Source: Silvibacterium dinghuense (GTDB taxonomy: Bacteria > Acidobacteriota > Terriglobia > Terriglobales > Acidobacteriaceae). Taken from it: 64,000 nt of DNA. The notes below the pieces were generated by a model. The model saw only the letters and a program-made list of their open reading frames with translations, had not been told where the DNA came from and did no database searches. Below, in pieces: positions 1 through 64,000 of the stretch. The position numbers were made by a program, and so were the translations under genes. How positions within the stretch are numbered: the stretch's first letter is position 1; every line of letters begins with the position of its first letter. The stretch lies in NCBI RefSeq assembly GCF_004123295.1, contig NZ_SDMK01000001.1, forward strand, positions 868,001-932,000, in the 5' to 3' direction.

Positions 1-449
1 AGTGTCTGGGCGAAGTTCTTGAGCACGCCGCGCAGATCGCCCGAGTAGGAGGCGCCGTTCTTGTCGATGACTTCGCCGAAGACCAGGGCCTTGCCCGAAC
101 CGAAGATGTCGGCCGGCGCGTAGTAGAACGAGCTCCAGTCGATGCCCAGGCGCAGGTCGCTCTCGCGCTGCGCGGTAAAGCCGCGGATCGAGGAACCATC
201 GAAGGTCAGGTTGTCGAAGCTCTTGACCAGGAACTTCTTGTCGTAGTCCAGCGTGTGCAGCCGGCCTTCGAGGTCGCTGAAGAGAACGGTGACAGCCTTG
301 ATGCCCTTCTGGTCGGTCAGGTACTTCAGCCGCTCTTCCTGGATCACATCGGCCGGGACGCGCTTGCGGCGCTGTTCCTTGGCAGCCAGGTTCAGCTCTT
401 CCAGTTCTTCATACGACAGCTCAAGAAAATTGCGAAGTTCGGTGGACAT
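1..449 (-). CDS. glnA: Glutamine synthetase, type I (N-terminal part, cut by window edge)
   Basis: Glutamine synthetase makes glutamine from glutamate, ammonia and ATP in the cytoplasm and is the main entry of ammonia into metabolism. About 149 N-terminal residues are visible. They hold the beta-grasp domain, with FDGSSIRGF at residues 83-91, a hallmark of type I GlnA that contributes to the active site between subunits. Roughly 45 charged residues precede the domain, a longer lead than in the E. coli enzyme. The ATG at 447-449 is preceded on the minus strand by GAAGGAG at good spacing, which supports this start. The frame stays open to base 1, so the catalytic C-terminal domain lies outside. 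Any adenylylation or GlnB control cannot be seen here. Confidence 0.93.
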   Translation of the reverse strand, partial: MSTELRNFLELSYEELEELNLAAKEQRRKRVPADVIQEERLKYLTDQKGIKAVTVLFSDLEGRLHTLDYDKKFLVKSFDNLTFDGSSIRGFTAQRESDLRLGIDWSSFYYAPADIFGSGKALVFGEVIDKNGASYSGDLRGVLKNFAQT

Positions 450-839
450 GCTTCTCCTTCAGATGTTTATCTGCCACTGCATTGCTCAAGGACCGCCCGC
501 TCCCGCAGGCAGAAACCCGCGAAATGCGCGCGAAATTCCGGACGTGGCTTGTCGTATTACAGACTAAAGGGCCAGTCCGTAAAGATGCCGTCATATTAAA
601 GAAAGTGATTCGGAGCATGCGAGATATTTATGGAGAAGCATGGAAAGCGATGAAACGGCCAGCAGTCAGTCACAAATACGGCCAGTGGAGCATGCCGCAG
701 TAAAGCTGCCGTCGATTTCCCATGAACATGAAATGGATGCCCCTGAAAGCGGAATACAAACTGGCCGTATCGGAGACTGACTGCTTGACGCAGACCCACT
801 CCACTACACCCTATCCCCTACGCCCTATACCCTAGCCTC
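450..839. promoter_or_regulatory. Divergent glnA/recO intergenic region with repeated motifs
   Basis: No convincing gene is seen in these 390 bases. The region holds a direct repeat GTAAAG(A/C)TGCCGTC at 579-592 and 700-713, each downstream of a GGCCAGT (570-576 and 680-686). It also holds an 11-base inverted repeat, ATACGGCCAGT at 676-686 against ACTGGCCGTAT at 760-770. The position between divergent genes suggests operator sites, possibly nitrogen-related because glnA is adjacent, but that is inference. A 73-codon open frame at 482-703 has no family resemblance and was not called. Confidence 0.4.
803..834 (+). repeat. C-rich intergenic repeat, family 1 (CTACACCCTA...)
   Basis: Pyrimidine-rich element made of CTACACCCTA, TCCCCTAC and GCCCTATACCCTA units. 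It ends five bases before the recO start codon, where a Shine-Dalgarno sequence would normally be. Similar elements occur at 23651-23673 (reverse), 58190-58220, 60033-60065 and 61660-61687. Confidence 0.6.
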
Positions 840-1580
840 ATGACCCACCAGGCCGAAGCCCTCATCCTCCGCACCTGGCCGGTCCAGGAGGCGGACCTCA
901 TCGTCTCCCTGCTCACCCGCGATCAGGGGCGGATCAAGGGCATCGCCAAGTCCGGAGCCAAGAGCCGCAAACGCTTCGGCGGGGCCCTCGAACCGATGAC
1001 ATACGTCCTCGCCTCCTACGCCGAAAAGCCCCGCCAGGAGCTGGTTCGCCTCGACTCCTGCGAGATTCTCGCCTCGCCACTCTCCGCGCCCATCGACTAC
1101 CCTCGCGCCGCGGCGCTCGCCTTCTACGCCGAGGTGCTGGAGGAGACGCTGCCCGAGCGCGATCCGCAGGATGCCGTCTTCCGCCTGGCGCTGGCCGTGC
1201 TCGAGCAGACCCGCGACGGCCACATCTGGCTGCCGGTGACGTATTTTGCGCTCTGGATTCTGCGCCTGATGGGCTGGATGCCGGAGCTCTCGCGCTGTAT
1301 CGTCTGCGGCCGGGCGCTGGCGGGCCAGCCAGCCTGGTACCAGCCCCACGCCGACGGCCTGCTCTGCGTGGATCACCGCCAGCTCTCAAGCCGGGCGCTG
1401 GCCGCCCCCTCGCTCGAACTGGCCAATCGCATCTTTCACGCTCCAATTGCCGCTCTCATCAGCCATCCCTGGTCCTCCGGTCTCGCCGCCGATCTGCGCC
1501 GCTTCGCCTTCCAGTCGCTCGAGCGGCACCTCGAGCGCCGCCTGCGCACCTCCGCCGCGCTCAACAAACTCGCCTCCTGA
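840..1580 (+). CDS. recO: DNA repair protein RecO
   Basis: RecO works in the RecFOR pathway, loading RecA on SSB-coated single-stranded DNA and annealing strands. The 246-residue protein has the usual length. Its N-terminal OB-fold starts in the family manner ([20 protein letters not shown]). The C-terminal helical part carries a zinc-binding set, CxxC near residues 157-160 and CxxH near 178-181. The gene begins a rightward group with glyQ and glyS. The start ATG directly follows a C-rich repeat and has no clear ribosome binding site, so initiation may be weak or leaderless-like. The identity is secure. Confidence 0.93.
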
Positions 1581-1732
1581 GCCGATTGGTTTCTCAGGGT
1601 TACGAACCGCCCCGACTATGCCGGTCCACCGATCACGATAAAATCGCGGGAGACCACAGCCGCGCCAGAGCTGGCGCCGGGCGTCGCAATTTACTGACGG
1701 AATCAGTCGGAAACAGAGAGACGGAACGCATC

Positions 1733-2776
1733 GTGCCTTCGACCATCACATCCTCCACCGTGCATACCAAAGCGCAGCCGCTGACCTTTCAGGAGCTGCT
1801 CTTCCGCCTCCAGAGCTTCTGGGCCGAGCGCGGTTGCGTCCTCCAGCAGCCCTATGACACCGAGGTAGGTGCCGGCACCATGTCGCCCGACACCTTCCTG
1901 CGTGTGCTCGGACCGAAGCCGATCGCGATCGCCTATGCGCAGCCCTCACGCCGCCCCGCTGACGGCCGCTATGGCGAGAACCCGAACCGCCTCTACAAGC
2001 ACACCCAGCTGCAGGTGATCCTGAAGCCGCCGCCGGAGGATATTCAGGAGGTCTACCTCGCTTCGCTCGAGGCGGTCGGCATCGACCTCTCCGAGCACGA
2101 TATCAAGTTCGAGGAAGATAACTGGGAATCGCCCACGCTCGGCGCCTGGGGCATCGGCTGGCAGGTGATGCTCGACGGTCTCGAGGTCACGCAGTTTACG
2201 TATTTTCAGCAGTGCGGCGGCATCGATCTCGACCCCATCACCGGTGAGATCACCTATGGCCTCGAGCGCCTCGCGGCCTTCCTGCAGGATGTCGATTCGA
2301 TCTACGACATCGTCTGGGCACGCGATCCGAAAACCGGCCGTGCCATCACCTACGGCGATATCCGGCTTGAAGAAGAGCTGCAGCTTTCGGTCTATAACTT
2401 CGAAGCCGCCGAGGTGGAGAAGCTCTGGCAGCACCTGAACCTGTACGAGGCCGAGTGCCAGACGCTGATTGCGAGCTACAACGACAGCTTTGGGCCAAAG
2501 GCTGCCAAACAGGGCGAACGACATGAGAAGATTCACGACAAGCTCATCCATGACGGCGAGCCTGTGACGGAAGAAGACGTGCGCGTCCAGCAGCGGCGCT
2601 TCCCGGTGTTGGGCGCCTATGATCTCTGCCTGAAGTGCTCGCACCTCTTCAACCTGCTCGATGCCCGCGGAGCCATTTCCGTGACGGAGCGTGTGGGCGT
2701 GATCGCCCGCATCCGCACGCTGGCTGTGGGTATCGCGAAGGCGTACGCGGCGCAGCAGCTAGCTGCTAGCTCTTAG
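1733..2776 (+). CDS. glyQ: Glycyl-tRNA synthetase alpha subunit
   Basis: Alpha chain of the bacterial alpha2-beta2 glycyl-tRNA synthetase, which charges tRNA-Gly with glycine; this class II chain holds the aminoacylation active site. The segments [36 protein letters not shown] and [19 protein letters not shown] are family signatures. The frame is open upstream to 1586, but family length and the FQELLF beginning favour the GTG at 1733. The C-terminus runs into a TAGCT-rich repeat that supplies the last codons and stop. The beta subunit gene follows after about 120 bases. Confidence 0.95.
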
Positions 2777-2889
2777 CTACTAGCTTTTAGCTAAGACAGT
2801 GGCCCTCTGTATGCTTTGCGCTGCAGACGGGTCATTCCACAAAGGAATGAAACGAGCTAGTAGCCAAAGGCTAGTAGCTAGAAGCTAAA
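2756..2889. repeat. Clustered TAGCT/AGCTA repeats between glyQ and glyS
   Basis: Two blocks rich in AGCTA/TAGCT words, 2756-2793 and 2854-2889, face each other as an imperfect inverted repeat. Between them lies a small perfect hairpin, CATTCC-ACAAA-GGAATG (2833-2849). The left block overlaps the last codons and stop of glyQ. The glyS start lies six bases past the right block, with no clear ribosome binding site. The transcript could fold the two blocks together and affect glyS translation; that is inference. Confidence 0.55.
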
Positions 2890-2894
2890 GACAC

Positions 2895-4979
2895 ATGCCA
2901 GCATTTCTGCTTGAAATCGGACTTGAAGAGATCCCGGCGCGCATGATCGCGCCGGCGCAGGCCGAGCTTGCCCGCCGCGTCGAAGACCTGCTCACCCGCG
3001 AACGCCTGATCGACGCATCGGAGGGGCTCGAGCTGCACAGCTATTCCACACCGCGCCGCCTTGCCGTGCTCGTGAAGCACGTGCACGAGTCGCAGGCCGA
3101 TACTGAGGAACAGCTCACCGGCCCGTCGTGGGCGGTTGCTTTCAAGGACGGCCAGCCCACGCCCGCAGCACAGGCCTTTGCCAAGAAGGCCGGCGTCGAT
3201 ATCGCCGCGCTGATGAAGACCGTCACCCCCAAGGGCGAGTATGTCTCGGCGACCGTGCACCGCAAGGGCCGCACCGCCAGCGAGATTCTTGCCGAGCAGC
3301 TGCCGAAGGAGATCGCCTCGATCTACTGGCCGAAGAATATGTACTGGCGCGCAGGCAAACCCGAGCGCTTCGTGCGTCCGCTCAAGTGGCTGGTCGCCAT
3401 CCTCGGGCACCAGATCGTGCCGGTTGAGTTCGCCGGCGTCACCGCCTCCAACGTCAGCCGCGGCCATCGCATCCTGCACGAGGGCAGCATCACCTTCGAG
3501 CACGCCGGGGACTATCTCGGCCAGCTCGAAGCTGCCTACGTCACTGCCGATGTCGAGCTGCGCCGCCATCGCATCCGCAAGGCTCTCGACGCTGCGACAC
3601 GGCTCATCCCCGGCGCCCGCTGGCGCGAGGATGAGCCGCTGGTCGACACCGTAACCCATCTCACCGAGTGGCCCACCGTGCTCCTTGGCAGCTTCGATGC
3701 GAGCTATCTCACGCTACCCGAAGAGGTGCTGGTCACGGTGATGCGCGATCACCAGAAGTACTTTGCCATCGAAGATGCCGCAGGCAAGCTTGCGCCCTAC
3801 TTCCTCACCGTGCTCAACACGCAACCAGAAGAGCATGGCGACGAGATCATCCGTCATGGCAACGAGCGCGTGCTGCGCGCCCGCTTCAACGATGCACGCT
3901 TCTTCTGGGACGTCGATCAGAAGACTCCGCTGACCGCGCGTCTCGAGATGCTGAAGACCGTGACCTTCCAGAAGGATCTGGGCAGCTACTACGCCAAGAC
4001 CGAGGCCAACATTGCAGTCGCCGAGCGCCTTGCCGGCATTGCGCAGCAGCGGGGCGCCGCCGTGGACGCGGCTGCGCTCATCACCGCCACGCGCCTCGCC
4101 AAAACCGACCTTACGGCGGAACTCGTGAAGGAATTCACCGAGTTGCAGGGCATTGTCGGCGGCCTCTATGCACGCGCGCAGGGACTCGGCGAGTCCGTCG
4201 CGCAGGCCATCTACTGGCAGTACTCACCGGCCGGCGTCGATGATCCGATTGCGCCGACCGCGGAAGGCCAGCTCCTCGGCCTCGCCGACCGCTTCCAGAC
4301 CATTCAGGCCATGTTTAGCATCGGCCTCGAGCCCTCCGGCTCGAAGGACCCCTTCGGCCTGCGCCGCGCCGCGAACGGGATCGTGAAGATCCTCGCCGAG
4401 AGTGGCCTGCCGCTGAAGCTCAGCGACCTGCTTGCAGGCACCGACGAAGCCGTGAAGGCAAAACTCGCCGCCTTCTTCCGCGAGCGTGTCGAGTTCTACC
4501 TGCGCGAGGTGAAGGGCTTTGCCTATGACGTGGTGAATGCGGTGCTCGCCGCCGGCTGCGACGACGTACGCGATGCGATTGCCCGCGCCGAAGCACTGAC
4601 CGCCGTGCGCGGCTCGGCTGACTTCATCGCCATCTCGGCTGCGTTCAAGCGCATCAAGAACATCCTGCGCCAGGCAGAAGAAAAGAAAATCACCGCATCC
4701 ACACTCGCGGCCACGCTCTTTGCCGACGACTCCGAGCGCACGCTGCATGCACATATCACCGAGGTCGATCCGCAGGTGGTCGCTCTCAGCGAGTCGCGCA
4801 ACTATCGTGAAGCACTCGAACGCATCGCGACACTGCGGCCGGACGTCGATCTCTTCTTCGATAAGGTGATGGTGATGGTGGAGGACGAAGCCGTGCGCGG
4901 CAACCGCCTCGCGCTGCTTGCGCAGATCCAAGGTTCATTCTCGTCCATCGCCGACTTCTCGGAAATCGTCACAGCTTAA
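2895..4979 (+). CDS. glyS: Glycyl-tRNA synthetase beta subunit
   Basis: Beta chain of the heterotetrameric glycyl-tRNA synthetase, carrying tRNA recognition including the C-terminal anticodon-binding region. The 694-residue length fits the family. The N-terminus LLEIGLEEIPARM, the central EVLVTVMRDHQKYF and the segment PFGLRRAANGIVKIL are characteristic. It follows glyQ and lies two bases before murB, so the genes are probably cotranscribed. The weak start context next to the TAGCT repeats is the only oddity. Confidence 0.95.
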   Translation: MPAFLLEIGLEEIPARMIAPAQAELARRVEDLLTRERLIDASEGLELHSYSTPRRLAVLVKHVHESQADTEEQLTGPSWAVAFKDGQPTPAAQAFAKKAGVDIAALMKTVTPKGEYVSATVHRKGRTASEILAEQLPKEIASIYWPKNMYWRAGKPERFVRPLKWLVAILGHQIVPVEFAGVTASNVSRGHRILHEGSITFEHAGDYLGQLEAAYVTADVELRRHRIRKALDAATRLIPGARWREDEPLVDTVTHLTEWPTVLLGSFDASYLTLPEEVLVTVMRDHQKYFAIEDAAGKLAPYFLTVLNTQPEEHGDEIIRHGNERVLRARFNDARFFWDVDQKTPLTARLEMLKTVTFQKDLGSYYAKTEANIAVAERLAGIAQQRGAAVDAAALITATRLAKTDLTAELVKEFTELQGIVGGLYARAQGLGESVAQAIYWQYSPAGVDDPIAPTAEGQLLGLADRFQTIQAMFSIGLEPSGSKDPFGLRRAANGIVKILAESGLPLKLSDLLAGTDEAVKAKLAAFFRERVEFYLREVKGFAYDVVNAVLAAGCDDVRDAIARAEALTAVRGSADFIAISAAFKRIKNILRQAEEKKITASTLAATLFADDSERTLHAHITEVDPQVVALSESRNYREALERIATLRPDVDLFFDKVMVMVEDEAVRGNRLALLAQIQGSFSSIADFSEIVTA

Positions 4980-4981
4980 CC

Positions 4982-6013
4982 ATGCAGTTCCGTGAACATG
5001 TTCCGCTCGCGCCCTACACGACCTTCGGCATCGGAGGTCCGGCGCGGTGGTTTGCCGAAGCCGTGCATGAGGACGAAGCCCTCGAGGCCGTCCGCTTCGC
5101 GCGCGAGCGCAGCCTGCCGCTCTTCCTCCTCGGCGGCGGCAGCAACCTGCTCGTCTCGGATGAGGGCTTTCCCGGCCTTGTGCTTCATCTCGCGAGCAAA
5201 GGGATCGAACAGAACGGCGGTCTCTTCCGCGCCGCCGCGGGCGAGAATTGGGATAGCTTCGTCAGCCATGCAGTCTCGCTTGGCTATGCGGGCATCGAGT
5301 GCCTCGCGGGCATTCCCGGCACCGTCGGCGGTACGCCAGTGCAGAATGTCGGCGCATATGGGCAAGAGGTCGCGGAGACCATCGTTCGCGTCCGCACGCT
5401 CGATCTTGAAACACTCGCCTTCACAGAGATGGAAGCTGCGGACTGCGCCTTCGCCTATCGCCGCAGCCTCTTCAACTCGACGGCGCGTGGCCGCTATCTC
5501 GTCACGCGTGTCGATTACCGCCTTACGCACAACGGCCAGCCCCGGCTCAATTATGCCGATCTGAAGAAGTATTTCGTGAACCAGCCGAAACCATCGCTCG
5601 TAGAGGTTGCCACGGCTGTCCGCGCCATCCGCCGCGAGAAAGGCATGCTGCTCGTGGACGGCGATCCCGATTGCCGCAGCGCGGGCAGCTTTTTCAAAAA
5701 TCCAGTGATCTCCGCCGGGCACTACGCGCGCCTGGCTACTGCGCACGGCAGCGCCATCCCGAGCTATCCCGCGCATGCTGAACATGTGAAGCTTCCCGCC
5801 GCATGGCTGCTCGACCAGGCCGGCTTCCACAAGGGCTTCGCGCAGGGACGCGCAGGCATCTCCAGCCGCCACACGCTCGCGCTCATCAATCGTGGAAATG
5901 CCACTGCCGCCGATATTCTCGCCCTGCGCGACACCATCATCGCCGCGGTCGAAGCGAAGTTCGGCATTCCTCTCGAACCGGAGCCGGTGTGGCTCGGCCC
6001 ATCCCACAACTAG
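4982..6013 (+). CDS. murB: UDP-N-acetylenolpyruvoylglucosamine reductase
   Basis: MurB reduces UDP-GlcNAc-enolpyruvate to UDP-MurNAc with NADPH and FAD, the second committed step of peptidoglycan precursor synthesis. The FAD domain shows the family N-terminus (YTTFGIGGPARWF), LLGGGSNLLVSDEGF, and the loop GIECLAGIPGTVGG. The catalytic serine sits in GSFFKNP and the late glutamate region in PLEPEPVWLG. With 343 residues and the YRRSLF segment it looks like the longer type I form. The start is two bases after the glyS stop, indicating translational coupling. It converges with modC, only 15 bases away. Confidence 0.94.
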   Translation: MQFREHVPLAPYTTFGIGGPARWFAEAVHEDEALEAVRFARERSLPLFLLGGGSNLLVSDEGFPGLVLHLASKGIEQNGGLFRAAAGENWDSFVSHAVSLGYAGIECLAGIPGTVGGTPVQNVGAYGQEVAETIVRVRTLDLETLAFTEMEAADCAFAYRRSLFNSTARGRYLVTRVDYRLTHNGQPRLNYADLKKYFVNQPKPSLVEVATAVRAIRREKGMLLVDGDPDCRSAGSFFKNPVISAGHYARLATAHGSAIPSYPAHAEHVKLPAAWLLDQAGFHKGFAQGRAGISSRHTLALINRGNATAADILALRDTIIAAVEAKFGIPLEPEPVWLGPSHN

Positions 6014-6028
6014 GGTGTATCGCTCTAG

Positions 6029-6748
6029 CTAATCCGCTCGCGCTCCAAGCTGCGTCAGCAGCCTCGTCCGCGCAGGGGACAGCACGGTACGTGCCGCCCC
6101 CTGCGTGGTGATCCGTCCCGCTTCGAGCACCAGCGCCTCGCCGTCGGCCTGCCAGGCATCGGCAAGATCGTGCGAGACATAAAGTACCGGCACCTCCGCA
6201 GCCCGTAGCGCATCGATCGTCCTCCGCCGCGACTCGGCATCGAGCGCGGCAAACGGCTCGTCGAGCAGCAGCAGTTCTGGCCGCGGAGCCAGCGCCCGCG
6301 CCAGCGCAATCTTCTGCCGCTCGCCTCCGCTCATGCCTGTGGGCTTCCGATCGGCGAGCTCTTCTGCGCCAAACATCGCCAGCATTTCGCCGATGCGTTC
6401 TTCTCGCTCGGGCAAGCGCCATCGCGCAAGCCCGAAGCCGACATTTCCGCGGCCGGTCAGATGAGGAAAGAGCGAGGCCTGCTGCGTCACGAAGCCGATC
6501 CTGCGCTGGCCGGGAGGCAGATATACGCTTGCCTCCGTCAACACCCGCCCATTAAGCCGCACTTGTGCGCGCACCAGCCCGTCGCGCTCGGTTGTGAGTC
6601 CCGCGATGATCCGCAGCAGCGTCGTCTTGCCTGAACCCGAAGGCCCGAAGAGCACATTCCAGCGCGCGCGCAACACAAAGCTCGCCTCCAGCGTGAAGCC
6701 GCCGCGCCGCCAGCCTGCGTCCACATCCAGAAAGGGTGCGCTAGTCAC
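6029..6748 (-). CDS. modC: Molybdate ABC transporter ATPase
   Basis: ATP-hydrolysing subunit of the molybdate importer. Walker A is GPSGSGKTT, the signature motif MSGGERQKIALARAL, Walker B LLLLDEPFAAL and the switch histidine region VLYVSHD. At 239 residues it lacks the C-terminal TOBE/MOP domain of the E. coli ModC (about 350 residues). The molybdate-sensing module is instead present in the small regulator at the head of this operon. It overlaps modB by eight bases. Iron or sulfate transport would be alternatives for the ATPase alone, but the modA-modB context settles molybdate or tungstate. Confidence 0.88.
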   Translation of the reverse strand: MTSAPFLDVDAGWRRGGFTLEASFVLRARWNVLFGPSGSGKTTLLRIIAGLTTERDGLVRAQVRLNGRVLTEASVYLPPGQRRIGFVTQQASLFPHLTGRGNVGFGLARWRLPEREERIGEMLAMFGAEELADRKPTGMSGGERQKIALARALAPRPELLLLDEPFAALDAESRRRTIDALRAAEVPVLYVSHDLADAWQADGEALVLEAGRITTQGAARTVLSPARTRLLTQLGARAD

Positions 6749-7427
6749 GCCGCACCTCCGCTGACGGCGCCAGCCATGTGGTTCGCTGCAACATCGAGAG
6801 CGCGATCAACCCTGCCAGCGCCACCACTACCAGCATCAGCGCGGTGCGATTGGCCTCCGCATACGCAAAACTCTGCACCTGGTCGTAGATGACAATCGAA
6901 AGCGTACGCGTCGAGCCAGGAATATCTCCGCCGATCATCAGCACCACGCCGAATTCACCCACCGTATGCGTGAAGGCTAGCACCGCGGCCGTCACCACCG
7001 AGCGCACGGAGAGCGGCAGCAGCACTTCGCGCAGGATGCGCCATCGACCCGCGCCGAGCAGCCGCGCCTGCTCCAGCAGAGCCGGGTCGACGGCTGCGAA
7101 GCCTGCGGTCAGCGGCTGCACGGCAAAGGGCAGGCTGTAGAGAATCGATCCCGCCACCAGCCCGGAGAACGAAAACGCCAGCGGGTGCCCGGTCAGCGCG
7201 ATCCACGCACGGCCCACCGGCGTACGCGGTCCCATCAGAACCAGCAGGTAGAAACCCAGCACCGTCGGCGGCAGCAGCAGTGGCAGCGTCGTGAGGGCCT
7301 CTACCAGCGGCCGCAGCCGCGAGCGCGTGCTTACCAGCCAGAACGCCAGAGGCACAGACAGCGCCAGCAGCAGAGCCGTCGTCACGGCGGCCAGCCGCAG
7401 CGTCAGACCCAACGCCTGCCAGTCCAA
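6741..7427 (-). CDS. modB: Molybdate ABC transporter permease
   Basis: Inner-membrane channel subunit of the molybdate importer. It has about five to six hydrophobic segments and an EAA-type cytoplasmic loop (LEQARLLGAGRWRILREVLLPL) that docks to ModC. The length of 228 residues is typical. The start is a TTG directly abutting the modA stop (TAATTG), so translation is probably coupled to modA; no better in-frame ATG exists near the family N-terminus. Confidence 0.9.
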   Translation of the reverse strand: MDWQALGLTLRLAAVTTALLLALSVPLAFWLVSTRSRLRPLVEALTTLPLLLPPTVLGFYLLVLMGPRTPVGRAWIALTGHPLAFSFSGLVAGSILYSLPFAVQPLTAGFAAVDPALLEQARLLGAGRWRILREVLLPLSVRSVVTAAVLAFTHTVGEFGVVLMIGGDIPGSTRTLSIVIYDQVQSFAYAEANRTALMLVVVALAGLIALSMLQRTTWLAPSAEVRRD

Positions 7428-8213
7428 TTACTTCACCCGTGAAATAGTTGCAGGCGCCAGTCCGCCGGCCCTCAGCTCATCCACGATCTTTGGAGTAGCC
7501 AGGAACAAGAGAAACCGGCGCGCGGCTGCCGCATTCGCGCCGGCGTGCTTCACCACAATCGCGCCCTGCTCCAGTGGCGGATAATCCTCCCGCGGCACTT
7601 CCGCATAATGTCCACTTGCCGCCAGCCGTGCTGTCTTGGCCGAGGTCAACGAGATCAGCCCCAGCTGCGCGTTGCCGCTCTCCACAAATTGCGCCGTCTG
7701 CGCGATGTTTTCAGCCACCACCAGCTTCGGCTTCAGCGTGTCGTAGAGTCCCATGTGCGTGAGCGCCGCCTGTGCTGCGCGTCCATACGGCGCGTGCTCG
7801 GCATTGGCCACGGCAATCGTCTTCACCGCCGGATCGCGCAACGTGGCTTCGAGCGTAGCGGGCGAGAGTTTCGCGAACGGCGTATCGTTGCGCGTCCACA
7901 ACACCAGCGTGCCCTGCGCGTAGACCACCGGCTGCGTCTCCTCAGCCATGCCCGCCGCAATCACTTTCTCCGGAAAGCTCAGATCCGCCGCCATGAACAG
8001 GTCGAACGGCGCGCCATTAAGAATCTGCGTCGCCAGCACAGCGGACGACTTGTACGAAGCATCCGCCTGTATGCCCGTTGCCGCCGTGAACTCAGTCAGA
8101 ATTTTCGGCAGCACCGGCTCCAGATCGGCGGCCGCGGCCACGTGCAGCACCTGCTGAGCATGCGCCGCCAGCGCCAGCAGAAAGACAAAGGACAATACCA
8201 CCGCTTTTCTCAT
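7428..8213 (-). CDS. modA: Periplasmic molybdate-binding protein
   Basis: Periplasmic binding protein that captures molybdate or tungstate for ModBC. A signal peptide is clear (MRKAVVLSFVFLLALAAHAQ). The mature part shows family segments such as VAAAADLEPVL, AGIQADASYKSSAVLATQI and PFDLFMAADLSFPEKV. The ATG at 8213 lies in the sequence TGAGATG just after the regulator stop, so it is preferred over a GTG nine bases upstream. It is the second gene of a four-gene operon. Confidence 0.9.
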   Translation of the reverse strand: MRKAVVLSFVFLLALAAHAQQVLHVAAAADLEPVLPKILTEFTAATGIQADASYKSSAVLATQILNGAPFDLFMAADLSFPEKVIAAGMAEETQPVVYAQGTLVLWTRNDTPFAKLSPATLEATLRDPAVKTIAVANAEHAPYGRAAQAALTHMGLYDTLKPKLVVAENIAQTAQFVESGNAQLGLISLTSAKTARLAASGHYAEVPREDYPPLEQGAIVVKHAGANAAAARRFLLFLATPKIVDELRAGGLAPATISRVK

Positions 8214-8214
8214 C

Positions 8215-8616
8215 TCAAACACGCAGCACCATCACCTCAGTCGATTTGATCAGCGCAGCCACCGTCTCTCCCACTTTCAGACGCATTTCGCGCACCGCAT
8301 CCGCGGTGATGATCGACGTGATGATCTGTCCGCCGATCGAGAGCTTCACCTGCGCCATCAGCCCTTCCACCTTCAGCTCCACGATCCGGCCTACCAGCTG
8401 ATTGCGCCCGCTCACTGTGCGCAGCATCTCGCGTTTCGGCGAATCGGGTTTCTTCACCTTGTGCAGAAACTGGTCAAGCTCGTCTTCGGCGATGCGGTAG
8501 TGGCCGCCCGGCGTCTTCACCGCTTTCAGCTTGCCGTGATAGATCCACTGCTTGACCGTCGGATAGGCGATACCCAGCCGCAGCGCGGCTTCGCGTGGAG
8601 TGAGCATCTCCGTCAT
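8215..8616 (-). CDS. HTH-TOBE molybdate-responsive regulator (ModE-like, short)
   Basis: A 133-residue protein with two parts. Residues 1-55 are an excisionase/MerR-type helix-turn-helix (LTPREAALRLGIAYPTVKQW, then GGHYRI). Residues 65-133 form a single TOBE (MOP) domain that would bind molybdate (SGRNQLVGRIVELKVEG, later TADAVREMRLKVGETVAAL). It heads the modABC operon and probably represses or tunes it in response to molybdate. It is not classical ModE, which has a larger winged-helix domain and two MOP domains. The ATP-binding subunit here has no MOP domain, so this is the only visible sensor. Confidence 0.8.
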   Translation of the reverse strand: MTEMLTPREAALRLGIAYPTVKQWIYHGKLKAVKTPGGHYRIAEDELDQFLHKVKKPDSPKREMLRTVSGRNQLVGRIVELKVEGLMAQVKLSIGGQIITSIITADAVREMRLKVGETVAALIKSTEVMVLRV

Positions 8617-8703
8617 GCGACGAGTCTATACGAACTCCTGCCGCGCTCTCCGCACCATTCCGCGCTTCATCGCTGCTTCCGCTGTTACCCTAGTAGCACC
8701 GCC

Positions 8704-10083
8704 ATGATGCAAGTCGAACATCAGTTGCGCTGCACCGGCTGCGGCCGTGTGATCGCACAGGAAGCCCTGAAGGAAGATTTCCGCTGCCCCGAGTGCAGCC
8801 ATCTTTACGAAGTGGAGTATCCGGCCTGGTCGGCAAGCTCCGCTGCCGATACCTCCGCAAGCAAGCGGAACCTGCCCAACCCCAGCGCCCTGCGCTGGCT
8901 CTGGAAAGAGCGCCGCACCTCGCTCGAGCTCAAGGACCAGAGCGGTATCTGGCGCTTCCGCGACCTGCTGCCGATTCTCAAGGACGAAGCCAATATCGTC
9001 ACGCTGCGCGAAGGCAACACACCGCTCTATGAGCTCCCCCGCGCGGCCCGCTCCATCGGCGTCGAGCGCGTCTATGCCAAGCACCAGGGCATGAATCCGA
9101 CCGGCTCCTTCAAGGATGCCGGCATGACCACGGCGCTCTCCGTCGCGCACGAACGCGGTTTCTCCTGGGTAGCATGCGCTTCCACCGGCAATACCTCCGC
9201 AGCCATGGCCGCCTACGCAGCCCGCGCCGGCATGCGCAGCCTGGTGTTGATTCCCGAAGGCAAGATCGCCTGGGGCAAGCTCTCGCAGTCGCTTGACTAC
9301 GGCGCACTCACCTGCCAGCTCCGCACCGACTTCGATGGCTGCGTCCGCGTGCTGGCCGAGGTCGTCCGCCGCGCGCCCGTCTTCCTGCTCAACTCGGTCA
9401 ATCCCTATCGAGTCGAAGGCCAGAAGACTCCTGCCTTTGAGATCGCGGAATCGCTCGACTGGCAGTTGCCCGACCATCTCATCGTCCCCGGCGGAAATCT
9501 CGCCAACTGCTCGGCGCTCGGCAAGGGCTTCCTCGAGATGAAGCTGCTCGGCCTCACCGACCGCGTGCCGCGCATCTCCGTCATCCAGGCCGAAGGCGCG
9601 AATCCGCTCTACCGCAGCATGCAGGAGAATGGCGGCAAGGAGCTGACCCCGGTCGAAGCCGACACGCGCGCCTCCGCCATCCGCATCGGCAACCCGGCAT
9701 CGTGGCGCAAGGCCGTCCGCATCCTCGAAGCGACCGGCGGCTGGGTTGAGCAGGTCAACGAAGCCGAGATCGCGCTGGCCAAGGCCGAGATCGGCGCCGA
9801 AGGCATCGGCTGCGAACCCGCTTCCGCCGTCACCCTCGCCGGCCTCAAGAAGCTCGTCGCGCAGGGACACGTACAGCCATCGGAATCGGTCGTCCTGCTG
9901 CTCACCGGGCACACGCTCAAAGATTCGGACTACACCATCCGCTACCATCGCGGCGACCTGCTCACGGAAGAAGAGATTGCGCCGCTGCGTCCGGAGATCG
10001 AGTCCACCCGCCGCAACACGGTCGAGCTCGATGCCGACGTCGACCAGGTGCTGCGCGCGCTCGAAAAGGCAGTACAACCGTGA
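8704..10083 (+). CDS. thrC: Threonine synthase
   Basis: PLP enzyme turning O-phosphohomoserine into threonine. The N-terminal zinc-ribbon (C10, C13, C28, C31) is seen in many bacterial and archaeal threonine synthases of this type. The PLP lysine is K137 in NPTGSFKDAGM, followed by CASTGNTSAAMAAYAARAG. The frame is open upstream to 8461, but that part is antisense to the regulator; the ATG at 8704 just before the ribbon is the reasonable start. The stop overlaps thrB by four bases (GTGA). Confidence 0.93.
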   Translation: MMQVEHQLRCTGCGRVIAQEALKEDFRCPECSHLYEVEYPAWSASSAADTSASKRNLPNPSALRWLWKERRTSLELKDQSGIWRFRDLLPILKDEANIVTLREGNTPLYELPRAARSIGVERVYAKHQGMNPTGSFKDAGMTTALSVAHERGFSWVACASTGNTSAAMAAYAARAGMRSLVLIPEGKIAWGKLSQSLDYGALTCQLRTDFDGCVRVLAEVVRRAPVFLLNSVNPYRVEGQKTPAFEIAESLDWQLPDHLIVPGGNLANCSALGKGFLEMKLLGLTDRVPRISVIQAEGANPLYRSMQENGGKELTPVEADTRASAIRIGNPASWRKAVRILEATGGWVEQVNEAEIALAKAEIGAEGIGCEPASAVTLAGLKKLVAQGHVQPSESVVLLLTGHTLKDSDYTIRYHRGDLLTEEEIAPLRPEIESTRRNTVELDADVDQVLRALEKAVQP

Positions 10084-11000
10084 GTGCCTTTTCGATCCAT
10101 CTGCCTGCAACCTCGGCCAATCTCGGTCCCGGCTTCGATACGCTGGCCGTCGCGCTCGACCGCCATCTCGAAGTCAGCGCGGAGACAGGCACCGAGTTTT
10201 CCATCGAGGCCACCGGCCGTCATCCCGAGGTCTGCGGATCGCTCGGCCGCAACCTGCTGCTCGATGTCTATCGCAAGACCCTCGCGGCCAACGGCAAAGA
10301 GGTGCAGCCGCTTGCACTGCGTGTCCATAACGAGATTCCTCTCGGCATGGGCATGGGATCTTCTGCAGCCGTGCGGCTCGCAGGCGTAGCCCTCGCTGCG
10401 CACTTCGGCCAGCTTGGCTGGGACAGCGACCGCATCCTCGCCGAGGGCGTACGGCTCGAGGGTCACCCGGACAATGCCGCCGCCTGCTGGCTGGGCGGTT
10501 TCGTGGCCGGGTCCTGGACTGCGGATCATGGGGATGGCCCTCGTCTGCAGACCGTCAGCTTCCGTCTGCCCGAGGCCTGGCGTGCACTGGTTGTGATTCC
10601 CACGGCGCCGCTCGCCACGGTTGCCTCGCGTGCCGTGCTGCCGGAAAGCTATACCCGCGCCGACGTGGTCTTCAATCTGCAGCGCGCTTCGCTGCTGACG
10701 GCCGCCTTTGCCGCAGGCCGCGCCAACCTCGTAGCCGATGCCATGCGCGACCGCATCCATCAGCCTTATCGCTCCCAGGTTTGCCCGCTGCTCCCTGCGC
10801 TCGAATCGCTGGCTGGAACGCCGGGCGTGCTGGGCGTTGCGCTCAGCGGTGCCGGTCCTGCCATCCTGCTGATCCTCGAATCGGAATCAGCCTTCGAATC
10901 GGTGGAAGCCGAGATTCGCCGCCGCACCCAGTCTGGCGAAGTAGCCGAGATTCTGCGGTGCAGTTTTGGAGCCGGCGCCGGAGAGACCGGAGCAAGATAG
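10080..11000 (+). CDS. thrB: Homoserine kinase
   Basis: GHMP-family kinase that phosphorylates homoserine to give the ThrC substrate. The N-terminus PATSANLGPGFDTLAVALD and the phosphate loop PLGMGMGSSAA are diagnostic, and LSGAGPAILLI matches the C-terminal GHMP motif. At 306 residues it is full length. The GTG start overlaps the thrC stop, so the two are translationally coupled. The order thrC-thrB places product before substrate enzyme. Confidence 0.93.
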   Translation: MSAFSIHLPATSANLGPGFDTLAVALDRHLEVSAETGTEFSIEATGRHPEVCGSLGRNLLLDVYRKTLAANGKEVQPLALRVHNEIPLGMGMGSSAAVRLAGVALAAHFGQLGWDSDRILAEGVRLEGHPDNAAACWLGGFVAGSWTADHGDGPRLQTVSFRLPEAWRALVVIPTAPLATVASRAVLPESYTRADVVFNLQRASLLTAAFAAGRANLVADAMRDRIHQPYRSQVCPLLPALESLAGTPGVLGVALSGAGPAILLILESESAFESVEAEIRRRTQSGEVAEILRCSFGAGAGETGAR

Positions 11001-11353
11001 CCTCCCACGCACGTAACCTATAGAAAGCATTACCTTAAAATTACCTAAGATTGCTTGCTGGGCGCGTTCAAAAGCTCTACCTTCAGCACGTGGGCAGTTC
11101 TGGGGGAGGGCTGCTCTAGCGCTCGGGTTTCCTGAAAAGGAGGCCCGGGCGCTCTAACGTTAGGGTCTTCTTATGCTTGTATGCATCAGAAGCACGCTCC
11201 ATGTTTCGGGTTGCCTGTCCTATCCCGCACCGGACCATCCCCTCAGCATCCCCCTCCTGCGACTTTTTGCTCCGTTCCCGCATCTACTCATCCGGTAAAC
11301 TGATGGAATAGTCCATCGGTCGCGAGGGCCAAACAGGCCCCCTAAGGAGGAGC
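11001..11353. other. thrB-trxA intergenic region
   Basis: About 350 bases without a protein gene. It contains a near-duplicated ATTACCTTAAAATTACCTA at 11031-11050, the strong stem-loop at 11118-11153 listed separately, a CTAACGTTAG palindrome just after it, and a pyrimidine-rich stretch before trxA. The trxA promoter must lie here, but I cannot place its boxes confidently. Confidence 0.4.
11118..11153 (+). terminator. Stem-loop with GAAA tetraloop after thrB
   Basis: A 16-base-pair stem (AGCGCTCGGGTTTCCT against AGGAGGCCCGGGCGCT, a few G-U pairs) closed by a GAAA loop. No U-run follows directly, only CTAACGTTAG and then GGTCTTCTT. It is either a terminator of thrCB read-through or part of a small RNA. 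Confidence 0.5.
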
Positions 11354-11698
11354 ATGGCGGGACAAGGAATTCTTGAGGTAACGGACACAAACTTCGAGCA
11401 GGAAGTCCTGCAGTCGGAGCAGCCGGTTCTGGTTGATTTCTGGGCGGCATGGTGCGGTCCCTGTAAGGCTCTGGCTCCCATCGTCGATGAGCTCGCGACG
11501 CAGTATGCCGGCCAGGTGAAGGTGGCCAAGCTCGACGTGGATCGCAACAACGCGACCCCCATGCGCTATGGCATCCGCGGCATCCCCGCGCTGCTGCTCT
11601 TCAAGGACGGCAAGGTTGCCGACCAGATCGTCGGTTACGTCCCCAAAGAGACGATCGAGAAGAGCCTCTCCCGTTTCGTCGAGACCGCCAAGGCCTAA
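11354..11698 (+). CDS. trxA: Thioredoxin
   Basis: Cytoplasmic dithiol reductant. The redox motif WCGPC occupies residues 33-37, and the cis-proline loop is GIRGIPALLLF. The length of 114 residues and the VLVDFWAAWCGPCK context make it a classic thioredoxin. A strong AAGGAGG lies seven bases before the ATG. It is monocistronic, followed by a repeat and a perfect terminator hairpin. It could also supply electrons to reductases such as periplasmic systems through DsbD, but nothing here shows that. Confidence 0.96.
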   Translation: MAGQGILEVTDTNFEQEVLQSEQPVLVDFWAAWCGPCKALAPIVDELATQYAGQVKVAKLDVDRNNATPMRYGIRGIPALLLFKDGKVADQIVGYVPKETIEKSLSRFVETAKA

Positions 11699-11699
11699 A

Positions 11700-11758
11700 C
11701 TGCTGCGCGCAGGGCGGATCGCCTTCGGCCTCCGCTGGTCGCGGGCCTGAGACCGTTC
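11700..11758. repeat. Intergenic repeat, family 3 (GCTGC..CGCGCAG..GATCGCCTTCGG)
   Basis: The segment contains GCTGCGCGCAGGGCGGATC, GCCTTCGGCCTCCGCT and GGTCGCGGG. Closely related copies lie at 20249-20350 and 59892-59972, each just past the end or before the start of a gene. Confidence 0.6.
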
Positions 11759-11779
11759 TCTACTGAATAGGAAGAATCC

Positions 11780-11820
11780 GGTTGCCCCATGTCTCATTGA
11801 GACATGGGGCAACCCTGTTT
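11780..11820 (+). terminator. Perfect 16-bp terminator hairpin after trxA
   Basis: GGTTGCCCCATGTCTC pairs perfectly with GAGACATGGGGCAACC over a three-base loop, followed by CTGTTTT. It contains the GCCCCA core of the family 2 palindromic repeats, so it may be a repeat used as a terminator. It lies between convergent trxA and the hydratase gene. Confidence 0.8.
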
Positions 11821-11841
11821 TACGCTCTTATCGGAGTCTTC

Positions 11842-12642
11842 TCAGAAGTGCAACGTCACGGTCCCGAAGGTCGAGAACTCCACGTCCACGCGCGAGCCCG
11901 GCAACGCCAGCTCCTTGCCGGACCAGCTTCCCGTCGTCACCCAGTCACCCGCGCGCAGGCCGCCCGTACGATAGCTGCCCTCATTGGCGAGGTACGTCAC
12001 CAGCCGCAGCAGGTCGGTGCCCGCCGAGTTCGAGGCTGTGCCTCCAAAGCGCACCACGCCGTCGATCACCACTGAGACCGACTCCCTGGTCAGATCCACG
12101 CTCTGCCAGCCTTCAAGTGCCGCCCCATAAATAAAGCCGCCATTCGACTGCAGGTCGCCGATCGTCGAGAATCGCGGCGTCTTGTCCGGATCTTCGAAGG
12201 CCGACTCCAACAGTTCGATCGCCGGATGCGCGCTGGCAATGGCCGCGATGACTTCCTCGCGCGTATAAGGGGTGCTCCGCGGCGGCAGGTCGCTGCCGAT
12301 CAGGAAGGCGATCTCTCCCTCGACCCCGCGCAGCCGCCGGAAGTGTTCCGAGACATGGGCACCCGACGGGGTGAATCCACCCCAAGCCGGCATGGCCGAA
12401 AAAAGCGGCATCGCCTCGGGCGAAGGAGCGCCGACCTTCCATCCCTGCACCGGGCCCAATGCCTCGGCCACAATCGACTGCAGCGCATAGGCTTCGTCCA
12501 GGTCATGCGGAGCCAGATCTTCAGGCAGAGCCGCAACCGGCGTCCGCTCCCGCCGCGCACGCAGCAGGATCTCCGCTGCTTGCCGCAAACGGTCTTTTTC
12601 TTGCGCCGAAAGATGTTTTCCGGCCGGGTTCCATTCGTTCAT
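11842..12642 (-). CDS. 2-keto-4-pentenoate hydratase-type protein (FAH superfamily)
   Basis: The 266-residue protein resembles 2-oxopent-4-enoate hydratase/4-oxalocrotonate decarboxylase (MhpD-type) of meta-cleavage aromatic pathways. Supporting segments are GWKVGAPS near residue 67, GVEGEIAFLIG with the metal-binding acidic pair near 107, AIELLESAF near 143, and SNGGFIYG. No other aromatic degradation gene is nearby, so the true substrate is unknown and it could act on another short keto acid. It stands alone on the minus strand, divergent from msrP. Confidence 0.8.
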   Translation of the reverse strand: MNEWNPAGKHLSAQEKDRLRQAAEILLRARRERTPVAALPEDLAPHDLDEAYALQSIVAEALGPVQGWKVGAPSPEAMPLFSAMPAWGGFTPSGAHVSEHFRRLRGVEGEIAFLIGSDLPPRSTPYTREEVIAAIASAHPAIELLESAFEDPDKTPRFSTIGDLQSNGGFIYGAALEGWQSVDLTRESVSVVIDGVVRFGGTASNSAGTDLLRLVTYLANEGSYRTGGLRAGDWVTTGSWSGKELALPGSRVDVEFSTFGTVTLHF

Positions 12643-12810
12643 GCCACTTCTCCGCTTGGGTTGCTATGCAAAAAGATGAGAATTGCCCCTGCCGGGTTGG
12701 AGCCGGGAGAATCTCCGCAGTCCCCTTCCATTCTGCCGTAACCAGGAAGGCCCGTGTAACGTCTCAAGAGCAGGTTTGCCGTATTCGCCCTATGCAAAGG
12801 AGACAGGCCC

Positions 12811-13779
12811 ATGTGGATAAGGAAGGCAAGCGAGATTCCCTCCTCGGAGATCACGCCGAAGTCCTCCTGGCTGAATCGCCGTGCTTTCATGGCCGCCGCC
12901 GGCGCAGCCGGTTTAGCCGCGGTTGCAGGCAAGGACCTCGAACGGCTCGCACATCCAGACGGAGTCCATGCCGATACCAAGCTCTCGACGGTCTCCAGTC
13001 CGCTCTCCGGCAGGGGACTCACGGAGACGGCCTACAACGACATCACCCATTACAACAATTTCTATGAATTCGGCACCGACAAAGGCGATCCCTCACGCAA
13101 TGCCTGGCGCCTGAAGACCCGCCCCTGGACAGTCAGCGTCGAGGGCCTGGTCAAGACGAAGAAGACCTTCGATATCGACAGCCTGATGAAGCTCCGCCCG
13201 CTCGAGGACCGTATCTATCGCTTCCGCTGCGTCGAAGCCTGGAGCATGGTCATTCCCTGGGTCGGATACTCGCTCTCCGAATTCATCCAGCAGTGCGACC
13301 CGCTTCCTTCGGCGAAATATGTCCAGTTCCTCTCGCTTGCCGATCCCAAGCAGATGCCAGGTCTTGGCGAATCCTCTATCCAGTGGCCGTATTCCGAAGG
13401 CCTGCGCATGGATGAGGCCATGCACCCGCTCACCCTGTTCACCTTCGGCCTCTATGGAGAAACCCTGCCGAATCAGGATGGCGCTCCTGTGCGCATCGTC
13501 GTGCCCTGGAAATATGGCTTCAAGTCGGCAAAATCCATCGTCAAGGTGCGCTTTCTCGATAAGCAGCCACGCACCACCTGGAATGATCTTGCCCCGGATG
13601 AATACGGCTTCTACTCCAACGTGAATCCGAATGTCGACCATCCCCGCTGGAGCCAGAAGACCGAGCGCGTGATCGGTGCTTCTCTCTTTCATCAGCGCCA
13701 GTCCACACTCATGTTCAACGGCTACGAGGATCAGGTCGCCGGCCTCTACAAAGGCATGGACCTGCGCAGGAATTACTGA
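12811..13779 (+). CDS. msrP: Protein-methionine-sulfoxide reductase, molybdopterin catalytic subunit
   Basis: MsrP repairs oxidised methionines in periplasmic proteins using Mo-molybdopterin. The N-terminus has a Tat-type signal, [19 protein letters not shown] at residues 22-40. The molybdenum-ligating cysteine is C140 in YRFRCVEAW. The sulfite-oxidase fold segments [14 protein letters not shown] and [14 protein letters not shown] match the family, and 322 residues is normal. AAAGGAG lies upstream of the ATG. It pairs with msrQ nine bases downstream. Its need for Mo links it functionally to the modABC operon four kilobases away. Confidence 0.94.
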
Positions 13780-13788
13780 AAGGCACGC

Positions 13789-14427
13789 ATGTCGAACCGC
13801 ACGCTCAAGGTCCTCAAGATTCTTTCTCACCTCGCCTGCGCGGCACCGCTCGTCTGGCTGCTTTGGCTGGCCATCGAAAACCATCTCGGCCCGGACCCGA
13901 CGCACACCGTCACCTTCTTTACGGGCAAGGGAACGCTGCGGCTGCTGGTGCTCTCGCTCGCCGTCACGCCTGTCCGTCGCCTTTCTCCCCGGCTCAGCTG
14001 GCTCATCCGCTTCCGCCGCATGCTCGGGCTCTGGGCCTTTGCCTATGGCTGCCTGCATCTGCTCACCTACATCGCGCTCTATGCCGGCTTCAGCGTAGAC
14101 GCGATGCTCGACGACCTCAGCCGCAGGCGCTTCATTTTTGCCGGCATGGCGTCATGGGCGCTCATGGTGCCGCTGGCGCTCACCTCGACGGCCTGGTCCA
14201 TCCGCAAGCTGGGCGGCAAAGCCTGGAACCGCCTGCACCGACTGGCCTATCTCTCTGCCATCGCAGGTGTTGTGCATTACTGGTGGGGAGTCAAACAGGG
14301 CGTCCACTCCCCCTTTGCCATCACCCTCACTCTCGCAGTCCTGCTGATCGTGCGGCCGCTCTGGGGCTTCTTTCATGCCATGGGGAAAGCGCAATCGCCT
14401 TCCGATGCGATGAAACGGACTCTATAA
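13789..14427 (+). CDS. msrQ: MsrQ, haem-binding membrane subunit of the MsrPQ system
   Basis: Inner-membrane b-haem protein that passes electrons from the quinone pool to MsrP. It has about five to six hydrophobic helices. Conserved histidines fall in YGCLHLLTYI, RLHRLAYLSA and GVVHYWWGVK, as expected for haem ligation. The length of 212 residues is typical. It directly follows msrP and is certainly cotranscribed with it. Confidence 0.92.
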   Translation: MSNRTLKVLKILSHLACAAPLVWLLWLAIENHLGPDPTHTVTFFTGKGTLRLLVLSLAVTPVRRLSPRLSWLIRFRRMLGLWAFAYGCLHLLTYIALYAGFSVDAMLDDLSRRRFIFAGMASWALMVPLALTSTAWSIRKLGGKAWNRLHRLAYLSAIAGVVHYWWGVKQGVHSPFAITLTLAVLLIVRPLWGFFHAMGKAQSPSDAMKRTL

Positions 14428-14491
14428 AGATCACGCTGCCAGCGGCAACTTCGCATGGAAAGCCGGGTTAGGATCGGCGTGAAGGTGTCCT

Positions 14492-16591
14492 ATGCCCGTT
14501 CCCTCCCCACGCGCTCTTTCCGGCGTTCTGCTTTCCAGCCTTCTGGCTGTCAGCCTCTATGGACAGACCGCCGGAACGGCCGGCCATCACGGCAGCGGGC
14601 ATCACGCAGCGACGTCTGAGCCCCCTTCGGCACCGCTCAATAACCATGAGCTCGCCGCACAGATGCTCGCCCGCTTCACCTTCGGCGCGCAGCCCGGCGA
14701 AGTCGATGCCGTCGCGAAGCTCGGCCCTGACGCATGGTTCGCCCAGCAGCTCCAGCCGGATACGATCCCCGATCCTGCCGTCGACCGCGCCATGGGCAGC
14801 TTCCCCTCGCTCTATCTGCCTCCCTCCGAGCTTCTGGTGCGTTTCCCTTCCAACTTTTTCATTCGCCAGATCGCCGAAGGCAAGCGCCCGCTGCCCACCG
14901 ACCCGGCTCTCAGACCGATCTACGAAACCCTGCTCTGGAAGTATCAGCAGCGCCAGGCCCAGCAGGCCGCCGTCGCCGCCGGAACCGCGCAGGAGCCCAC
15001 CGACGACCAGAAGAAGCAGCAGCGACAAGCATCTGCCCATCAGGCGCAGGCTCTTGCCGACCAGATGCTCGCCGTGCCTCGCGCACAGCGCATGCAGGCC
15101 ATCTTTGCCCTGCCCGTCGAGCAGCGCGCCACGCTGGCCGAGTTTGTCCCCGATCCGCAAAAAGGCCTGCTCCTGCGTGACTTCAATACACGGGAAAAAG
15201 AGCAGTTCGCCGTCCTCGCCGGAGGCCCTGATGCCCTGCACGTGATCGATGGCGAGCTCCAGCAGGCCAAACTGCTCCGCGCCGTTGCCAGCCAGCGTCA
15301 GCTCCTCGAGGTGATGACCGACTTCTGGTTCAACCACTTCAACGTCGACATCCGCAAAGACGCCGCACAGTGGTACACGCCCACCTACGAACGGGACGCC
15401 ATCCGCGCTCACGCCCTGGGCAAGTTCAGCGACCTGCTCCTCGCTACGGCCCAGCATCCGGCCATGCTCTATTACCTCGACAACTGGTCGAGCTTCGGTC
15501 CGGATTCGCGTGCCGGAGGCAAAACCAACAAGAAGGGCGCCGAGCGCGGCCTCAATGAGAACTATGGCCGCGAAGTCATGGAGCTGCATACCGTCGGCGT
15601 CGACGGAGGCTACAGCCAGGCCGATGTCACCAACCTGTCGAAGATTCTCACCGGCTGGACCATCGACCAGCCCCAGCAGGGCGGAGGCTTTCTCTTCGAC
15701 GAACGACGCCACGAACCCGGCTCCATCCCATGGTTCGGCCACACCGTGCAGGACAATGGCTTCGAAGAAGGGCGCCAGGCGCTCCTCTGGCTTGCCGCGC
15801 AGCCGCAGACCGCGCACCATATCAGCTTCCAGCTCGCGCAGCGCTTCATCGCCGATGATCCGCCGCCTGCGCTCGTCGATCGCATGACGAAGACCTGGCT
15901 CGCCACGGGCGGCGATATCCGCCAGGTGCTGCTCACCATGGTGCACTCGCCGGAGTTCCGCTCCCGCCGTTATACGCACAACCTGGTCAAGACACCGCTC
16001 GGCTTTGTGGCCTCAACTCTGCGCGCCACCGACACGGACGTTGCTACGACCCCCGGCAGCCTCGGCGCCCTCACGCAGGTCATCGCGCAGATGGGTGAGC
16101 CGCTTTATCAGGATCAACCACCCACCGGCTATGCCACCACCGCCGACCACTGGATGAACACCGCAGCCCTTGTCTCGCGCCTCAACTTCTCCCTGCAATT
16201 CACGCAGGGCAAAATCGGCGGCCTGCACTTTGACGCGCCCCGCCTGCTGGCCGAAGGACTGCTCGCCCGTCCGGCAGAGACGCCGCGCGCGATGCGCACC
16301 CCCTACGGAGAAAAGACGGTAGCTCTCACCACCAGCACGCTCCCTGCCGGCCAGATCCCCAGCGGTCAGGATGAAGCCCTTGCCCTCATGGAGCAGATGC
16401 TGCTCTCCGGACAGATCTCAGAGAAGACCAGCGCCGTCATCCGCCACGAGCTGAGCATGCCCGTAACCGCGGGGACCGGAGCGAATGCGAACATGCCGGC
16501 ACCGCAATCCACACAGCCGCAGGACCCCGCGCAGGCTCTCAATACGATTGCCGCGCTGCTCCTCGGCTCACCCGAATTTCAGCTGTACTGA
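14492..16591 (+). CDS. DUF1800 family secreted protein
   Basis: A 699-residue protein with a signal peptide (about residues 1-25, ending SLYGQ) and a DUF1800 architecture: HELAAQMLARFTFGAQPGEVDAV near the N-terminus, LLEVMTDFWFNHFNVD mid-protein, NENYGREVMELHTVGVDGGYSQ, and the C-terminal MLLGSPEFQLY-like ending (LLLGSPEF). Residues 155-195 are an A/Q-rich insertion probably forming a helix. The biochemical function of the family is unknown. DUF1800 genes are usually followed by a DUF1501 gene; none is present here. The last 53 bases overlap the tail of convergent ogt. Confidence 0.85.
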   Translation: MPVPSPRALSGVLLSSLLAVSLYGQTAGTAGHHGSGHHAATSEPPSAPLNNHELAAQMLARFTFGAQPGEVDAVAKLGPDAWFAQQLQPDTIPDPAVDRAMGSFPSLYLPPSELLVRFPSNFFIRQIAEGKRPLPTDPALRPIYETLLWKYQQRQAQQAAVAAGTAQEPTDDQKKQQRQASAHQAQALADQMLAVPRAQRMQAIFALPVEQRATLAEFVPDPQKGLLLRDFNTREKEQFAVLAGGPDALHVIDGELQQAKLLRAVASQRQLLEVMTDFWFNHFNVDIRKDAAQWYTPTYERDAIRAHALGKFSDLLLATAQHPAMLYYLDNWSSFGPDSRAGGKTNKKGAERGLNENYGREVMELHTVGVDGGYSQADVTNLSKILTGWTIDQPQQGGGFLFDERRHEPGSIPWFGHTVQDNGFEEGRQALLWLAAQPQTAHHISFQLAQRFIADDPPPALVDRMTKTWLATGGDIRQVLLTMVHSPEFRSRRYTHNLVKTPLGFVASTLRATDTDVATTPGSLGALTQVIAQMGEPLYQDQPPTGYATTADHWMNTAALVSRLNFSLQFTQGKIGGLHFDAPRLLAEGLLARPAETPRAMRTPYGEKTVALTTSTLPAGQIPSGQDEALALMEQMLLSGQISEKTSAVIRHELSMPVTAGTGANANMPAPQSTQPQDPAQALNTIAALLLGSPEFQLY

Positions 16592-17078
16592 ATGCTTTAT
16601 CGCGGTTCTCGAAGTCGAGCAGATACGCCTTTGCTTCGAGACCGCCGGCGAAACCGGTCAGCTTTCCGGATGTGCCGATCACGCGATGGCATGGAACAAT
16701 GATCGACACCGGATTGCAGCGGTTTGCCGAGCCCACAGCGCGGCTGGCCTTCGGATTGCCGAGCGTCCGAGCCAGCTGTCCATAGGTGCGCGTCTCTCCG
16801 AACGGAATGCCGAGCAGCGCCTCCCATACCTGTCTTTGAAAACTCGTGCCTCGCAGATCGAGCGGCACGGAGAACGCCCGACGCTGCCCCGCGAAATACT
16901 CTTTCAGCTCAGACTCGGCCTGCACGAGGATGCGCTGCTGCGGGTCCTCGGCAAGATCGGAGAGCCGCACACGCAGAGGATCGTCGTTCTCCCAGAGAAC
17001 CGCAACCAGCCCGCGGCTGCTCGCCACGAGCGTGAGCTCTCCCACCGGCGAAAGCACGCATTGGTAGAACAGGCTCAT
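16539..17078 (-). CDS. ogt: Methylated-DNA-protein-cysteine methyltransferase
   Basis: Suicide enzyme removing alkyl groups from O6-alkylguanine. The acceptor cysteine is C130 in IIVPCHRVIG. The DNA-binding helix region FQRQVWEALLGIPFGETRTYGQLA and ANRCNPVS fit the family. The last about 20 residues (after LLDFENR) extend beyond the normal end and are the part that overlaps the end of the DUF1800 gene. It lies 14 bases after the PIG-L gene and is likely cotranscribed with it. Confidence 0.93.
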   Translation of the reverse strand: MSLFYQCVLSPVGELTLVASSRGLVAVLWENDDPLRVRLSDLAEDPQQRILVQAESELKEYFAGQRRAFSVPLDLRGTSFQRQVWEALLGIPFGETRTYGQLARTLGNPKASRAVGSANRCNPVSIIVPCHRVIGTSGKLTGFAGGLEAKAYLLDFENRDKAFSTAEIRVSRGAARQSY

Positions 17079-17092
17079 GCGCAGCTTCTGCT

Positions 17093-17854
17093 TTAATCCT
17101 CGACCACGCCGGCAAACAAGGATGTATCCTCGTGCGCCGCGATCGCGCCCCGCGCCGCGACGAGCAGATACCGCTCCGTCGCCTTGTGCGGCTCCAGGAA
17201 GTCCCGCACCCGCTCGAGCACACCAGCCTGCGTCGAGTGCAGCGCGAAGGCTTCATTCTTGCGCTCCGCCAGTTCCCCTTTCAGGTCCAGCGTCAGCGAA
17301 TACGGCACCGTCGGCATGACATCGAGCTCGGGGCAGTCCCGCACGCTCACAAATGGCGTGCTGTGGTAATAAAGCTTCTGCGCCGTCCAGGTCGTAAGCC
17401 CGCGTCCCAGCTGCTCGGGAAAATAGAAATCGCGCGCAGCCCAGTGAAAGGCCGCCGTCGCGGCCATCGACACCACGGTGTGATCGCGATGCAGGTTCAC
17501 GTTGCCATCGCCGCCAAAGGTCAGCACCACGTGCGGTTTCAGCGTGCGGATGCGTTCTACCAGCACACCGATCAGCTCGTACAGATTCATGCGCAGCAGC
17601 TCGCCGTCGGGATAATGCAGCACCTCATGGCTGGTCACGCCAAGAATCTCACTGGCCGCTTCGAGTTCGGCCCGGCGCAGCCGTCCCAGCTCCGCGCCGT
17701 CGGCGGCATTGCCGCGATAGTGCGCCGCCTGCCCGTCCGTCAGGCAGACCAGGTGTGTGGCAGCACCCTCACGGTGCGCAGTGAGCAGCGCGCCTCCAAA
17801 GGCGCCGCTTTCGTCGTCAGGATGTGCAGTGATGCAAAGCAGGCGATAAGACAT
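17093..17854 (-). CDS. PIG-L (LmbE) family deacetylase
   Basis: Zinc-dependent deacetylase of the GlcNAc-PI/mycothiol-type superfamily. The metal motif AHPDDE sits at residues 10-15, with the second histidine set in NLHRDHT. The length of 253 residues is standard. The substrate cannot be told from sequence; N-acetylglucosaminyl conjugates or bacillithiol-like precursors are family options. It is preceded by a two-gene lower-GC module 11 bases upstream and followed by ogt. Confidence 0.88.
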   Translation of the reverse strand: MSYRLLCITAHPDDESGAFGGALLTAHREGAATHLVCLTDGQAAHYRGNAADGAELGRLRRAELEAASEILGVTSHEVLHYPDGELLRMNLYELIGVLVERIRTLKPHVVLTFGGDGNVNLHRDHTVVSMAATAAFHWAARDFYFPEQLGRGLTTWTAQKLYYHSTPFVSVRDCPELDVMPTVPYSLTLDLKGELAERKNEAFALHSTQAGVLERVRDFLEPHKATERYLLVAARGAIAAHEDTSLFAGVVED

Positions 17855-17865
17855 ACCTCTCTAGG

Positions 17866-18429
17866 CTAAGGGATTGTTGAGATTTTGCTAAGCCCCCCGA
17901 TTTCGGTCCAAATGCGAATCCATTCTTTGCAGACGGCGTCGAGAGCATTTTCGATTTCTGCTCCATCGTGAATGGCAAATCCAAGGCACACTTCATTTGG
18001 AGACAGCTGTGGACCGGTCAATTCGAACTTCGTACTTTCGAAGACAGCTCCGATCTTGGCGTAGATGTCGTTCGCGCGGTTGCCATCACTGACCCAAATT
18101 GAAAAGCATGCAGCGGCTTTGTTGCCCTGCTCCCATGTGACATTGTGATAGACCCTCCAACCCTGCGATTTGAGCCTTACTCCCAGGTCGGCCGTGACGC
18201 CGTCGACATCGCTACTCTCGATGCGGTCCGGTTTGCGGCGAATCTCGATCTTGGTCTTGACCAGCTTCTCTCCCATCGCCCGGGCGATTTGATCAAAGTG
18301 CAAGTCAAACGAAGCCCTGCAGCGCGTTACGATGGACTCGCGAAAGTCACGCAGCGCGGCTAGCGCCTGCGGGTACGACTTCAATCCTTCAGACAAGAAC
18401 TCCAGTTCCGATATCGCAGGTTCAGGCAT
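17866..18429 (-). CDS. Unknown protein, second gene of a nuclease-linked pair
   Basis: I do not recognise a family. The ATG at 18429 lies inside the end of the nuclease gene, giving an eight-base overlap (ATGCCTGA), so translation is coupled. A longer start at 18507 is possible but lacks support. The 187-residue protein is soluble. An N-terminal helical third is followed by a mixed alpha/beta region (VKTKIEIRRKPDRIES, then GWRVYHNVTWEQGNKAAACFSIWVSDG). The composition and lower GC differ from the neighbours, which suggests transfer. The tight pairing with a PD-(D/E)XK protein suggests that it regulates, targets or binds the nuclease. Confidence 0.7.
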   Translation of the reverse strand: MPEPAISELEFLSEGLKSYPQALAALRDFRESIVTRCRASFDLHFDQIARAMGEKLVKTKIEIRRKPDRIESSDVDGVTADLGVRLKSQGWRVYHNVTWEQGNKAAACFSIWVSDGNRANDIYAKIGAVFESTKFELTGPQLSPNEVCLGFAIHDGAEIENALDAVCKEWIRIWTEIGGLSKISTIP

Positions 18430-19342
18430 TCGATCTCTCCGATCTTTGAATATGTCGCAAGGTTTGCGCGTACTGCAAAGGCTGATGTGCTTTGCCAGGT
18501 GTCGCAAGCTTCAAGAGGTTGCGTTCTACCGCTCCCGCAAATGAGAGCGCGAGAGCAAGTTGCATGTATGTGCGGGAGCCGTCAGCGAGTCTTCGCCTCA
18601 CGACACGTCGGATACCCTGACATACCGTGGCCCACGATGAAAAGTGATAGTCGGAGTCGTATTTGGAGAGATTTCCGGGCTCACCGGCTGCAATGACGAG
18701 CTTGATGTGCTGCTTAAATCCTCTACCACTCGAATCTCGAGCGTTTTTATAGCCAACAATTTGGCAATTCAGGCCTTTCACTTCGTCTGGATGATCGAGT
18801 TTGACTTCAATAAGCATCCACGAGCCGTCCCCCACGTCGATATCAAGGTCTAGCCGGCCTGTACCTCGTTGTCTTGTAGTTGCGCATGCGAGCTGTTCTG
18901 CATCTTTCTTTGGAATCCATACAAATAATTCACGCGCGACTTTAGGCTGGCTCAGAGAAGGTGCGTCAGAAGCTTCGAGGTTGAGGATGCTCCGAATGTC
19001 TGCCGCATCGGTGATGGTTTCGAAGATCCACGCCAGCCAATCCGAATAGACTTCCTCGCGGGCAGACTTCAGCCATCGATGTGTACCCAATTTGTCGTTT
19101 AGTGGATCGCACAGTGGGGCGAAATTCCTATTTGAATCGCGCAACGCTTCTTCGAGCGGTACGCGCAGCGACTCGCCATACTGGCATGCAGCATCGATAA
19201 GCCGTTGCATTGGCTTCCATGACGTTGCTTCTAGCGCGGCTGCGCGCTTAGAAGCGATGCGACGAAGTTGGGGTTGAGAAGGTGGACAGAGGGCAGCCCA
19301 GCGGGCTATGACACGAGAGGCTTCTTGAGCAGTCACGCGCAC
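18422..19342 (-). CDS. PD-(D/E)XK nuclease superfamily protein
   Basis: The 306-residue protein carries a PD-(D/E)XK core: D165 in GRLDLDID, then E179 and K181 in WMLIEVKLD, and a QxxxY motif at Q194-Y198. An upstream EVYSDWLAWIFE segment (residues 97-108) is like that of PDDEXK_4-type proteins. This implies a metal-dependent DNA or RNA nuclease, or a degenerate binding version. The start is a GTG without a strong ribosome site. Local base composition is visibly lower in GC than the flanking rnhB and PIG-L genes. The eight-base overlap with the next gene makes a two-gene module, plausibly a defence system; that role is inferred only from type and context. Confidence 0.72.
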   Translation of the reverse strand: MRVTAQEASRVIARWAALCPPSQPQLRRIASKRAAALEATSWKPMQRLIDAACQYGESLRVPLEEALRDSNRNFAPLCDPLNDKLGTHRWLKSAREEVYSDWLAWIFETITDAADIRSILNLEASDAPSLSQPKVARELFVWIPKKDAEQLACATTRQRGTGRLDLDIDVGDGSWMLIEVKLDHPDEVKGLNCQIVGYKNARDSSGRGFKQHIKLVIAAGEPGNLSKYDSDYHFSSWATVCQGIRRVVRRRLADGSRTYMQLALALSFAGAVERNLLKLATPGKAHQPLQYAQTLRHIQRSERSNA

Positions 19343-19388
19343 ACTTTATCGAATGCTGGAGAGGGAATGGAAGGCTAATTTCAGGCAG

Positions 19389-19514
19389 TCACTGTAGCGC
19401 AGATGCCGATAACCCACTCTCACCCAGCGCGGCTTCGGCCATGAGCGTCGACTCGCTCGCTTCGTCGGCGGGTTCTTCGAGTAACAACAGCTGGGTGCCA
19501 TGGTGAATGCTGTC
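19389..19514 (-). other. In-frame 41-codon extension beyond the rnhB stop
   Basis: Directly after the rnhB TGA the same frame stays open for 41 codons, beginning DSIHHGTQLLLLEEPADEA and ending GLSASALQ before the next TGA. The composition (Leu, Glu, Ala rich) looks coding, and no start codon lies near its beginning. It may be a C-terminal tail lost by a nonsense change, or a read-through extension. Confidence 0.4.
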
Positions 19515-20225
19515 TCAGGGCAGCAAAGCCATCGCCACCGGCCGAAAGCTCCTCCGGTGCAGCGGCGTAGGACCATGCTCTCTCAGTGCGGCCAGATGCG
19601 GAGGCGTACCGTAGCCCTTGTGCGAGGCGAGGCCATACTCCGGATACTGCGTATCCAGCTCGCACATCAGTTTGTCCCGATAAACCTTTGCCACCACCGA
19701 AGCCGCAGCAATGGAAATCGACAGAGAGTCGCCATAGGTGATGCTGGTCTGCGAGCAACTCCGCCCCGGCCCCAGCTCCAGCCGCATGGCGTCGATCAGC
19801 AGATGATCGGGCTCGGGCGAAAGAGCGAGAGCTGCGCGGGTCATCGCCAGCCGCGTCGCCTGATAAATATTCACGCGGTCGATCGTCTCCACATCCACCT
19901 CGACGATCGCCATGCCCAGCGCTGTTCCGCGCACCACCTCGTTCAGCCGTTCCCGTTCTTTCTGCGTCAGCTGTTTCGAGTCGCGCAGGCCGGGAATGTC
20001 CGTCTCTGGCGGCAGGATGACAGCGGCGGCCACCACCGGCCCGAAGAGGCATCCGCGCCCCACCTCGTCCACGCCGGCGATATGCAACGCACCCTGCTCG
20101 CGAGCGACCTTCTCATACTTGTTGCCGCAGACCAGCGTGCGCAGCATCTGCAGCTTGCGCGTCGCGGCGGAAAGCTCGCGGCCAACTTCTGTTTTCGCAG
20201 GGGATGAGGACGTCTTGCGAGGCAT
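19515..20225 (-). CDS. rnhB: Ribonuclease HII
   Basis: RNase HII cleaves RNA of RNA-DNA hybrids, including single ribonucleotides in DNA. The active-site motif HIAGVDEVGRGCLFGPVVAAAV carries the catalytic D and E, followed by GLRDSKQLTQKERERL and HLLIDAMRL. The frame extends upstream to 20387, but that part runs through a dispersed repeat, so the ATG at 20225 (MPRKTSSSPAK) is chosen, giving 236 residues. About 40 residues precede the domain. In many genomes rnhB follows rplS, as here, about 340 bases away. The gene stops early relative to an open in-frame tail. Confidence 0.92.
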   Translation of the reverse strand: MPRKTSSSPAKTEVGRELSAATRKLQMLRTLVCGNKYEKVAREQGALHIAGVDEVGRGCLFGPVVAAAVILPPETDIPGLRDSKQLTQKERERLNEVVRGTALGMAIVEVDVETIDRVNIYQATRLAMTRAALALSPEPDHLLIDAMRLELGPGRSCSQTSITYGDSLSISIAAASVVAKVYRDKLMCELDTQYPEYGLASHKGYGTPPHLAALREHGPTPLHRRSFRPVAMALLP

Positions 20226-20248
20226 GGAGATACAGCCAGTGTACCGCC

Positions 20249-20350
20249 GCTGCTGCGCACAGGGTGAGGACTGGCCGTCCGGGCCTTTCGCCTTCGGCCC
20301 CCGCTCCCGTTGGTCGCGATCAAGGGCTGGGTGGTCGCACCGTTCGGGTA
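20249..20350. repeat. Intergenic repeat, family 3
   Basis: Contains GCTGCTGCGCACAGGG, TTTCGCCTTCGGCCCCCGCT and CCCGTTGGTCGCGATCAAGG. It is related to 11700-11758 and 59892-59972. It lies just upstream of the rnhB start codon. Confidence 0.6.
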
Positions 20351-20375
20351 AGGGATGTGTATAGGGAAACGAAAA

Positions 20376-20412
20376 TGGGTGCCCCACTCAAGCTTTGCTT
20401 GGGTGGCAGGCA
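20376..20412. repeat. Palindromic intergenic repeat, family 2 (GGGTGCCCCA)
   Basis: GGGTGCCCCACTCAAGC, a short loop and GCTTGGGTGGCA form an imperfect palindrome. Relatives with the same GGTG(C/G)CCCA start lie at 23692-23723, 34215-34265, 48114-48150, 57320-57353, 59979-60014 and 61589-61622. Confidence 0.65.
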
Positions 20413-20512
20413 GAAATCTTCGCTGTGACCTTCAGGGAGACAGAAGGAATGATGTCCCCCGCCAAGCAAAGGAGGCTTGAGGGCCATGGTCAGGCTGCCC
20501 AGACGCAGAAAC

Positions 20513-20559
20513 GCCCCGGTGCGAAGCTCGCAGCCGGGGCATTTCCGGAAAACCGGAAA
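20513..20559 (-). terminator. Double hairpin downstream of rplS
   Basis: Two adjacent stems lie just after rplS. TTTCCGG-AAAA-CCGGAAA is at 20542-20559 and GCCCCGG with CCGGGGC is at 20513-20540 (loop itself partly paired). On the minus strand the second stem is followed by GTTTCT, so it probably terminates or attenuates rplS transcription ahead of rnhB. Confidence 0.6.
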
Positions 20560-20565
20560 GGGAGC

Positions 20566-20919
20566 CTAAGCGCGCTCGACTTCCTTGAGACGGGCGGCCT
20601 TGCCGCGCAGTCCGCGCAGGTAGAAGAGCTTGGCGCGGCGAACCTTGGCCGAGCGAATCTTTTCGACCTTGTCCACCACCTTCGAGTTGAAGGGGAAGAT
20701 GCGCTCGACGCCATGGCCGAAGCTCATCTTGCGAACTGTGAAGCTGCCCTGGGCGCCGTTCTTCTTGGCAATGACGATGCCTTCGAATGCCTGAAGACGC
20801 TCTTTGTCGCCTTCCTTGATCTTGACCTGCACACGCACCGTATCTCCCGCAACAAACGCGGGCAGGTCGGTCCGATTGAGTTTCTCAGCAAGCCGCTGCA
20901 TGACGGGATGAATAGACAT
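20566..20919 (-). CDS. rplS: 50S ribosomal protein L19
   Basis: L19 sits at the 30S-50S interface. The 117-residue protein is canonical: [29 protein letters not shown], then [33 protein letters not shown]. Normally it is cotranscribed downstream of trmD; here an opposite-strand permease of 2.4 kb lies between them, so it needs its own promoter in 20920-21209. Confidence 0.96.
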
Positions 20920-21209
20920 AGTACTTTCCTGGCGATTGATTCAGAACTTTTAGTGTACCTGAATCCACGCCCTTTTTGTGGCAATCCTGTAGAAGTTTGC
21001 CGGGATACGCCGCTGCCTCTCGGCATGGAGCGCACGGTGCCGGTTCGGCCGACGGTCTCCGCACTGTCCATTTTCATACAACATGACTGGACAACGGACA
21101 GCTTCGGCTTGCCGGGACTAACCCGCGTCCTTGATTTTACAGGATATTGGCCGTCCGTGGTGGCTTCCCTTCTGGCCCCCGGATTGCTTTTGGATCTGCA
21201 AGGAAAGCC
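20920..21209. promoter_or_regulatory. Divergent rplS/ADOP permease promoter region
   Basis: No gene is seen in these 290 bases. It must hold the promoters for rplS (leftward) and for the permease (rightward). AT-richer tracts lie near 20930-20960 and 21070-21150, but I could not fit a well-spaced -35/-10 pair with confidence. Confidence 0.4.
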
Positions 21210-23648
21210 ATGTCGACCCTATTTCAGGACATTCACTACGCTCTGCGCCAGGCCCGCAAACAGCCCGGCTTCACGCTGATCGCCGTCCTTACCCTCGCCC
21301 TCGGTGTCGGCGCGGCCACGGCCATCTTCTCGGTGGTCGATGCGGTGATCCTGCGCCCGCTGCCTTATGGGCAGCCGGAACGCATCTTCGTTCCCCAGAC
21401 TCTTTCGCACCAGGGCTACACACAGCCATTTTCCTTGCCCAGTTTCAAGGATTTTCGCGCCCAGAACCACGTCTTCGCCGCCGTTTCCGGCGTCTCGACA
21501 AGGATGGGCGGCGCCAACCTGGAGACACCCTCCGGCCCTGTCGCCCTCGATTGGGTCCAAGGCTCGGATGATTTCTTCGACGTCTTCGACGTTGCGCCTC
21601 TCATCGGACGAGGTTATCGCCCAGGAGAAGACGAGCCAGGCAAAAACGATGTCGCCGTTCTCAGTTACAACGTGTGGCAGAACAACTTCGGAGGACGCGC
21701 CGACATCCTCGGGCAGGTCCTCGAGCTCAATGGGCATCCCTACACCTGCATCGGGGTGATGCCCGCCGGCTTCCGCTATCCGCTCAGCGTGCAGCATGGC
21801 ATCTACACTCCGCTCCATCCCGATCCGCTCATCGCGGACCAGCGCGGCTCCCACTGGCTGCCCGCCATCGGCAGACTGAAGCCCGGAATTACTCGCCTGC
21901 AGGCTCAGGCAGACCTGGATGCCGTCCTCAACAATCTCGGCCGCGCTTATCCCGATACGGACGCCGGCCGTCGCGAACAGCTCATCGGCCTCTCGGACAT
22001 GGTCTCGGGCAAGGTCTCCGGAACCCTGTGGGTGCTCTGTGCCGCCGTGCTCGCGGTACTGCTGATCGCCTGCGTCAATGTCGCCGGACTGCTTCTTGCC
22101 CGCGGCGTAAAGCGCCAGCGTGAGATGGTCCTGCGAGCCGCCGTCGGCGCCTCGCGCGCTCGCATTCTCCGGCAAGGGCTTACAGAAAGCGTGGTACTCG
22201 CCGCGCTCGGAGCCGCAGGTGGCGTCTTCCTTTCTTGGCTTCTGCTCGCCGCCTTTCGCACTTTCCTTATTCATGCCATGCAGCGCGGGGCCGACGTCCA
22301 CGTGGACGTTACTGTCCTGCTGATCGCGCTTGCCCTGTCCGTCAGCACCAGCATTGCCGCCTCTCTTTACCCCTCGCTGCGTCTCGCCGGCGTCGAGCCC
22401 AGTCAGGCGCTGCGCAGCGGCGGCTCAGCCGGAACCTCGCGCGCCCATCACAGCCTGCGTTCCGTCTTCATCGTCTCGCAGGTGGCATTGTCGCTGGTCC
22501 TGCTGGTGGTGGCAGGGGTGCTCCTGCGCCAGGTGGCGGGCAGTAGCAATACCGACCTCGGCTTCGATGGACAGCACATCCTCGCAGCCGAAATCGACCT
22601 TTCTCCCGGGCGCTACCAGAACCACAACGTCTGGGCCGACTTCTACCAGCCCATGCTGGAACGCGTGAACCACCTGCCCGGCGTGCGTGCCGCCGGCATC
22701 ATCAATCTCGTGCCCATCCAGGCCTGGGGCTGGAACACCGAGATTCACGTTTCCGGCCAACCGCCAACACCGGCGAACGAGATCACGCTCGCCGAGGATC
22801 GCTATGTTTCCCCGGGCTACTTCGATGCTCTCGGCATCCGCCTCGTACAGGGCCGCATGCTCTCACCCAGTCTTGACATCCCCACGAACAAGGCCCAGGC
22901 CATCGTCGTCAACCAGGCATTCGTCAAGAAGTTCATGCCTCCGGGCATGAACCCCGAGGGACAGCACATCGACGACAGCGATAAGGCTGACGAAAAAACG
23001 CGGATCGTCGGCGAGGTGACCAACGTCCGTCAGGATTTATCGCAGCCCTCCATGCCGGAGATGGACTATCTCTACACGGAACTGCCTGCGCAATACAGCG
23101 ATATCCTGATGAGCACCAGCCTGGTGGTTCGCACCGCGGGCAATCCCCACACAATCATTCCCGCTCTGCGTGAAGTCCTTCATCAGATCGATCCCACTCT
23201 GCCCTTCCGTGCCCCAGAGACCATGGATGAGATCATCGCCGACCAGCTGGTCATGCAACGCATGGCGACCTGGCTCTTCGGCATCTTTGCCGGGCTGGCC
23301 GTGCTGCTGGCCGTCATTGGTCTCTACGGGCTCATCAGCCACGAGGTCGAGATGGGCACGCGCGATATCGGCGTGCGCATGGCGCTCGGCGCAACCCGGG
23401 GCTCTGTCCTGCAGATGATCCTGCGCCGCGTGGTCGTCCTGCTGCTCATCGGAGTGAGTGGAGGTCTTGCGATTGCCTACGCCGCGAAGCAGCTCATCGC
23501 CTCGGTCACGGTCATCGACTTCGGCCACCAGGCGTGGCTGCTTGCCGGTCTTGCTGTCGCCATGCTCGTCACCGGCCTCGGCGCTGCGCTGCTGCCCGCC
23601 CGGCGTGCTGCGTCGATCGAGCCGATGGTGGCGCTCAGGACGGAGTAG
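21210..23648 (+). CDS. ADOP family permease (duplicated FtsX/MacB_PCD, orphan)
   Basis: A membrane protein of 812 residues in the 'acidobacterial duplicated orphan permease' pattern. It shows MSTLFQDIHYALRQARKQPG and a first helix (FTLIAVLTLALGVGAATAIFSVV), a periplasmic MacB-like domain, three FtsX helices near residues 275-410, a second periplasmic domain, and a final FtsX triplet near 690-800 ending LLPARRAASIEPMVALRTE. The partner ATPase is not adjacent. Family members are thought to move or sense envelope substrates by mechanotransmission. The ATG at 21210 follows AAGGAAAG and fits the family N-terminus; the frame opens earlier at 21147. It interrupts the rpsP-rplS operon in the opposite direction. 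Confidence 0.88.
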   Translation: MSTLFQDIHYALRQARKQPGFTLIAVLTLALGVGAATAIFSVVDAVILRPLPYGQPERIFVPQTLSHQGYTQPFSLPSFKDFRAQNHVFAAVSGVSTRMGGANLETPSGPVALDWVQGSDDFFDVFDVAPLIGRGYRPGEDEPGKNDVAVLSYNVWQNNFGGRADILGQVLELNGHPYTCIGVMPAGFRYPLSVQHGIYTPLHPDPLIADQRGSHWLPAIGRLKPGITRLQAQADLDAVLNNLGRAYPDTDAGRREQLIGLSDMVSGKVSGTLWVLCAAVLAVLLIACVNVAGLLLARGVKRQREMVLRAAVGASRARILRQGLTESVVLAALGAAGGVFLSWLLLAAFRTFLIHAMQRGADVHVDVTVLLIALALSVSTSIAASLYPSLRLAGVEPSQALRSGGSAGTSRAHHSLRSVFIVSQVALSLVLLVVAGVLLRQVAGSSNTDLGFDGQHILAAEIDLSPGRYQNHNVWADFYQPMLERVNHLPGVRAAGIINLVPIQAWGWNTEIHVSGQPPTPANEITLAEDRYVSPGYFDALGIRLVQGRMLSPSLDIPTNKAQAIVVNQAFVKKFMPPGMNPEGQHIDDSDKADEKTRIVGEVTNVRQDLSQPSMPEMDYLYTELPAQYSDILMSTSLVVRTAGNPHTIIPALREVLHQIDPTLPFRAPETMDEIIADQLVMQRMATWLFGIFAGLAVLLAVIGLYGLISHEVEMGTRDIGVRMALGATRGSVLQMILRRVVVLLLIGVSGGLAIAYAAKQLIASVTVIDFGHQAWLLAGLAVAMLVTGLGAALLPARRAASIEPMVALRTE

Positions 23649-23650
23649 CG

Positions 23651-23673
23651 AGGGTGTAGGGGATAGGGTGTAG
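23651..23673 (-). repeat. C-rich intergenic repeat, family 1 (reverse orientation)
   Basis: AGGGTGTAGG and GGATAGGGTGTAG, the reverse complement of the CTACACCCTA...CCCCTACACCCT unit, directly after the permease stop. Confidence 0.6.
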
Positions 23674-23691
23674 CAAAACCCAGCCAGGCCA

Positions 23692-23723
23692 GGTGCCCCA
23701 TGACCAGCGCAGTGGGTCATGGG
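23692..23723. repeat. Palindromic intergenic repeat, family 2
   Basis: GGTGCCCCATGACC with a perfect nine-base stem, CCCATGACC against GGTCATGGG (23697-23705 with 23715-23723). It sits between convergent permease and trmD and may act as a bidirectional terminator. Confidence 0.65.
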
Positions 23724-23763
23724 CGGCTCACACAGTCTCCAGAGTAAGAACCGGGTGATTGTC

Positions 23764-24582
23764 TTATCTCAGCTTGTCCAGAAACGCCTTGTCTTCCTTC
23801 GACAGCGCCGCTTTTTCAAGCAGGTCAGGCCGATTGCGCAGCGTTTTTTCGAGCGCCCGCTCACGCCGCCACTTGCGGATGGCCGCATGGTCGCCACCGG
23901 CCAGAACCTCGGGCACGGCGAGGCCGCGGAACTCCGGGGGGCGCGTGTAGTGCGGATAATCCAGGAGCCCACCCGAGCCATGCGTCGAACGGGGAACCTC
24001 ACCGCTCCCACCGCCCGGTGCGGGAAACTGCTCATCGCCATCGCCGAAGCTCTCGTAGGCGCTCGAATCCTGGTTGCCGAGCACGCCCGGGATCAACCGC
24101 ATCACCGCATCGATGATGACCGCCGCACCCAGCTCGCCGCCCGAGAGCACGTAGTCGCCGATCGAGAGCTCGCGATCGCAGGCCAGCTCGTTCACCCGCT
24201 CATCTACGCCTTCGTAGCGGCCGCACAGCAGCACCACGCGCTCCAGCCGCGACAACTCCCGCGCCACCGGCTGCGTAAATCGCGAACCCTGCGCCGACAG
24301 CAGGACCACCGTCTCGCGCGACGGATCACGCTCCGCCTTGGCCGCAATGCCCAGCGATTCCACCGCATCCATCATCGGTTCGGGCTTCAGCACCATGCCC
24401 TCGCCGCCGCCGAAGGGGCGGTCGTCGACAGTGCGATGCCGGTCGTGCGTGAAGCCGCGCAGGTCGTGCGTGTGGGCCTCGATGAGCCCATGCGCCATGG
24501 CCCGCTTCATGACCCCATGGCCAAAGATGCCGGTGAAAAAATCCGGAAAGATCGTGATGATATCGAAACGCATGTTTTGCAT
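23764..24582 (-). CDS. trmD: tRNA (guanine-N1-)-methyltransferase
   Basis: TrmD methylates G37 next to the anticodon, preventing frameshifts. The SPOUT knot segments are clear: [42 protein letters not shown] and [21 protein letters not shown]. Two start codons are possible (24582 and 24573); the second matches most family N-termini. An unusual insertion of about 24 residues, Gly/Ser/Pro rich, occupies roughly residues 181-204 in the linker between [11 protein letters not shown] and [11 protein letters not shown]. The gene belongs to the rpsP-khpA-rimM-trmD operon. Confidence 0.94.
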
Positions 24583-24596
24583 GAATGAGGAGTCGC

Positions 24597-24618
24597 CTAG
24601 AGCCTGTTATGAACTTTC
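24597..24618 (+). repeat. Solo end of the 273-bp inverted-repeat element
   Basis: CTAGAGCCTGTTATGAACTT followed by TC is identical to the left end of the element at 49838-50110. Similarity fades about 12 bases further in. It lies in the short gap between trmD and rimM, so it is a remnant end or a short derivative. Confidence 0.7.
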
Positions 24619-24637
24619 CCGCGACCGGGGCGCATGT

Positions 24638-25282
24638 CTACTTCTGCGGCTTCTTCTTCCACGGCCGATGCTTGGTCCACTTCTTCGGCGCAGTTGGAGA
24701 CGGTGCTCCCTCTTCTGCCGCGGCGGCTTGCTGCAGCTTCCGCTCTTCGGCTGTCAGAGGCGCATTGATCTCCAGCAGCCCAGCCGGCAGCCGCATCTCG
24801 ATCCGCTTCGCTGCGATATCGATCGTTTCGAGATAGGCTTTGGCAAACGGAACCAGCACCTCGCTACCGTCCGTCCCTTTGAGCACCAGCAGCGACGCAC
24901 TGCGATCCACTTCCACCACCGTGCCGATGGCAGGCGCGCCCTCCGTAGCCAGATCGATCACCGTGCAGCCTTCCAGGTCGCTGATATACACCGATCCGTC
25001 GGTCAGCTCTGCGCGTTCGCTTTCGGGAATCGCTACGTGAAAACCACGGAATTTCTCGGCATCATCGATGGAATCCACGCCGGCAAACTTCAGCACGATG
25101 CGGCCCTGATGCAGCCAGAAATCTTCAAGTTCTATTTCGCGGGGAGGCGCCTGATTTTTGGCCGTAGGAGTGGCTTCAGCGCCGGGAGGAAGCAGGAACA
25201 GTCGCCTGCGGTCGGAGAAGCGCTCCGGAAAATCAGTAAGGATGTCGGCCAGGATTTCTCCGTGCCGACCTTGCGGGCGCAC
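24638..25282 (-). CDS. rimM: Ribosome maturation factor RimM (start codon uncertain)
   Basis: RimM binds S19 and helps mature the 30S head. The N-terminal barrel (RPQGRHGEILADILTDFPERF) and the PRC-barrel half (GSVYISDLEGCTVIDL, later VPFAKAYLETIDIAAKRIEMRLPAGLLEI) are recognisable. A lysine-rich tail (PKKWTKHRPWKKKPQK) extends the C-terminus. The GTG at 25282 would remove the first beta strand, which the frame encodes just upstream as GWALLAHLV. No ATG, GTG or TTG precedes that strand in frame; only CTG at 25297 or ATA at 25312 could start it. Confidence 0.88.
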   Translation of the reverse strand: MRPQGRHGEILADILTDFPERFSDRRRLFLLPPGAEATPTAKNQAPPREIELEDFWLHQGRIVLKFAGVDSIDDAEKFRGFHVAIPESERAELTDGSVYISDLEGCTVIDLATEGAPAIGTVVEVDRSASLLVLKGTDGSEVLVPFAKAYLETIDIAAKRIEMRLPAGLLEINAPLTAEERKLQQAAAAEEGAPSPTAPKKWTKHRPWKKKPQK

Positions 25283-25322
25283 AAGATGGGCGAGCAGGGC
25301 CCATCCCGATATTGCCGCTGCG

Positions 25323-25607
25323 CTACTCGTCGGATGCCTCGTTCTTGTGCTCTTCGAGGATGTCCAGCGTATAGCGGTGATGATGCTTCATGCTGACAGC
25401 ACCCAGGATGGTTCTCATAGAGCGCGCAGTTCTACCCTGCTTGCCGATGACCTTGCCTACATCGCTGGGCGCGACGCGCAGCCTTAACACCGTGCTCTCT
25501 TCTCTCTCAACTGCTTCAACGATGACGGCTTCGGGCTCATCGACAAGAGCGCGAGCGATCTCAGTCACCAGCTCCTGCATATTGTCCGGCCGTTCTTGGT
25601 GCGTCAT
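25323..25607 (-). CDS. khpA: KH-domain RNA-binding protein
   Basis: A 94-residue KhpA/YlqC-type protein with one KH domain; the GxxG loop is in VGKVIGKQGRTARSMR. Such proteins bind RNA and in Gram-positive bacteria form a dimer with KhpB. The position between rpsP and rimM is the conserved one. It ends about 40 bases before the annotated rimM start, or closer if rimM starts upstream. Confidence 0.92.
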   Translation of the reverse strand: MTHQERPDNMQELVTEIARALVDEPEAVIVEAVEREESTVLRLRVAPSDVGKVIGKQGRTARSMRTILGAVSMKHHHRYTLDILEEHKNEASDE

Positions 25608-25741
25608 TCCTTAGCCTCCCTTGAGGACGTGGGTTTTCGCTCTCGGGCTCGCGCCATCTTATCAGCAACCGGGAACCGAGCATAGAGGAAATGCGCAAAG
25701 CATCGTTACGCATTGCTCTGATTTCGATCTATGGCAACACG

Positions 25742-25777
25742 CCGTTTTGAAGCGCCTGGCAAGGCGCTTCAAAACGG
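25742..25777. terminator. Perfect 15-bp stem-loop between rpsP and khpA
   Basis: CCGTTTTGAAGCGCC pairs perfectly with GGCGCTTCAAAACGG around a TGGCAA loop. No U-run follows on the minus strand. It could attenuate or process the rpsP-khpA transcript, giving more S16 than modification enzymes. Confidence 0.6.
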
Positions 25778-25847
25778 GATAACTCTAGCGCTGGAGAGAG
25801 CCGGAAGACAGAAAGAGCCGTCAGGGGGGAGAGAGGCCGCAGCTCTC

Positions 25848-26093
25848 TTAGGCAGCGGCCGTCGGTGCAGGGTGCTGGGCTACCAGCTTGGCGACGCGAT
25901 CCGAGTACTGGGCGCCCTTGCTCTTCCAGTAGTCAACGCGATCATGCTTCAGGGTGATCGAAGCGGGGTTCGTGCGGGGGTTGTACGTGCCCACCACCTC
26001 GATGGAGCGGCCGTTGCGGGCGCGATCCTTCTCGATAACGACAATACGGTAGTAAGGCTGTTTGCGGGCGCCAACACGCGCCAGGCGAATCAT
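25848..26093 (-). CDS. rpsP: 30S ribosomal protein S16
   Basis: S16 is a primary assembly protein of the 30S body. The 81-residue protein reads MIRLARVGARKQPYYRIVV, followed by RNGRSIEVVGTYNPRTNPAS and DRVDYWKSKGAQYSDRV, all canonical. A GTG two codons upstream (26099) is better spaced from the AAGGA and may be the true start. It heads the split operon. About 125 bases separate it from the upstream esterase gene and must contain the promoter. Confidence 0.95.
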   Translation of the reverse strand: MIRLARVGARKQPYYRIVVIEKDRARNGRSIEVVGTYNPRTNPASITLKHDRVDYWKSKGAQYSDRVAKLVAQHPAPTAAA

Positions 26094-26223
26094 CAACACA
26101 GTGAAAATCCTTTCCAGACAACTGAAACTTTGGGACCTGGCTCGTGGAGCCCTTCAGGAGGGCTGCATGCACACGGCTTCCCAGCAATCAAGTATAGCAG
26201 GAATCGCCTCTTTTTCAGGCCCC

Positions 26224-27150
26224 TCATCCTGCCGGGAACAGAAACCGCAGCATCGGCCCGACCCGCACCGCCCAGGACGCCTCGTCGTGACGCCCTCCGG
26301 GCACAGCCTCGAAATCCAGATCCACATCGTCCTGCCAGCCTGCGGCCCGCAGCCGTTCGGCCAGAGCCCGTGTGTTTTCCAGGGTCCGGCTGCCTTCGGC
26401 GTCGCCCGCATCCAGCCAGATGCGCGGCTTCGGAGACACCCGTGCGCCGGTCTCCTCCACGCAGCGGAGAATCCACTTCCGATCCCACCACACCGACGGC
26501 GACAGCACCGCCAGCCGCCCGAAGAATCCGGGAAATTTCAGCCCTAAATAGAGAGAAATCAGTCCGCCCATGGATGAACCACCCACCCCGGTGTGCTCCG
26601 GCCCGGCCAGCACGCGGTAGCGAGACATAAGAAACGGTGCCAACTCCCGGATCATCATCTGCCCGTAGCGGCTGCCCTCACCGCCGCCCATCTCCGGATC
26701 AGCCGTGGGACTGTACTCGGCCAGGCGGTGCTCGCCGGTATTCGCGATGCCCACAATGAGCAGTGGCTCGACCTCACCAGCCTCGATCGCTGCATCCGCC
26801 GTCTCGGCCACCTGCCAGGTCACACCCGGCGCAAACGAGGTTCGCGGGTCGAAGAGATTCTGCCCATCCTGAAGATAAAGAACGGGATAGCGACGATCCG
26901 GCTCGGCCTCATACCCTGGCGGCAGGTAGACCCACACATCCCGATCCCGGCCCAGCCATTGGCTGGGAAAGTCGCGGTGCAATCGCAGCCGGGGGTGCTC
27001 TGGCTCAGGAGTAACCGCCGGCGGAGCGCCGGGAAGTGGTGCCGGTACGGCCTGTGATGCGGTCTGAGTTCCCAACCTGCTGCGCGGTTTCCTTTGCCGA
27101 AAATCTGTGCGGGGAGGCACGCGGTCTCCACCCGGGTGGAATCGAAACAC
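26224..27150 (-). CDS. Alpha/beta-hydrolase, putative esterase (PF00756-type)
   Basis: A 308-residue hydrolase of the esterase D/enterochelin-esterase-like group. YPVLYLQDGQNLFD, the nucleophile elbow GVGGSSMGGLISLYLG and GGRHDEASWAVRVGPMLRFLF support a Ser-Asp-His triad. No clear signal peptide is present; the first about 50 residues are Arg/Pro rich and may not all be translated, since the start is a GTG. The substrate is unknown. It is divergent from the next esterase gene. Confidence 0.82.
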   Translation of the reverse strand: MFRFHPGGDRVPPRTDFRQRKPRSRLGTQTASQAVPAPLPGAPPAVTPEPEHPRLRLHRDFPSQWLGRDRDVWVYLPPGYEAEPDRRYPVLYLQDGQNLFDPRTSFAPGVTWQVAETADAAIEAGEVEPLLIVGIANTGEHRLAEYSPTADPEMGGGEGSRYGQMMIRELAPFLMSRYRVLAGPEHTGVGGSSMGGLISLYLGLKFPGFFGRLAVLSPSVWWDRKWILRCVEETGARVSPKPRIWLDAGDAEGSRTLENTRALAERLRAAGWQDDVDLDFEAVPGGRHDEASWAVRVGPMLRFLFPAG

Positions 27151-27208
27151 CTGCCTGTTACAGTAGCAGGAAAATCAACGCCAGATGAATCGAGGCGTAA
27201 GAGCCTGT

Positions 27209-27919
27209 ATGCATCGCGAATATCACAAGTGGTGGTCGCCCCGGCTCGGCCGGGACATGGAACTGCTCGTCTTCGGCCACAGCGGCGTGCCCGTCATCGT
27301 CTTTCCCAGCTCACAGGGCCGCTTTTATGAGTTCGAGGATCGCGGCCTCGTCGGCGCTATCGACTACAAGATCGACCGCGGCGAGATCCAGCTTTACTGT
27401 CTCGATTCGGTGGACGCCGAGAGCTGGTACAACCGCAACGTACCACCGCGCTGGCGCATCGCGCGTCACGTCCAGTACGAGGACTACATTCTCCAAGAAG
27501 TGCTGCCGCTGGTCCGCGCCAAAAACCGGAATCCGTATCTCATCAGCCTGGGTGCGAGCTTCGGCGGCTACCACGCGATGAACATCGCGCTCCGCCACCC
27601 CGACCGCTTTACCGGGTGCCTCGCGATGAGCGGCGCCTTCGACATGACCCGCTTTCTGCATGGTCACTACGACGAGGACGTCTACTTCCACACGCCCATG
27701 CACTTCCTCGCCAACCTGAGCGATCCCTGGTACTACGAGCGTTATCGCCGCAATACCTACATCCTCGGCACCGGATGGGACGACCATTGCCTCGGCGCCA
27801 ACCAGCACCTCGCCCGCCTGATGGGCGAACGCGGCATCCCGCACCGCTTATGGATATGGGAGACATGGAACAGTCACGACTGGCCCACCTGGGGCGCGAT
27901 GATGCGCGAGTATTTGTAA
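27209..27919 (+). CDS. Putative esterase, alpha/beta-hydrolase
   Basis: The protein of about 236 residues starts MHREYHKWWSPRLGRDMELL, the usual beginning of an acidobacterial/proteobacterial esterase group. The nucleophile sits in SLGASFGGYHAMNIALRHPD and a late acidic-His region ends HDWPTWGAMMREYL. It is a second PF00756-like enzyme next to, but divergent from, the one at 26224. The ATG at 27209 is preferred over 27185 from family comparison. Substrate unknown. Confidence 0.8.
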   Translation: MHREYHKWWSPRLGRDMELLVFGHSGVPVIVFPSSQGRFYEFEDRGLVGAIDYKIDRGEIQLYCLDSVDAESWYNRNVPPRWRIARHVQYEDYILQEVLPLVRAKNRNPYLISLGASFGGYHAMNIALRHPDRFTGCLAMSGAFDMTRFLHGHYDEDVYFHTPMHFLANLSDPWYYERYRRNTYILGTGWDDHCLGANQHLARLMGERGIPHRLWIWETWNSHDWPTWGAMMREYL

Positions 27920-27931
27920 CAATTGCAGCAT

Positions 27932-28885
27932 CTATTTTGCGTAATACCCCGATCGTGACCGGATCAAAACACCTTCCTTTTCCGGCTCGATGACCACCTT
28001 GCGAAACCGCCCGTCCAGTTGCTTGTTCGTCGAGTAGTACCCGATCGAATAGAGCGAGCGCAGCTCTTCGCCAATCTGCGTGAAGGCCTGCGGCAGGTCG
28101 ATGTGCAGCGCGTCGAAGTCGCGACCACCTGTCTCCTCGCTGATGTGGCGCAGAGCCGCGATGCCGTGCCGGTTATCGGCGGTGAGCTTATCGTGTTTGA
28201 TCTCCGTATAGCGGATCGCATAAATCAGCGCATCGCTCTGCTGCGCTGCTGCAATGGCCTCGATCTCATCGTGCGCGCTCGCATTCTCCTCGCCGTCCGT
28301 GAACAGGATCAGCGCCTTTTGCCGCCCTTCGACCGGCGCCAGCTTCTCCGTCACGCTTGCAAAGATCGCGTCATACACCGCGCTGCCTCCCTCGCGTGTT
28401 TCGTCCGGCGCCAGCTCGGGAAAATCGTAATCGCCCTTCTTCACTTTGCTGTAGCGTTCAAGCCCATCGATCACCTGCGCAGGGTTTGAGGTGAGATCGC
28501 TCGCCAGTCGCAGATGATTGCCGAAGCACAGCGCGAAGACCTGGTCCTGCGGACGCAGAACGCGATGCAGGAAGGTTTCAATGTCCCGCAGATGCTGCAT
28601 GAGGAACTTGTCCTGGCTCGATGAGGCATCGACCACAAGTCCGAGCGTGAGCGGCAGCTCGGACTCACGCGAGAAGAGACGCAGCTTCTGCTCGACGCCA
28701 TCCTCATAAACCTTGAAATCGTCCTGCGATAAGTCACCGACCAACTTTCCGCCCCCATCGCGTGCGCTGAAGGTGAGCGTGACCAGATGGGTTTCGACAT
28801 GCAGCGTCGGCGTCTGCGCGCGCAGGACCGCGCCCATCGTCATAAACGTTAGAAGCACAGAAATAATCGCGCGCCTAAATTGCAC
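27932..28885 (-). CDS. Secreted VWFA-related protein (Acidobacteria type)
   Basis: A 317-residue protein with a signal peptide (ending AVLRAQ) and a von Willebrand A domain. The MIDAS motif LVVDASSSQDKF is near residue 85 and a second acidic motif is ILFTDGEEN. The segment LSQDDFKVYEDGVEQ is typical of the VWFA-related domain family expanded in Acidobacteria. Such proteins probably mediate metal-dependent adhesion or protein contacts in the periplasm or outside. Its start overlaps the stop of the small membrane gene by 11 bases. Confidence 0.86.
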   Translation of the reverse strand: MQFRRAIISVLLTFMTMGAVLRAQTPTLHVETHLVTLTFSARDGGGKLVGDLSQDDFKVYEDGVEQKLRLFSRESELPLTLGLVVDASSSQDKFLMQHLRDIETFLHRVLRPQDQVFALCFGNHLRLASDLTSNPAQVIDGLERYSKVKKGDYDFPELAPDETREGGSAVYDAIFASVTEKLAPVEGRQKALILFTDGEENASAHDEIEAIAAAQQSDALIYAIRYTEIKHDKLTADNRHGIAALRHISEETGGRDFDALHIDLPQAFTQIGEELRSLYSIGYYSTNKQLDGRFRKVVIEPEKEGVLIRSRSGYYAK

Positions 28886-29066
28886 GCAACATCCGTCCGG
28901 GGAGGAACAGGATCGCGGCTACCAGTTCGAGCACGCCGCCCACGGCGATGCCAACAATGCGAAAAGGCAGCAGCAACAGCCACACGAACGGATACGCAAT
29001 CAGCGCCAGCAGAGCCAGCGGCCAGCACAGGATAAAGAGCAAGCACCAGAGAAGAAACTTAAGCAT
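28875..29066 (-). CDS. Small hydrophobic membrane protein (63 aa)
   Basis: The ATG at 29066 has GAAGGAG upstream on the minus strand. The 63-residue product is almost entirely hydrophobic (MLKFLLWCLLFILCWPLALL, then LIAYPFVWLLLLPF and VGGVLELVAAILFLP), giving two transmembrane helices with a short basic tail. The stop lies inside the start of the VWFA gene, so the two are coupled. Function unknown. Confidence 0.7.
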   Translation of the reverse strand: MLKFLLWCLLFILCWPLALLALIAYPFVWLLLLPFRIVGIAVGGVLELVAAILFLPGRMLRAI

Positions 29067-29296
29067 CGCGATCGAACTCCTTCGCCGGAATAGGGCCTGA
29101 AGAGAGTACGCAGTCTTTCCGGAATTGGTTCCGCGACCGGTTTTCCTGCTAGATCTGTCTAAAAATCCCCCCAATACGTATCCACCGTGTCGTGGCAATA
29201 CGTCACCGTAACAGTGACAAATAAAAATATTTGCAGAATCCCCCTTGATCTCGGCTCTCGACCTGTGGCACTGTAGTCGAGCAGAGGAAGAATGCA

Positions 29297-29389
29297 ATGA
29301 CCATCAAACTCCAATTCGGTCACCAGATGCTGACGCCGCGGAATCGTGCGCGTGTTGCCGGCTGGATTCTTCCTGCCTACGCTGTCTAA
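29297..29389 (+). CDS. Possible 30-codon leader ORF upstream of the Y RNA array
   Basis: A short frame, MTIKLQFGHQMLTPRNRARV plus ten residues ending WILPAYAV, begins with ATG after AGAGGAAG at good spacing. An AT-rich stretch (29218-29235) and a GTCAC/GTGAC inverted repeat (29202-29218) upstream could be promoter elements. The C-terminal RxRxxGWIL resembles the untranslated or leader frame just before Ro60. It may be a real small protein, a leader peptide or chance. Confidence 0.35.
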   Translation: MTIKLQFGHQMLTPRNRARVAGWILPAYAV

Positions 29390-29460
29390 GCGTCGGGCTC
29401 CTCTGCAGAACTCCACCGTCAACCCTTGTTTTAAGCTCTTCCCCGTATAAGGCCTGTGGC

Positions 29461-29531
29461 CACGGGTGGTGAAGGATGCGGATCCTTCGTCTGTGACACG
29501 ATTCTCTCCGCATCGCGACCATTCCCCTGTG
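29461..29531 (+). ncRNA. Candidate Y RNA-like element 1
   Basis: The outer stem CACGGG pairs with CCTGTG (one G-U), then a bulged T467 and a GG/CC pair, the same pattern as the three elements downstream, although the conserved word is GGTGGTG instead of CCGGTGGCG. Inside is a perfect hairpin, GAAGGAT-GCGG-ATCCTTC (29471-29488). The 3' strand ends CCATTCCCC, like CAATCCCC of element 2. It is the smallest and most degenerate of the four. Confidence 0.35.
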
Positions 29532-29587
29532 TCCGCATATGCCTCGCACGAGGAAGCGAAGCTGTCCCTCGTCCTGCATCGGCATGC

Positions 29588-29707
29588 GCTCCGGTGGCGC
29601 AGCACACGGTTACTTCTTGGTACGCCGTAAGGCAAAGCGGTTCGACTCCGCCCGGCCTTCTCTTCGCGGAGGATGCCGGAACCCGTGTGCGATTCAATCC
29701 CCGGAGC
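29588..29707 (+). ncRNA. Candidate Y RNA-like element 2
   Basis: GCTCCGG (29588-29594) pairs with CCGGAGC (29701-29707), with T595 bulged and GG/CC paired next, then a 10-bp stem GCACACGGTT against AACCCGTGTGC (one extra C). The terminal module carries a T-arm-like hairpin, GCGG-TTCGACT-CCGC (29637-29651). A long hairpin closed near TCGC follows (CCGGC with GCCGG, inner TTCTCT with GGAGGA). No D-arm is present, so it is at most half of a tRNA mimic. The conserved word CCGGTGGCG is at 29591-29599. Confidence 0.55.
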
Positions 29708-29728
29708 ATGCGGAGCAGGCCAGGGACA

Positions 29729-29855
29729 CGATCTCCGGTGGCGAAAGCCCAGGATACTTCCTGCCTATGAATACCGTGGACGAGGAAACCACCCACCGCA
29801 CGGAAGAGACTGGTCCGTGCGGCTCCAACCCGAGCTGCCTCATCCCCGGAGATCG
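29729..29855 (+). ncRNA. Candidate Y RNA-like element 3
   Basis: A perfect 10-bp closing helix, CGATCTCCGG (29729-29738) with CCGGAGATCG (29846-29855), again with the T bulge and GG/CC pair of the shared word CCGGTGGCG (29735-29743). The interior differs: GGC-GAAA-GCC, CAGGA-TACT-TCCTG, GTGG/CCAC, and a 9-bp hairpin CCGCACGGA with TCCGTGCGG (29796-29822). No tRNA-like arms are recognisable. Confidence 0.5.
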
Positions 29856-29878
29856 CAATGGTTCTCGCAATTTGTAGC

Positions 29879-30009
29879 TGTGCCGGTGGCGTGTGAGTGG
29901 GTTCCTTCGTTAAACGGCAGGCCGCAGGTTCGAACCCTGCATCGGCGCAGGCCGATTAGCTCAACAGGTTAGAGCAGCCGTAAACCCGCTCCGGCAATAC
30001 CCCGGCGCA
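29879..30009 (+). ncRNA. Y RNA with permuted tRNA-like module (YrlA-type)
   Basis: The T-arm GCAGG-TTCGAAC-CCTGC (29924-29940) is followed by the acceptor-like strand ATCGGC, a GCAG loop and GCCGAT (29941-29956). Next come TA (positions 8-9), the D-arm GCTC-AACAGGTTA-GAGC (29959-29975) with the conserved GG, and A26. The anticodon stem is ACGGC (29914-29918) with GCCGT (29977-29981). It continues as GAGTGGGTT with AACCCGCTC and a bulged outer helix TGTGCCGG with CCGGCGCA. This is a tRNA whose ends are joined and whose anticodon stem opens into a long helix, as in YrlA Y RNAs, which tether effectors to Ro60. The ro60 gene is 490 bases downstream. A permuted functional tRNA is the alternative. 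Confidence 0.82.
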
Positions 30010-30020
30010 AAACCATCAAC

Positions 30021-30038
30021 GCGCATCCTGCGATGCGC
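30021..30038 (+). terminator. Short hairpin after the Y RNA array
   Basis: GCGCATC-CTGC-GATGCGC is a perfect 7-bp stem between the last Y RNA element and the next start codon. Without a U-run it may be a processing or attenuation site that separates Y RNA from the mRNA. Confidence 0.45.
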
Positions 30039-30063
30039 CCAACCTGTGCGTGAGGAAGGCATC

Positions 30064-30378
30064 ATGAGCACCACGTTTACCGTGCGCAACGGAACGGCCG
30101 TCGGGCAGGAGTCGCTCTGCCGGACCTGCCGCCACGCGCACATTCAGACCGGCTACGCGGACAGCGAGGAGGAGGTTCGCTGCGGCTATTTCTACGACCA
30201 GCCGCGGCTCATCCCCTTCGCCGTGAACCAGTGCACCGACTTCCTCGACAAGCTCTCGCCCACGCTCTACGAGATGCAGAAGATCGCATTCCTCATCGAC
30301 GTGAAGAAGACGCGAGCAATTGCCGGCTTCGGCGAAGCGGCCATCAAGGTCACGAAGCCTGAGGAAGACGATGACTGA
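30064..30378 (+). CDS. Small Cys-rich protein between Y RNA array and Ro60
   Basis: A 104-residue protein of unrecognised family. Cysteines C19, C22, C40 and C57 with H24 and H26 could form a zinc ribbon or iron-sulfur site (ESLCRTCRHAHIQ, then EVRCGYF and VNQCTDFLDKL). The acidic C-terminus ends EEDDD. GAGGAAGG lies five bases before the ATG. It sits between the RNA elements and ro60 and is probably cotranscribed with both, so an RNA-binding or RNP accessory role is suspected, not shown. Confidence 0.75.
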   Translation: MSTTFTVRNGTAVGQESLCRTCRHAHIQTGYADSEEEVRCGYFYDQPRLIPFAVNQCTDFLDKLSPTLYEMQKIAFLIDVKKTRAIAGFGEAAIKVTKPEEDDD

Positions 30379-30390
30379 TTGTCATGCCCC

Positions 30391-30410
30391 GTGCGCACCA
30401 TGGTGCGCAC
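30391..30410. promoter_or_regulatory. Perfect 20-bp palindrome in the ro60 leader
   Basis: GTGCGCACCATGGTGCGCAC reads the same on both strands. It lies 90 bases before the ro60 ATG and could be an operator for a dimeric regulator or a stem-loop in the mRNA. Confidence 0.5.
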
Positions 30411-30500
30411 ACCCGCTGGATTCTTAACGCACTCTCTCCGAACCGGACACCGGAAGAGCGTGCGGATCGCATTCACGATGTGTCCTGGAAGGAGGGCGCC

Positions 30501-31829
30501 ATGGCGCGCCTGAACATTCTGAAGTTGAGCCACCTTGGATTCCGCGGAGCCGCGCTGCGCGCGCATGAGGGCGCGCCCGCTGCCGTCATCAGCGCGGAAG
30601 AGCAGCTGCGTCGTGCCGTTCTCGCCTGCATGCTGTGGGAGAACGAGTTCTACGAAGACGGCGAGTCGATCGCCACGCGCATTTCGGCACTGGTGCCGCG
30701 CGTCGCCGCGGAGACAGTGGCCGCGCTTGCCGTGGAAGCCCGCGAACGGATGAAGCTGCGCCATGTGCCGTTGCTGCTGGTGCGCGAGATGGCTCGCTAC
30801 GAGACGCATCGCGGACTGGTGGCGGCAACGCTGGCCCGCGTCATCCAGCGCGCCGATGAGTTGGCGGAGTTCCTCGCCATTTACTGGAAGGACGGCCGCC
30901 AGCCACTCTCCGCGCAGGTAAAGAAGGGGCTGGCCGCGGCCTTCACGCGCTTCGACTCCTACGCGCTCGCGAAGTACAACCGCGAGGGCGCGGTAAAGCT
31001 CCGCGACGTGCTCTTTCTCTCGCACGCCAAGCCGGTCAGCTCCGAGCAGGCGCTCGTGTGGCGTCAACTCATCGACGGCACGCTGCCTTCGCCCGAGACG
31101 TGGGAAGTTCGCCTCTCGCGCGGCGAGCAGAAGCGCGAGGTCTGGGAGTCGATGCTGCGCGAGAACTCGCTCGGTGCGCTGGCCCTGCTCCGCAACCTGC
31201 GTAACATGCAGGCTGCGGGCGTGGACGAGGCGCTCGTGCGTCATGCGCTCGAGCTGATCCGCGTGGAGCGCGTGCTGCCCTTCCGCTTCCTTGCCGCGGC
31301 GCGCTATGCGCCGCAGTGGGAGCCGGAGCTGGAACAGGCCATGTTCGCAAGCGTCATCGGACAGGCGCCGTTCGCGGGCCGCACCGTGCTGCTGGTCGAC
31401 GTCTCCGGCAGCATGGGTGCACGGCTCTCCAGCCGTTCGGAGATGCTGCGCATGGATGCGGCTGCAGGTCTCGCGGTACTGCTGCGCGAAGTCTCCGCAA
31501 AGGTGAGCGTCTATACCTTTTCGGACGCGCTCAAGGCCGTGTCTCCGCGCCGCGGCTTCGCACTGCGGGATGCCATCGTGCACTCGCAGCCGCACGGCGG
31601 TACGCAGCTCGGACGCGCACTGGGCGAGTTGCGCGAATCGTACGACCGCCTCGTCATCATCACTGACGAGCAGTCGCACGACCGCGTGCCCGCGCCGCGC
31701 GGACGCGGCTACGTGATCAATGTGGCCTCTGCCCGCAACGGCGTCGGCTACGGAGTCTGGACGCACATCGACGGCTGGAGCGAAGCCGTTGTCGACTACA
31801 TCCGCGCTACTGATGCCGGCAGCGCCTAA
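30501..31829 (+). CDS. Ro60 ortholog (TROVE domain plus vWA), Rsr-type
   Basis: The 442-residue protein has the Ro60 layout. An N-terminal TROVE HEAT-repeat ring (GAALRAHEGAPAA, LWENEFYEDGESIATRI, through FTRFDSYALAKYNREGAVKLRDVLFLSH) binds single-stranded RNA ends inside the ring and Y RNA outside. The vWA domain has MIDAS residues in DVSGSMGA (D300, S302, S304) and VIITDEQSHD. Bacterial Rsr with Y RNA and PNPase takes part in RNA degradation and stress survival. GGAGG precedes the ATG at 30501; an in-frame ATG at 30384 would add 39 atypical residues. The nearby YrlA-like RNA strongly supports the assignment. Confidence 0.92.
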   Translation: MARLNILKLSHLGFRGAALRAHEGAPAAVISAEEQLRRAVLACMLWENEFYEDGESIATRISALVPRVAAETVAALAVEARERMKLRHVPLLLVREMARYETHRGLVAATLARVIQRADELAEFLAIYWKDGRQPLSAQVKKGLAAAFTRFDSYALAKYNREGAVKLRDVLFLSHAKPVSSEQALVWRQLIDGTLPSPETWEVRLSRGEQKREVWESMLRENSLGALALLRNLRNMQAAGVDEALVRHALELIRVERVLPFRFLAAARYAPQWEPELEQAMFASVIGQAPFAGRTVLLVDVSGSMGARLSSRSEMLRMDAAAGLAVLLREVSAKVSVYTFSDALKAVSPRRGFALRDAIVHSQPHGGTQLGRALGELRESYDRLVIITDEQSHDRVPAPRGRGYVINVASARNGVGYGVWTHIDGWSEAVVDYIRATDAGSA

Positions 31830-31832
31830 AAC

Positions 31833-31875
31833 AACGCGAGGGGAGCAGCTCAGGCCGTTCCCCTCGCGTTTTCCT
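31833..31875 (+). terminator. Terminator after ro60
   Basis: AACGCGAGGGGA pairs perfectly with TCCCCTCGCGTT over a 14-base loop, followed by TTCCT. It closes the Y RNA-ro60 unit. Confidence 0.8.
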
Positions 31876-31929
31876 CGCACATTCATCGTTCTCCGGTGAC
31901 TCCTTTTACGATTTCTTCAGATATTCCTT

Positions 31930-31957
31930 TTGCGCTCAGCCGCCGCTGGGCTATGGT
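31930..31957 (+). promoter_or_regulatory. Possible sigma-70 promoter for the ATP-grasp/GCS2 pair
   Basis: TTGCGC at 31930-31935 and TATGGT at 31952-31957 are separated by 16 bases, about 30-70 bases before the candidate start codons. The match is fair only. Confidence 0.25.
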
Positions 31958-31986
31958 GAGGGGGAAAGGCCGGGGCGCATGATCGC

Positions 31987-33054
31987 ATGGCATCCGGCAC
32001 AGTCCCCTCCAGGGCAGAGGTAGGCGTGGTGAAGAAAATCGGCGTTCTGTTCGGCATGGAAAACACCTTTCCCGGTGCGCTGGTCGAGCGCATCAATTCC
32101 ATGAACCTTGACGGCATCTCCGCCGAGTTTGTCGAAACCGGCGCGGTCCGCCTCGACGTTCCGCCCAGGTATGCGGTCATTGTCGATCGCATCTCGCACG
32201 ATATCCCCTTCTACCGGGCCTTCCTCAAGCACGCCGCGCTGCATGGCACCGCCATCATCAACAACCCCTTCTGGTGGTCGGCCGACGACAAGTTCTTCAA
32301 CTACGCGCTGGCCGCGAAGCTGGGCGTGGCCGTGCCGCCCACCGTCATCCTGCCGCACAAGCACTTTCCGCAGGGCACCACCGAGCGCTCCATGCGCAAC
32401 CTCGAGTACCCGCTCAAGTGGGATGAGATCTTCGACTACGTCGGCTTCCCGGCCTTCCTCAAGCCGGTCGACGGCGGCGGATGGCGCGACGTGTACCACG
32501 TCCACAACCGCGAGGATTTCTTCTGCGCCTATGACCAGAGCCGGGATCTCTGCATGACCCTGCAGCGCGCCGTACACTTCGACGAATACTTCCGCTGTTA
32601 CGTGGTCGGGCAGGACAAGGTGCACATCATGCCCTACGACCCGCGCCGCCCGCACCATGAGCGCTATCTCCAGGACCCGCCGGCCTACAGCAAGAAGCTC
32701 CTCAAGCGCGTCGAGAAGGATGCCCTCACCCTTTGCCGCGCCCTCGGTTACGACCTCAACACGGTCGAGTTCGCCGTCGAAAACGGCATCCCCTACGCTA
32801 TCGATTTCATGAACCCGGCACCTGACGCCGACCTGCACTCGGTCGGCGCCGCCAACTTTGAGTGGATCGTCCAGCAGGTCGCCGAGCTTGCCGTGAAAAA
32901 GGCGAAGAAGGCTCCTGACGCACCGGCCCCGCAGGCCTCCGTGCTCCTCGGATCTTCGGTCAAAACCGTAAAAAAAGCAGCCCAAAAACCAGCAAAGGCC
33001 AAATCCAGGGCAAAGAAGCCCCCACTGGCCGATGCACAGCCCGCCGACAGCTAG
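31987..33054 (+). CDS. ATP-grasp domain protein (RimK/carboxylate-amine ligase-like)
   Basis: A 355-residue protein whose body reads as an ATP-grasp enzyme: KKIGVLFGMENTFPGALVERI, a GFPAFLKPVDGGGWRDVYHV lysine/glycine-loop region, DEYFRCYVVGQDKVHIMPYD, and YDLNTVEFAVENG followed by AIDFMNPAPD for the metal-binding end. The last about 55 residues are Lys/Ala/Pro rich and disordered, resembling a histone-like tail. The start may instead be GTG at 32026 or 32029. It is followed by a GCS2-type ligase; such pairs are expected to make short peptides or modify an amine. Substrate unknown. Confidence 0.78.
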   Translation: MASGTVPSRAEVGVVKKIGVLFGMENTFPGALVERINSMNLDGISAEFVETGAVRLDVPPRYAVIVDRISHDIPFYRAFLKHAALHGTAIINNPFWWSADDKFFNYALAAKLGVAVPPTVILPHKHFPQGTTERSMRNLEYPLKWDEIFDYVGFPAFLKPVDGGGWRDVYHVHNREDFFCAYDQSRDLCMTLQRAVHFDEYFRCYVVGQDKVHIMPYDPRRPHHERYLQDPPAYSKKLLKRVEKDALTLCRALGYDLNTVEFAVENGIPYAIDFMNPAPDADLHSVGAANFEWIVQQVAELAVKKAKKAPDAPAPQASVLLGSSVKTVKKAAQKPAKAKSRAKKPPLADAQPADS

Positions 33055-33082
33055 AATTGAGCCATCGGCAGAGACAGAGCGC

Positions 33083-34189
33083 ATGCGGCCTACCTTCACC
33101 ATCGGCATCGAAGAGGAATACCAGACGGTTGATCCCGTCACCCGCGACCTGCGCTCCCACATCTCCACCGAGATGCTGGCCAAAGGCAAAATCCGCCTCG
33201 AAGAGCGGGTTAAGGCCGAGATGCACCAGTCTGTCGTCGAAGTGGGCACCCGCGTCTGCCGCACCATCGGCGAGGCCCGCATCGATCTCTACGATCTGCG
33301 CCGCCAGATGATCCTGCTCGCCCGCGAGCATAACCTGCTGCTCGTCGCCGGCGCCACGCATCCCTTCGCCGACTGGCGCAAGCAGGAGATCTACCCCGAC
33401 GAACGCTATGCCCGCGTCGTCGAGGATCTGCAATCAGTCGCCCGTGAAAATCTCATCTTCGGCCTGCACGTCCACGTCGGCATCGAAGACAAGGAAGCCG
33501 CCATCCGCGTCATGAACTCGATGCGCTACTTCCTGCCGCACATCCTGGCGCTCTCCACCAACTCGCCCTTCTGGCGCGGCGACAAAACCGGCCTCAAAAG
33601 CTATCGAGCCAAGGTCTTCGACAAATTCCCACGCACGAATATCCCCGATAGCTTTGCCAGCTACAGCGAGTTCGACGACTTCGTAAACCTGCTCATCAAG
33701 ACCAACTGCCTCGACAACGCCAAGAAGATCTGGTGGGACATCCGCCCGCATCCCTTCTTCAGCACCATCGAGGTCCGCATCTGCGACATCCCCATGCGCG
33801 CCGAGGAGACGCTGGCCATCGCCGCGCTCATCCAGGCGACGGCGGCCAAGCTCTACCGCCTGCATGAGCGCAACCAGGACTGGCGCCAGTATTCCCGCGC
33901 GCTCATCATGGAGAACAAGTGGCGCGCCGTCCGCTACGGCCTCGACGGCAAACTGATCGATTTCGGCAAGCAAATCGAAGTTCCAGAGCGCGAACTCATC
34001 GTCGAGTACATCGACTTTGTGGATGAGGTGGTTGACGAACTCCAGTGCCGCGACGCCATCGCCTACATCCACACCATCCTGCGCGAAGGCACAGGCGCCG
34101 ACCGCCAGCTCAAGAAATTCGAAGAGACCGGCGATCTCAAGGCCGTGGTGGATTACATGGCGGAAGAGACACAGGCGGGGCTGTTTTAA
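33083..34189 (+). CDS. Carboxylate-amine ligase, GCS2/YbdK type
   Basis: A 368-residue enzyme of the glutamate-cysteine ligase family 2. It has TFTIGIEEEYQTVDP at the N-terminus, MHQSVVEVGTRVC, LLVAGATHPFADW, ENLIFGLHVHVGIEDKE and PHPFFSTIEVRICDIPM. The reaction is ATP-dependent amide bond formation between a carboxylate, often glutamate, and an amine. An ATG at 33032 would overlap the ATP-grasp gene; the ATG at 33083 fits the family N-terminus. The two-gene pair implies two sequential ligations. Confidence 0.86.
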   Translation: MRPTFTIGIEEEYQTVDPVTRDLRSHISTEMLAKGKIRLEERVKAEMHQSVVEVGTRVCRTIGEARIDLYDLRRQMILLAREHNLLLVAGATHPFADWRKQEIYPDERYARVVEDLQSVARENLIFGLHVHVGIEDKEAAIRVMNSMRYFLPHILALSTNSPFWRGDKTGLKSYRAKVFDKFPRTNIPDSFASYSEFDDFVNLLIKTNCLDNAKKIWWDIRPHPFFSTIEVRICDIPMRAEETLAIAALIQATAAKLYRLHERNQDWRQYSRALIMENKWRAVRYGLDGKLIDFGKQIEVPERELIVEYIDFVDEVVDELQCRDAIAYIHTILREGTGADRQLKKFEETGDLKAVVDYMAEETQAGLF

Positions 34190-34214
34190 GAACAGCTTCT
34201 AGCGCAAACAAAAC

Positions 34215-34265
34215 GGGTGCTCCTACCCAAGCCGGGTGCCCCACGTCTCGCTTCTGAGACGTGGG
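34215..34265. repeat. Palindromic intergenic repeat, family 2
   Basis: GGGTGCTCCTACCCAAGC, then GGGTGCCCCACGTCTC with a perfect 10-bp hairpin CCCACGTCTC/GAGACGTGGG (34240-34265). It lies between convergent GCS2 and FKBP genes and may terminate both. Confidence 0.65.
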
Positions 34266-34315
34266 AAGGCAATACTTTGAGCACCGGGAAGACGAGCTGG
34301 CAGCTAAGAGCTGTT

Positions 34316-34921
34316 TTACTGCAACGTCGCCGGGTCCTTCTGCGCGATCAGTTCAATATCGAAGATCAGGTCGGCCTTGGGAGGAATCGGGCCGCGGCCC
34401 TGCGCGCCGTAAGCCAGCTGCCAGGGGATGAAGAGCCTCCGCTTGCCGCCCACCTTCATCCCAGCGAAACCTTCGTCCCAGCCGGTAATTACGCGATGCA
34501 TGCCCTGCGGAAAATCGAACGGCGTGCCGCGATCGACCGACGAGTCGAACTTCGTGCCGTCCGAGGCCAGCCATCCGGTGTAATGCACGGTGTAGTACCA
34601 CCCCGGCTGGGCTTCATCGCCGGTGCCTACCTGGATGTCCTGGTAGCGCAGGGCAAAGCCAGTCTGAACGTCAGATGTCACGGGGGGAATATTCTTGGGC
34701 AGCACGGGTACGGTCTCCTTTGGTGTTGGGCATGGCGCAGCACGATGCACAACGGTGCGCCGGGTCGCGGTATGCGTGGTGGTGTGAGCGGTCGAATGCT
34801 TTGCCGTTCCTGTTGTACTGGCAGACGCCTTTGCAGGAGCGGTTGGGGAAGCCGTTTGGGCCATCAGGAGCGAGGCAGCGAACAGAGGAAGCACTGCCAG
34901 GCCCGGGCGAGGTACGCGCAT
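34316..34921 (-). CDS. FKBP-type peptidyl-prolyl isomerase, exported
   Basis: A 201-residue protein. The ATG at 34921 has GGAG seven bases upstream and begins a signal peptide (LAVLPLFAASLLMAQ). A Thr/Ala/His-rich linker (residues about 25-65) follows, then one FKBP domain: VHYTGWLASDGTKFDSSVDRG, PFDFPQGMHRVITGWDEGF, MKVGGKRRLFIPWQLAYG. It should speed proline isomerisation during folding of envelope proteins. Confidence 0.9.
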   Translation of the reverse strand: MRVPRPGLAVLPLFAASLLMAQTASPTAPAKASASTTGTAKHSTAHTTTHTATRRTVVHRAAPCPTPKETVPVLPKNIPPVTSDVQTGFALRYQDIQVGTGDEAQPGWYYTVHYTGWLASDGTKFDSSVDRGTPFDFPQGMHRVITGWDEGFAGMKVGGKRRLFIPWQLAYGAQGRGPIPPKADLIFDIELIAQKDPATLQ

Positions 34922-34992
34922 GAAAATCTCCATAGGAGGACTGAGCGAAAGATAAAGCCTCGTCCCCGGCCAGTCAAAAGACCGGATTGCGA

Positions 34993-35409
34993 TCAGCGTG
35001 CTTTTGCCTTGCGCTTTCCCGCCTCCCTGCCCGCCTCATTGAGCGCGGCTGCTGCGCGGATGAGCGCCTTCAGCGCGGCTTCGTCGACGGTTTCCCCTTC
35101 GTGAATATCGATAGCGCGGCGGACATTGCCTTCGAGACTCGAATTGAAGAGATGGGCAGAGTCCTCGAGCGCAACGCCCTTTGCAAACGTGAGCTTGACG
35201 ACAGACTTGTAGGTTTCGCCGGTGCAAAGGATGCCGTGATACGAGAAAACGGGCGTGCCTCGCCATTTCCACTCTTCGATCACGCCGGGAACGGCTTCAT
35301 GGATGAGGGCGCGCACATGCGCGAGCGTCTTACCGCGCCAGTCGCCAAGCTCTTCGATCCTGCGATCGATCAGCATGGAGGCGGATTCTACTGCTTCGGA
35401 AGCACTCAT
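34993..35409 (-). CDS. DUF1801 domain protein (YdhG-like)
   Basis: A 138-residue protein starting MSASEAVESASMLIDRRIEE, with AGGAG just upstream. The DUF1801 fold features are LIHEAVPGVIEEWKWRGTPVFSYHGILC and VKLTFAKGVALEDSAHLFNS. The function of the family is not established; members resemble iron-sulfur cluster or frataxin-like folds. The C-terminus is Lys/Arg rich. Confidence 0.8.
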   Translation of the reverse strand: MSASEAVESASMLIDRRIEELGDWRGKTLAHVRALIHEAVPGVIEEWKWRGTPVFSYHGILCTGETYKSVVKLTFAKGVALEDSAHLFNSSLEGNVRRAIDIHEGETVDEAALKALIRAAAALNEAGREAGKRKAKAR

Positions 35410-35520
35410 GGCAGGCTCCTGTGTTCGCACTGAGAGTAGCCATCGACGGGGTACGAGGGCAAGCGGCAGCATGCTATAGCATTTTTCCTGAAGGTGCAGG
35501 GTATGGCGAGATCGCCGGTG

Positions 35521-35543
35521 CCGTTTTCTCTCAAGGAAAACGG
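35521..35543. terminator. Hairpin CCGTTTTC/GAAAACGG
   Basis: An 8-bp perfect stem with a 7-base loop between the divergent DUF1801 and VOC genes. An ATGCTATAGCAT palindrome lies nearby at about 35470. These may be regulatory rather than terminators. Confidence 0.4.
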
Positions 35544-35618
35544 TATGGCACGTTCGTTGACAACTACACAGGACCAGGAAAAATGCTTTAAGCTGACCGC
35601 GCAGCTCCGGAGGCCGCC

Positions 35619-36026
35619 ATGCGTTCCAACCGTTCTGTTCCTCCCTGTCCGGTGATTCCCGTTCTACGCTACCCTGACCCCGGCGTCGCAGCGGCATGGC
35701 TGGAGGCGGCATTCGGCTTCACGGTGCGACTGCGCATCGCCAATCATCGTATCCAGATGTACGCCAGCCAGGGTTGCTTCACCATCGGAGAGGGCGACAT
35801 CGCGCCCAATGCATCGGCACTCGTGCAGGTTCGCATCGAAAATGCATGGGAACACTGCGAACACGCACGCACCGCGGGCGCGAAAATTCTGACCGAACCG
35901 CAGGACTTCCCTTATGGCGAGCGCCAATACTCGGCGCAGGACTTCTTCGGCCACCAGTGGAACTTCACCGAGACGATCGCAGATATAGAACCGGAGAGCT
36001 GGGGCGGGACGTCTGTGAACCTTTGA
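35619..36026 (+). CDS. VOC superfamily protein (glyoxalase/bleomycin-resistance fold)
   Basis: A 135-residue single-domain VOC protein: IPVLRYPDPGVAAAWLEAAFGF at the start and EPQDFPYGERQYSAQDFFGHQW near the end, the pattern of the PhnB/glyoxalase-like group. Dimers would hold the metal or ligand site. Without a full metal-ligand set obvious by eye, catalytic activity is uncertain. Confidence 0.85.
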   Translation: MRSNRSVPPCPVIPVLRYPDPGVAAAWLEAAFGFTVRLRIANHRIQMYASQGCFTIGEGDIAPNASALVQVRIENAWEHCEHARTAGAKILTEPQDFPYGERQYSAQDFFGHQWNFTETIADIEPESWGGTSVNL

Positions 36027-36061
36027 AGGAAATGAGGCTCTTCGCCGCAAGACTCTGTTCG

Positions 36062-36132
36062 GAGCTTTCCTCCGCATGCCCCGGACGCCTGCGACGCGCG
36101 CCGTAGTGTCCGGGGCATGCGGAGGAAAGCTC
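36062..36132. terminator. Perfect 25-bp inverted repeat between convergent genes
   Basis: GAGCTTTCCTCCGCATGCCC plus CGGAC (36062-36086) is repeated exactly inverted at 36108-36132 around a GC-rich 21-base loop. It abuts the stop codon of the phosphatase gene and probably ends transcription in both directions. Confidence 0.7.
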
Positions 36133-37028
36133 TAACTTTTTGATCCCTGCGCAGCAGCCTTCCGTCTCGCGGCAAACTCGGCAGGCGTCGGAATCGGATC
36201 TACGATGCGGCCTTCGAACAGGTCAGCGAAGAGCTTCACCATCTCGTTTTTGATGAGACCGTTGGTGGCGAGGACTTCCCTGCTGTCGAGACGAAACGCT
36301 TCGCCGGTGAAGCCGGACATGGAGCCTCCGGCCTCGGTCACAAGCAGCGAGCCGGCAGAGGTATCCCATGGGTTGAGATTGAACTCCCAGAAGGCTTCGA
36401 GACGGCCGCAGGCAACATACGCGAGATCGATAGCGGCCGATCCGGCACGGCGAACACCGTGCGAGCGCAGCGTGAACTCCTGGTAGAAGTGGATGTTCGG
36501 ATTGTCATGGCGCTTGCGGCTGGGAAAGCCGGTAGCGACGAGCGATTCGGCGAGGTGCGGAGTACGCGAAGCGTGGATGGGCGCGCCGTTAAGAAAGGCT
36601 CCGCGCCCGCGCTCAGCGGTAAAAAGCTCATCGCGGAGCGGATCGTAAATAATTGCCGCGACGATCTCGCCATCCTCCTCAGGAGCAAGCGAAGCAGGGC
36701 GATGCTCGAGCCCCATGGAGACGCAGAAGACAGGAAAGCCGTGAGCAAAGTTCGTGGTGCCGTCGAGAGGATCGATATACCAGCGGTATTCATTCGTAAG
36801 CTGCGAACGCGTTCCCTCTTCGCCGTAGACACCATGATCGGGGAAGACCTGGCCAAGATGCTCGACGATGAGCTTCTCACTGGCACGGTCGGCTTCGGTG
36901 ACCAGATCGACATCACCCTTGTACTCGGTGGCAACACCGCGACGATAATACTCGCGCAGCAGGGCTCCGGCCTCGCGGGCGATGGGAGTAGCAGCAGGAA
37001 CGAAGAGGAAGTCTGAAGAATGAGTCAC
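36132..37028 (-). CDS. Inositol monophosphatase family protein
   Basis: A 298-residue Mg-dependent sugar phosphatase. Motif A is YGEEGTRS preceded by VTEADRASE, the WYIDPLDGTTNFAHGFP motif gives the metal-binding DPLDGT, and the C-terminal motif is NLNPWDTSAGSLLVTEAGG. Family members act on inositol phosphates, 3'-phosphoadenosine or fructose bisphosphate; SuhB-type RNA roles also exist. The GTG start at 37028 overlaps the Hfq-like stop by four bases, so the two are coupled. Confidence 0.9.
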   Translation of the reverse strand: MTHSSDFLFVPAATPIAREAGALLREYYRRGVATEYKGDVDLVTEADRASEKLIVEHLGQVFPDHGVYGEEGTRSQLTNEYRWYIDPLDGTTNFAHGFPVFCVSMGLEHRPASLAPEEDGEIVAAIIYDPLRDELFTAERGRGAFLNGAPIHASRTPHLAESLVATGFPSRKRHDNPNIHFYQEFTLRSHGVRRAGSAAIDLAYVACGRLEAFWEFNLNPWDTSAGSLLVTEAGGSMSGFTGEAFRLDSREVLATNGLIKNEMVKLFADLFEGRIVDPIPTPAEFAARRKAAAQGSKS

Positions 37029-37345
37029 GCCTGAGCCCCTTGATCTGTAACCGTATCCGTTGCATTTGCGGAGGAGCGTCGCGAGGTGCGGGCGCGGCCG
37101 GTGAGTTCGGTAATGGTGCGGATCTGCTGCTTGTAGATAAAGAGGTTGGGCTTGCCGTCGCGGGTGAGGCGGATCATGCGGTCGTCGAAGTATTCGATCC
37201 ATCCGGAGACGGACTCGCCATCACGCAGCTTGACCGTGACAGGAACCTGGCGCTCGCTGAGAGAACGCAAATAGAGGGCTTCCTGCCCGGTAGTGCCGGA
37301 AGGTGGAGTCTTCTGCCGCTTGCGCGTAACGCCGGTATTGGCCAT
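37025..37345 (-). CDS. hfq: Hfq-like RNA chaperone (divergent Sm fold)
   Basis: A 106-residue protein. The Sm core reads QEALYLRSLSERQVPVTVKL, then GWIEYFDDRMIRLTR and NLFIYKQQIRTI, corresponding to Sm1 and Sm2 of Hfq, with IYKQQI in place of the common YKHA. It should form a hexamer binding U-rich RNA ends and small RNAs. The ATG at 37345 is chosen by the MANTG start. It lies between lhr and the phosphatase gene in one likely operon. Confidence 0.85.
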   Translation of the reverse strand: MANTGVTRKRQKTPPSGTTGQEALYLRSLSERQVPVTVKLRDGESVSGWIEYFDDRMIRLTRDGKPNLFIYKQQIRTITELTGRARTSRRSSANATDTVTDQGAQA

Positions 37346-37404
37346 GGAGAAATTGTATCGGACAGGCTGACGATCCAGGCACAGAGTCCGGGCAACAAAG
37401 GAGA

Positions 37405-40400
37405 TCATTCCGTTTCAGCAGCATGGCCGCGAACAGATGGAGAAATACGGCGCACGTTGAAGCCATTCGGCGCCGGTGCGAAACCCGCGTCCACAAGAAA
37501 ACGGGCGAGGAAGTGCTCATGGACCGGTTGCCCGTTAATAGTGGCGATGAGCAGGCCGCTGTGATGGCTGGTCGCATCATGCTGCATGGAAGCCTGCGCA
37601 GCATGCGCAAGGAAATGGGCGAGGTCACGGGCAGCGGTGGAGCGATCCGGCTCATCGGCAGGGAGAAAAACCTGAATATTCGTATTGCCGCGGCGAAGAT
37701 AGGCGACAAGATCCCCGTTGCGCAGCAGGACAGAGGCTCCAACGCTCCGCGTGAGCGAGCGCGGGCTTGAGTCCGCCCCTGAATCGGCATCCGCCTGTGG
37801 CCAGCGAAGGATTGAGCCATAGACGCTGGCAGGATCGGTGGCAGAGAGAGAGAGAATTTCGGCCTTGTCCGGCTGTGTGCGCAGCGAGCGGAGAAGATCG
37901 ACGGCAGCGGGCAACGCGAACTGCGCAGCTCCGAGGCCCGCGATGAAATAGCCGCGACGAACGCGGCCCGACTCTTCAAGGGCACGGAGAACGTCGTACA
38001 CCGCGCTGAAGCCGCCGAAGATATTCTCCTGCGCGAGCGTCTCACGAGTAAGAATGCCGTGGCGGTTCAACAACTGAAGCGCAAGCGCGTGCGACCAGGC
38101 GGTCTGCTCTGCGGGAGTACTTCGCTCCGATGCAGGAATCAGAGTCCAGCGTCCCTGCGCCGCAGGCGGTGTGGTGCGTCGTGAACGAAAGACCGGCACG
38201 TTGTGCTGGCGCTTCGCGGTACGCGCACTCGCAGGCTTTGCAACGTAGGCGCGCAGAGCATGCAGTGTGTCATTGGTGATAAAGCCGCGCCAGACAAGGC
38301 TCCAGAGCGCATCGAGGGTCTCACCCGGATAGCCTCCGCCGATGGCGTCGTGCAGTTGAGCGAAAAACATGGCTCCGCCGCGCTGCAGCTGATCGAGGAT
38401 TCTCTCCTCTTTTTCTGTGAGCGGATTTGCCTCCCGGCCGGGACGCGCCGGCAACAAGTCGGGCAGGCGATCGGCAAGGTAAAGTGCGATGCGGCCATCG
38501 TGCTCTCCAAGCGGATCGAGACCACACCATACCACCTCCCCCGCAGCGATAAGAGTATCGAGATCGGAGGGTGAGTATTTCGCAAGGCGCGCAGGCAGAA
38601 TGGACGATTCGAGAATGGATGCCGGTAGTGGCGCACCCTGCAGGTTCTCAATAGTATCGAGCAGTGCATCGAGACCGCGGCGCGGCTGCAGCACTCCCTG
38701 CCAGTGCGTAGCGAAACGGGAGAGAAGCCTCTGGTCGGCCGGCTCAATCTCTTTTCGTAACCGTGCCAGTGACTTTCTCCGGATCTGGCGCAGAACGTCG
38801 AGATCGCACCACTCACGATGGACACCACCGGGACGGAATCCGCCTTCCACGATACGGCTATCGAGCACCAGTGCATGCAGCGTGGACTCGACAAGGCGCG
38901 CATCGAGGCCAAAACGCGTGGCCACTTCGGGCAGCGTAAACGGCCCATGGGTGCGGGCATAACGGCGGATCAGCTCAAGAGCAGGCGCAGCGACAGGCAC
39001 AAGCAGCGAGGCTGCAATCCCGGACGGCAACCGAAGGCCGAGAGCATCGCGATACCGGGCAGCATCTTCGATCGCGATGAGGCGCTTCTCCCCGGCGATC
39101 TTCACTTCAAGGATGCGGCGCGCACGGAGAAGACGGTCCATGCCGGATATGAGATCGGACGAAGCGAGGCGTTCGATAACAGCTTCGCGGGTAAGATCGC
39201 CGAGACGCAGCAGCAGGTCATGGATGCCATCGACATTGCGGACCCGGAACGACTCGCCGCGCAGCTGTAGCTGATCCTCCACCTCGGCAATGGCATCGGC
39301 GTCGAGCAGTTCGCGAAGATCGGCATCGCCGAGAAGATCGCGAAGCTGATCCTGATCGATGGAGAGCGCCTGTGCGCGCCGCTCGGCGAGCGGCGCATCA
39401 CCTTCGTAGATGTAGTTCGCCACGTAGCTGAAGAGCAGGGAAGAGGCAAAAGGCGAAGGCGTGCGCGTATCGACGACATGAACGCCGAGTTGGCGCGTTT
39501 TGACGGCGCGAAGGACTTCGAGAAAGGCCGGAATGTCGAAGACATCGCGCAGACATTCGCGATAGGCCTCGAGGAGCATGGGAAACGAGGAATAGCGCGC
39601 GGCTACGGCGAGAAGATCCGATGCGCGCTTTCGCTGCGCCCACAGCGGTGCGCGGCCCTGCGCCCTCCTGCGCGGCAACAGCAGAGCGCGGGCAGAGGCT
39701 TCGCGAAATTTCGCGGCAAACAGCGCCGTGGAGCCGAGCTGGCGCAGAACAAGATCGGTAGCCTCAGCTGGATCAATCAGCAGCAGATCGGAATCAGGCG
39801 CGGCATCCGTATCCGGAAAGCGAATCACGAAGCCGTCATCTGCCCACATGGTCTCGACATCCGGCTGGCCCGCGGCGCGGAGCCGGGCAGTAATGGCCAT
39901 GGCCCAGGGAGCGTGGACACGCGTACCAAAGGGAGTAAGAACGCAGACGCGCCAGTCGCCCAGCTCGTCGCGGGTGCGTTCGATGACGATGCTTCGGTCA
40001 TCTGGAACAACCGTAGTGACAGTTTCCTGATCGGCGAGAAAGTGCAGCAGATTTTCGGCCGCCTGCAGATCAAGATCATGCTCACGCGTGAGCCGGCTGA
40101 GCGCCGCATTGCGAGGCAGCTCGCGCAGTTCGCGGACCAAAGCACCGATACGGCGGCCGAACTCGAGTGGACGGCCCGCCTGGTCGCCGTGCCAGAAGGG
40201 CATCTTGCCCGGCTCGCCGGGTGCGGGAGAAACGAGCACGCGGTCATGCGTAATCTCATCGATGCGCCACGACGATGCGCCAAGAACAAAAACCTCGCCG
40301 GCGCGGCTCTCGAAGACCATCTCCTCATCGAGTTCACCCACGCGCACAGGCTTGTCCGTACCCGACAGGAATACCCCGTAGAGGCCGCGGTCAGGAATGG

Positions 40401-42192
40401 TACCGCCATTGAGGATGGCCAGGCTCTTCGCGCCTTCGCGCGGCGTGAGCACATGGGCGGCACGATCCCAGGTGATGCGCGGACGCAACTCTGCGAACTC
40501 GTCCGACGGATAGCGTCCCGCAAGCAGGTCAAGAACGCCTTCAAATGAAGCACGAGTGAGCGAGGCGAAGGGCGCGGACGATCGCACCAGCCGAAAGAGC
40601 GATTCGACGCCGATCTCCGCCTGCGCAGGCGCCTCACCGCGGCGGCGCGGCACGGCAAGCGCAGGCGGATGCGCAACTGTGGCGACGATCTGCTGTGCCA
40701 GCACATCGAGCGGATTGCGCAGGTAGCGCGTGGACTCGACCAGCCCCTCATGCATGGCGCGTGTCACAGCAGCGCAGGCGATAAGATCGGCGCGGTATTT
40801 CGGAAAGATGATGCCGTCGCTCGCCGCTCCCACCCGGTGGCCTGCACGGCCAATGCGCTGCATCCCGCTGGCTACCGAAGGCGGCGCTTCGATCTGAATG
40901 ACGAGATCGATGGCGCCCATATCGATACCAAGCTCAAGCGACGAAGTCGCGACGAGAGCGCGCAGATTGCCCGCTTTGAGCTGCTCTTCTATCTCCGATC
41001 GCTGCGAGGCGGCAAGCGAACCGTGATGGGCGCGAGCCAGGACCTGAAAGGGCTCACCAGCCTCCGCAGCTCGCTCCTGCGCCAAATCATTCAGAGCACC
41101 GGCCAGCCGCTCGGCGGTGCGGCGGTTATTGACGAAGATCAGCGTGGACTGACGTTCGAGGACAATCTCCAGCAGGCGCGGATGGATGGCGCTCCATATC
41201 GAAGTGCGCTTCGGCGCCTGCGAGGCCGCACCGCCGGACAGATCCTCCATCTGGCCCTGGCTGTCTATGCTGAGGTGGGCCATGTCCTCGACGGGAACCT
41301 CGACGCGCAGCTCGAGATGCTTGGGCTCACTGGCATCGACGATGGTGACGGGCCGGAAGCGCTGTGCGGGTTCGTCGTCGCTGACGATGGAAGACACAGC
41401 CAGCCCCGCATCCTCGATATTTGCTTTCGGAGAGGGTTCGACACCGGCGAGAAAGTGCGCCACTTCTTCGAGCGGGCGCTGCGTGGCCGAGAGCCCGATA
41501 CGCTGCACAGGCTTTGCCGTAATGGCCTCGAGGCGTTCGAGCGAGAGCGCAAGATGCGCACCGCGTTTGGTCGGAACGAGGGCGTGAATCTCATCGATGA
41601 TGACCGTTTCGACCGTGCGCAGCTGCGCAGCCGACTCGGAGGTGAGCAGCAGGTAGAGCGACTCCGGCGTAGTGATGAGGATTTCGGCCGGATTGCGCCG
41701 GAAGCGCGCCCGCTCTCGCTGCGCAGTATCCCCGGTACGGATGCCGATCTCCGGAATATGCGCAGATACGCCCATGCGTTGCGCCATCTCCTCGATCCCC
41801 GCGAGCGGAGAGCGCAGGTTGCGCTCCACATCGACGGCCAACGCCTTGAGCGGGCTGATGTAGATCACGCGGCAGCCCTGCACTTCATCCGCCGTGCGCC
41901 GCAGCATGAGGCGGTCAAGACACCAGAGGAATGCGGTGAGCGTTTTACCAGTACCCGTGGGAGCGAGGATCAGCGTGCTCTCGCCGCCGGCGATGGCCGG
42001 CCAGCCGAGACGCTGCGGCGCGGTCGGGCGACCGAAGACAGCACGGAACCATGCAGCCGTAACGGGATGAAAGAGCGCAAGCGCAGTATCACCCTGCCCG
42101 GCAACAGCAGCTTCGTCGAGGGCAGGCCTGCCCTTTGCGCGCGATGCAGGCTGCTTGCCGGCCGGACTGGAGGATTTCGATTTCGCTGCCAT
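37405..42192 (-). CDS. lhr: Lhr-type large DEAD/H helicase (full length)
   Basis: A 1595-residue superfamily 2 helicase close in length to E. coli Lhr. Walker A is LILAPTGTGKTLTAFLW, motif II VIIDEIHALVP, motif III GLSATQRPL, and motifs V/VI are TSSLELGIDMGAIDLV and GMQRIGRAGHRVG. Winged-helix and beta-sheet domains form the rest of the Lhr core, and the C-terminal half is the Lhr-CTD-like extension. Lhr translocates 3' to 5' on DNA in repair. It starts 12 bases after the esterase stop and is followed by hfq. Confidence 0.93.
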   Translation of the reverse strand: MAAKSKSSSPAGKQPASRAKGRPALDEAAVAGQGDTALALFHPVTAAWFRAVFGRPTAPQRLGWPAIAGGESTLILAPTGTGKTLTAFLWCLDRLMLRRTADEVQGCRVIYISPLKALAVDVERNLRSPLAGIEEMAQRMGVSAHIPEIGIRTGDTAQRERARFRRNPAEILITTPESLYLLLTSESAAQLRTVETVIIDEIHALVPTKRGAHLALSLERLEAITAKPVQRIGLSATQRPLEEVAHFLAGVEPSPKANIEDAGLAVSSIVSDDEPAQRFRPVTIVDASEPKHLELRVEVPVEDMAHLSIDSQGQMEDLSGGAASQAPKRTSIWSAIHPRLLEIVLERQSTLIFVNNRRTAERLAGALNDLAQERAAEAGEPFQVLARAHHGSLAASQRSEIEEQLKAGNLRALVATSSLELGIDMGAIDLVIQIEAPPSVASGMQRIGRAGHRVGAASDGIIFPKYRADLIACAAVTRAMHEGLVESTRYLRNPLDVLAQQIVATVAHPPALAVPRRRGEAPAQAEIGVESLFRLVRSSAPFASLTRASFEGVLDLLAGRYPSDEFAELRPRITWDRAAHVLTPREGAKSLAILNGGTIPDRGLYGVFLSGTDKPVRVGELDEEMVFESRAGEVFVLGASSWRIDEITHDRVLVSPAPGEPGKMPFWHGDQAGRPLEFGRRIGALVRELRELPRNAALSRLTREHDLDLQAAENLLHFLADQETVTTVVPDDRSIVIERTRDELGDWRVCVLTPFGTRVHAPWAMAITARLRAAGQPDVETMWADDGFVIRFPDTDAAPDSDLLLIDPAEATDLVLRQLGSTALFAAKFREASARALLLPRRRAQGRAPLWAQRKRASDLLAVAARYSSFPMLLEAYRECLRDVFDIPAFLEVLRAVKTRQLGVHVVDTRTPSPFASSLLFSYVANYIYEGDAPLAERRAQALSIDQDQLRDLLGDADLRELLDADAIAEVEDQLQLRGESFRVRNVDGIHDLLLRLGDLTREAVIERLASSDLISGMDRLLRARRILEVKIAGEKRLIAIEDAARYRDALGLRLPSGIAASLLVPVAAPALELIRRYARTHGPFTLPEVATRFGLDARLVESTLHALVLDSRIVEGGFRPGGVHREWCDLDVLRQIRRKSLARLRKEIEPADQRLLSRFATHWQGVLQPRRGLDALLDTIENLQGAPLPASILESSILPARLAKYSPSDLDTLIAAGEVVWCGLDPLGEHDGRIALYLADRLPDLLPARPGREANPLTEKEERILDQLQRGGAMFFAQLHDAIGGGYPGETLDALWSLVWRGFITNDTLHALRAYVAKPASARTAKRQHNVPVFRSRRTTPPAAQGRWTLIPASERSTPAEQTAWSHALALQLLNRHGILTRETLAQENIFGGFSAVYDVLRALEESGRVRRGYFIAGLGAAQFALPAAVDLLRSLRTQPDKAEILSLSATDPASVYGSILRWPQADADSGADSSPRSLTRSVGASVLLRNGDLVAYLRRGNTNIQVFLPADEPDRSTAARDLAHFLAHAAQASMQHDATSHHSGLLIATINGQPVHEHFLARFLVDAGFAPAPNGFNVRRISPSVRGHAAETE

Positions 42193-42204
42193 CGGAGAAG
42201 AAGA

Positions 42205-43338
42205 TTATCTGCCCTTCCAGATGCGCGGATGAGCCTCCACGAATTGCACGAACAGATCGCTGATAGCGCGATCGTCTGCAATAGAAGGGTGTCCATGGCA
42301 GCCGGTAAAGGCTAGGTGATGGATAGGGATAAAGGCGATGTTCGGATCGCCGAGGGCTTTGAAACGATCGACGACGCGCTGCTCCTCGGAGGCGATTTCA
42401 CCATTGGCCATATCGGTAGCCCAGAGCAGGAAGAAGGCATGCGGATTCTGCTCGCGCAGGCCTTTGAGGAATCGAAGATAGGTAGCTTCGTAATCCGCAT
42501 GCAGCGCGTCGCGGGTCTTCCACTTTTCTCCGTCGTGGAGCGGGGTGGAAAAATCATTGGTCCCGAGCGCGATCACGATCAGCTGCGGCTTCCATGTAGA
42601 ATCCAGCGCTTCCTGCTTTTTATCAAAGAGCACATAGGGATACGCCTCTGGCAGCGTATCCGCAGCAAAGCCGTTGTAATTGCGAACGATGCCGCGGCCG
42701 GAGATGGCATGGACCTCATAGTCGGCATGGAAGTGCACGGCGGTCAGCGGACCGAAGGCCTGTGTGTTATCGGTGCTGGCCCAGACCTCGTCGGCAGTGC
42801 AGGCCTGCTTCGGAGAGGTGTTGCCATAACCTACGGTGTGCGAGTCGCCGATGAATTCAATCTGGCGCCGGCTGGGTTTCGGAGGGGAGAGCGGTTTCTC
42901 CTGGGCAGAAAGAGCGAATCCCCCGAAGTGGTTCGGAGCGGACTGGCTCTCCGTGGCGATGTAGAGATCGACCGCGTGACGGCCCTTCGCCAGACCGGTA
43001 ACCGCGTAGACACCGGGCTGAGGATCTTTGAGGACGAGGGGCAGCTGATGGTCGACAACCACGTGCAGAATTTCATGCGCGACGCCAACGCGGAAGAAGA
43101 CCTCGGCTCCCCGAAAGGCAGCCTGATAGTAAATGCCTGGCCACTGCGAGGCGAAGCCGGGCGCTTCCGGTCCGGCAGCGGGAGCATTCAGGACGCGGCC
43201 GTGGATAGACATCTTCAACGGCACGAGCGCAGGCGGGCTGGCGAGCCGTTCGAGACTCATCTGCTGGGCTTGCACAAACGGAGGAAGCGAGGCGGAGAGA
43301 AGCGTCGCCAGGAGGAGGATTCCACCCCTGAATGTCAT
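42205..43338 (-). CDS. Secreted SGNH hydrolase, CE2-like carbohydrate esterase
   Basis: A 377-residue exported esterase. The ATG at 43338 has GGAGGG upstream and a signal peptide (ILLLATLLSASLPPFVQAQ). An N-terminal beta-sandwich (about residues 45-160) precedes an SGNH domain with IEFIGDSHTVGYGN (nucleophile Ser), VIALGTNDF and GCHGHPS carrying the catalytic His. This two-domain order matches CE2 esterases that deacetylate xylan, glucomannan or other glycans. It is the probable first gene of an operon with lhr. Confidence 0.82.
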   Translation of the reverse strand: MTFRGGILLLATLLSASLPPFVQAQQMSLERLASPPALVPLKMSIHGRVLNAPAAGPEAPGFASQWPGIYYQAAFRGAEVFFRVGVAHEILHVVVDHQLPLVLKDPQPGVYAVTGLAKGRHAVDLYIATESQSAPNHFGGFALSAQEKPLSPPKPSRRQIEFIGDSHTVGYGNTSPKQACTADEVWASTDNTQAFGPLTAVHFHADYEVHAISGRGIVRNYNGFAADTLPEAYPYVLFDKKQEALDSTWKPQLIVIALGTNDFSTPLHDGEKWKTRDALHADYEATYLRFLKGLREQNPHAFFLLWATDMANGEIASEEQRVVDRFKALGDPNIAFIPIHHLAFTGCHGHPSIADDRAISDLFVQFVEAHPRIWKGR

Positions 43339-43428
43339 GGTGCCCTCCAGTGTATCCGGCGGAAGGCTGAGAGAGCTGCAGGCTACATATTTGCGGTGAC
43401 AGCGGCGCTCCGTTAGCCTCGAGGTACC

Positions 43429-43884
43429 ATGGCTGGCCAACCAAAAGAACTCGACCGTCTGATGCGAGAACGGCTGCTTGAGACGGCGCGTGCCGCAGCC
43501 GCGCACGCCTATGCTCCCTACTCCAGATTTCGCGTAGGCGCAGCACTTCTATTTGAGGACGGCTCTCTGGTCACGGGATGCAACGTGGAGAATGTCTCCT
43601 TCGGGCTGACAAGCTGCGCAGAGCGGAATGCGCTGTTCCGTTCGATAAGCGAGCGCGGCGCAGTGGCAGAGAATGGCGAGCAGCGGCGCATCCTCGCCGT
43701 GGCCGTCACAAATCTGAACAACATGGCTTCTCCGCCCTGCGGAGCCTGCCGCCAGGTGATGGCGGAGTTCGCGGCTCCGGGAGCAGTCGTGCTCTTTCCT
43801 GGTGAAACCGCGCACGGCGTGGAGATTGTGGAGCGAAAACTCGAAGAGCTGCTGCCCTATGGCTTCCGGCTCGACGGAGTATAG
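43429..43884 (+). CDS. cdd: Cytidine deaminase
   Basis: Zinc enzyme converting cytidine and deoxycytidine to uridine forms. The motifs are GCNVENVSFG, the catalytic TSCAERNALF and the zinc pair PPCGACRQ. The 151 residues match the homotetrameric class. It begins a five-gene nucleoside salvage operon and is nine bases from deoA. Confidence 0.94.
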   Translation: MAGQPKELDRLMRERLLETARAAAAHAYAPYSRFRVGAALLFEDGSLVTGCNVENVSFGLTSCAERNALFRSISERGAVAENGEQRRILAVAVTNLNNMASPPCGACRQVMAEFAAPGAVVLFPGETAHGVEIVERKLEELLPYGFRLDGV

Positions 43885-43893
43885 ACGGACGAT

Positions 43894-45228
43894 ATGAGCG
43901 AGAGCATGATCCACGCAATTGACGTGATCCGGAAGAAGCGCGACGGCGCCGAGCTGACGACGGAGGAAATCCGCTTCGTGGCCGAAGGCGCGGCGCGGCA
44001 GACGATTCCCGAAGCGCAGCTCGCGGCATGGCTGATGGCGGCATGGATACGCGGACTCTCCCGGCGCGAGGTCGCCGACCTGACCGCGGCGATGCGCTAC
44101 TCCGGCGAGGTCTTCGACCACGCAGGGCTGGGTAAGCCAACGGTAGACAAACATTCAACCGGCGGCGTGGGCGACAAGACATCGTTCCTTGTGGCTCCGC
44201 TGGCGGCGGCCGCAGGCGTGGCCGTGCCGATGATCAGCGGACGCGCGCTCGGCCACACCGGCGGCACGCTGGACAAGCTCGAAAGCATTCCCGGCTACCG
44301 GACACAGTTATCCCTCACCGAAGCGCGCGCTGTAATAGACCTTTGCGGGGCGACCATCATCGGGCAGACCAGAAACCTCGTCCCCGCCGACCGCGTGCTC
44401 TATGATCTGCGCGACCGCACCGGCACGGTCGAAAGCCCATGGCTGATCTGCGCCTCCATCATGAGCAAAAAGCTGGCTGCCGGACTGAATGGCCTCGTGC
44501 TGGACGTGAAGACCGGCTCGGGAGCATTTCTCAAGGACCCGAAGCAGTCGCGCTTCCTCGCCGAACTCATGGTCGAGACCGGCGAGCGCTCGGGCACGCG
44601 CACGGCCGCGGTGATGACCTCGATGGACCAGCCGCTGGGGCGGATGGCCGGCAACTGGATCGAGATCTGGGAGTCGATCGAACTGCTGCGCGGCGAGCGG
44701 CATCCGCTCAGCGAAGACCTGCGCGAGCTTTCCCTGGTGCTTGCCGGGTGGATGATCCACCTGAGCGGCAAGGCAGCGACGGCAGACGAGGGCCGCGCCA
44801 TGGCCGAAGCACGCCTCGAAGACGGCAGCGGGCTGCGCATCTTCCGCGAGATGGTCGCGGCGCAGGGCGGCGAACTCAAGGCGCTGGACGAGCCGGAGAA
44901 GTTCCACCAGCCGAAATTCCGGCGGGAGTTCGTAGCCGACCGGGCCGGGTATTTTGCCTTCTGCGACTGCGAACTGGTGGGCTGGGCCGTGCAGCGGCTG
45001 GGCGCCGGACGCGAAAAGGCCGGCGAGCCGGTAGCGGCGCATGCCGGCCTGGAGATGAAGGTCAAACTGGGCAACCGCATCGAGCGCGGGCAGGTACTGG
45101 CGGAGCTGTTTGCAGACGAAGAATCGCGCTTTGCCGAGCCGGAAGCGCTCCTGCGGCGGGCGCTGGCGATCCGGGACGAGGCTGCGGACGTACCGGCGCT
45201 GATCGGCGAAGTCATCACGGCGCAATAG
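43894..45228 (+). CDS. deoA: Thymidine/pyrimidine-nucleoside phosphorylase
   Basis: Splits thymidine, deoxyuridine or uridine with phosphate to base and sugar 1-phosphate. The signature GLGKPTVDKHSTGGVGDKTSF is intact, as is SGRALGHTGGTLDKLESIPG. The 444 residues and the C-terminal PYNP domain agree with DeoA or Pdp; the two cannot be separated with confidence by reading. It is the second gene of the salvage operon. Confidence 0.92.
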   Translation: MSESMIHAIDVIRKKRDGAELTTEEIRFVAEGAARQTIPEAQLAAWLMAAWIRGLSRREVADLTAAMRYSGEVFDHAGLGKPTVDKHSTGGVGDKTSFLVAPLAAAAGVAVPMISGRALGHTGGTLDKLESIPGYRTQLSLTEARAVIDLCGATIIGQTRNLVPADRVLYDLRDRTGTVESPWLICASIMSKKLAAGLNGLVLDVKTGSGAFLKDPKQSRFLAELMVETGERSGTRTAAVMTSMDQPLGRMAGNWIEIWESIELLRGERHPLSEDLRELSLVLAGWMIHLSGKAATADEGRAMAEARLEDGSGLRIFREMVAAQGGELKALDEPEKFHQPKFRREFVADRAGYFAFCDCELVGWAVQRLGAGREKAGEPVAAHAGLEMKVKLGNRIERGQVLAELFADEESRFAEPEALLRRALAIRDEAADVPALIGEVITAQ

Positions 45229-45318
45229 GCACGGCCCAAGCCTGAAGCGCTGCGGCCGAGGAATCCGCTTGAGGAAGGCCGGGTCCGCCCATAGGATGAG
45301 AGAAACAAAGGAGCGACA

Positions 45319-46560
45319 TTGATTCGATTCACCGGGGTGCTGGGCCTGCTGACCATGCTGACGCTGGCATGGATCTTTTCGACGAACCGGCGGGCGATCC
45401 GGTGGCGGACCGTGATCTGGGGCCTCAGCCTGCAGATTGTCTTCGCCTTTCTCGTGCTCAAGTGGACGGTGGGCCAGAAGATCCTGGCCACGGTGGGCGC
45501 GGCGATCACGCGCATGCTCGCCTACTCCTTTGCCGGCTCGGAGATGGTCTTCGGCGAGCTGGGCAGGCAGCATTCCTCGCTGGGCATGATCTTCGCCTTC
45601 CAGGTGCTGCCGACCATCATCTTCATCTCTGCCCTGTTTTCGGTGCTCTATCACATCGGCGTGATGCAGCTGGTCATCCGGCTCTTCGCGCGGCTGATGC
45701 TGTGGACCATGCGCGTTTCAGGCGCCGAAAGCCTGAACGTCGCGGCCAGCATCTTCATGGGCCAGACCGAAGCTCCGCTGACCATCCGGCCGTTTCTGCC
45801 CAGGGCCACGCGCTCCGAGCTGATGACCATCATGACCAGCGGCATGGCGCACGTCTCGGGCGGCATCATGGCGGCGTACATCCTCTACGGCATCGAGGCG
45901 CAGCACCTGCTGGCAGCGGTCATCATGACCGCCCCGGGCACCATCCTTATCTCAAAGATGCTGGTGCCGGAGACGGAGACGCCGGCAACCGAGGGCGTCG
46001 TCCACATGCCCAGGGAAGAAGAACACAAGGACGAGAACCTGCTGGGCGCGATCGCCCGCGGCACCATCGACGGCGGCAAGCTGGCCTTCAACGTGGCCAT
46101 CATGCTCATCTCCTTCCTGGCGTTGATCCACCTGCTGAACGGCATCCTGGGCGGCGTGCACAACTGGCTGGCGGCGCGGCATTTCGCGTACTTCCCTTCC
46201 AGCCTCGACTCCATTCTCGGCGTGCTTTTCTCCCCGATTGCCTGGCTCATCGGCATCCCCTGGCATGAGACGCGGATCGTCGGCAATCTGCTGGGCACAC
46301 GCATGGTTATCAATGAGGTGGTGGCCTACTCGCTGCTGGGCGCGCAGAAGGCGGCGCTCGACTTCCGCTCCTTCACCATTGCCACCTTCGCGCTGTGCGG
46401 CTTTGCCAACCTGAGCTCCATCGGCATCCAGATCGGAGGCATCGGAGCGCTGGCTCCGAACCGCCGGAACGATCTCGCGCGGCTGGGCCTGAGGGCCATG
46501 CTCGCCGGCACCATGGCCAACCTCATGTCTGCCTCCATTGTCGGAATCATGCTCAAATAG
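45319..46560 (+). CDS. nupC: Concentrative nucleoside transporter (NupC/CNT)
   Basis: Inner-membrane H+ or Na+ coupled nucleoside importer. Hydrophobic helices fill the protein, and CNT motifs include GMIFAFQVLPTIIFISALFS, VSGAESLNVAASIFMGQTEAPL and GFANLSSIGIQIGGIGALAP. The start is a TTG preceded by AAGGAG at six bases; no better ATG exists upstream. At 413 residues it is standard. Its place between deoA and punA makes uptake part of the salvage route. Confidence 0.93.
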   Translation: MIRFTGVLGLLTMLTLAWIFSTNRRAIRWRTVIWGLSLQIVFAFLVLKWTVGQKILATVGAAITRMLAYSFAGSEMVFGELGRQHSSLGMIFAFQVLPTIIFISALFSVLYHIGVMQLVIRLFARLMLWTMRVSGAESLNVAASIFMGQTEAPLTIRPFLPRATRSELMTIMTSGMAHVSGGIMAAYILYGIEAQHLLAAVIMTAPGTILISKMLVPETETPATEGVVHMPREEEHKDENLLGAIARGTIDGGKLAFNVAIMLISFLALIHLLNGILGGVHNWLAARHFAYFPSSLDSILGVLFSPIAWLIGIPWHETRIVGNLLGTRMVINEVVAYSLLGAQKAALDFRSFTIATFALCGFANLSSIGIQIGGIGALAPNRRNDLARLGLRAMLAGTMANLMSASIVGIMLK

Positions 46561-46591
46561 AAGAAACACCCCAGAAAGCGTCGCCCTCCCC

Positions 46592-47467
46592 ATGTCTTTC
46601 ACCGTGATTTCCTCCACTGCGCTCTATGAGCGCGCATCGGAAGCTGCGAAGTTTCTGCAATCGCATACAGGGCACACGCCCCTGGTCGGAGTGGTACTCG
46701 GCTCCGGGCTCGGCGGCTTCGCGGCGGAGATCGAGCAGGCCGCGGTCATTCCCTACAGCGAGATTCCGCACTTTCCGCGCTCGACCGTGGCAGGTCACAG
46801 CGGGCGGCTGCTGATCGGCACCGTTGCCGGAACACCGGTCGCGGTGATGCAGGGCCGGGTGCATGGCTACGAAGGCTACTCGGCGGCCGAATCGACCTTC
46901 CCGGTGCGCGTGCTGGGCATGCTGGGGATAAAGGCGCTGGCGCTGACGAATGCGGCCGGAGGCATCCGCGCCAGCTACGCACAGGGTGACCTGGTGCTGC
47001 TCTCCGACCACATCAACCTGATGGGAGTAAACCCGCTCACCGGACCGAATGATGAACGGCTGGGGCAGCGATTCTTCGACATGACGGAAGCCTATGCACG
47101 GCGCCTGCGCCAGCTGGCGCATACCGCGGCCAACGAGAACGGCGTTGCCCTGCAGGAAGGCGTCTACATCGGCGTGCCGGGGCCGAGCTTCGAGACACCG
47201 GCCGAGATCCGCGCCTTCCGCGCGCTGGGCGCCGACCTGGTGGGCATGTCCACCGTGCTCGAGACCATCGCCGCGCGGCACATGGGCATCGAGGTACTGG
47301 GAATTTCATGCGTGACGAACATGGCAGCGGGCATCCAGGTAGAGCCGCTGAATCACGAGGAAGTCATGGAGACGGGCAAACGCGTGGAAGGCCAGCTGGC
47401 GGCGATTCTGAAGAGCGCATTGCCGGAGATCGCGAAGCTGGTGCAGGCAGGAGGCGGAAAGGCGTAG
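46592..47467 (+). CDS. punA: Purine nucleoside phosphorylase
   Basis: Splits purine nucleosides to base and ribose 1-phosphate. LVGVVLGSGLGGFAAE, the VAGHSGRL segment, MQGRVHGYEGYS, and GPSFETPAEIRAFRALGADLVGMST mark the trimeric PNP family. The ATG at 46592 is taken over an upstream in-frame alternative at 46538, which overlaps nupC. The stop overlaps the udk GTG by one base. Confidence 0.93.
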   Translation: MSFTVISSTALYERASEAAKFLQSHTGHTPLVGVVLGSGLGGFAAEIEQAAVIPYSEIPHFPRSTVAGHSGRLLIGTVAGTPVAVMQGRVHGYEGYSAAESTFPVRVLGMLGIKALALTNAAGGIRASYAQGDLVLLSDHINLMGVNPLTGPNDERLGQRFFDMTEAYARRLRQLAHTAANENGVALQEGVYIGVPGPSFETPAEIRAFRALGADLVGMSTVLETIAARHMGIEVLGISCVTNMAAGIQVEPLNHEEVMETGKRVEGQLAAILKSALPEIAKLVQAGGGKA

Positions 47468-48099
47468 TGAGGCAACCGGTTGTACTGGGAATCGCGGGCT
47501 GTTCGGGCTCGGGGAAAACGACGCTGGCCGAAGAGCTGGCAAGAGAGCTGGAAGGCACACACTTCCACCTGGATCACTACTATCGCGACCTCGCGCACAT
47601 GAGCTACGAGGAGCGATGTCAGCAGAATTTCGACGACCCGGACATCATCGAAAGCGATCTATTGATCCGCGACGTCGGACGGATGGCCGCGGGCGAGACC
47701 ATCTGGCATCCGCAATACGACTTCGCCACGCACACCCGCAGGAAAAATGCCATCACGAGGATGGAGCCCGGACACCTGCTGATCATCGACGGCATCTTCG
47801 CGCTGCACTATCCTGGGCTGCGCAGGTTCTACCATCTCGGCATTTACGTCGACACCCCGGACGAAGTCTGTTACGAACGCCGTTTGCGGCGCGATGTATG
47901 CCAGCGCGGGCGGACAGAAGAATCCGTCGCGCAGCACTACACCGAAACAGTACGGCCGATGGCGGAAAAATACGTCCGCCCATCGGCACAGCATGCAGAC
48001 ATCGTGATGGACGGGACCGAATCGCTGGACTGGGCCATCGAAGGCCTGATGAACGAGCTCAGGCAGCGCGGGCTGCTGGAAAGGATCATGGCCCGCTGA
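47467..48099 (+). CDS. udk: Uridine kinase family protein
   Basis: Phosphorylates uridine or cytidine to the monophosphate. The P-loop is GIAGCSGSGKTTLAEELA, followed by HFHLDHYYRDL, DIIESDLLIRDV and LLIIDGIFALHY. The 210 residues match Udk. The GTG start shares a base with the punA stop (TAGTG), so translation is coupled. It ends the operon: uptake, deamination, phosphorolysis and rescue by kinase. Confidence 0.9.
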   Translation: MRQPVVLGIAGCSGSGKTTLAEELARELEGTHFHLDHYYRDLAHMSYEERCQQNFDDPDIIESDLLIRDVGRMAAGETIWHPQYDFATHTRRKNAITRMEPGHLLIIDGIFALHYPGLRRFYHLGIYVDTPDEVCYERRLRRDVCQRGRTEESVAQHYTETVRPMAEKYVRPSAQHADIVMDGTESLDWAIEGLMNELRQRGLLERIMAR

Positions 48100-48113
48100 G
48101 CGCCAGCCCCAAA

Positions 48114-48150
48114 GGTGGCCCACTCAAGCCCGATTTTGGCTTGCGCGGAG
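48114..48150. repeat. Palindromic intergenic repeat, family 2
   Basis: GGTGGCCCACTCAAGC, CGATTTTG and GCTTGCGCGGAGTG form a degraded copy of the GGTG(C/G)CCCACTCAAGC unit. Confidence 0.5.
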
Positions 48151-48167
48151 TGCCTGGAACCTTTTCA

Positions 48168-48285
48168 CCACAGATGACACAGAGAGCACAGAGGCATCCT
48201 CACCAGGCTTTGCGCTCTTCGCGTGGAAACGGGATGCAGGTAGCGGCACGACTCCCTCTGTGTCCTCTGTGCTCTCTGTGGTGCA
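48168..48285. repeat. Inverted CACAGAG-type repeat pair
   Basis: CACCACAGATGACACAGAG and AGCACAGAGG at the left (48168-48196) face CCTCTGTGTCCTCTGTGC plus TCTCTGTGGTG at the right (about 48250-48285). The pair could fold into a long hairpin. The ACAGAG-rich word is a type of widespread bacterial intergenic repeat. Confidence 0.6.
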
Positions 48286-48375
48286 ATGCTTTTCTTTCCC
48301 CAGCGCCGCCGAGGGAAGTTCGTAAACGGGCTCTAAGCTATATCCGGACAGTTCCACGATGAAGAGAGGTTGAGC

Positions 48376-49779
48376 ATGACCGCAGCGCGAAACAACAGGC
48401 AGACAATGAAGAGACTCGCAGGGCTGGCCCTAGCGGCCGCGCTTCTCACCGGCGCAGCCGCCGCATCGGCGCAGAACTTTGCCGACATCAAACCCGCGCC
48501 GCAGCAGCTGGAGTGGCAGGATCTTCAGTTCGGCGTCATCATCCACTTCGGCACCAACACCTTTCTCGACCGTGAATGGGGCGATGGCACAGCCACGCCG
48601 CAGACCTTCAACCCGAAGCACTTCGATCCCGACCAGTGGATGAAGGCCATCAAAGCCTCGGGTGCGAAGTACGTAGTCATGGTCGCCAAGCATCATGACG
48701 GATTCTGCCTGTGGCCCACCGAGCAGACCGACTACAGCGTGAAGGCGAGCCCATGGATGGACGGCAAGGGCGACGTGGTCGGCGCAGTGGCGAAGGCAGC
48801 TCGCGCCAACGGCCTCGGCTTCGGCATCTATCTTTCCCCCTGGGACCGGCATGATCCTCGCTACAAGGAAAAGGACACTACCGAATATGACAAGTACTAC
48901 CAGTCGGAGCTCGAAGAGCTGGTGACAAAGTACGGTGACCTGACCGAGTTCTGGCTGGATGGCGCCGGCAGCGGCGGCCACGTCTACGACTTCCCGAAGA
49001 TCGTCGAAACACTGCGCACCTACCAGCCGAATACTATCGTCTTCGCCGACACCGCTCTTTTCCAGTACGCGGACGCGCGCTGGGTCGGCACCGAGTCAGG
49101 CTTCATCAACTACGAGAACTGGAACGTCATCGACCGGCATGGCTATCTGCGCTGGCGGCCCATCGAAGCCGATACACCGCTGCACAAGTTGCAATGGTTC
49201 TGGCATCCGAACAGCGACCAGACGCTGCGCAGCCTCGACGACCTGGTGAACAGCTGGGAGAACTCAGTAGGACACGGAGGCCAGTGGATGCTGGGCGCGG
49301 CTCCGAACAGTGACGGCCTGCTGCCCGAGGCCGATGTGAAGCGCCTGAAGGAGCTGGGTGACACGCTCCGCCAGCGTTATTCGAATAATCTCGCGCAACA
49401 TCACCTCTCCACCGACGAAAATACCACCAACGCACTCGACGGCGACCGCGACACCTTCTGGTCCGCACCTGAAGGCTCGCGCTCGGCAACACTCGAGGTG
49501 CGCTTCGCGCATCCGGAGACGATCGATCACGCGCTGACGATGGAGTGGCTCAACGACGGGCAGCTCATCCAGCAGTACCGGATCGAGGCATGGAAGGATG
49601 GCAGGTGGGTGCCTGTGGTTTCGGACTTCGCCATCGGCCATATGAAGATCGACCGCTTCCCTGCCGTCATCACCGACCGCGTGCGGCTGAACATCGTGGC
49701 CGCGGCAGGACAGGCGCGTATTCGCGAGTTCCAGCTCTTCCATCTGGACGAGGCAGGCATGGAGACAGCCGCGAAGTAG
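48376..49779 (+). CDS. Alpha-L-fucosidase, GH29, exported
   Basis: A 467-residue enzyme with a signal peptide (RLAGLALAAALLTGAAAASAQ). The GH29 barrel starts LQFGVIIHFGTNTF and includes KHHDGFCLWPTEQTDYSVK and FWLDGAGSGGH, where the Asp is the likely nucleophile. The C-terminal about 130 residues look like an F5/8-type beta-sandwich (STDENTTNALDGDRDTFWSA). It should release L-fucose from glycans in the periplasm or outside. The ATG at 48376 is preferred to a TTG two codons earlier. It precedes a terminator and the 273-bp element. Confidence 0.88.
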   Translation: MTAARNNRQTMKRLAGLALAAALLTGAAAASAQNFADIKPAPQQLEWQDLQFGVIIHFGTNTFLDREWGDGTATPQTFNPKHFDPDQWMKAIKASGAKYVVMVAKHHDGFCLWPTEQTDYSVKASPWMDGKGDVVGAVAKAARANGLGFGIYLSPWDRHDPRYKEKDTTEYDKYYQSELEELVTKYGDLTEFWLDGAGSGGHVYDFPKIVETLRTYQPNTIVFADTALFQYADARWVGTESGFINYENWNVIDRHGYLRWRPIEADTPLHKLQWFWHPNSDQTLRSLDDLVNSWENSVGHGGQWMLGAAPNSDGLLPEADVKRLKELGDTLRQRYSNNLAQHHLSTDENTTNALDGDRDTFWSAPEGSRSATLEVRFAHPETIDHALTMEWLNDGQLIQQYRIEAWKDGRWVPVVSDFAIGHMKIDRFPAVITDRVRLNIVAAAGQARIREFQLFHLDEAGMETAAK

Positions 49780-49802
49780 CGTGCTGGCTATAATGCAGAG
49801 CA

Positions 49803-49837
49803 ATGCGCAGGAGGCCGACCCCAGGCCTCCTGCGCAT
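49803..49837 (+). terminator. Perfect 14-bp hairpin after the fucosidase gene
   Basis: ATGCGCAGGAGGCC pairs with GGCCTCCTGCGCAT over GACCCCA. It has no long U-run, but its position just after the stop suggests a terminator. Confidence 0.65.
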
Positions 49838-50110
49838 CTAGAGCCTGTTATGAACTTTCGCGCGAGCGGCGTTGCTGGGGAAAATCGGCCCAGACGAGAC
49901 GGAGGACGAAGACATAGGCTATTCCTAGGCGAGGCCGACAACGAAGTATGGGCCGATTTTCCCCGCAACCCTTCAGGGCTGGGGCCAATTTTCCCGACCT
50001 CTTCGTCGCTCGCTGCTAGGATATGGCCCGATATCCGTCGCAACTCGCTCCTCGACCTCAGAAAAATTGGCGCCCAGCGCCGCCGTGGGAAAGTCCATAA
50101 CAGACTCTAG
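49838..50110. mobile_element. MITE-like 273-bp element with 22-bp terminal inverted repeats
   Basis: The ends CTAGAGCCTGTTATGAACTT+TC and CTAGAGTCTGTTATGGACTT+TC (reverse complement of the right end) match at 20 of 22 bases. Inside are two nested hairpins: GTTGCTGGGGAAAATCGG.. (49871-49892) with its inverse at 49949-49969, and CTGGGGCCAATTTT (49979-49992) with 50063-50077. There is no coding frame. A solo left end occurs at 24597-24618. The structure fits a non-autonomous transposable element or a large structured repeat. Confidence 0.68.
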
Positions 50111-50137
50111 GAAATCGCAACCACAGGAAGATTCAGC

Positions 50138-50923
50138 ATGGCCCTGAAACAGCACGACCGCGCCAAGCGCATCCTGCACCTGCTGCTCGAAAAGGGCAAG
50201 GGCAGCGTAGACGAGCTGGCCGCCGCAGTAAACGCCTCTCCGGCAAGCATTCGCCGCGACCTGATTGAACTCGAGCAGCGCGGGCTGATCAACCGCACCC
50301 ACGGCGGCGCCGAGGTGCCCGGACAAACCTCCTACAAGCCATTCCGCTTCGACGCAGCCTTTTCGCTGCGCGAGGAGCGCTTCGCCGATGAGAAGCGGCG
50401 CATTGCGCTGGCTGCGGCGGAGCTGGTCGTCGAGAACGACACCATCGCGCTTTCTCCCGGCACGACAACGACACAGATCGCGCGCAGCCTGCGTCATCGC
50501 GAAGGCATTCACATCGTGACCAGCGCCATCAACATCGGCATGGAGCTCTCGAGCCAGCCGAACATGAAAGTCACGGTGACAGGCGGAGCCATCCGCTGGC
50601 CGGGCTCGTTTTCGCTTGTGGGCGCGACCGCCTATGAGGCGCTGCAGCGGCTGTTCTTCGACAAGGTCTTCATGGGCGCCACCGGCATCCATCCGGAGCA
50701 CGGACTGACTGTTATCGAGTCGGACGAGGCGCTCATCCTGTCGGAGATGGTGAAGCACGGCAAGCAGGTCATCGCTGTCGTCGATGCAAGCAAGCTGGGC
50801 ATGGTGAGCACCTCGCAGGTATGCCCGCCGCAGAAGATTCACACCATCATCACCGACGACAGCGTCGCAGCGGAAACGATCGAGTCCTTTGCCCAGGTCG
50901 GCGTCCCGGTCATTGCGGTCTAA
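50138..50923 (+). CDS. DeoR-family transcriptional regulator
   Basis: A 261-residue repressor. The N-terminal winged helix (DRAKRILHLLLEKGKGSVDE, SPASIRRDLIELEQRGLINRTHGGA) matches the DeoR signature. The C-terminal sugar-phosphate sensor includes ALSPGTTTTQIARSL and DKVFMGATGIHPEHGLTV. Family members such as AgaR or GlpR respond to phosphorylated sugars. Its position beside glycosidase and DUF5009 genes suggests control of amino-sugar or fucose use; the effector is unknown. Confidence 0.9.
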   Translation: MALKQHDRAKRILHLLLEKGKGSVDELAAAVNASPASIRRDLIELEQRGLINRTHGGAEVPGQTSYKPFRFDAAFSLREERFADEKRRIALAAAELVVENDTIALSPGTTTTQIARSLRHREGIHIVTSAINIGMELSSQPNMKVTVTGGAIRWPGSFSLVGATAYEALQRLFFDKVFMGATGIHPEHGLTVIESDEALILSEMVKHGKQVIAVVDASKLGMVSTSQVCPPQKIHTIITDDSVAAETIESFAQVGVPVIAV

Positions 50924-50936
50924 AAGACAACTCTCC

Positions 50937-50976
50937 ACAGAAAAGCCTCCGGCACAATCGCCGGAGGCTTTTCTGT
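50937..50976. terminator. Bidirectional terminator between DeoR and DUF5009 genes
   Basis: A perfect 17-bp stem, ACAGAAAAGCCTCCGGC with GCCGGAGGCTTTTCTGT, with A- and T-rich ends on both sides. It serves the convergent genes. Confidence 0.9.
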
Positions 50977-50984
50977 GTGCCGCT

Positions 50985-52214
50985 TTAAAGCTGCATGCGG
51001 ACTTTGCAGCGCGTGAGCAGAGCCGAGAGCGCAAGAATGCATACGGTGAAGAGTGCCGACTTGAAGGCTCCGGGAGCGCCGCTGCTCCAGTGGGTGGCAT
51101 AAAATGTGCTGCCCGTAGCCAGAAATCCGTAGTAGCAGAGATCGGGCAGCAGATACGTCATCAGTGTGTTGGCGCCGGCAGGATGCGCAAACGCAGCCCA
51201 GCGGGAATGCTTGCGGACATCGCAGATCCAGTAGATCAGCGTAAAGAACAGCGTGGCTGCTCCAACAGAAACCAGCGCCCACGTAGGCGTGGCGCGGATC
51301 TTCGAGATGCCGAGCGACGCGAGCAGCCCTCCGCTGGCAAGCGTGGCCAGGCCGAAGGCGATGGCCAGCAGGCTCTTCTGCCCATGCGCATGCCAGCGAT
51401 GCTTGCCGAGAAAGATCGTCGAGACGACAGCACCGGCCATGACCATGGCCCCGAAGGCTCCATTGTTGAATGGCCACAGATACCACGCCGGGTGGTCGGC
51501 AAAGCCGAGATGCGCCGCCGTGGAAACGCAGTTAAAGCCAATCAGCGCCGCGAACCAGGCAAGCGGCGCCCAGACCCATCGGCGCGTGGGGATATAGAGC
51601 ACGCAGACAGCGAAATAGGTGTAACCGATGATGCCCAGAATCTCGGGATAAGAGAAGTCGAGCCATGCAGCGTGTGCCGTGCCATCCGGAGTGTGCACCA
51701 TTCGCCGGAAGATCGCATACATCACGACCAGCAGCGCAAGTCCAAGGAGCTTGAGGCCGAGCACCAGGCGCGAGCCGGAAGCAAAGCCGGGATAGACATT
51801 CCACAGCAGGATGCCTCCACCGAGCGCAAGCAAACCCCAGACGCCCGGCGACAGGCCCATGAGCGTACGGCTGCCGGCATCCGCGTTGGCGAGAATGAGG
51901 CCGAGGACGACAAGGCTCAGCGAGCGCAGAATAACGTGCAGCCAGAGTGCAGGCATGGACGGGTTCTTCTTCAGGCGTGCACGGATGGCAAGGGGCAGCG
52001 AAAGCCCGACGAGGAAGAGAAAGAACGGAAAGACCATGTCGACATAGGTCATCGCGTCGACAACTGCAGGCTCGTGACGGCTCCATTGCGGAATGCCGCG
52101 TATCTCGGCAAGCGCATTGACGAAGACCATCACCGTCATGGTGAGACCACGGAAGATATCGATCGAAACGATGCGCGAAGATGCAGTCGGAGCAGCCGGT
52201 GTGCGTGCGGTCAT
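50985..52214 (-). CDS. DUF5009/HGSNAT-like membrane acyltransferase (NagX-type)
   Basis: A 409-residue protein with ten or more hydrophobic helices. It starts SSRIVSIDIFRGLTMTVMVFVN and continues WSRHEPAVVDAMTYVDMVFPFFLFLVG, the signature of heparan-alpha-glucosaminide N-acetyltransferase relatives. Such proteins are found in GlcNAc and chitin utilisation clusters. Its start overlaps the GH18 stop by four bases (ATGA), so the two act together; transport or acetylation of amino sugars is the best guess. Confidence 0.85.
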   Translation of the reverse strand: MTARTPAAPTASSRIVSIDIFRGLTMTVMVFVNALAEIRGIPQWSRHEPAVVDAMTYVDMVFPFFLFLVGLSLPLAIRARLKKNPSMPALWLHVILRSLSLVVLGLILANADAGSRTLMGLSPGVWGLLALGGGILLWNVYPGFASGSRLVLGLKLLGLALLVVMYAIFRRMVHTPDGTAHAAWLDFSYPEILGIIGYTYFAVCVLYIPTRRWVWAPLAWFAALIGFNCVSTAAHLGFADHPAWYLWPFNNGAFGAMVMAGAVVSTIFLGKHRWHAHGQKSLLAIAFGLATLASGGLLASLGISKIRATPTWALVSVGAATLFFTLIYWICDVRKHSRWAAFAHPAGANTLMTYLLPDLCYYGFLATGSTFYATHWSSGAPGAFKSALFTVCILALSALLTRCKVRMQL

Positions 52215-53338
52215 TTTGCGCCTGCATGGATGGAGCGGTCGACAGCATCCAGCAACGCATGCGAAGGATCGCTCTCATAGTCCCAGAACATGACCCCGGC
52301 CAGGTGATGCTCAAGAGCAAACTTGCATTTCAGTGCAAGTGACTCGGGATCGTCATAGGAAACAAAGACATGCTTCTCTTCGCTGTAGAGATACGGCACA
52401 GAAGCAGTCTTATCCCAGTAGCGGGTATAGCCCTTGCCGATCATGGTGCCGGTGATGTTGCCGTAGCTGGCGTAAACGTTGGGGATAACCTTCCCCGGTT
52501 GATAAAGACCGTGGTTCTTCGCCGCAACATTTCCCCACGCGTGGCCATAAAAGGGCAGTCCGAGAACCAGCTTTTCCGCAGGCACTCCGGCATGCTCGTA
52601 GTTCTCGACAGTCTGCGCGCCCGATATTTTCTTCGGGTCATCGGGATTGGTGAAGAGCGGAGCGTGATGGCCGGTGCCCGCGCCATCACCGGGCTCATAG
52701 AAGTCATACGCCATCAGGTTTACGGTATCGACGTATTTCTGGACCTCGGCCATCTGCGTGTGGTCGATAAAGCTCTGGTCTCCGCCGGCGGCAATGGAAA
52801 GATAGAGACGACGGTGCAGCTTCGCCTGCTCGGCATCGAAGCGCTCGCGGCATTCCTTGAGGAGCAGGGTGTAGTTCTGCGTATCCTCGGGACGGAAGTG
52901 CTTCGTAGCGCCTTCCATCGCAGGATATTCCCAGTCGATATCGAGACCGTCGAGATTGTATTTCGTAAGAAACTCGACAGCGCTCTCGATGAACGCGGAG
53001 CGGTTCTGGCGGGTGAGCGCCATGCTCGAAAAGCCGCCCGACCAGGACCATCCTCCAACAGAAACAAGAATAGCCAGCGAAGGGTTCTGCTTCTTGAGCG
53101 CAACCAGCGTAGCCAAATTGTCCGCATCTACAGGCCGGCCGGGAACCATGCGATTGTCATCGAGCTTCGCGAAGGCGAAATTGATGCGGGTCATCGCCGT
53201 GGGCGAGATATCGCCGGGCTGGAGACGCTGCTCCTGCGGAAAAACATAGCCGATAATCTGTTCGCCGCGAGACTGAGCAGGCGCGAAGGGGCTAAACGCT
53301 GCGGCGAGCACGGCGAGCGATGCGATCCGTTGGAACAA
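52211..53338 (-). CDS. Chitinase-type glycoside hydrolase, GH18
   Basis: A 375-residue exported enzyme. The TTG at 53338 follows GGAGG and begins a signal peptide (RIASLAVLAAAFSPFAPAQ); an upstream TTG at 53368 is possible. The catalytic DxxDxDxE motif is in NLDGLDIDWEYP, with SVGGWSWSGGF before it and VNLMAYDFYEPGD after. The late GVMFWDYESDPSH gives the substrate-binding Trp. It cleaves chitin or chito-oligosaccharides. It is translationally coupled to the DUF5009 gene and divergent from GH9. Confidence 0.92.
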   Translation of the reverse strand: MFQRIASLAVLAAAFSPFAPAQSRGEQIIGYVFPQEQRLQPGDISPTAMTRINFAFAKLDDNRMVPGRPVDADNLATLVALKKQNPSLAILVSVGGWSWSGGFSSMALTRQNRSAFIESAVEFLTKYNLDGLDIDWEYPAMEGATKHFRPEDTQNYTLLLKECRERFDAEQAKLHRRLYLSIAAGGDQSFIDHTQMAEVQKYVDTVNLMAYDFYEPGDGAGTGHHAPLFTNPDDPKKISGAQTVENYEHAGVPAEKLVLGLPFYGHAWGNVAAKNHGLYQPGKVIPNVYASYGNITGTMIGKGYTRYWDKTASVPYLYSEEKHVFVSYDDPESLALKCKFALEHHLAGVMFWDYESDPSHALLDAVDRSIHAGAK

Positions 53339-53433
53339 GACTGCCTCCGAAAAGCGATGTGTTGCCAATATACCGGCCTCACTCGATCGCCGTTCGCATC
53401 GCTCACCTCCCGTTGCTCTACAATCCCGGTGAT

Positions 53434-55272
53434 ATGGCTGCGATCACAGGACTCAGCATGAGATGGGCACTGGCGCTCTGCTGCGCCGGGGCATTGGCAC
53501 AGAGTGCGCGTGCCGAGGTACGGATACTGGTGGACCAGGTAGGCTACGAACCGGGCGCGGCGAAGATCGCTCTGGTCAAGGGCACGGCGGAGGATCATCC
53601 GGCGCGGTTTGTGCTGAAAGAAGTCTCGACCGGCAGAACGGTCTTCTCCGGAAGCGTCGCTGCAGCGGGAAAGATAGACCAGTGGGGTGGCACATACTGG
53701 ACAGCAGACTTCTCTGCCTTTCATGAAAAAGGCGAATATGAGCTCGAGACAGATGGGGCACACTCATGCGGCTTCGCCATTGAAGACGACCTGCTCGAGA
53801 AAGAGACGCTGTCGAATGTCCTCTACTACTTCAAGGGACAGCGCTCGAGCGGCCTGAATGACGCGGCCGACCGGCACCTGAAGAATCCGAACGGACCGGG
53901 AACCATCGACGTGCATGGCGGCTGGTATGACGCGACAGGCGACTACGGCATCCATCTCTCGCACCAGAATCCGACCTCGTATTTCAACCCGCAGCAGGTG
54001 CCGCTGGTAGCGTGGAGCGCGCTTGCCAGCTATCGCGCACTGGAGGCGCGCGGCGAGGACAACTTCACTGAAATCGATCGGCGGCTGCTGGATGAGGGGC
54101 TGTTCGGCGCAGACTTCCTGGTACGGATAAAGCGGCCCGGCGGCTCGTTTTATGAGAGCATCACCGCGCCGGGTGCGAAGAAGCTGGCCGAAGACCGGGT
54201 GATCGGGAATCCGAACTGGAAGACGCAGATCAAGAAAAACACGGCGGACTCCACCGAGCACATCGGCGCAGCCGAGGGACCGCATGCCTATGAGGCAAGC
54301 TTCCGCGCCGGCGGCGGCATGGCGATTGCCGCGCTTGCGCTGGCCAGCACCATGCCGACCGACGGAGACTTTCCCCGCGCAACCTATCTCCAGACAGCAG
54401 AAGAGGCCTTCGATTTTCTGGCAGCGCATAACCGCGAGTTGCTGAATGACGGAGTAGAAAACATCCTCGACGACTACTGCGCGCTGATAGCTGCGACCGA
54501 ACTCTATCGGGCCTCGCACGAAACGAAATACAAGACAGCGGCGGATGCGCGTGCCGCGAGTCTAATGGCACGGCTGGTCTCGAACGGCAGGTACCGCGAC
54601 TACTGGCGTGCCGACGGAGGAACGCGGCCCTTCTTTCATCCTGCAGATGCGGGCCTGCCCGTAGTCAGCCTGATCGCCTACGCGCAGATTGCCGATGCGG
54701 CGACGCAGGCGAAGGTGCGCGAGACGGTGAAGCGGTCGCTCGCATTCGAGCTGGGCGTCACGGAAGAGGAAAACAATCCCTTCGGCTATGCGCGCCAGCT
54801 CGTCCGCATGGGCGACGGAACCGTGCGGACGGCCTTCTTCTTTCCCCATGACACCGAGGCCGCGCCGTGGTGGCAGGGCGAGGATGCGCGGCTGGCGTCA
54901 CTGGCAGCCGCGGCCCGCCTCGCAGCCCCGCTCTTCGCGGACGACACAGCCTTCCAGGCCAGTCTCGAAGACTACGCATGGAACCAGCTGCACTGGATTC
55001 TGGGCAGAAATCCCTACGACGTGAGCCTGCTCGAGGGCAGCGGGCACGGCGACCAGGCGTACATGTTCTTCCGCTCGTGGAAATACCGCAATGCGCCGGG
55101 CGGAATCGTAAACGGCATTACCGCCGCCGAAGACAACGAGGACGGCATCGCCTTCAACCAGGGCTTCGCCGTCACCGGCAAGGACGAGGACTGGCGCTGG
55201 ACCGAACAGTGGCTGCCGCATGCCGCCTGGTACCTCTACGCCGTGAGCCTGCCGCATACCCCGCAACACTGA
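53434..55272 (+). CDS. Glycoside hydrolase family 9 protein, exported
   Basis: A protein of 612 residues, with a possible start at 53458 that begins directly at the signal peptide (MRWALALCCAGALAQSARA). An N-terminal Ig-like domain (VRILVDQVGYEPGAAKIALV, CelD_N type) precedes the (alpha/alpha)6 barrel with HGGWYDATGDYGIHLS, holding the catalytic base Asp, and HWILGRNPYDVSLLEG and EDNEDGIAFNQGF near the end. GH9 includes cellulases and exo-glucosaminidases. The chitinase neighbour makes the latter plausible, but this is inference. Confidence 0.86.
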   Translation: MAAITGLSMRWALALCCAGALAQSARAEVRILVDQVGYEPGAAKIALVKGTAEDHPARFVLKEVSTGRTVFSGSVAAAGKIDQWGGTYWTADFSAFHEKGEYELETDGAHSCGFAIEDDLLEKETLSNVLYYFKGQRSSGLNDAADRHLKNPNGPGTIDVHGGWYDATGDYGIHLSHQNPTSYFNPQQVPLVAWSALASYRALEARGEDNFTEIDRRLLDEGLFGADFLVRIKRPGGSFYESITAPGAKKLAEDRVIGNPNWKTQIKKNTADSTEHIGAAEGPHAYEASFRAGGGMAIAALALASTMPTDGDFPRATYLQTAEEAFDFLAAHNRELLNDGVENILDDYCALIAATELYRASHETKYKTAADARAASLMARLVSNGRYRDYWRADGGTRPFFHPADAGLPVVSLIAYAQIADAATQAKVRETVKRSLAFELGVTEEENNPFGYARQLVRMGDGTVRTAFFFPHDTEAAPWWQGEDARLASLAAAARLAAPLFADDTAFQASLEDYAWNQLHWILGRNPYDVSLLEGSGHGDQAYMFFRSWKYRNAPGGIVNGITAAEDNEDGIAFNQGFAVTGKDEDWRWTEQWLPHAAWYLYAVSLPHTPQH

Positions 55273-55429
55273 TTGCGTGCGAAAAGCTGCAGCGAGGCTC
55301 TATGATGCTTGCAGCGCGCAGATGTATAGACAGGCCAGCGTTTCCATCAGCATTTTGCATGCTGGGGCCTGCGGCGATGCGCTCTGACGGCTTCACGGCA
55401 CAGACTCTACAGGTAAAGATCAGGGGCGA

Positions 55430-57229
55430 ATGGCTCAGTCATCCACCGGCAATGGCAGTGTCGCGGCATCCGCGGCGAACTATAAGCGGCAGAACACGCT
55501 TCTGCTTTTCGTAGCGGGACTCGGCGGCCTGCTCTATGGCGTGGATGTAGGCCTCATCGGCGGCGCGCTGCCGTATCTGGAGGCCACCTCGGGGCTGAGC
55601 GCCGGGCAGCTCTCGGTCATCGTGGCCGCCGTGCTGATGGGTTCGGTCTTTTCGACCCTCTTTGCCGGCGCACTGGCCGACTGGATGGGCCGCAAGAAGC
55701 TGATGATCTTCAGCGGCATCCTGTTTGTGCTGAGCATCCCGGTCATCGCTCTTTCGCACGGCTACGGGCCGCTCTTTCTCGGACGCCTGCTGCAGGGCAC
55801 CAGCGGCGGCCTGATCGGAGTAGTCGTCCCGCTCTACCTCGCCGAATGCCTGGGCTCGAAGGTACGCGGCAAGGGCACCGGCATCTTCCAGTGGATGCTC
55901 ACACTGGGCATCTTCGTAGCCGCGCTCATCGGCATCTACTTCAGCTATCGCGTCGAAGCGATGGTGCACAACGCCGGTCCGGCTGCGCTCTTCCACTTCA
56001 AGGACATGGCGTGGCGCGAGATCTTCTGGGTCTCCATGCCCCCTGGCCTGCTGTTTGTGGCGGGCTCGCTGCTGGTGGCGGAGTCGCCGCGCTGGCTCTT
56101 CCGTCGCGGACAGGTGGAAAAGGCGCGTGCCGCTCTCGAGCGCTCGCGCACTCCCGAGCAGGCGGAACACGAGCTGCAGGAGATGGCCGAAACGCAGAAG
56201 GCTCCCACCAGCGGCCACAGCACCGGCGTAAAGGATGCGCTGCTGCAGCGCAAGTACATCGTGCCCTTCATCCTGGCCTGCGTCATCCTGGCCTGCAACA
56301 CCGCCACCGGCATCAACTCCGTCATCGGCTACAACGCCAGCATCCTCATGCAGAGCGGCCTCAGCGACCTGCAGGCGCACTGGGGCTACGTGCTCTTCAC
56401 GCTGGTCAACTTCCTCGCCACCATCATCGGCATGCAGCTGGTCGATAAAAAAGGCCGCCGCTTCCTGCTCAAGATGGGCACCTCGGGCATCATCCTCACG
56501 CTGATCGTCACCGCCGTCCTCTTCCTCCGCATGGAGAAGCAGAACGTGGATTGCGCATCCGCGGTGCAGGCCATGGTTGCCCCGGACCAGTCGCTTGACC
56601 TGAAGCTGACGCCTGACATCGCGGCGAAGCTGCTGGCAGCCTCCGGCCACGCAGGCGCGATCCCGGCCGAGGATTCGTCGATGGCCGTGATCTACTCCTA
56701 TGGCGGCTTCACCGGAGAGACCACCTACGTGCGCGCCGCCGATGGCAGCGCCAGCCCGATCCACATCACGCGGGCCGACAGCCTCCCAACCTCGAAGGTC
56801 GAAGCCATCTTCAAGAATCCCTTTGCCGACCTGCAGGCCGCGCAGACCGCTCCGCTGAAGATCGAGCGCGCGCTGGTAGGCCGTGTACCGGAGGCGAGCC
56901 ACGGCTGGCTGATGGCGGTTGTGCTCTTCGTCTTCGTGAGCTTCTACGCCTCGGGCCCCGGCGTATGCGTCTGGATCGCGCTCTCCGAGCTGATGCCGAC
57001 CCGCATCCGCTCGAACGGCATGAGCATCGCACTGGTCCTCAACCAGGTCGTAGCAGCAACCCTGCAGGTTCTCTTCCTGCCGGTGGCCAGCAAGTACGGC
57101 TACTCGGCCATGTTCCTGCTCTCGGCAGGATTCACCGTGATCTACTTCCTCACCGTAACGTTCTTCCTGCCCGAAACCAAGGGCAAGACGCTCGAGGAGA
57201 TCGAAGAGCTCTTCGCGAAAGGCAAGTAG
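55430..57229 (+). CDS. Sugar porter MFS transporter with large loop
   Basis: A 599-residue member of the sugar porter group. The signatures are DWMGRKKLMIFSG, GRLLQGTSGGLIGVVVPLYLAE, AESPRWLFRRG and PETKGKTLEEIEEL. Twelve helices are expected. Between helices 9 and 10 (about residues 368-490) there is a hydrophilic insertion of about 120 residues, far longer than usual and on the periplasmic side by the standard topology. It would import the sugar products of the nearby hydrolases. A shorter periplasmic extension follows helix 5. Confidence 0.9.
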   Translation: MAQSSTGNGSVAASAANYKRQNTLLLFVAGLGGLLYGVDVGLIGGALPYLEATSGLSAGQLSVIVAAVLMGSVFSTLFAGALADWMGRKKLMIFSGILFVLSIPVIALSHGYGPLFLGRLLQGTSGGLIGVVVPLYLAECLGSKVRGKGTGIFQWMLTLGIFVAALIGIYFSYRVEAMVHNAGPAALFHFKDMAWREIFWVSMPPGLLFVAGSLLVAESPRWLFRRGQVEKARAALERSRTPEQAEHELQEMAETQKAPTSGHSTGVKDALLQRKYIVPFILACVILACNTATGINSVIGYNASILMQSGLSDLQAHWGYVLFTLVNFLATIIGMQLVDKKGRRFLLKMGTSGIILTLIVTAVLFLRMEKQNVDCASAVQAMVAPDQSLDLKLTPDIAAKLLAASGHAGAIPAEDSSMAVIYSYGGFTGETTYVRAADGSASPIHITRADSLPTSKVEAIFKNPFADLQAAQTAPLKIERALVGRVPEASHGWLMAVVLFVFVSFYASGPGVCVWIALSELMPTRIRSNGMSIALVLNQVVAATLQVLFLPVASKYGYSAMFLLSAGFTVIYFLTVTFFLPETKGKTLEEIEELFAKGK

Positions 57230-57319
57230 TCAGGGCTCAGAGCACAGGGCTCAGTAAAACGGGCACGGAAGCGTCAGCTTCCGTGACCGTTGTCTTTTCT
57301 ATCTCCACAAATCCCGACG

Positions 57320-57353
57320 GTGGCCCACTCAAGCTTCTGTTGCTTGAGTGGGG
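57320..57353. repeat. Palindromic intergenic repeat, family 2
   Basis: GGTGGCCCACTCAAGC and GCTTGAGTGGG form a perfect 11-bp hairpin with a 7-base loop (57324-57352). It lies after the MFS gene and can serve as its terminator. Confidence 0.7.
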
Positions 57354-57426
57354 AACATACGCTTTCGACAGAGCAAATCAAACTTCTAAAGATAGAAATG
57401 TCTGTAGTCTTTCTGTCGAAGGATCT

Positions 57427-58155
57427 ATGCTCTGCCTTATGAAGCTGGCACTCTTCGGAAACCTGCGGCTGTTAAGAATTTCCTTTTATGTATGTTGTTC
57501 TCTCATGCTAGCCAAGCCTTGTTTTGGTGAGAGTGACCCATGGCAGTCACTAAAACAATTGAAGCCGGGCCTCGGTTTTGTGTTCATCGAGCGCAGCCTG
57601 ACTTGTCAGTATGGCGAACTTGAAAAAGTCACGGATACGAATGTTTCGATCAAGACGAAACAAGGTACCGAGATAATTCATAAAGCAGATTTGATGAGAA
57701 TTAGATATGGATTTGGTGGACACGCAGTAGCGAACGACAATCCTAATTTGCCGCTTTTCACCCTCTACAGCGGTAGAAGCTCTTGGTCAGACATCTTGGC
57801 CTTCGTACCCTTTCAATCAAAAGTGCATCCATACGCCGCATTCCGTTTCACGCTAACCACAAAAGACGGAAGAATTCATCGAGGCATTCTTAATGGAGTA
57901 TCTGCGGAGCAGATTACACTTGCGGACAAATCTGGGAACGCGACGACCTTTCTAAAGAAGGAAATCGTTCAGGTCGACTACATCACTGAAAAGCCACTGA
58001 GTGATACGCAGGAATTCTATTGGGATGAACTCGGTGTCGGAAGGATTTTCGATCCACAGCTTTACCCACGCCTGTTCCATTTGGCTGACACTATGTCGGT
58101 GACCCTGTATCAGTCGGCCCGTGCAGAAGACGATTCTGTCATTATCTGCAAATGA
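57427..58155 (+). CDS. Secreted protein of unknown function, low GC
   Basis: The 242-residue product begins MLCLMKLALFGNLRLLRISF with a signal peptide ending near KPCFGE. The mature part looks beta-rich, with short repeats of IxxK and KDGRIHRGILNGVSAEQITLADKSGN. I know no family. The codon use and about 45% GC differ sharply from all neighbours, which suggests recent transfer. AAGGAT precedes the ATG. It lies between repeats and has no obvious partner. Confidence 0.7.
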   Translation: MLCLMKLALFGNLRLLRISFYVCCSLMLAKPCFGESDPWQSLKQLKPGLGFVFIERSLTCQYGELEKVTDTNVSIKTKQGTEIIHKADLMRIRYGFGGHAVANDNPNLPLFTLYSGRSSWSDILAFVPFQSKVHPYAAFRFTLTTKDGRIHRGILNGVSAEQITLADKSGNATTFLKKEIVQVDYITEKPLSDTQEFYWDELGVGRIFDPQLYPRLFHLADTMSVTLYQSARAEDDSVIICK

Positions 58156-58189
58156 GCCAGTAGGTGCCGCACGCAGCCGCAAAGCCCTT

Positions 58190-58220
58190 CTACACCCTAA
58201 ACCCCATCCCCTACACCCTT
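58190..58220 (+). repeat. C-rich intergenic repeat, family 1
   Basis: CTACACCCTAAACCCC and ATCCCCTACACCCT, 50 bases before the SDR start. Confidence 0.6.
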
Positions 58221-58268
58221 TTCGCAGCCTGCTTGCGCTACGACACACCCCTCCGATAGCTTCAAGCC

Positions 58269-59060
58269 ATGAATGGGGTTCGTCTGAATCTGGAGAACAA
58301 GGTCGCGCTGGTCACCGGCGGATCGCGCGGCATCGGCGCAGCCACGGTCCGGCTCTTTCGCGAGACCGGGGCGAAGGTCGTCTTCAACTACAAGTCGGCC
58401 AAGGCCGCAGCCGATGCACTGGTTGCCGAAGTCGGCGGTCCTGAATACTGCGTCGCCGTCGAGCAGGAACTGAGCACGCCCGAGCAGGGCCGCGCGCTCG
58501 TCGCCAAAACGGTCGAGGCCTTTGGACGCATCGACGCCATGGTGGTGAACCACGGCGTATGGCCGCCGGTCGACGCCCCTATCGCCGAGATGGCCGAGAC
58601 GCAGTGGCGCTCGACACTCTCCATCAACCTCGACAGCGTCTTCGGCCTTACGCAGGCCGCCGTCGCCGCAATGCTCAGGCAGGATCGCGGGGAAGGTGAC
58701 CGCGCCGGCTCCATCGTCTATATCGCCTCCACCGCCGCACAGCGCGGCGAGGCGAACCACGCCGACTACGCCGCCAGCAAGGGCGCGCTCATCAGCCTGA
58801 CAAAAAGTTTGTCCTCCGAGCTCGCAGGCAAGGGCATCTATGTCAACTGCGTCGCTCCTGGCTGGGTCGAGACCGATATGTCCGCGCCCGCGTTGAATGA
58901 TCCTCCGGTGCGCGAGCGCATCTTCGCCACCATTCCGCTGGGGCGTGTGGCGAAACCCCTCGAAATTGCAGGTCCGGCAGTGTTTTTATGCACGCCCTAT
59001 GCAGGCTTTATGAGCGGCGAGATCGTCAATGTAAACGGAGGCGCGGTGCTGGTCGGATGA
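58269..59060 (+). CDS. Short-chain dehydrogenase/reductase (FabG-like)
   Basis: A 263-residue classical SDR. The NAD(P) motif is VTGGSRGIGAATVRLF, the NNAG-equivalent is VVNHGVW, and the catalytic set is S in YIASTAAQRG with YAASK for Tyr and Lys. The end GEIVNVNGGAVLVG is typical of 3-oxoacyl-ACP reductase-like members. The stop overlaps the next gene start (ATGA). Confidence 0.9.
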   Translation: MNGVRLNLENKVALVTGGSRGIGAATVRLFRETGAKVVFNYKSAKAAADALVAEVGGPEYCVAVEQELSTPEQGRALVAKTVEAFGRIDAMVVNHGVWPPVDAPIAEMAETQWRSTLSINLDSVFGLTQAAVAAMLRQDRGEGDRAGSIVYIASTAAQRGEANHADYAASKGALISLTKSLSSELAGKGIYVNCVAPGWVETDMSAPALNDPPVRERIFATIPLGRVAKPLEIAGPAVFLCTPYAGFMSGEIVNVNGGAVLVG

Positions 59061-59890
59061 AGACGCGGGCGTGGTTTTTCCTGATTGCGGCAGGCATGAT
59101 CTTGAGCGGAGTGGCCACGCGGGCCTGCGCGCAGGATGAACCACCCGCGCAATCGACCGCCGGGCAGGCGAGCGACCCCACCGGCGACGCCAATGCGAAG
59201 AAAGCCCGCGCGGTGCTCGATGCCATGGTCAAAGCCCTCGGCGGCGACCAGTGGCTCGCGTTGAGCAACGTCTATATCGAAGGCCGGGTCTCGGGCTACT
59301 ACCAGGGCAAGCCGACAGGCATGATCATGAACTATCGCCAATGGCGGATGACCAACGGCGACGAGCGCGTCGAACTCGGCAAGAAGCACGACGACATCGA
59401 GATCTTTACCGCCGGCAACTGCTGGGAGGCGACCTACAAAGGCAAGAAGGCGCTGCCCAAGGATGTCTGCGAGGACTACCAGCGCCGCCGCGCGCATTCC
59501 ATCGACGTGGCCGTGCGCCAATGGCTGCAGAACCCGAAGACGATCCTCATCGACGAGGGACAGACGCTCAGCGAGCGTCACCTAACCGACCAGGTCACGC
59601 TGATCTCGGCGGAGAATGAATCGATCACCATCCAGGTCGACGCCGACACGCACCTGCCGCGCAGCCGAACCTTCCAGTGGCGCGACCCGCTTTACAAGGA
59701 CAAGAACGAGGAACGCGAAGAGTACGACGATTACCATCCAGTGGACGGCATTCCGACTCCCTACAGCGTCACGCGCTTCCACAACGGCGACCAGACCAGC
59801 CAGCGCTATGTCTTCAAGGGCGGCTACAACGTCCTGCTGCCGCCGGACATGCTGAACGCGGACGCCGCAGCAGCCGCGGTGAAGAAGTAA
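59057..59890 (+). CDS. Exported hypothetical protein (lipoprotein-sorting-like fold possible)
   Basis: A 277-residue protein with a signal peptide (RAWFFLIAAGMILSGVATRACAQ). It contains ARAVLDAMVKALGGDQWLAL, YRQWRMTNGDERVEL and DYHPVDGIPTPYSVTRFHNGD. These resemble acidobacterial exported proteins with a LolA/outer-membrane-lipoprotein-sorting-like beta-sheet, but that is tentative. The start overlaps the SDR stop by four bases, so the two are coupled. Confidence 0.72.
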   Translation: MKTRAWFFLIAAGMILSGVATRACAQDEPPAQSTAGQASDPTGDANAKKARAVLDAMVKALGGDQWLALSNVYIEGRVSGYYQGKPTGMIMNYRQWRMTNGDERVELGKKHDDIEIFTAGNCWEATYKGKKALPKDVCEDYQRRRAHSIDVAVRQWLQNPKTILIDEGQTLSERHLTDQVTLISAENESITIQVDADTHLPRSRTFQWRDPLYKDKNEEREEYDDYHPVDGIPTPYSVTRFHNGDQTSQRYVFKGGYNVLLPPDMLNADAAAAAVKK

Positions 59891-59891
59891 G

Positions 59892-59972
59892 AGGCTGCTA
59901 CGCGCAGAGCGATCCGCCTTCGGCCTCCGCTCCCGCTGGTCGCGATCGAAGGACCTGTTCTCTCGGGAACAA
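59892..59972. repeat. Intergenic repeat, family 3
   Basis: GCTGCTACGCGCAGAGC, GCCTTCGGCCTCCGCT and CCCGCTGGTCGCGATCGAAGG. The best-preserved copy, related to 11700-11758 and 20249-20350. Confidence 0.65.
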
Positions 59973-59978
59973 GGAAAA

Positions 59979-60014
59979 ATGAGGGTGCCCCGTCCAAGCT
60001 CTGCTTGGGCGGGA
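59979..60014. repeat. Palindromic intergenic repeat, family 2
   Basis: GAGGGTGCCCCGTCCAAGC, TCT and GCTTGGGCGGGAGG. Nearly identical to 61587-61622. Confidence 0.65.
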
Positions 60015-60032
60015 GGGTAGGAACCCGGTTTC

Positions 60033-60065
60033 TTCTACACCCCACACCCGGTCTCCCATACCCTG
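60033..60065 (+). repeat. C-rich intergenic repeat, family 1
   Basis: TCTACACCCCACACCC, GGTCTCCC and ATACCCTG, 70 bases before the small ORF. Confidence 0.5.
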
Positions 60066-60135
60066 CCTTTGTGCCTCGTCCTGTGATTCGCGTAGACTCG
60101 CCTTTTGCCTTCCGGAGATAGAAACAGGTGCACAG

Positions 60136-60237
60136 ATGAAGCGCGGCATGACACGGGCCATCCTCTCGGATAGCCATTTCTGGATTCCTCTGGCAGTACT
60201 GCTGCTGGGCATCGCGCTGCTGGCGCACCTGAGTTGA
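60136..60237 (+). CDS. Small single-span membrane protein (33 aa)
   Basis: The ATG at 60136 opens a frame reading MKRGMTRAILSDSHFWIPLA then VLLLGIALLAHLS. It has a basic N-terminus and one hydrophobic helix, and ends ten bases before the transporter ATG. The close spacing suggests a real small protein, perhaps helping the transporter, or a translational lead-in. No homologue is known to me. Confidence 0.5.
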   Translation: MKRGMTRAILSDSHFWIPLAVLLLGIALLAHLS

Positions 60238-60247
60238 GTGACCATTC

Positions 60248-61561
60248 ATGAATGACAAGCAAGAGAGCCTGGGACCGCAGAACCTGGGACCACAAAACCA
60301 GGGACCACTGCGCTCCATGCACGGACTGGGAGTTGCCTGCGGTGTAGCCGCGGGTGCGTGGCTGGGCACGGCCGAGGCGCCGACCAAGCTGGTAACCGCG
60401 GGTTATTCGCCCATGGTGATCTCGCTCTGCATGGTGGCCGGTGTCTTCGTCGCGCGCTGGACGCTGCCCACGCTGATGAAAGGCACGCGCTACGTCTTCT
60501 CCGACCTGCGCAAGCGCTCACACCTGATCGTGTGGGGCATCCTTGCTGGAGCGTTGTGGGCCGTAGCCAACACGCTCACCGTGTACGCGATCAAAGACGT
60601 CGGCCTCTCCATCGCCTTTCCTCTCTGGAACACCAATTCGCTCGTCGGCCTGCTGTGGGGCTGCCTGCTCTTTCGTGAGCTGCGCGGCGGCGGCATGAAG
60701 AACTGGATCAAGGTGGTCGGCGGCGGCGTGGCCGTGGTCGCAGCCACCATCGCGCTGGGCCTGGCCTCCGTCCATCCGGCCGCGGGCGAGCACGCCGCCC
60801 GCGGCGGAGCAGGCGTGATGGCAGCGCTGGGCGCAAGCCTCATGTGGGGCACGATGTACCTGCCCTATCGCAAGGCCTATCTCAGCGGCATGAATCCGCT
60901 CTCCTTCGTGACCGTCTTCACCGTCGGAGAGCTGGGCACCATGTCCCTGCTGGCCTGGCTCATGCCCGGACAGGGCGCCTCGCTCAGCACGCAGCTGCAC
61001 CTGCTGCGTCCGGCCATCTTCTGGCTCTTTCTCGGCGGCTTCTGCTGGGTTATCGGGGACATGTTCCAGCAGTACGCTGCGAAATACGTAGGCATCGGAC
61101 GCGGCATTCCGCTGGCCAACACGAATCAGCTCTGGGGTCTCGCCTGGGGAGCGATGGTCTTCGGCGAGTTGCACGGAGTCAGCGGCACAAACCGCATCGT
61201 GATCGTAGCCAGCTCCCTCCTGATGATCGTAGGAGCGATCGCCATCGGCAGCGCGTCGGCCGCAGCCAAGGAACACCACTCGCGTAATCTCGCCATCGCC
61301 CGCGAATGCGAGCGCTATGGCCTCGACTACGACGAAGCCGTCCTGCTGCAGGCCGGTCTTGAAGAGCACGGAAACGCGCGGGCATGGTGGGATTACCTGA
61401 TCGTCGCACTGGGACTGGTGCTCTTCGCCTGGCTGGCGATCGGCACAAAGCGGCCTCCGCTGACGCTCAACCTCGCATGGGTCTCGATGCTCACCATAGC
61501 GGTGCTGGCCATGCTGATCTGGGGCGGCAGCCTGCTCTGGAAGCGGACAAAATTCAGCTGA
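60248..61561 (+). CDS. GRP/DMT-superfamily sugar transporter (RhaT/GlcU-like)
   Basis: A 437-residue membrane protein with about ten helices. It shows VACGVAAGAWLGTAEAPTKL, PLWNTNSLVGLLWGCLLFREL, ASLMWGTMYLPYRKAYL and GIGRGIPLANTNQLWGLAWGAMVFGELHG, the two-half pattern of the glucose/rhamnose uptake group. The C-terminal part has an extra soluble segment (about 345-375) and two more helices. The first 20 residues contain a three-fold GPQN/GPQ repeat encoded by tandem GGGACC units. Substrate unknown. Confidence 0.82.
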   Translation: MNDKQESLGPQNLGPQNQGPLRSMHGLGVACGVAAGAWLGTAEAPTKLVTAGYSPMVISLCMVAGVFVARWTLPTLMKGTRYVFSDLRKRSHLIVWGILAGALWAVANTLTVYAIKDVGLSIAFPLWNTNSLVGLLWGCLLFRELRGGGMKNWIKVVGGGVAVVAATIALGLASVHPAAGEHAARGGAGVMAALGASLMWGTMYLPYRKAYLSGMNPLSFVTVFTVGELGTMSLLAWLMPGQGASLSTQLHLLRPAIFWLFLGGFCWVIGDMFQQYAAKYVGIGRGIPLANTNQLWGLAWGAMVFGELHGVSGTNRIVIVASSLLMIVGAIAIGSASAAAKEHHSRNLAIARECERYGLDYDEAVLLQAGLEEHGNARAWWDYLIVALGLVLFAWLAIGTKRPPLTLNLAWVSMLTIAVLAMLIWGGSLLWKRTKFS

Positions 61562-61586
61562 AGGCTCAGATAGAAGTATTGAGGAT

Positions 61587-61622
61587 GAGGGTGCCCCGTC
61601 CAAGCTCTGCTTGGGCGGGAGG
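61587..61622. repeat. Palindromic intergenic repeat, family 2
   Basis: GAGGGTGCCCCGTCCAAGC, TCT and GCTTGGGCGGGAGG, the same sequence as at 59979-60014. Confidence 0.65.
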
Positions 61623-61659
61623 AGAGAACCCGGGTTCGTGCCCCACCGGCCCGCTTTTA

Positions 61660-61687
61660 CTACACCCTACCCCCCTATACCCTGTTC
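61660..61687 (+). repeat. C-rich intergenic repeat, family 1
   Basis: CTACACCCTACCCCCC and TATACCCTG, just before the stop codon of the right-edge permease. Confidence 0.6.
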
Positions 61688-61691
61688 TGAA

Positions 61692-64000
61692 CTAGTCGCA
61701 ACGCAAAGCAGTCATAGGATCGACACGGGCCGCCCGGCGTGCGGGCAGCCACGCAGAGAGCAGCGTGACCAGGGCGATGCCGCCGATAGCCACGGCGAAG
61801 GTCACCGGATCGAAGGGGCTCATCTGGAAGAGCTGATGGCGCAGCAGGTTCGCCAGCCCCAGCGCAGCCGGCAGACCGATGGCGATACCCGCCAGGAAAA
61901 GCACCAGCGATTCGCGCAGCACCATCCACTGCACCGCGCCGGTGCCGGCGCCGAGCGCCATGCGGATGCCAATCTCATGCACGCGACGCACCATGTTGAA
62001 ACTCATCACGCCATAAAGGCCGATGGCCGCCAGCAGCACTGCGAGGCCGGCAAAGAGCGCGGCCAGCCGTGAGACTAGCGTCTCCTGACTGAGGAACAGG
62101 CTCATCTGCTCCTGCACCGTGCGCACGTCGAGCACCGGCAGGTTCGGGTCGATGGAGGCGATAGCTGCGCGCAACCCCTGCACGGCCTGGTCCGGTGAGC
62201 CCGTGGTGCGCAGCGTCACCGACGAGGCGAAGCTCTCCTGCGTGCCCTCGCCGTGCGGGCCGACGAGCTGCGCAAGCGGCAGATAGAGAGTGTCCGCGCG
62301 GTCGCGGCGCGGGCCGAGCCCGAGCGTGTCGGCGGCGATGCCGACGATCATCCACGGGCCTGCCGTGTCGATATCGATCGTGAGAGTGTGGCCCAGCGCA
62401 TCGCCCTTGGGAAAGTAGTGGCGGGCCACGGCCTGGCTGATGACGACCACCTTCTGGCTCGAGGCCGTGTCCTCCGGCGTGATGGCGCGGCCGGCGACGA
62501 TCGGCGTCGAGGTCGCGGCGAAGTAGTCTCCGGAGACGCGCTTGAGAATGGGCGACATGTCCTCGTGCGGAGCCGGCGTATAGCCCTGCGGATGGATGCT
62601 CGAGTTCCAGGAGCCGTAGCTCATCGGCGGTGTATCGGAGAGCGCGGCCGCGCGCACGCCGGGGATCGCGGCGAGCCGCTCGAGGATGCGCCGGTTGAGC
62701 GCCGGGGCCTGCTCGGGCTTGTAGCCGGCAAGCGTAGCGTCCACGTTGGCGAAAACCAGGTGCGTGTTGTCGAAGCCGAAGTTCTGCCCCTCGAGCCGGG
62801 CGAGCGTGCGCAGGAAGAGCCCCGCACCAACCAGCAGCAGCAAACAGAGCGTGATCTGCCCGGTAACCAGCGCGCGCGGCCACCAGCGGCCGTCGCGACC
62901 GCCGGCGCTGCCCGCAGTGCGCGTGCCCGCGTTGAGCACGGGACCAGCCGAACTGCGCGCGATCCTCAGCGCCGGCGCAAGCCCGAAGAGCAGCCCGGCA
63001 AAGAGCGAAACACCCAGGGTGAAGAGAAGAGTGCCCGCGTCCGGCACGGCCGAGAGCGGGATGCCGTTGGTACCCCGGGAGACAAAGGCGATCAGCCCGC
63101 GGGTGACGAGGAATGCGACGGCCAGACCCATCGCGCCGCCGGTGAGCGAGAGCACGAGCGCCTCCATCAGGCTCTGGCGCACGATGCGCAAGCGGCTCGA
63201 GCCGAGCGCCAGGCGTGTGGCGATCTCGCGCTCGCGGATCACGGTGCGGGCCAGCAGCAGGTTCGCCAGGTTCGCGCAGGCAATCAGCAGCACCAGCGCC
63301 ACGATCGCCATGAGGATTCCCAATGCGTCACTGTAACGGTTACGAATTTCGGAGACGCCCTCGGCGGCTGGCACCAGCGGCTGATGCAGGCGCCCGATCT
63401 CCTTCTCACGGTCCGCTGTCGGCGTCTTGCTCTCGCCGGCGCGCACGTAGGCGCGGATCTGGCGGTCGAGCCAGTCGCTCTCGGCGGCCATCGAAACCCC
63501 GGGCCGGCTGCGGGCGAACATCTGCAGGAAGTAGTTGGAGCGCGGTTCGAGCAGGTTCGACGAGAGAAACACCGCGTCGGCCATGGTCTCCGGCACCCAG
63601 AGATCGGATGGGTCGGCCTCCTGCTTGAGGCCGTGGAAACCCTGCGGCATCACGCCGACGATGGTGAAGCGGGCGGCATTGAGGTCCATCGTCTTGCCGA
63701 CGATATTCGGGTCCGAGCCGAGCGACTGCTGCCAGAAACGATATCCCACAACAGCGACCGGACTGCGGCCGGGCGCGTCGGCGTCATAGGGCTGGATGGT
63801 GCGGCCGAGCATCGGCCGGGCCTCGAGCACCTGGAAGAAGTTGCCGGAGACCAGCGTGGCCTCGCGCTGGATCGCGAGCGCCGCTCCCGGCACGCGCAGG
63901 TTCACGCGGGGCGACATGCTGGCGTAGGAACCCACACCGGCAAATGGCCCGGGCGCGGCCTCCAGCTGCCGCGCGAAGTCATACGTGTACATGTCGAGGA
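61692..64000 (-). CDS. ADOP family permease (5' end outside window)
   Basis: At least 766 residues of a second duplicated FtsX/MacB_PCD permease. A periplasmic domain (LVSGNFFQVLEARPMLGRTI and IVGVMPQGFHGLK), helices with IACANLANLLLARTVIREREIATRLALG, a second domain, and a final FtsX triplet ending AWLPARRAARVDPMTALRCD are visible. The frame is open to the edge (LDMYTYDFARQ), so the first helix lies outside. It is only distantly like the copy at 21210, so it is an old paralogue. No ATPase is adjacent. Confidence 0.88.
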   Translation of the reverse strand, partial: LDMYTYDFARQLEAAPGPFAGVGSYASMSPRVNLRVPGAALAIQREATLVSGNFFQVLEARPMLGRTIQPYDADAPGRSPVAVVGYRFWQQSLGSDPNIVGKTMDLNAARFTIVGVMPQGFHGLKQEADPSDLWVPETMADAVFLSSNLLEPRSNYFLQMFARSRPGVSMAAESDWLDRQIRAYVRAGESKTPTADREKEIGRLHQPLVPAAEGVSEIRNRYSDALGILMAIVALVLLIACANLANLLLARTVIREREIATRLALGSSRLRIVRQSLMEALVLSLTGGAMGLAVAFLVTRGLIAFVSRGTNGIPLSAVPDAGTLLFTLGVSLFAGLLFGLAPALRIARSSAGPVLNAGTRTAGSAGGRDGRWWPRALVTGQITLCLLLLVGAGLFLRTLARLEGQNFGFDNTHLVFANVDATLAGYKPEQAPALNRRILERLAAIPGVRAAALSDTPPMSYGSWNSSIHPQGYTPAPHEDMSPILKRVSGDYFAATSTPIVAGRAITPEDTASSQKVVVISQAVARHYFPKGDALGHTLTIDIDTAGPWMIVGIAADTLGLGPRRDRADTLYLPLAQLVGPHGEGTQESFASSVTLRTTGSPDQAVQGLRAAIASIDPNLPVLDVRTVQEQMSLFLSQETLVSRLAALFAGLAVLLAAIGLYGVMSFNMVRRVHEIGIRMALGAGTGAVQWMVLRESLVLFLAGIAIGLPAALGLANLLRHQLFQMSPFDPVTFAVAIGGIALVTLLSAWLPARRAARVDPMTALRCD

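Follow-up and report, generated by a model that had tools for sequence, protein, structure and literature searches.

The window, a 64,000-nucleotide stretch of the Silvibacterium dinghuense genome, carries two overlapping genes that form a real, acquired, co-inherited and unnamed pair, and that on balance probably constitute a horizontally acquired module encoding a two-subunit, methyltransferase-free DNase used against foreign DNA. Underlying this reading are the nuclease motifs of the first gene product, the overlap of the two genes, their co-conservation, an empty site in related genomes and a sporadic spread, together with the existence of both split and fused forms at other loci of the family PDDEXK_4. 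Positions are collected in Table 1.

Table 1. Features of the gene pair in the window, and split PDDEXK_4 pairs at other loci.
Feature	Position	Strand	Remarks
Gene 1, candidate PD-(D/E)XK nuclease gene	18422-19342	minus	306 aa; GTG start
Catalytic D165 codon (G-R-L-D) of gene 1	18848-18850	minus	from the sequence, relatives aligned
Catalytic E179-V-K181 codons of gene 1	18800-18808	minus	E179 at 18806-18808, K181 at 18800-18802
Gene 2, partner gene	17866-18429	minus	187 aa; ATG start at 18429
Overlap of genes 1 and 2	18422-18429	minus	8 bp, ATGCCTGA; from the sequence
Extra DNA from PIG-L start to rnhB stop, absent in relatives	17855-19514		genus comparison; end positions approximate
Split PDDEXK_4 pairs, other Acidobacteriota	L055:884-2163, L058:833-2223, L053:1264-2644		overlapping partner of ~180-190 aa

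The gene pair and its insertion site

The translation of gene 1 contains G162-R-L-D165, I-E179-V-K181 and Q194-I-V-G-Y198; all of the residues named in the original prediction (D165, E179-x-K181 and Q194-x3-Y198) are thus present, and the order of D followed by E-x-K is that of the core of the PD-(D/E)XK superfamily, whose members cut in a metal-dependent manner. R163, D165, E179 and K181 are invariant across five aligned nucleases (that of the window included), and D plus E-x-K is also present in a sixth sequence (L079), so that D, E and K are kept in 6/6; Q194 is variable among the relatives, with PELKRF in G743. A second in-frame GTG, two codons downstream of the first, is equally plausible as the start of gene 1. 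For gene 2, the ORF list puts the start at a TTG (18507) simply because this is the earliest one that the frame offers; the ATG is most likely the true start because the relatives begin there, which places it inside the last codons of gene 1, as had been proposed. The overlap suggests that translation of the two genes is coupled.

Neither product matches a Pfam, NCBIfam or PADLOC model in the family scans, and those of gene 2 returned no housekeeping family, one of two outcomes that the original prediction had set against itself. Sequence searches of the PDB gave nothing with the nuclease and one meaningless match (E 0.93) with the partner, and AlphaFold models of the two proteins from two-row alignments are too low in confidence to be of use (pLDDT 37 for the nuclease and 45 for the partner).

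The pair is flanked by genes that we take to be rnhB (19515-20225, or longer) and a PIG-L-type gene (17093-17854), in a neighborhood of housekeeping genes in which inspection of the ORF list by eye revealed no defence island and no obvious methyltransferase. Its GC content is lower than that of its neighbors, as first noted (0.53-0.54 versus 0.59-0.65, a local comparison within the window), and its GC3 is 0.51 for gene 1 and 0.63 for gene 2 versus 0.69-0.80 in seven other window genes. The distance from the PIG-L-type gene to rnhB is 1660 bp in the window, versus 252, 36, 65, 46, 35 and 47 bp in six genus genomes and 39 bp in a seventh, where rnhB is cut by the contig end; orthologs were matched at 62-69% (PIG-L) and 69-76% (rnhB) identity, and the eighth genus genome (G580) is uninformative as it gave no PIG-L ortholog match. 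The site is empty in 7/7 informative genus members, and the spacing of 35-252 bp in all of them identifies the pair as an acquired insert; conservation of the pair at the locus in all relatives by vertical descent, the other outcome set against the prediction, is thus not what is found. None of the eight genus genomes carries the partner gene. Horizontal acquisition of the pair is accordingly supported. No tRNA, target duplication or terminal repeats were seen at the ends of the insert, and promoter and terminator scans gave results at or below shuffled expectation.

Relatives of the pair

Relatives of the window type are rare (at most 1.5% of each sample) and scattered in Acidobacteriota. Counting the window's own genome each time, nuclease relatives occur in 3/200 family genomes, in 6/397 order genomes (one being weak, G008 at 21.6 bits, and one a remnant with a stop) and in 3/198 class genomes, and a phylum sample of 396 yielded only the own genome and two weak matches, the L008 match being to a long PDDEXK_4 protein; partner relatives occur in 2/398 genomes. 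Among named metagenome assemblies, one Acidobacteria contig (L002) also carries a nuclease relative of the window type. No copy came up when viral, phage and plasmid sequences were searched with the window-type proteins, and two weak haloarchaeal plasmid matches are long PDDEXK_4 proteins and not of the window type.

The partner lies directly behind the nuclease in 5/5 loci with readable downstream DNA, at a spacing of -8 bp in the window, +3 in G015, -4 (ATGA) in G743 and -14 in L002, the G1032 locus being broken (the -19 given for G743 in the census below reflects an alternative in-frame ATG, and -4 is preferred). This count leaves out G096, where the sequence ends 2 bp behind the nuclease and the partner was not found elsewhere in the genome; G1020, where the nuclease locus runs off the contig; and G632 (L042), a remnant. 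Identity to the window proteins is 27-32% for the nucleases and 18-31% for the partners, the loci differ in their neighbors, and the frames of both genes are intact in the window, G015 and G743. Because both frames are conserved together at unrelated loci, chance ORFs are very unlikely, and the two genes are distributed like an accessory module that genomes acquire and lose whole.

Three copies look decayed, which may reflect assembly error: L002 (7900-8607) has lost the open frame ahead of the core, G632 has a stop and G1032 (L079) a frameshift. At the G015 locus (L003:1486-2819) the gene of an IrrE/ImmA-like peptidase, whose Peptidase_M78 match is just under the cut-off, shares 4 bp with the beginning of the nuclease gene, so that a three-gene operon is possible there, beside a weakly Rep_trans-like gene.

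Single-chain and split forms of PDDEXK_4

By sequence the window nuclease is taken as a remote relative of Pfam PDDEXK_4 (PF14281) rather than a member, and the link is weak. PDDEXK_4 is touched by 2/4 nuclease relatives scanned, the window protein included (best E 0.0016); the window nuclease is below the curated cut-off of 22.3 bits with no match at all, and the G743 nuclease is also under it (E 0.013, 15.8 bits). When a profile of four relatives was compared with six long PDDEXK_4 proteins, D, E-x-K and a following W fell in register (P 1.7e-4); a three-row version gave P 0.15, 0.13 and 0.005, so that the result is alignment-dependent.

All four long PDDEXK_4 proteins scanned (L047, L062, L063 and L065) match PADLOC PDC-S26, with E down to 4e-152 and, in three of them, coverage over most of the length; the PDC-S26 models match none of the window, G015 and G743 nucleases. 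The statement that the pair has no name therefore holds for Pfam, NCBIfam, PADLOC and PHROGs and needs amending for the wider family, which PADLOC labels PDC-S26. PDCs are described as mostly unvalidated candidates from 'guilt by embedding', among them several that consist of one gene (PMC12988326); a term search of the PADLOC server paper (10.1093/nar/gkac400) gave no mention of them. No paper naming PDDEXK_4, PF14281 or PDC-S26 was found among open-licence full texts, a limited test, and a PDB sequence search with a long form gave nothing. On an Azotobacter plasmid (L065:569-6585) a long, PDC-S26-like PDDEXK_4 gene lies between Fic and type I HsdR genes, and other long forms adjoin toxin-antitoxin genes.

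A search with PF14281 gave matches in 5/199 phylum genomes, and three split forms were found: G281 (247+179 aa), G221 (C269; 276+187 aa) and G267 (271+190 aa), with overlaps of 4, 4 and 8 bp. Like the window pair, these consist of a nuclease followed by an overlapping, smaller partner; unlike the window nuclease, those of L055, L058 and L053 score clearly as PDDEXK_4. In a set of 16 proteins, the G267 (L053) partner aligns with two long forms, the 482-aa L052 protein (residues 271-440, 1.1e-6) and one from Acinetobacter (residues 230-400, 2.4e-4); judged by these matches, a fused protein has truly been split in G267, or the two parts have been fused in the long forms. The G281 partner has a weak match to long forms (4e-4 over 28 columns) and the G221 partner none to their C-terminal region; neither resembles the window partner in sequence. 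The other split proteins gave no match in viral and phage scans.

Unlike the G267 partner, that of the window has no detectable similarity to the PDC-S26 C-terminal region. With three relatives it gave a best E of 0.47 (blastp) and 0.3 (phmmer) against that region of the long forms, and a concatenated nuclease-partner profile aligned no better than its counterpart with a reversed partner; homology, tested four ways, is unsupported, and the relationship is treated as analogy. The window pair fits the split architecture by position, size and total length (493 aa) and in nothing further. Pairs total 453-493 aa of coding length versus 369-482 aa for 14/16 long forms, from which the window pair also differs in being two genes instead of one and in falling under every Pfam and PADLOC cut-off.

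Split and fused forms were compared in a census of 25 chosen loci; L059, L064 and L067-L074, several of which are unannotated, cut or frameshifted, are not among them. In nine nucleases the chain continues for 72-126 residues past the lysine, and all eight of these with readable DNA behind are followed by an ORF of 179-208 aa that begins between -19 and +40; the one at +40, from Rossellomorea, resembles a long gene that has been broken. In the other sixteen it continues for 266-411 residues, and none of them (0/16) has an ATG-started ORF of partner size behind it; a frame of 186 aa beginning with TTG at +9 behind the long form of G221 (C228) may be spurious, and three of the sixteen have other frames downstream, with lengths of 229 aa, 463 aa and at least 787 aa. 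At a further locus, G834 (L074:577-2710), the PDDEXK_4 C-terminal region lies in another, overlapping frame, through natural split, frameshift or assembly error.

Proposed function and alternatives

We infer complex formation between the two products, DNA as the substrate, a function for the partner and a role against phages or plasmids along the following lines. The product of gene 1 would be a PD-(D/E)XK endonuclease, with predicted metal-dependent cleavage, and that of gene 2 its obligate partner, translated from the same mRNA by way of the gene overlap; the overlap and the constant order of the genes suggest that the two subunits are made in a coupled manner. The partner would attach to the nuclease and supply recognition or release, and by analogy its role would most likely be that of the long-form C-terminal region, which may recognize foreign, modified or damaged DNA and license cleavage. 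Since no methyltransferase is linked, specificity would depend on something that distinguishes invading DNA (a mark, a structure or a signal), and self-protection would probably lie in conditional activation or in the need for a mark that the host lacks, as in type IV restriction.

A toxin-antitoxin-like arrangement, in which a nuclease toxin is checked by the second protein and serves addiction or abortive infection, would also fit two overlapping genes that are sporadic and acquired, with no methyltransferase evident nearby. It is nevertheless unlikely: the partner of a related split PDDEXK_4 pair corresponds to the C-terminal region that single-chain forms carry fused to the nuclease, which is unsuited to a labile antitoxin; the window partner matches no DNA-binding or antitoxin family in the family scans; and first position and larger size, both of which the toxin gene would have here, are unusual for a toxin. 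Of the nuclease-partner module originally predicted, the nuclease identity, the two-gene unit and the acquisition hold, and the toxin type is disfavored because of that C-terminal correspondence.

That the nuclease instead serves DNA repair or recombination and has no part in defence, or that the pair is cargo of a decayed mobile element, is distinctly improbable. The housekeeping surroundings of the window pair, the decaying copies in L002, G632 and G1032, and the weakly Rep-like and ImmA/IrrE-like genes beside the G015 copy would agree with it; however, genes missing from nearly all relatives are no core repair genes, and the two stay together at different sites. Least credence is given to a remnant of a restriction-modification system with its methyltransferase lost or located elsewhere, to which the PD-(D/E)XK core and matches of the partner to methyltransferase models in the PADLOC scan (E 0.037 and 0.04) might point; these matches are very weak, at 10-11 bits, no listed neighbor resembles a methyltransferase by eye, and the frames are intact in three genomes.

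The favored two-subunit DNase resembles known systems in part. GrwAB is described as a modification-dependent restriction enzyme encoded by two genes where a single protein is usual (PMC12137116); like the window pair it is methyltransferase-free and belongs to a family that is usually one protein, and it needs both genes, but it combines DUF262 with a His-Me nuclease and has been tested experimentally, whereas the window pair is known from sequence alone. Hachiman HamAB (PMC12278908) is described as a nuclease effector with a second subunit that holds and releases it; HamB is a helicase, whereas the window partner is far smaller and has no such match. In one screen, PD-(D/E)XK domains are reported in 13/31 additional validated systems, and of 24 units picked solely for remote homology, six of them with PD-(D/E)XK nucleases, one protected (PMC13092281). 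At this base rate the presence of a nuclease domain by itself argues weakly for defence, and such a role for the window pair, as read from its sequence, is plausible.

More tentatively, and with some doubt, the pair may represent an unnamed family of two-component restriction systems lacking a methyltransferase, in which a sensor or specificity subunit has separated from a PDDEXK_4 nuclease, changes fast and is possibly exchangeable, with PDC-S26 as its single-chain counterpart. PADLOC treats long PDDEXK_4 as a single-gene candidate and misses the window pair entirely. If active, the pair would add a compact two-protein nuclease system, and the split and fused forms would provide a natural experiment on the role of the PDC-S26 C-terminal region.

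Follow-up and report, generated by a model that had tools for sequence, protein, structure and literature searches.

Bacterial Ro60 is known to work together with PNPase. The described loci include the Ro60 (Rsr)-Y RNA locus of Deinococcus and the rsr-yrlBA-rtcBA operon of Salmonella (PMC7790460), and the tRNA-like Y RNA is attributed to Chen et al. 2014, as cited in PMC7790460 and PMC4726728. The loci of Acidobacteriaceae share with the Rsr loci of Deinococcus and Salmonella the ro60 gene and its adjoining tRNA-like YrlA RNAs, together with, at several loci, an RtcB gene within the cluster (PMC7790460), yet they add a four-cysteine gene 5' of ro60 (hereafter P) and, in some cases, Hen1-Pnkp or a BCS1-like ATPase. 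No description of such a gene near ro60 was found in a literature search of limited coverage, so that an earlier mention is possible. P bears on two questions, namely the role of the tRNA-like part of the Y RNAs and the partners of Ro60 besides PNPase.

Gene organization in the window

The analyzed window, a stretch of 64,000 nucleotides from Silvibacterium dinghuense, contains four YrlA-like Y RNAs (29459-30009) followed by P and then by ro60 (Table 1). The position of P between a Y RNA array and ro60, proposed in the preliminary description, was borne out by a covariance model (R1), by covariation and by the domains of the ro60 product.

Table 1. Coordinates of the features surrounding P in the window
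Feature	Coordinates	Strand	Basis or remark
Y RNA 1 (weakest, E 6e-5)	29459..29533	+	Covariance model R1
Y RNA 2	29587..29708	+	Covariance model R1
Y RNA 3	29731..29853	+	Covariance model R1
Y RNA 4, YrlA type, tRNA-like T and D arms	29879..30009	+	Rfam RF02553, model R1, covariation
Ribosome-binding site GAGGAAGG, purine-rich	30052..30059	+	Sequence, upstream of the P ATG
P, four-cysteine protein	30064..30378	+	ATG start, 104 aa; acidic tail, putative metal-binding
Perfect 20-base palindrome GTGCGCACCATGGTGCGCAC	30391..30410	.	Sequence; between P and ro60
ro60 (TROVE + vWA)	30501..31829	+	Conserved start ATG 30501, not 30384

The fourth Y RNA ends 54 bases before the start codon of P. Its match to Rfam YrlA (RF02553, positions 29894-29995) fell short of the gathering score of 69, at 39.3 bits (E 8e-7), and its match to R1 is partly a product of construction, since the window was one of the 20 rows (homologous loci) from which the model was built. 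Two-sided compensatory changes were detected in 21 of the 31 R1 pairs (in at least one sequence each, among the 20 loci), and the RNAs neighboring P showed the tRNA-like arms and the closing stem with compensatory changes that are expected of YrlA. Judging from these sequence comparisons, the array of the window is real. Y RNAs flank P at nearly all ro60 loci, and in many relatives the array extends into the gap between P and ro60, P thus lying within it. An exclusive tie of P to YrlA was ruled out, given that ro60 loci lacking P also bear YrlA-type RNAs.

The product of ro60 carries both domains of bacterial Ro60, TROVE (PF05731, E 5e-15) and vWA (PF13519, E 2e-6), and also matched phrog_850. 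The palindrome preceding this gene is missing from both of the nearest relatives. Further downstream, a conserved gene (31987-33054), for which no match to Pfam was obtained at E 1, adjoins a gene of the glutamate-cysteine ligase family (33032-34189).

Features and kinship of the P protein

The P protein (MSTTFTVRNGTAVGQESLCRTCRHAHIQTGYADSEEEVRCGYFYDQPRLIPFAVNQCTDFLDKLSPTLYEMQKIAFLIDVKKTRAIAGFGEAAIKVTKPEEDDD) contains cysteines at positions 19, 22, 40 and 57 (C-x2-C-x17-C-x16-C), and histidines at positions 24 and 26. Its tail, EEDDD, is acidic. Among the 568 stop-to-stop frames of at least 60 aa in the window, this cysteine spacing was found in P alone, and the 5.1-Mb genome holds a single copy of the gene. 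GC content by codon position was 0.58/0.41/0.88. The closest named relatives belong to Acidobacteriaceae bacterium ZG23-2 (76% identity) and Acidobacterium sp. S8 (68%), with dN/dS values of 0.16 and 0.31, respectively, which indicate that P is translated and selected; these comparisons confirmed P as a true coding gene under purifying selection, not a chance ORF. The four-cysteine ORF of the preliminary description was therefore upheld by its reading frame, dN/dS, codon-position GC and unique spacing, and the acidic tail and strong ribosome-binding site reported there were both recovered. The two histidines were found as described in the window protein, but they are not invariant across the family.

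In an alignment of 36 diverse family members only the four cysteines and Gly88 were invariant, and the spacing within the family was C-x2-C-x16/17-C-x13-16-C. The whole protein is acidic (family median pI 5.3), while the portion preceding the GF tail has a median pI of 8.5. A second subfamily shows a hydrophobic stretch at its N-terminus. P genes occur in tandem in L014 (9593-10267), L124 (2039-2648) and L122 (35-908), with one gene per subfamily in L014 and L122. In L117 (1565-1909, genome G400), where ro60 is present, the last cysteine is replaced by arginine.

No significant family match was obtained in Pfam, NCBIfam, PHROG, PADLOC or PDB, either for the single protein or for all 36 aligned members, in agreement with the earlier statement that P belongs to no recognized family; nor did a known unrelated family emerge. 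P is best explained as the founding member of an undescribed family of small proteins. The best weak profile matches were to YcgN cysteine cluster proteins and Csf1, which resemble P in cysteine spacing (best E 0.003-0.004, in 2-3 of the 36 members). These matches were not significant over the 36 members and were absent for the window protein; they are probably driven by the cysteines only. Searches of phage and plasmid records for P gave no match, and those of viral contigs with the window protein gave none either; the one viral-contig match, obtained with another member (L147), turned out to be a chance peptide inside an unrelated ORF.

An RNA-binding zinc ribbon had been suggested as an example of what P might be. 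Like classical zinc ribbons, P has four cysteines starting with a CxxC knuckle, and the four potential metal ligands are conserved in 75 of the 78 members. However, it has one CxxC knuckle where zinc ribbons have two, its second cysteine pair being separated by 13-16 residues, and no family or structure match was found. The AlphaFold2 model, built from 3 sequences only, had a mean pLDDT of 39.6 and a pTM of 0.28, too low to be informative. P as a candidate RNA-binding zinc ribbon is thus unproven. Judging from the cysteines alone, these residues may coordinate a single metal ion (probably zinc) and organize the core fold of the protein.

Distribution of P and ro60 in Acidobacteriaceae

A profile search of 398 Acidobacteriaceae genomes detected P in 76 and ro60 in 73 (both in 58, P only in 18, ro60 only in 15, neither in 307), a co-occurrence with an odds ratio of ~66 (Fisher p 2e-39). 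The protein distances of P and ro60 were correlated (Mantel r 0.57; none of 5000 permutations as high); both this and the Fisher value ignore shared descent, the genomes being related and their independence overstated. In all 58 genomes with both genes, P and ro60 shared strand and contig, with P on the 5' side, which is the genetic linkage expected of a component of the Ro60 RNP, and the distance between the two had a median of 238 bp (≤700 bp in 51 of 58). Outside this family, no P was found in nine sampled TROVE genomes, nor a divergent P in seven 3-kb ro60 loci from other families of Acidobacteriota.

Five distant homologues of P, solitary and belonging to three other Acidobacteriota families, were found in genomes where searches for TROVE and RtcB detected neither. 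They would suit an unrelated housekeeping role, with P merely a genomic neighbor of ro60. This is nevertheless highly improbable in view of the odds ratio, of the constant order and strand in 58 genomes, and of the fact that several loci link P to RtcB, Hen1-Pnkp and BCS1-like genes; an association with ro60 so strong and so ordered disfavors a mere bystander.

No TROVE match was obtained in the 18 Acidobacteriaceae genomes with P only, and P was intact in most of them. Based on the tree of P, at least 10 changes of the Ro60 label are needed, although the short sequences limit resolution and the tree alone gives no direction; P copies lacking Ro60 would thus have arisen about ten times. Relics reveal the direction of change in some of these loci: L048 retains remains of rtcB, L052 gives a short and weak match to ro60 (E 4e-4), and L058 carries a degenerate Y RNA. 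At a single syntenic site, P and ro60 were found together after asnS in L083, L086 and L097, P alone in L045, L049, L050 and L053-L055, a frameshifted P in L057, and ro60 alone in L067. This asnS-linked position is regarded as ancestral, and kept by some of the P copies without Ro60.

The preliminary description had placed P as a candidate component of the Ro60 particle, that is, as a stable RNP subunit binding Ro60 or Y RNA directly. In favor of such a subunit, its 5' same-strand linkage to ro60 never varies across 58 genomes, Y RNAs adjoin it, the divergence of both proteins is correlated, and two copies without ro60 have decayed (C19Y in L053, frameshift in L057). On the other hand, 18 of the 76 family genomes with P lack a TROVE gene, copies without ro60 in genus g51 are under purifying selection (dN/dS 0.11-0.17), and P was undetected (no match at E 0.001) in 15 of the 73 ro60 genomes, including that of the asnS-linked L067, some of the absences in the survey falling in incomplete genomes. 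A stable subunit is therefore clearly unlikely, and an obligatory one is not supported, because P occurs without Ro60, ro60 occurs without P, and copies without Ro60 are still selected. The linkage to ro60 in Acidobacteriaceae, which the proposed neighborhood survey was to assess, stood up as a strong one, yet P also occurs apart from Ro60, which in turn does not require it; the homologues without ro60 that had been named as evidence against the proposal were partly encountered, in the 18 family and the 5 distant genomes.

RNA-repair islands and possible role of P

Annotation of the neighboring genes by Pfam and tblastn showed that some P/ro60 clusters encode RtcB, Hen1, Pnkp ligase, BCS1-like AAA+ and ORF6N proteins. 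The locus L095 (3553-10296, genome G088) reads P-rtcB-Hen1-Pnkp-ro60 from 5' to 3', with Y RNAs and a divergent ORF6N gene, Pnkp being a kinase-phosphatase-ligase, while L015 reads P-bcs1-rtcB-ro60 and L115 bcs1-P-rtcB-ro60. The bcs1 gene adjoins P in L015, L092 (bcs1 at 4592-5839), L115 and L119, as well as in L044, L048 and L052, which lack ro60; L047 holds P-rtcB without ro60. Several ro60 loci without P bear bcs1 instead: L061 (4547-5800), L064, L068, L069 and L073.

Such arrangements, together with the hydrophobic N-terminal stretch of the second subfamily, could mean that the main partner of P is RtcB or the BCS1-like AAA+ ATPase, with Ro60 encountered only through a common RNA-repair island. 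We consider this quite improbable, given that bcs1 and rtcB are both missing from the immediate surroundings of P in most P-ro60 loci, including that of the window, and that no RtcB match was found in the genome of the window. In most loci P also opens the cluster as its first protein-coding gene and, being small with four cysteines and an acidic tail, might regulate the locus at the transcriptional or translational level, for instance as a sensor of metal, of redox state or of damaged RNA; yet no DNA-binding motif or family was recognized in it and it is kept where the locus has otherwise disappeared, so that a regulator appears very improbable.

The reading we favor, with confidence only somewhat better than even, is that P is a putative metal-binding accessory factor of Ro60/Y-RNA and RNA-repair loci in Acidobacteriaceae. 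It is consistent with the fixed order with ro60, the flanking Y RNAs, the repair contexts, the correlated divergence, the selection on P and the conserved motif. Against it, P persists in several genomes where its vicinity lacks ro60, Y RNA and rtcB, and in the five distant ones, so that its main function could be a different one; the acidity of the whole protein and its lack of a known relative were also counted against it.

As an accessory factor, P would recognize tRNA-type RNA or a partner protein and supply Ro60, RtcB or Pnkp with RNA that is damaged or structured. The neighboring Y RNA would engage P through its tRNA-like module, and the acidic C-terminal tail may act as a contact or regulatory segment. 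That P binds tRNA-type RNA is a guess, prompted by the tRNA-like character of the Y RNA and by the RtcB and Pnkp neighbors, and this recruitment of RNA to repair proteins is, taken as a whole, a tentative proposal, held at well under even confidence, by which P could stay useful where Ro60 and Y RNAs were lost. It is unlikely, though conceivable, that P represents the first protein recognized as a dedicated partner for the tRNA-like module of bacterial Y RNAs, or more broadly for damaged tRNA, with a new metal-binding RNA-recognition fold coupling Ro60 to RtcB and Pnkp-Hen1. A marker of Ro60/Y-RNA loci in many genera, joined at some of them by RtcB, Hen1-Pnkp and BCS1-like genes and surviving Ro60 at others, P offers a concrete and easily expressed candidate partner.

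Genes encoding an ORF6N domain were also observed, in opposite orientation, within the ro60 loci L069 (5671-6261), L092-L095 and L119.
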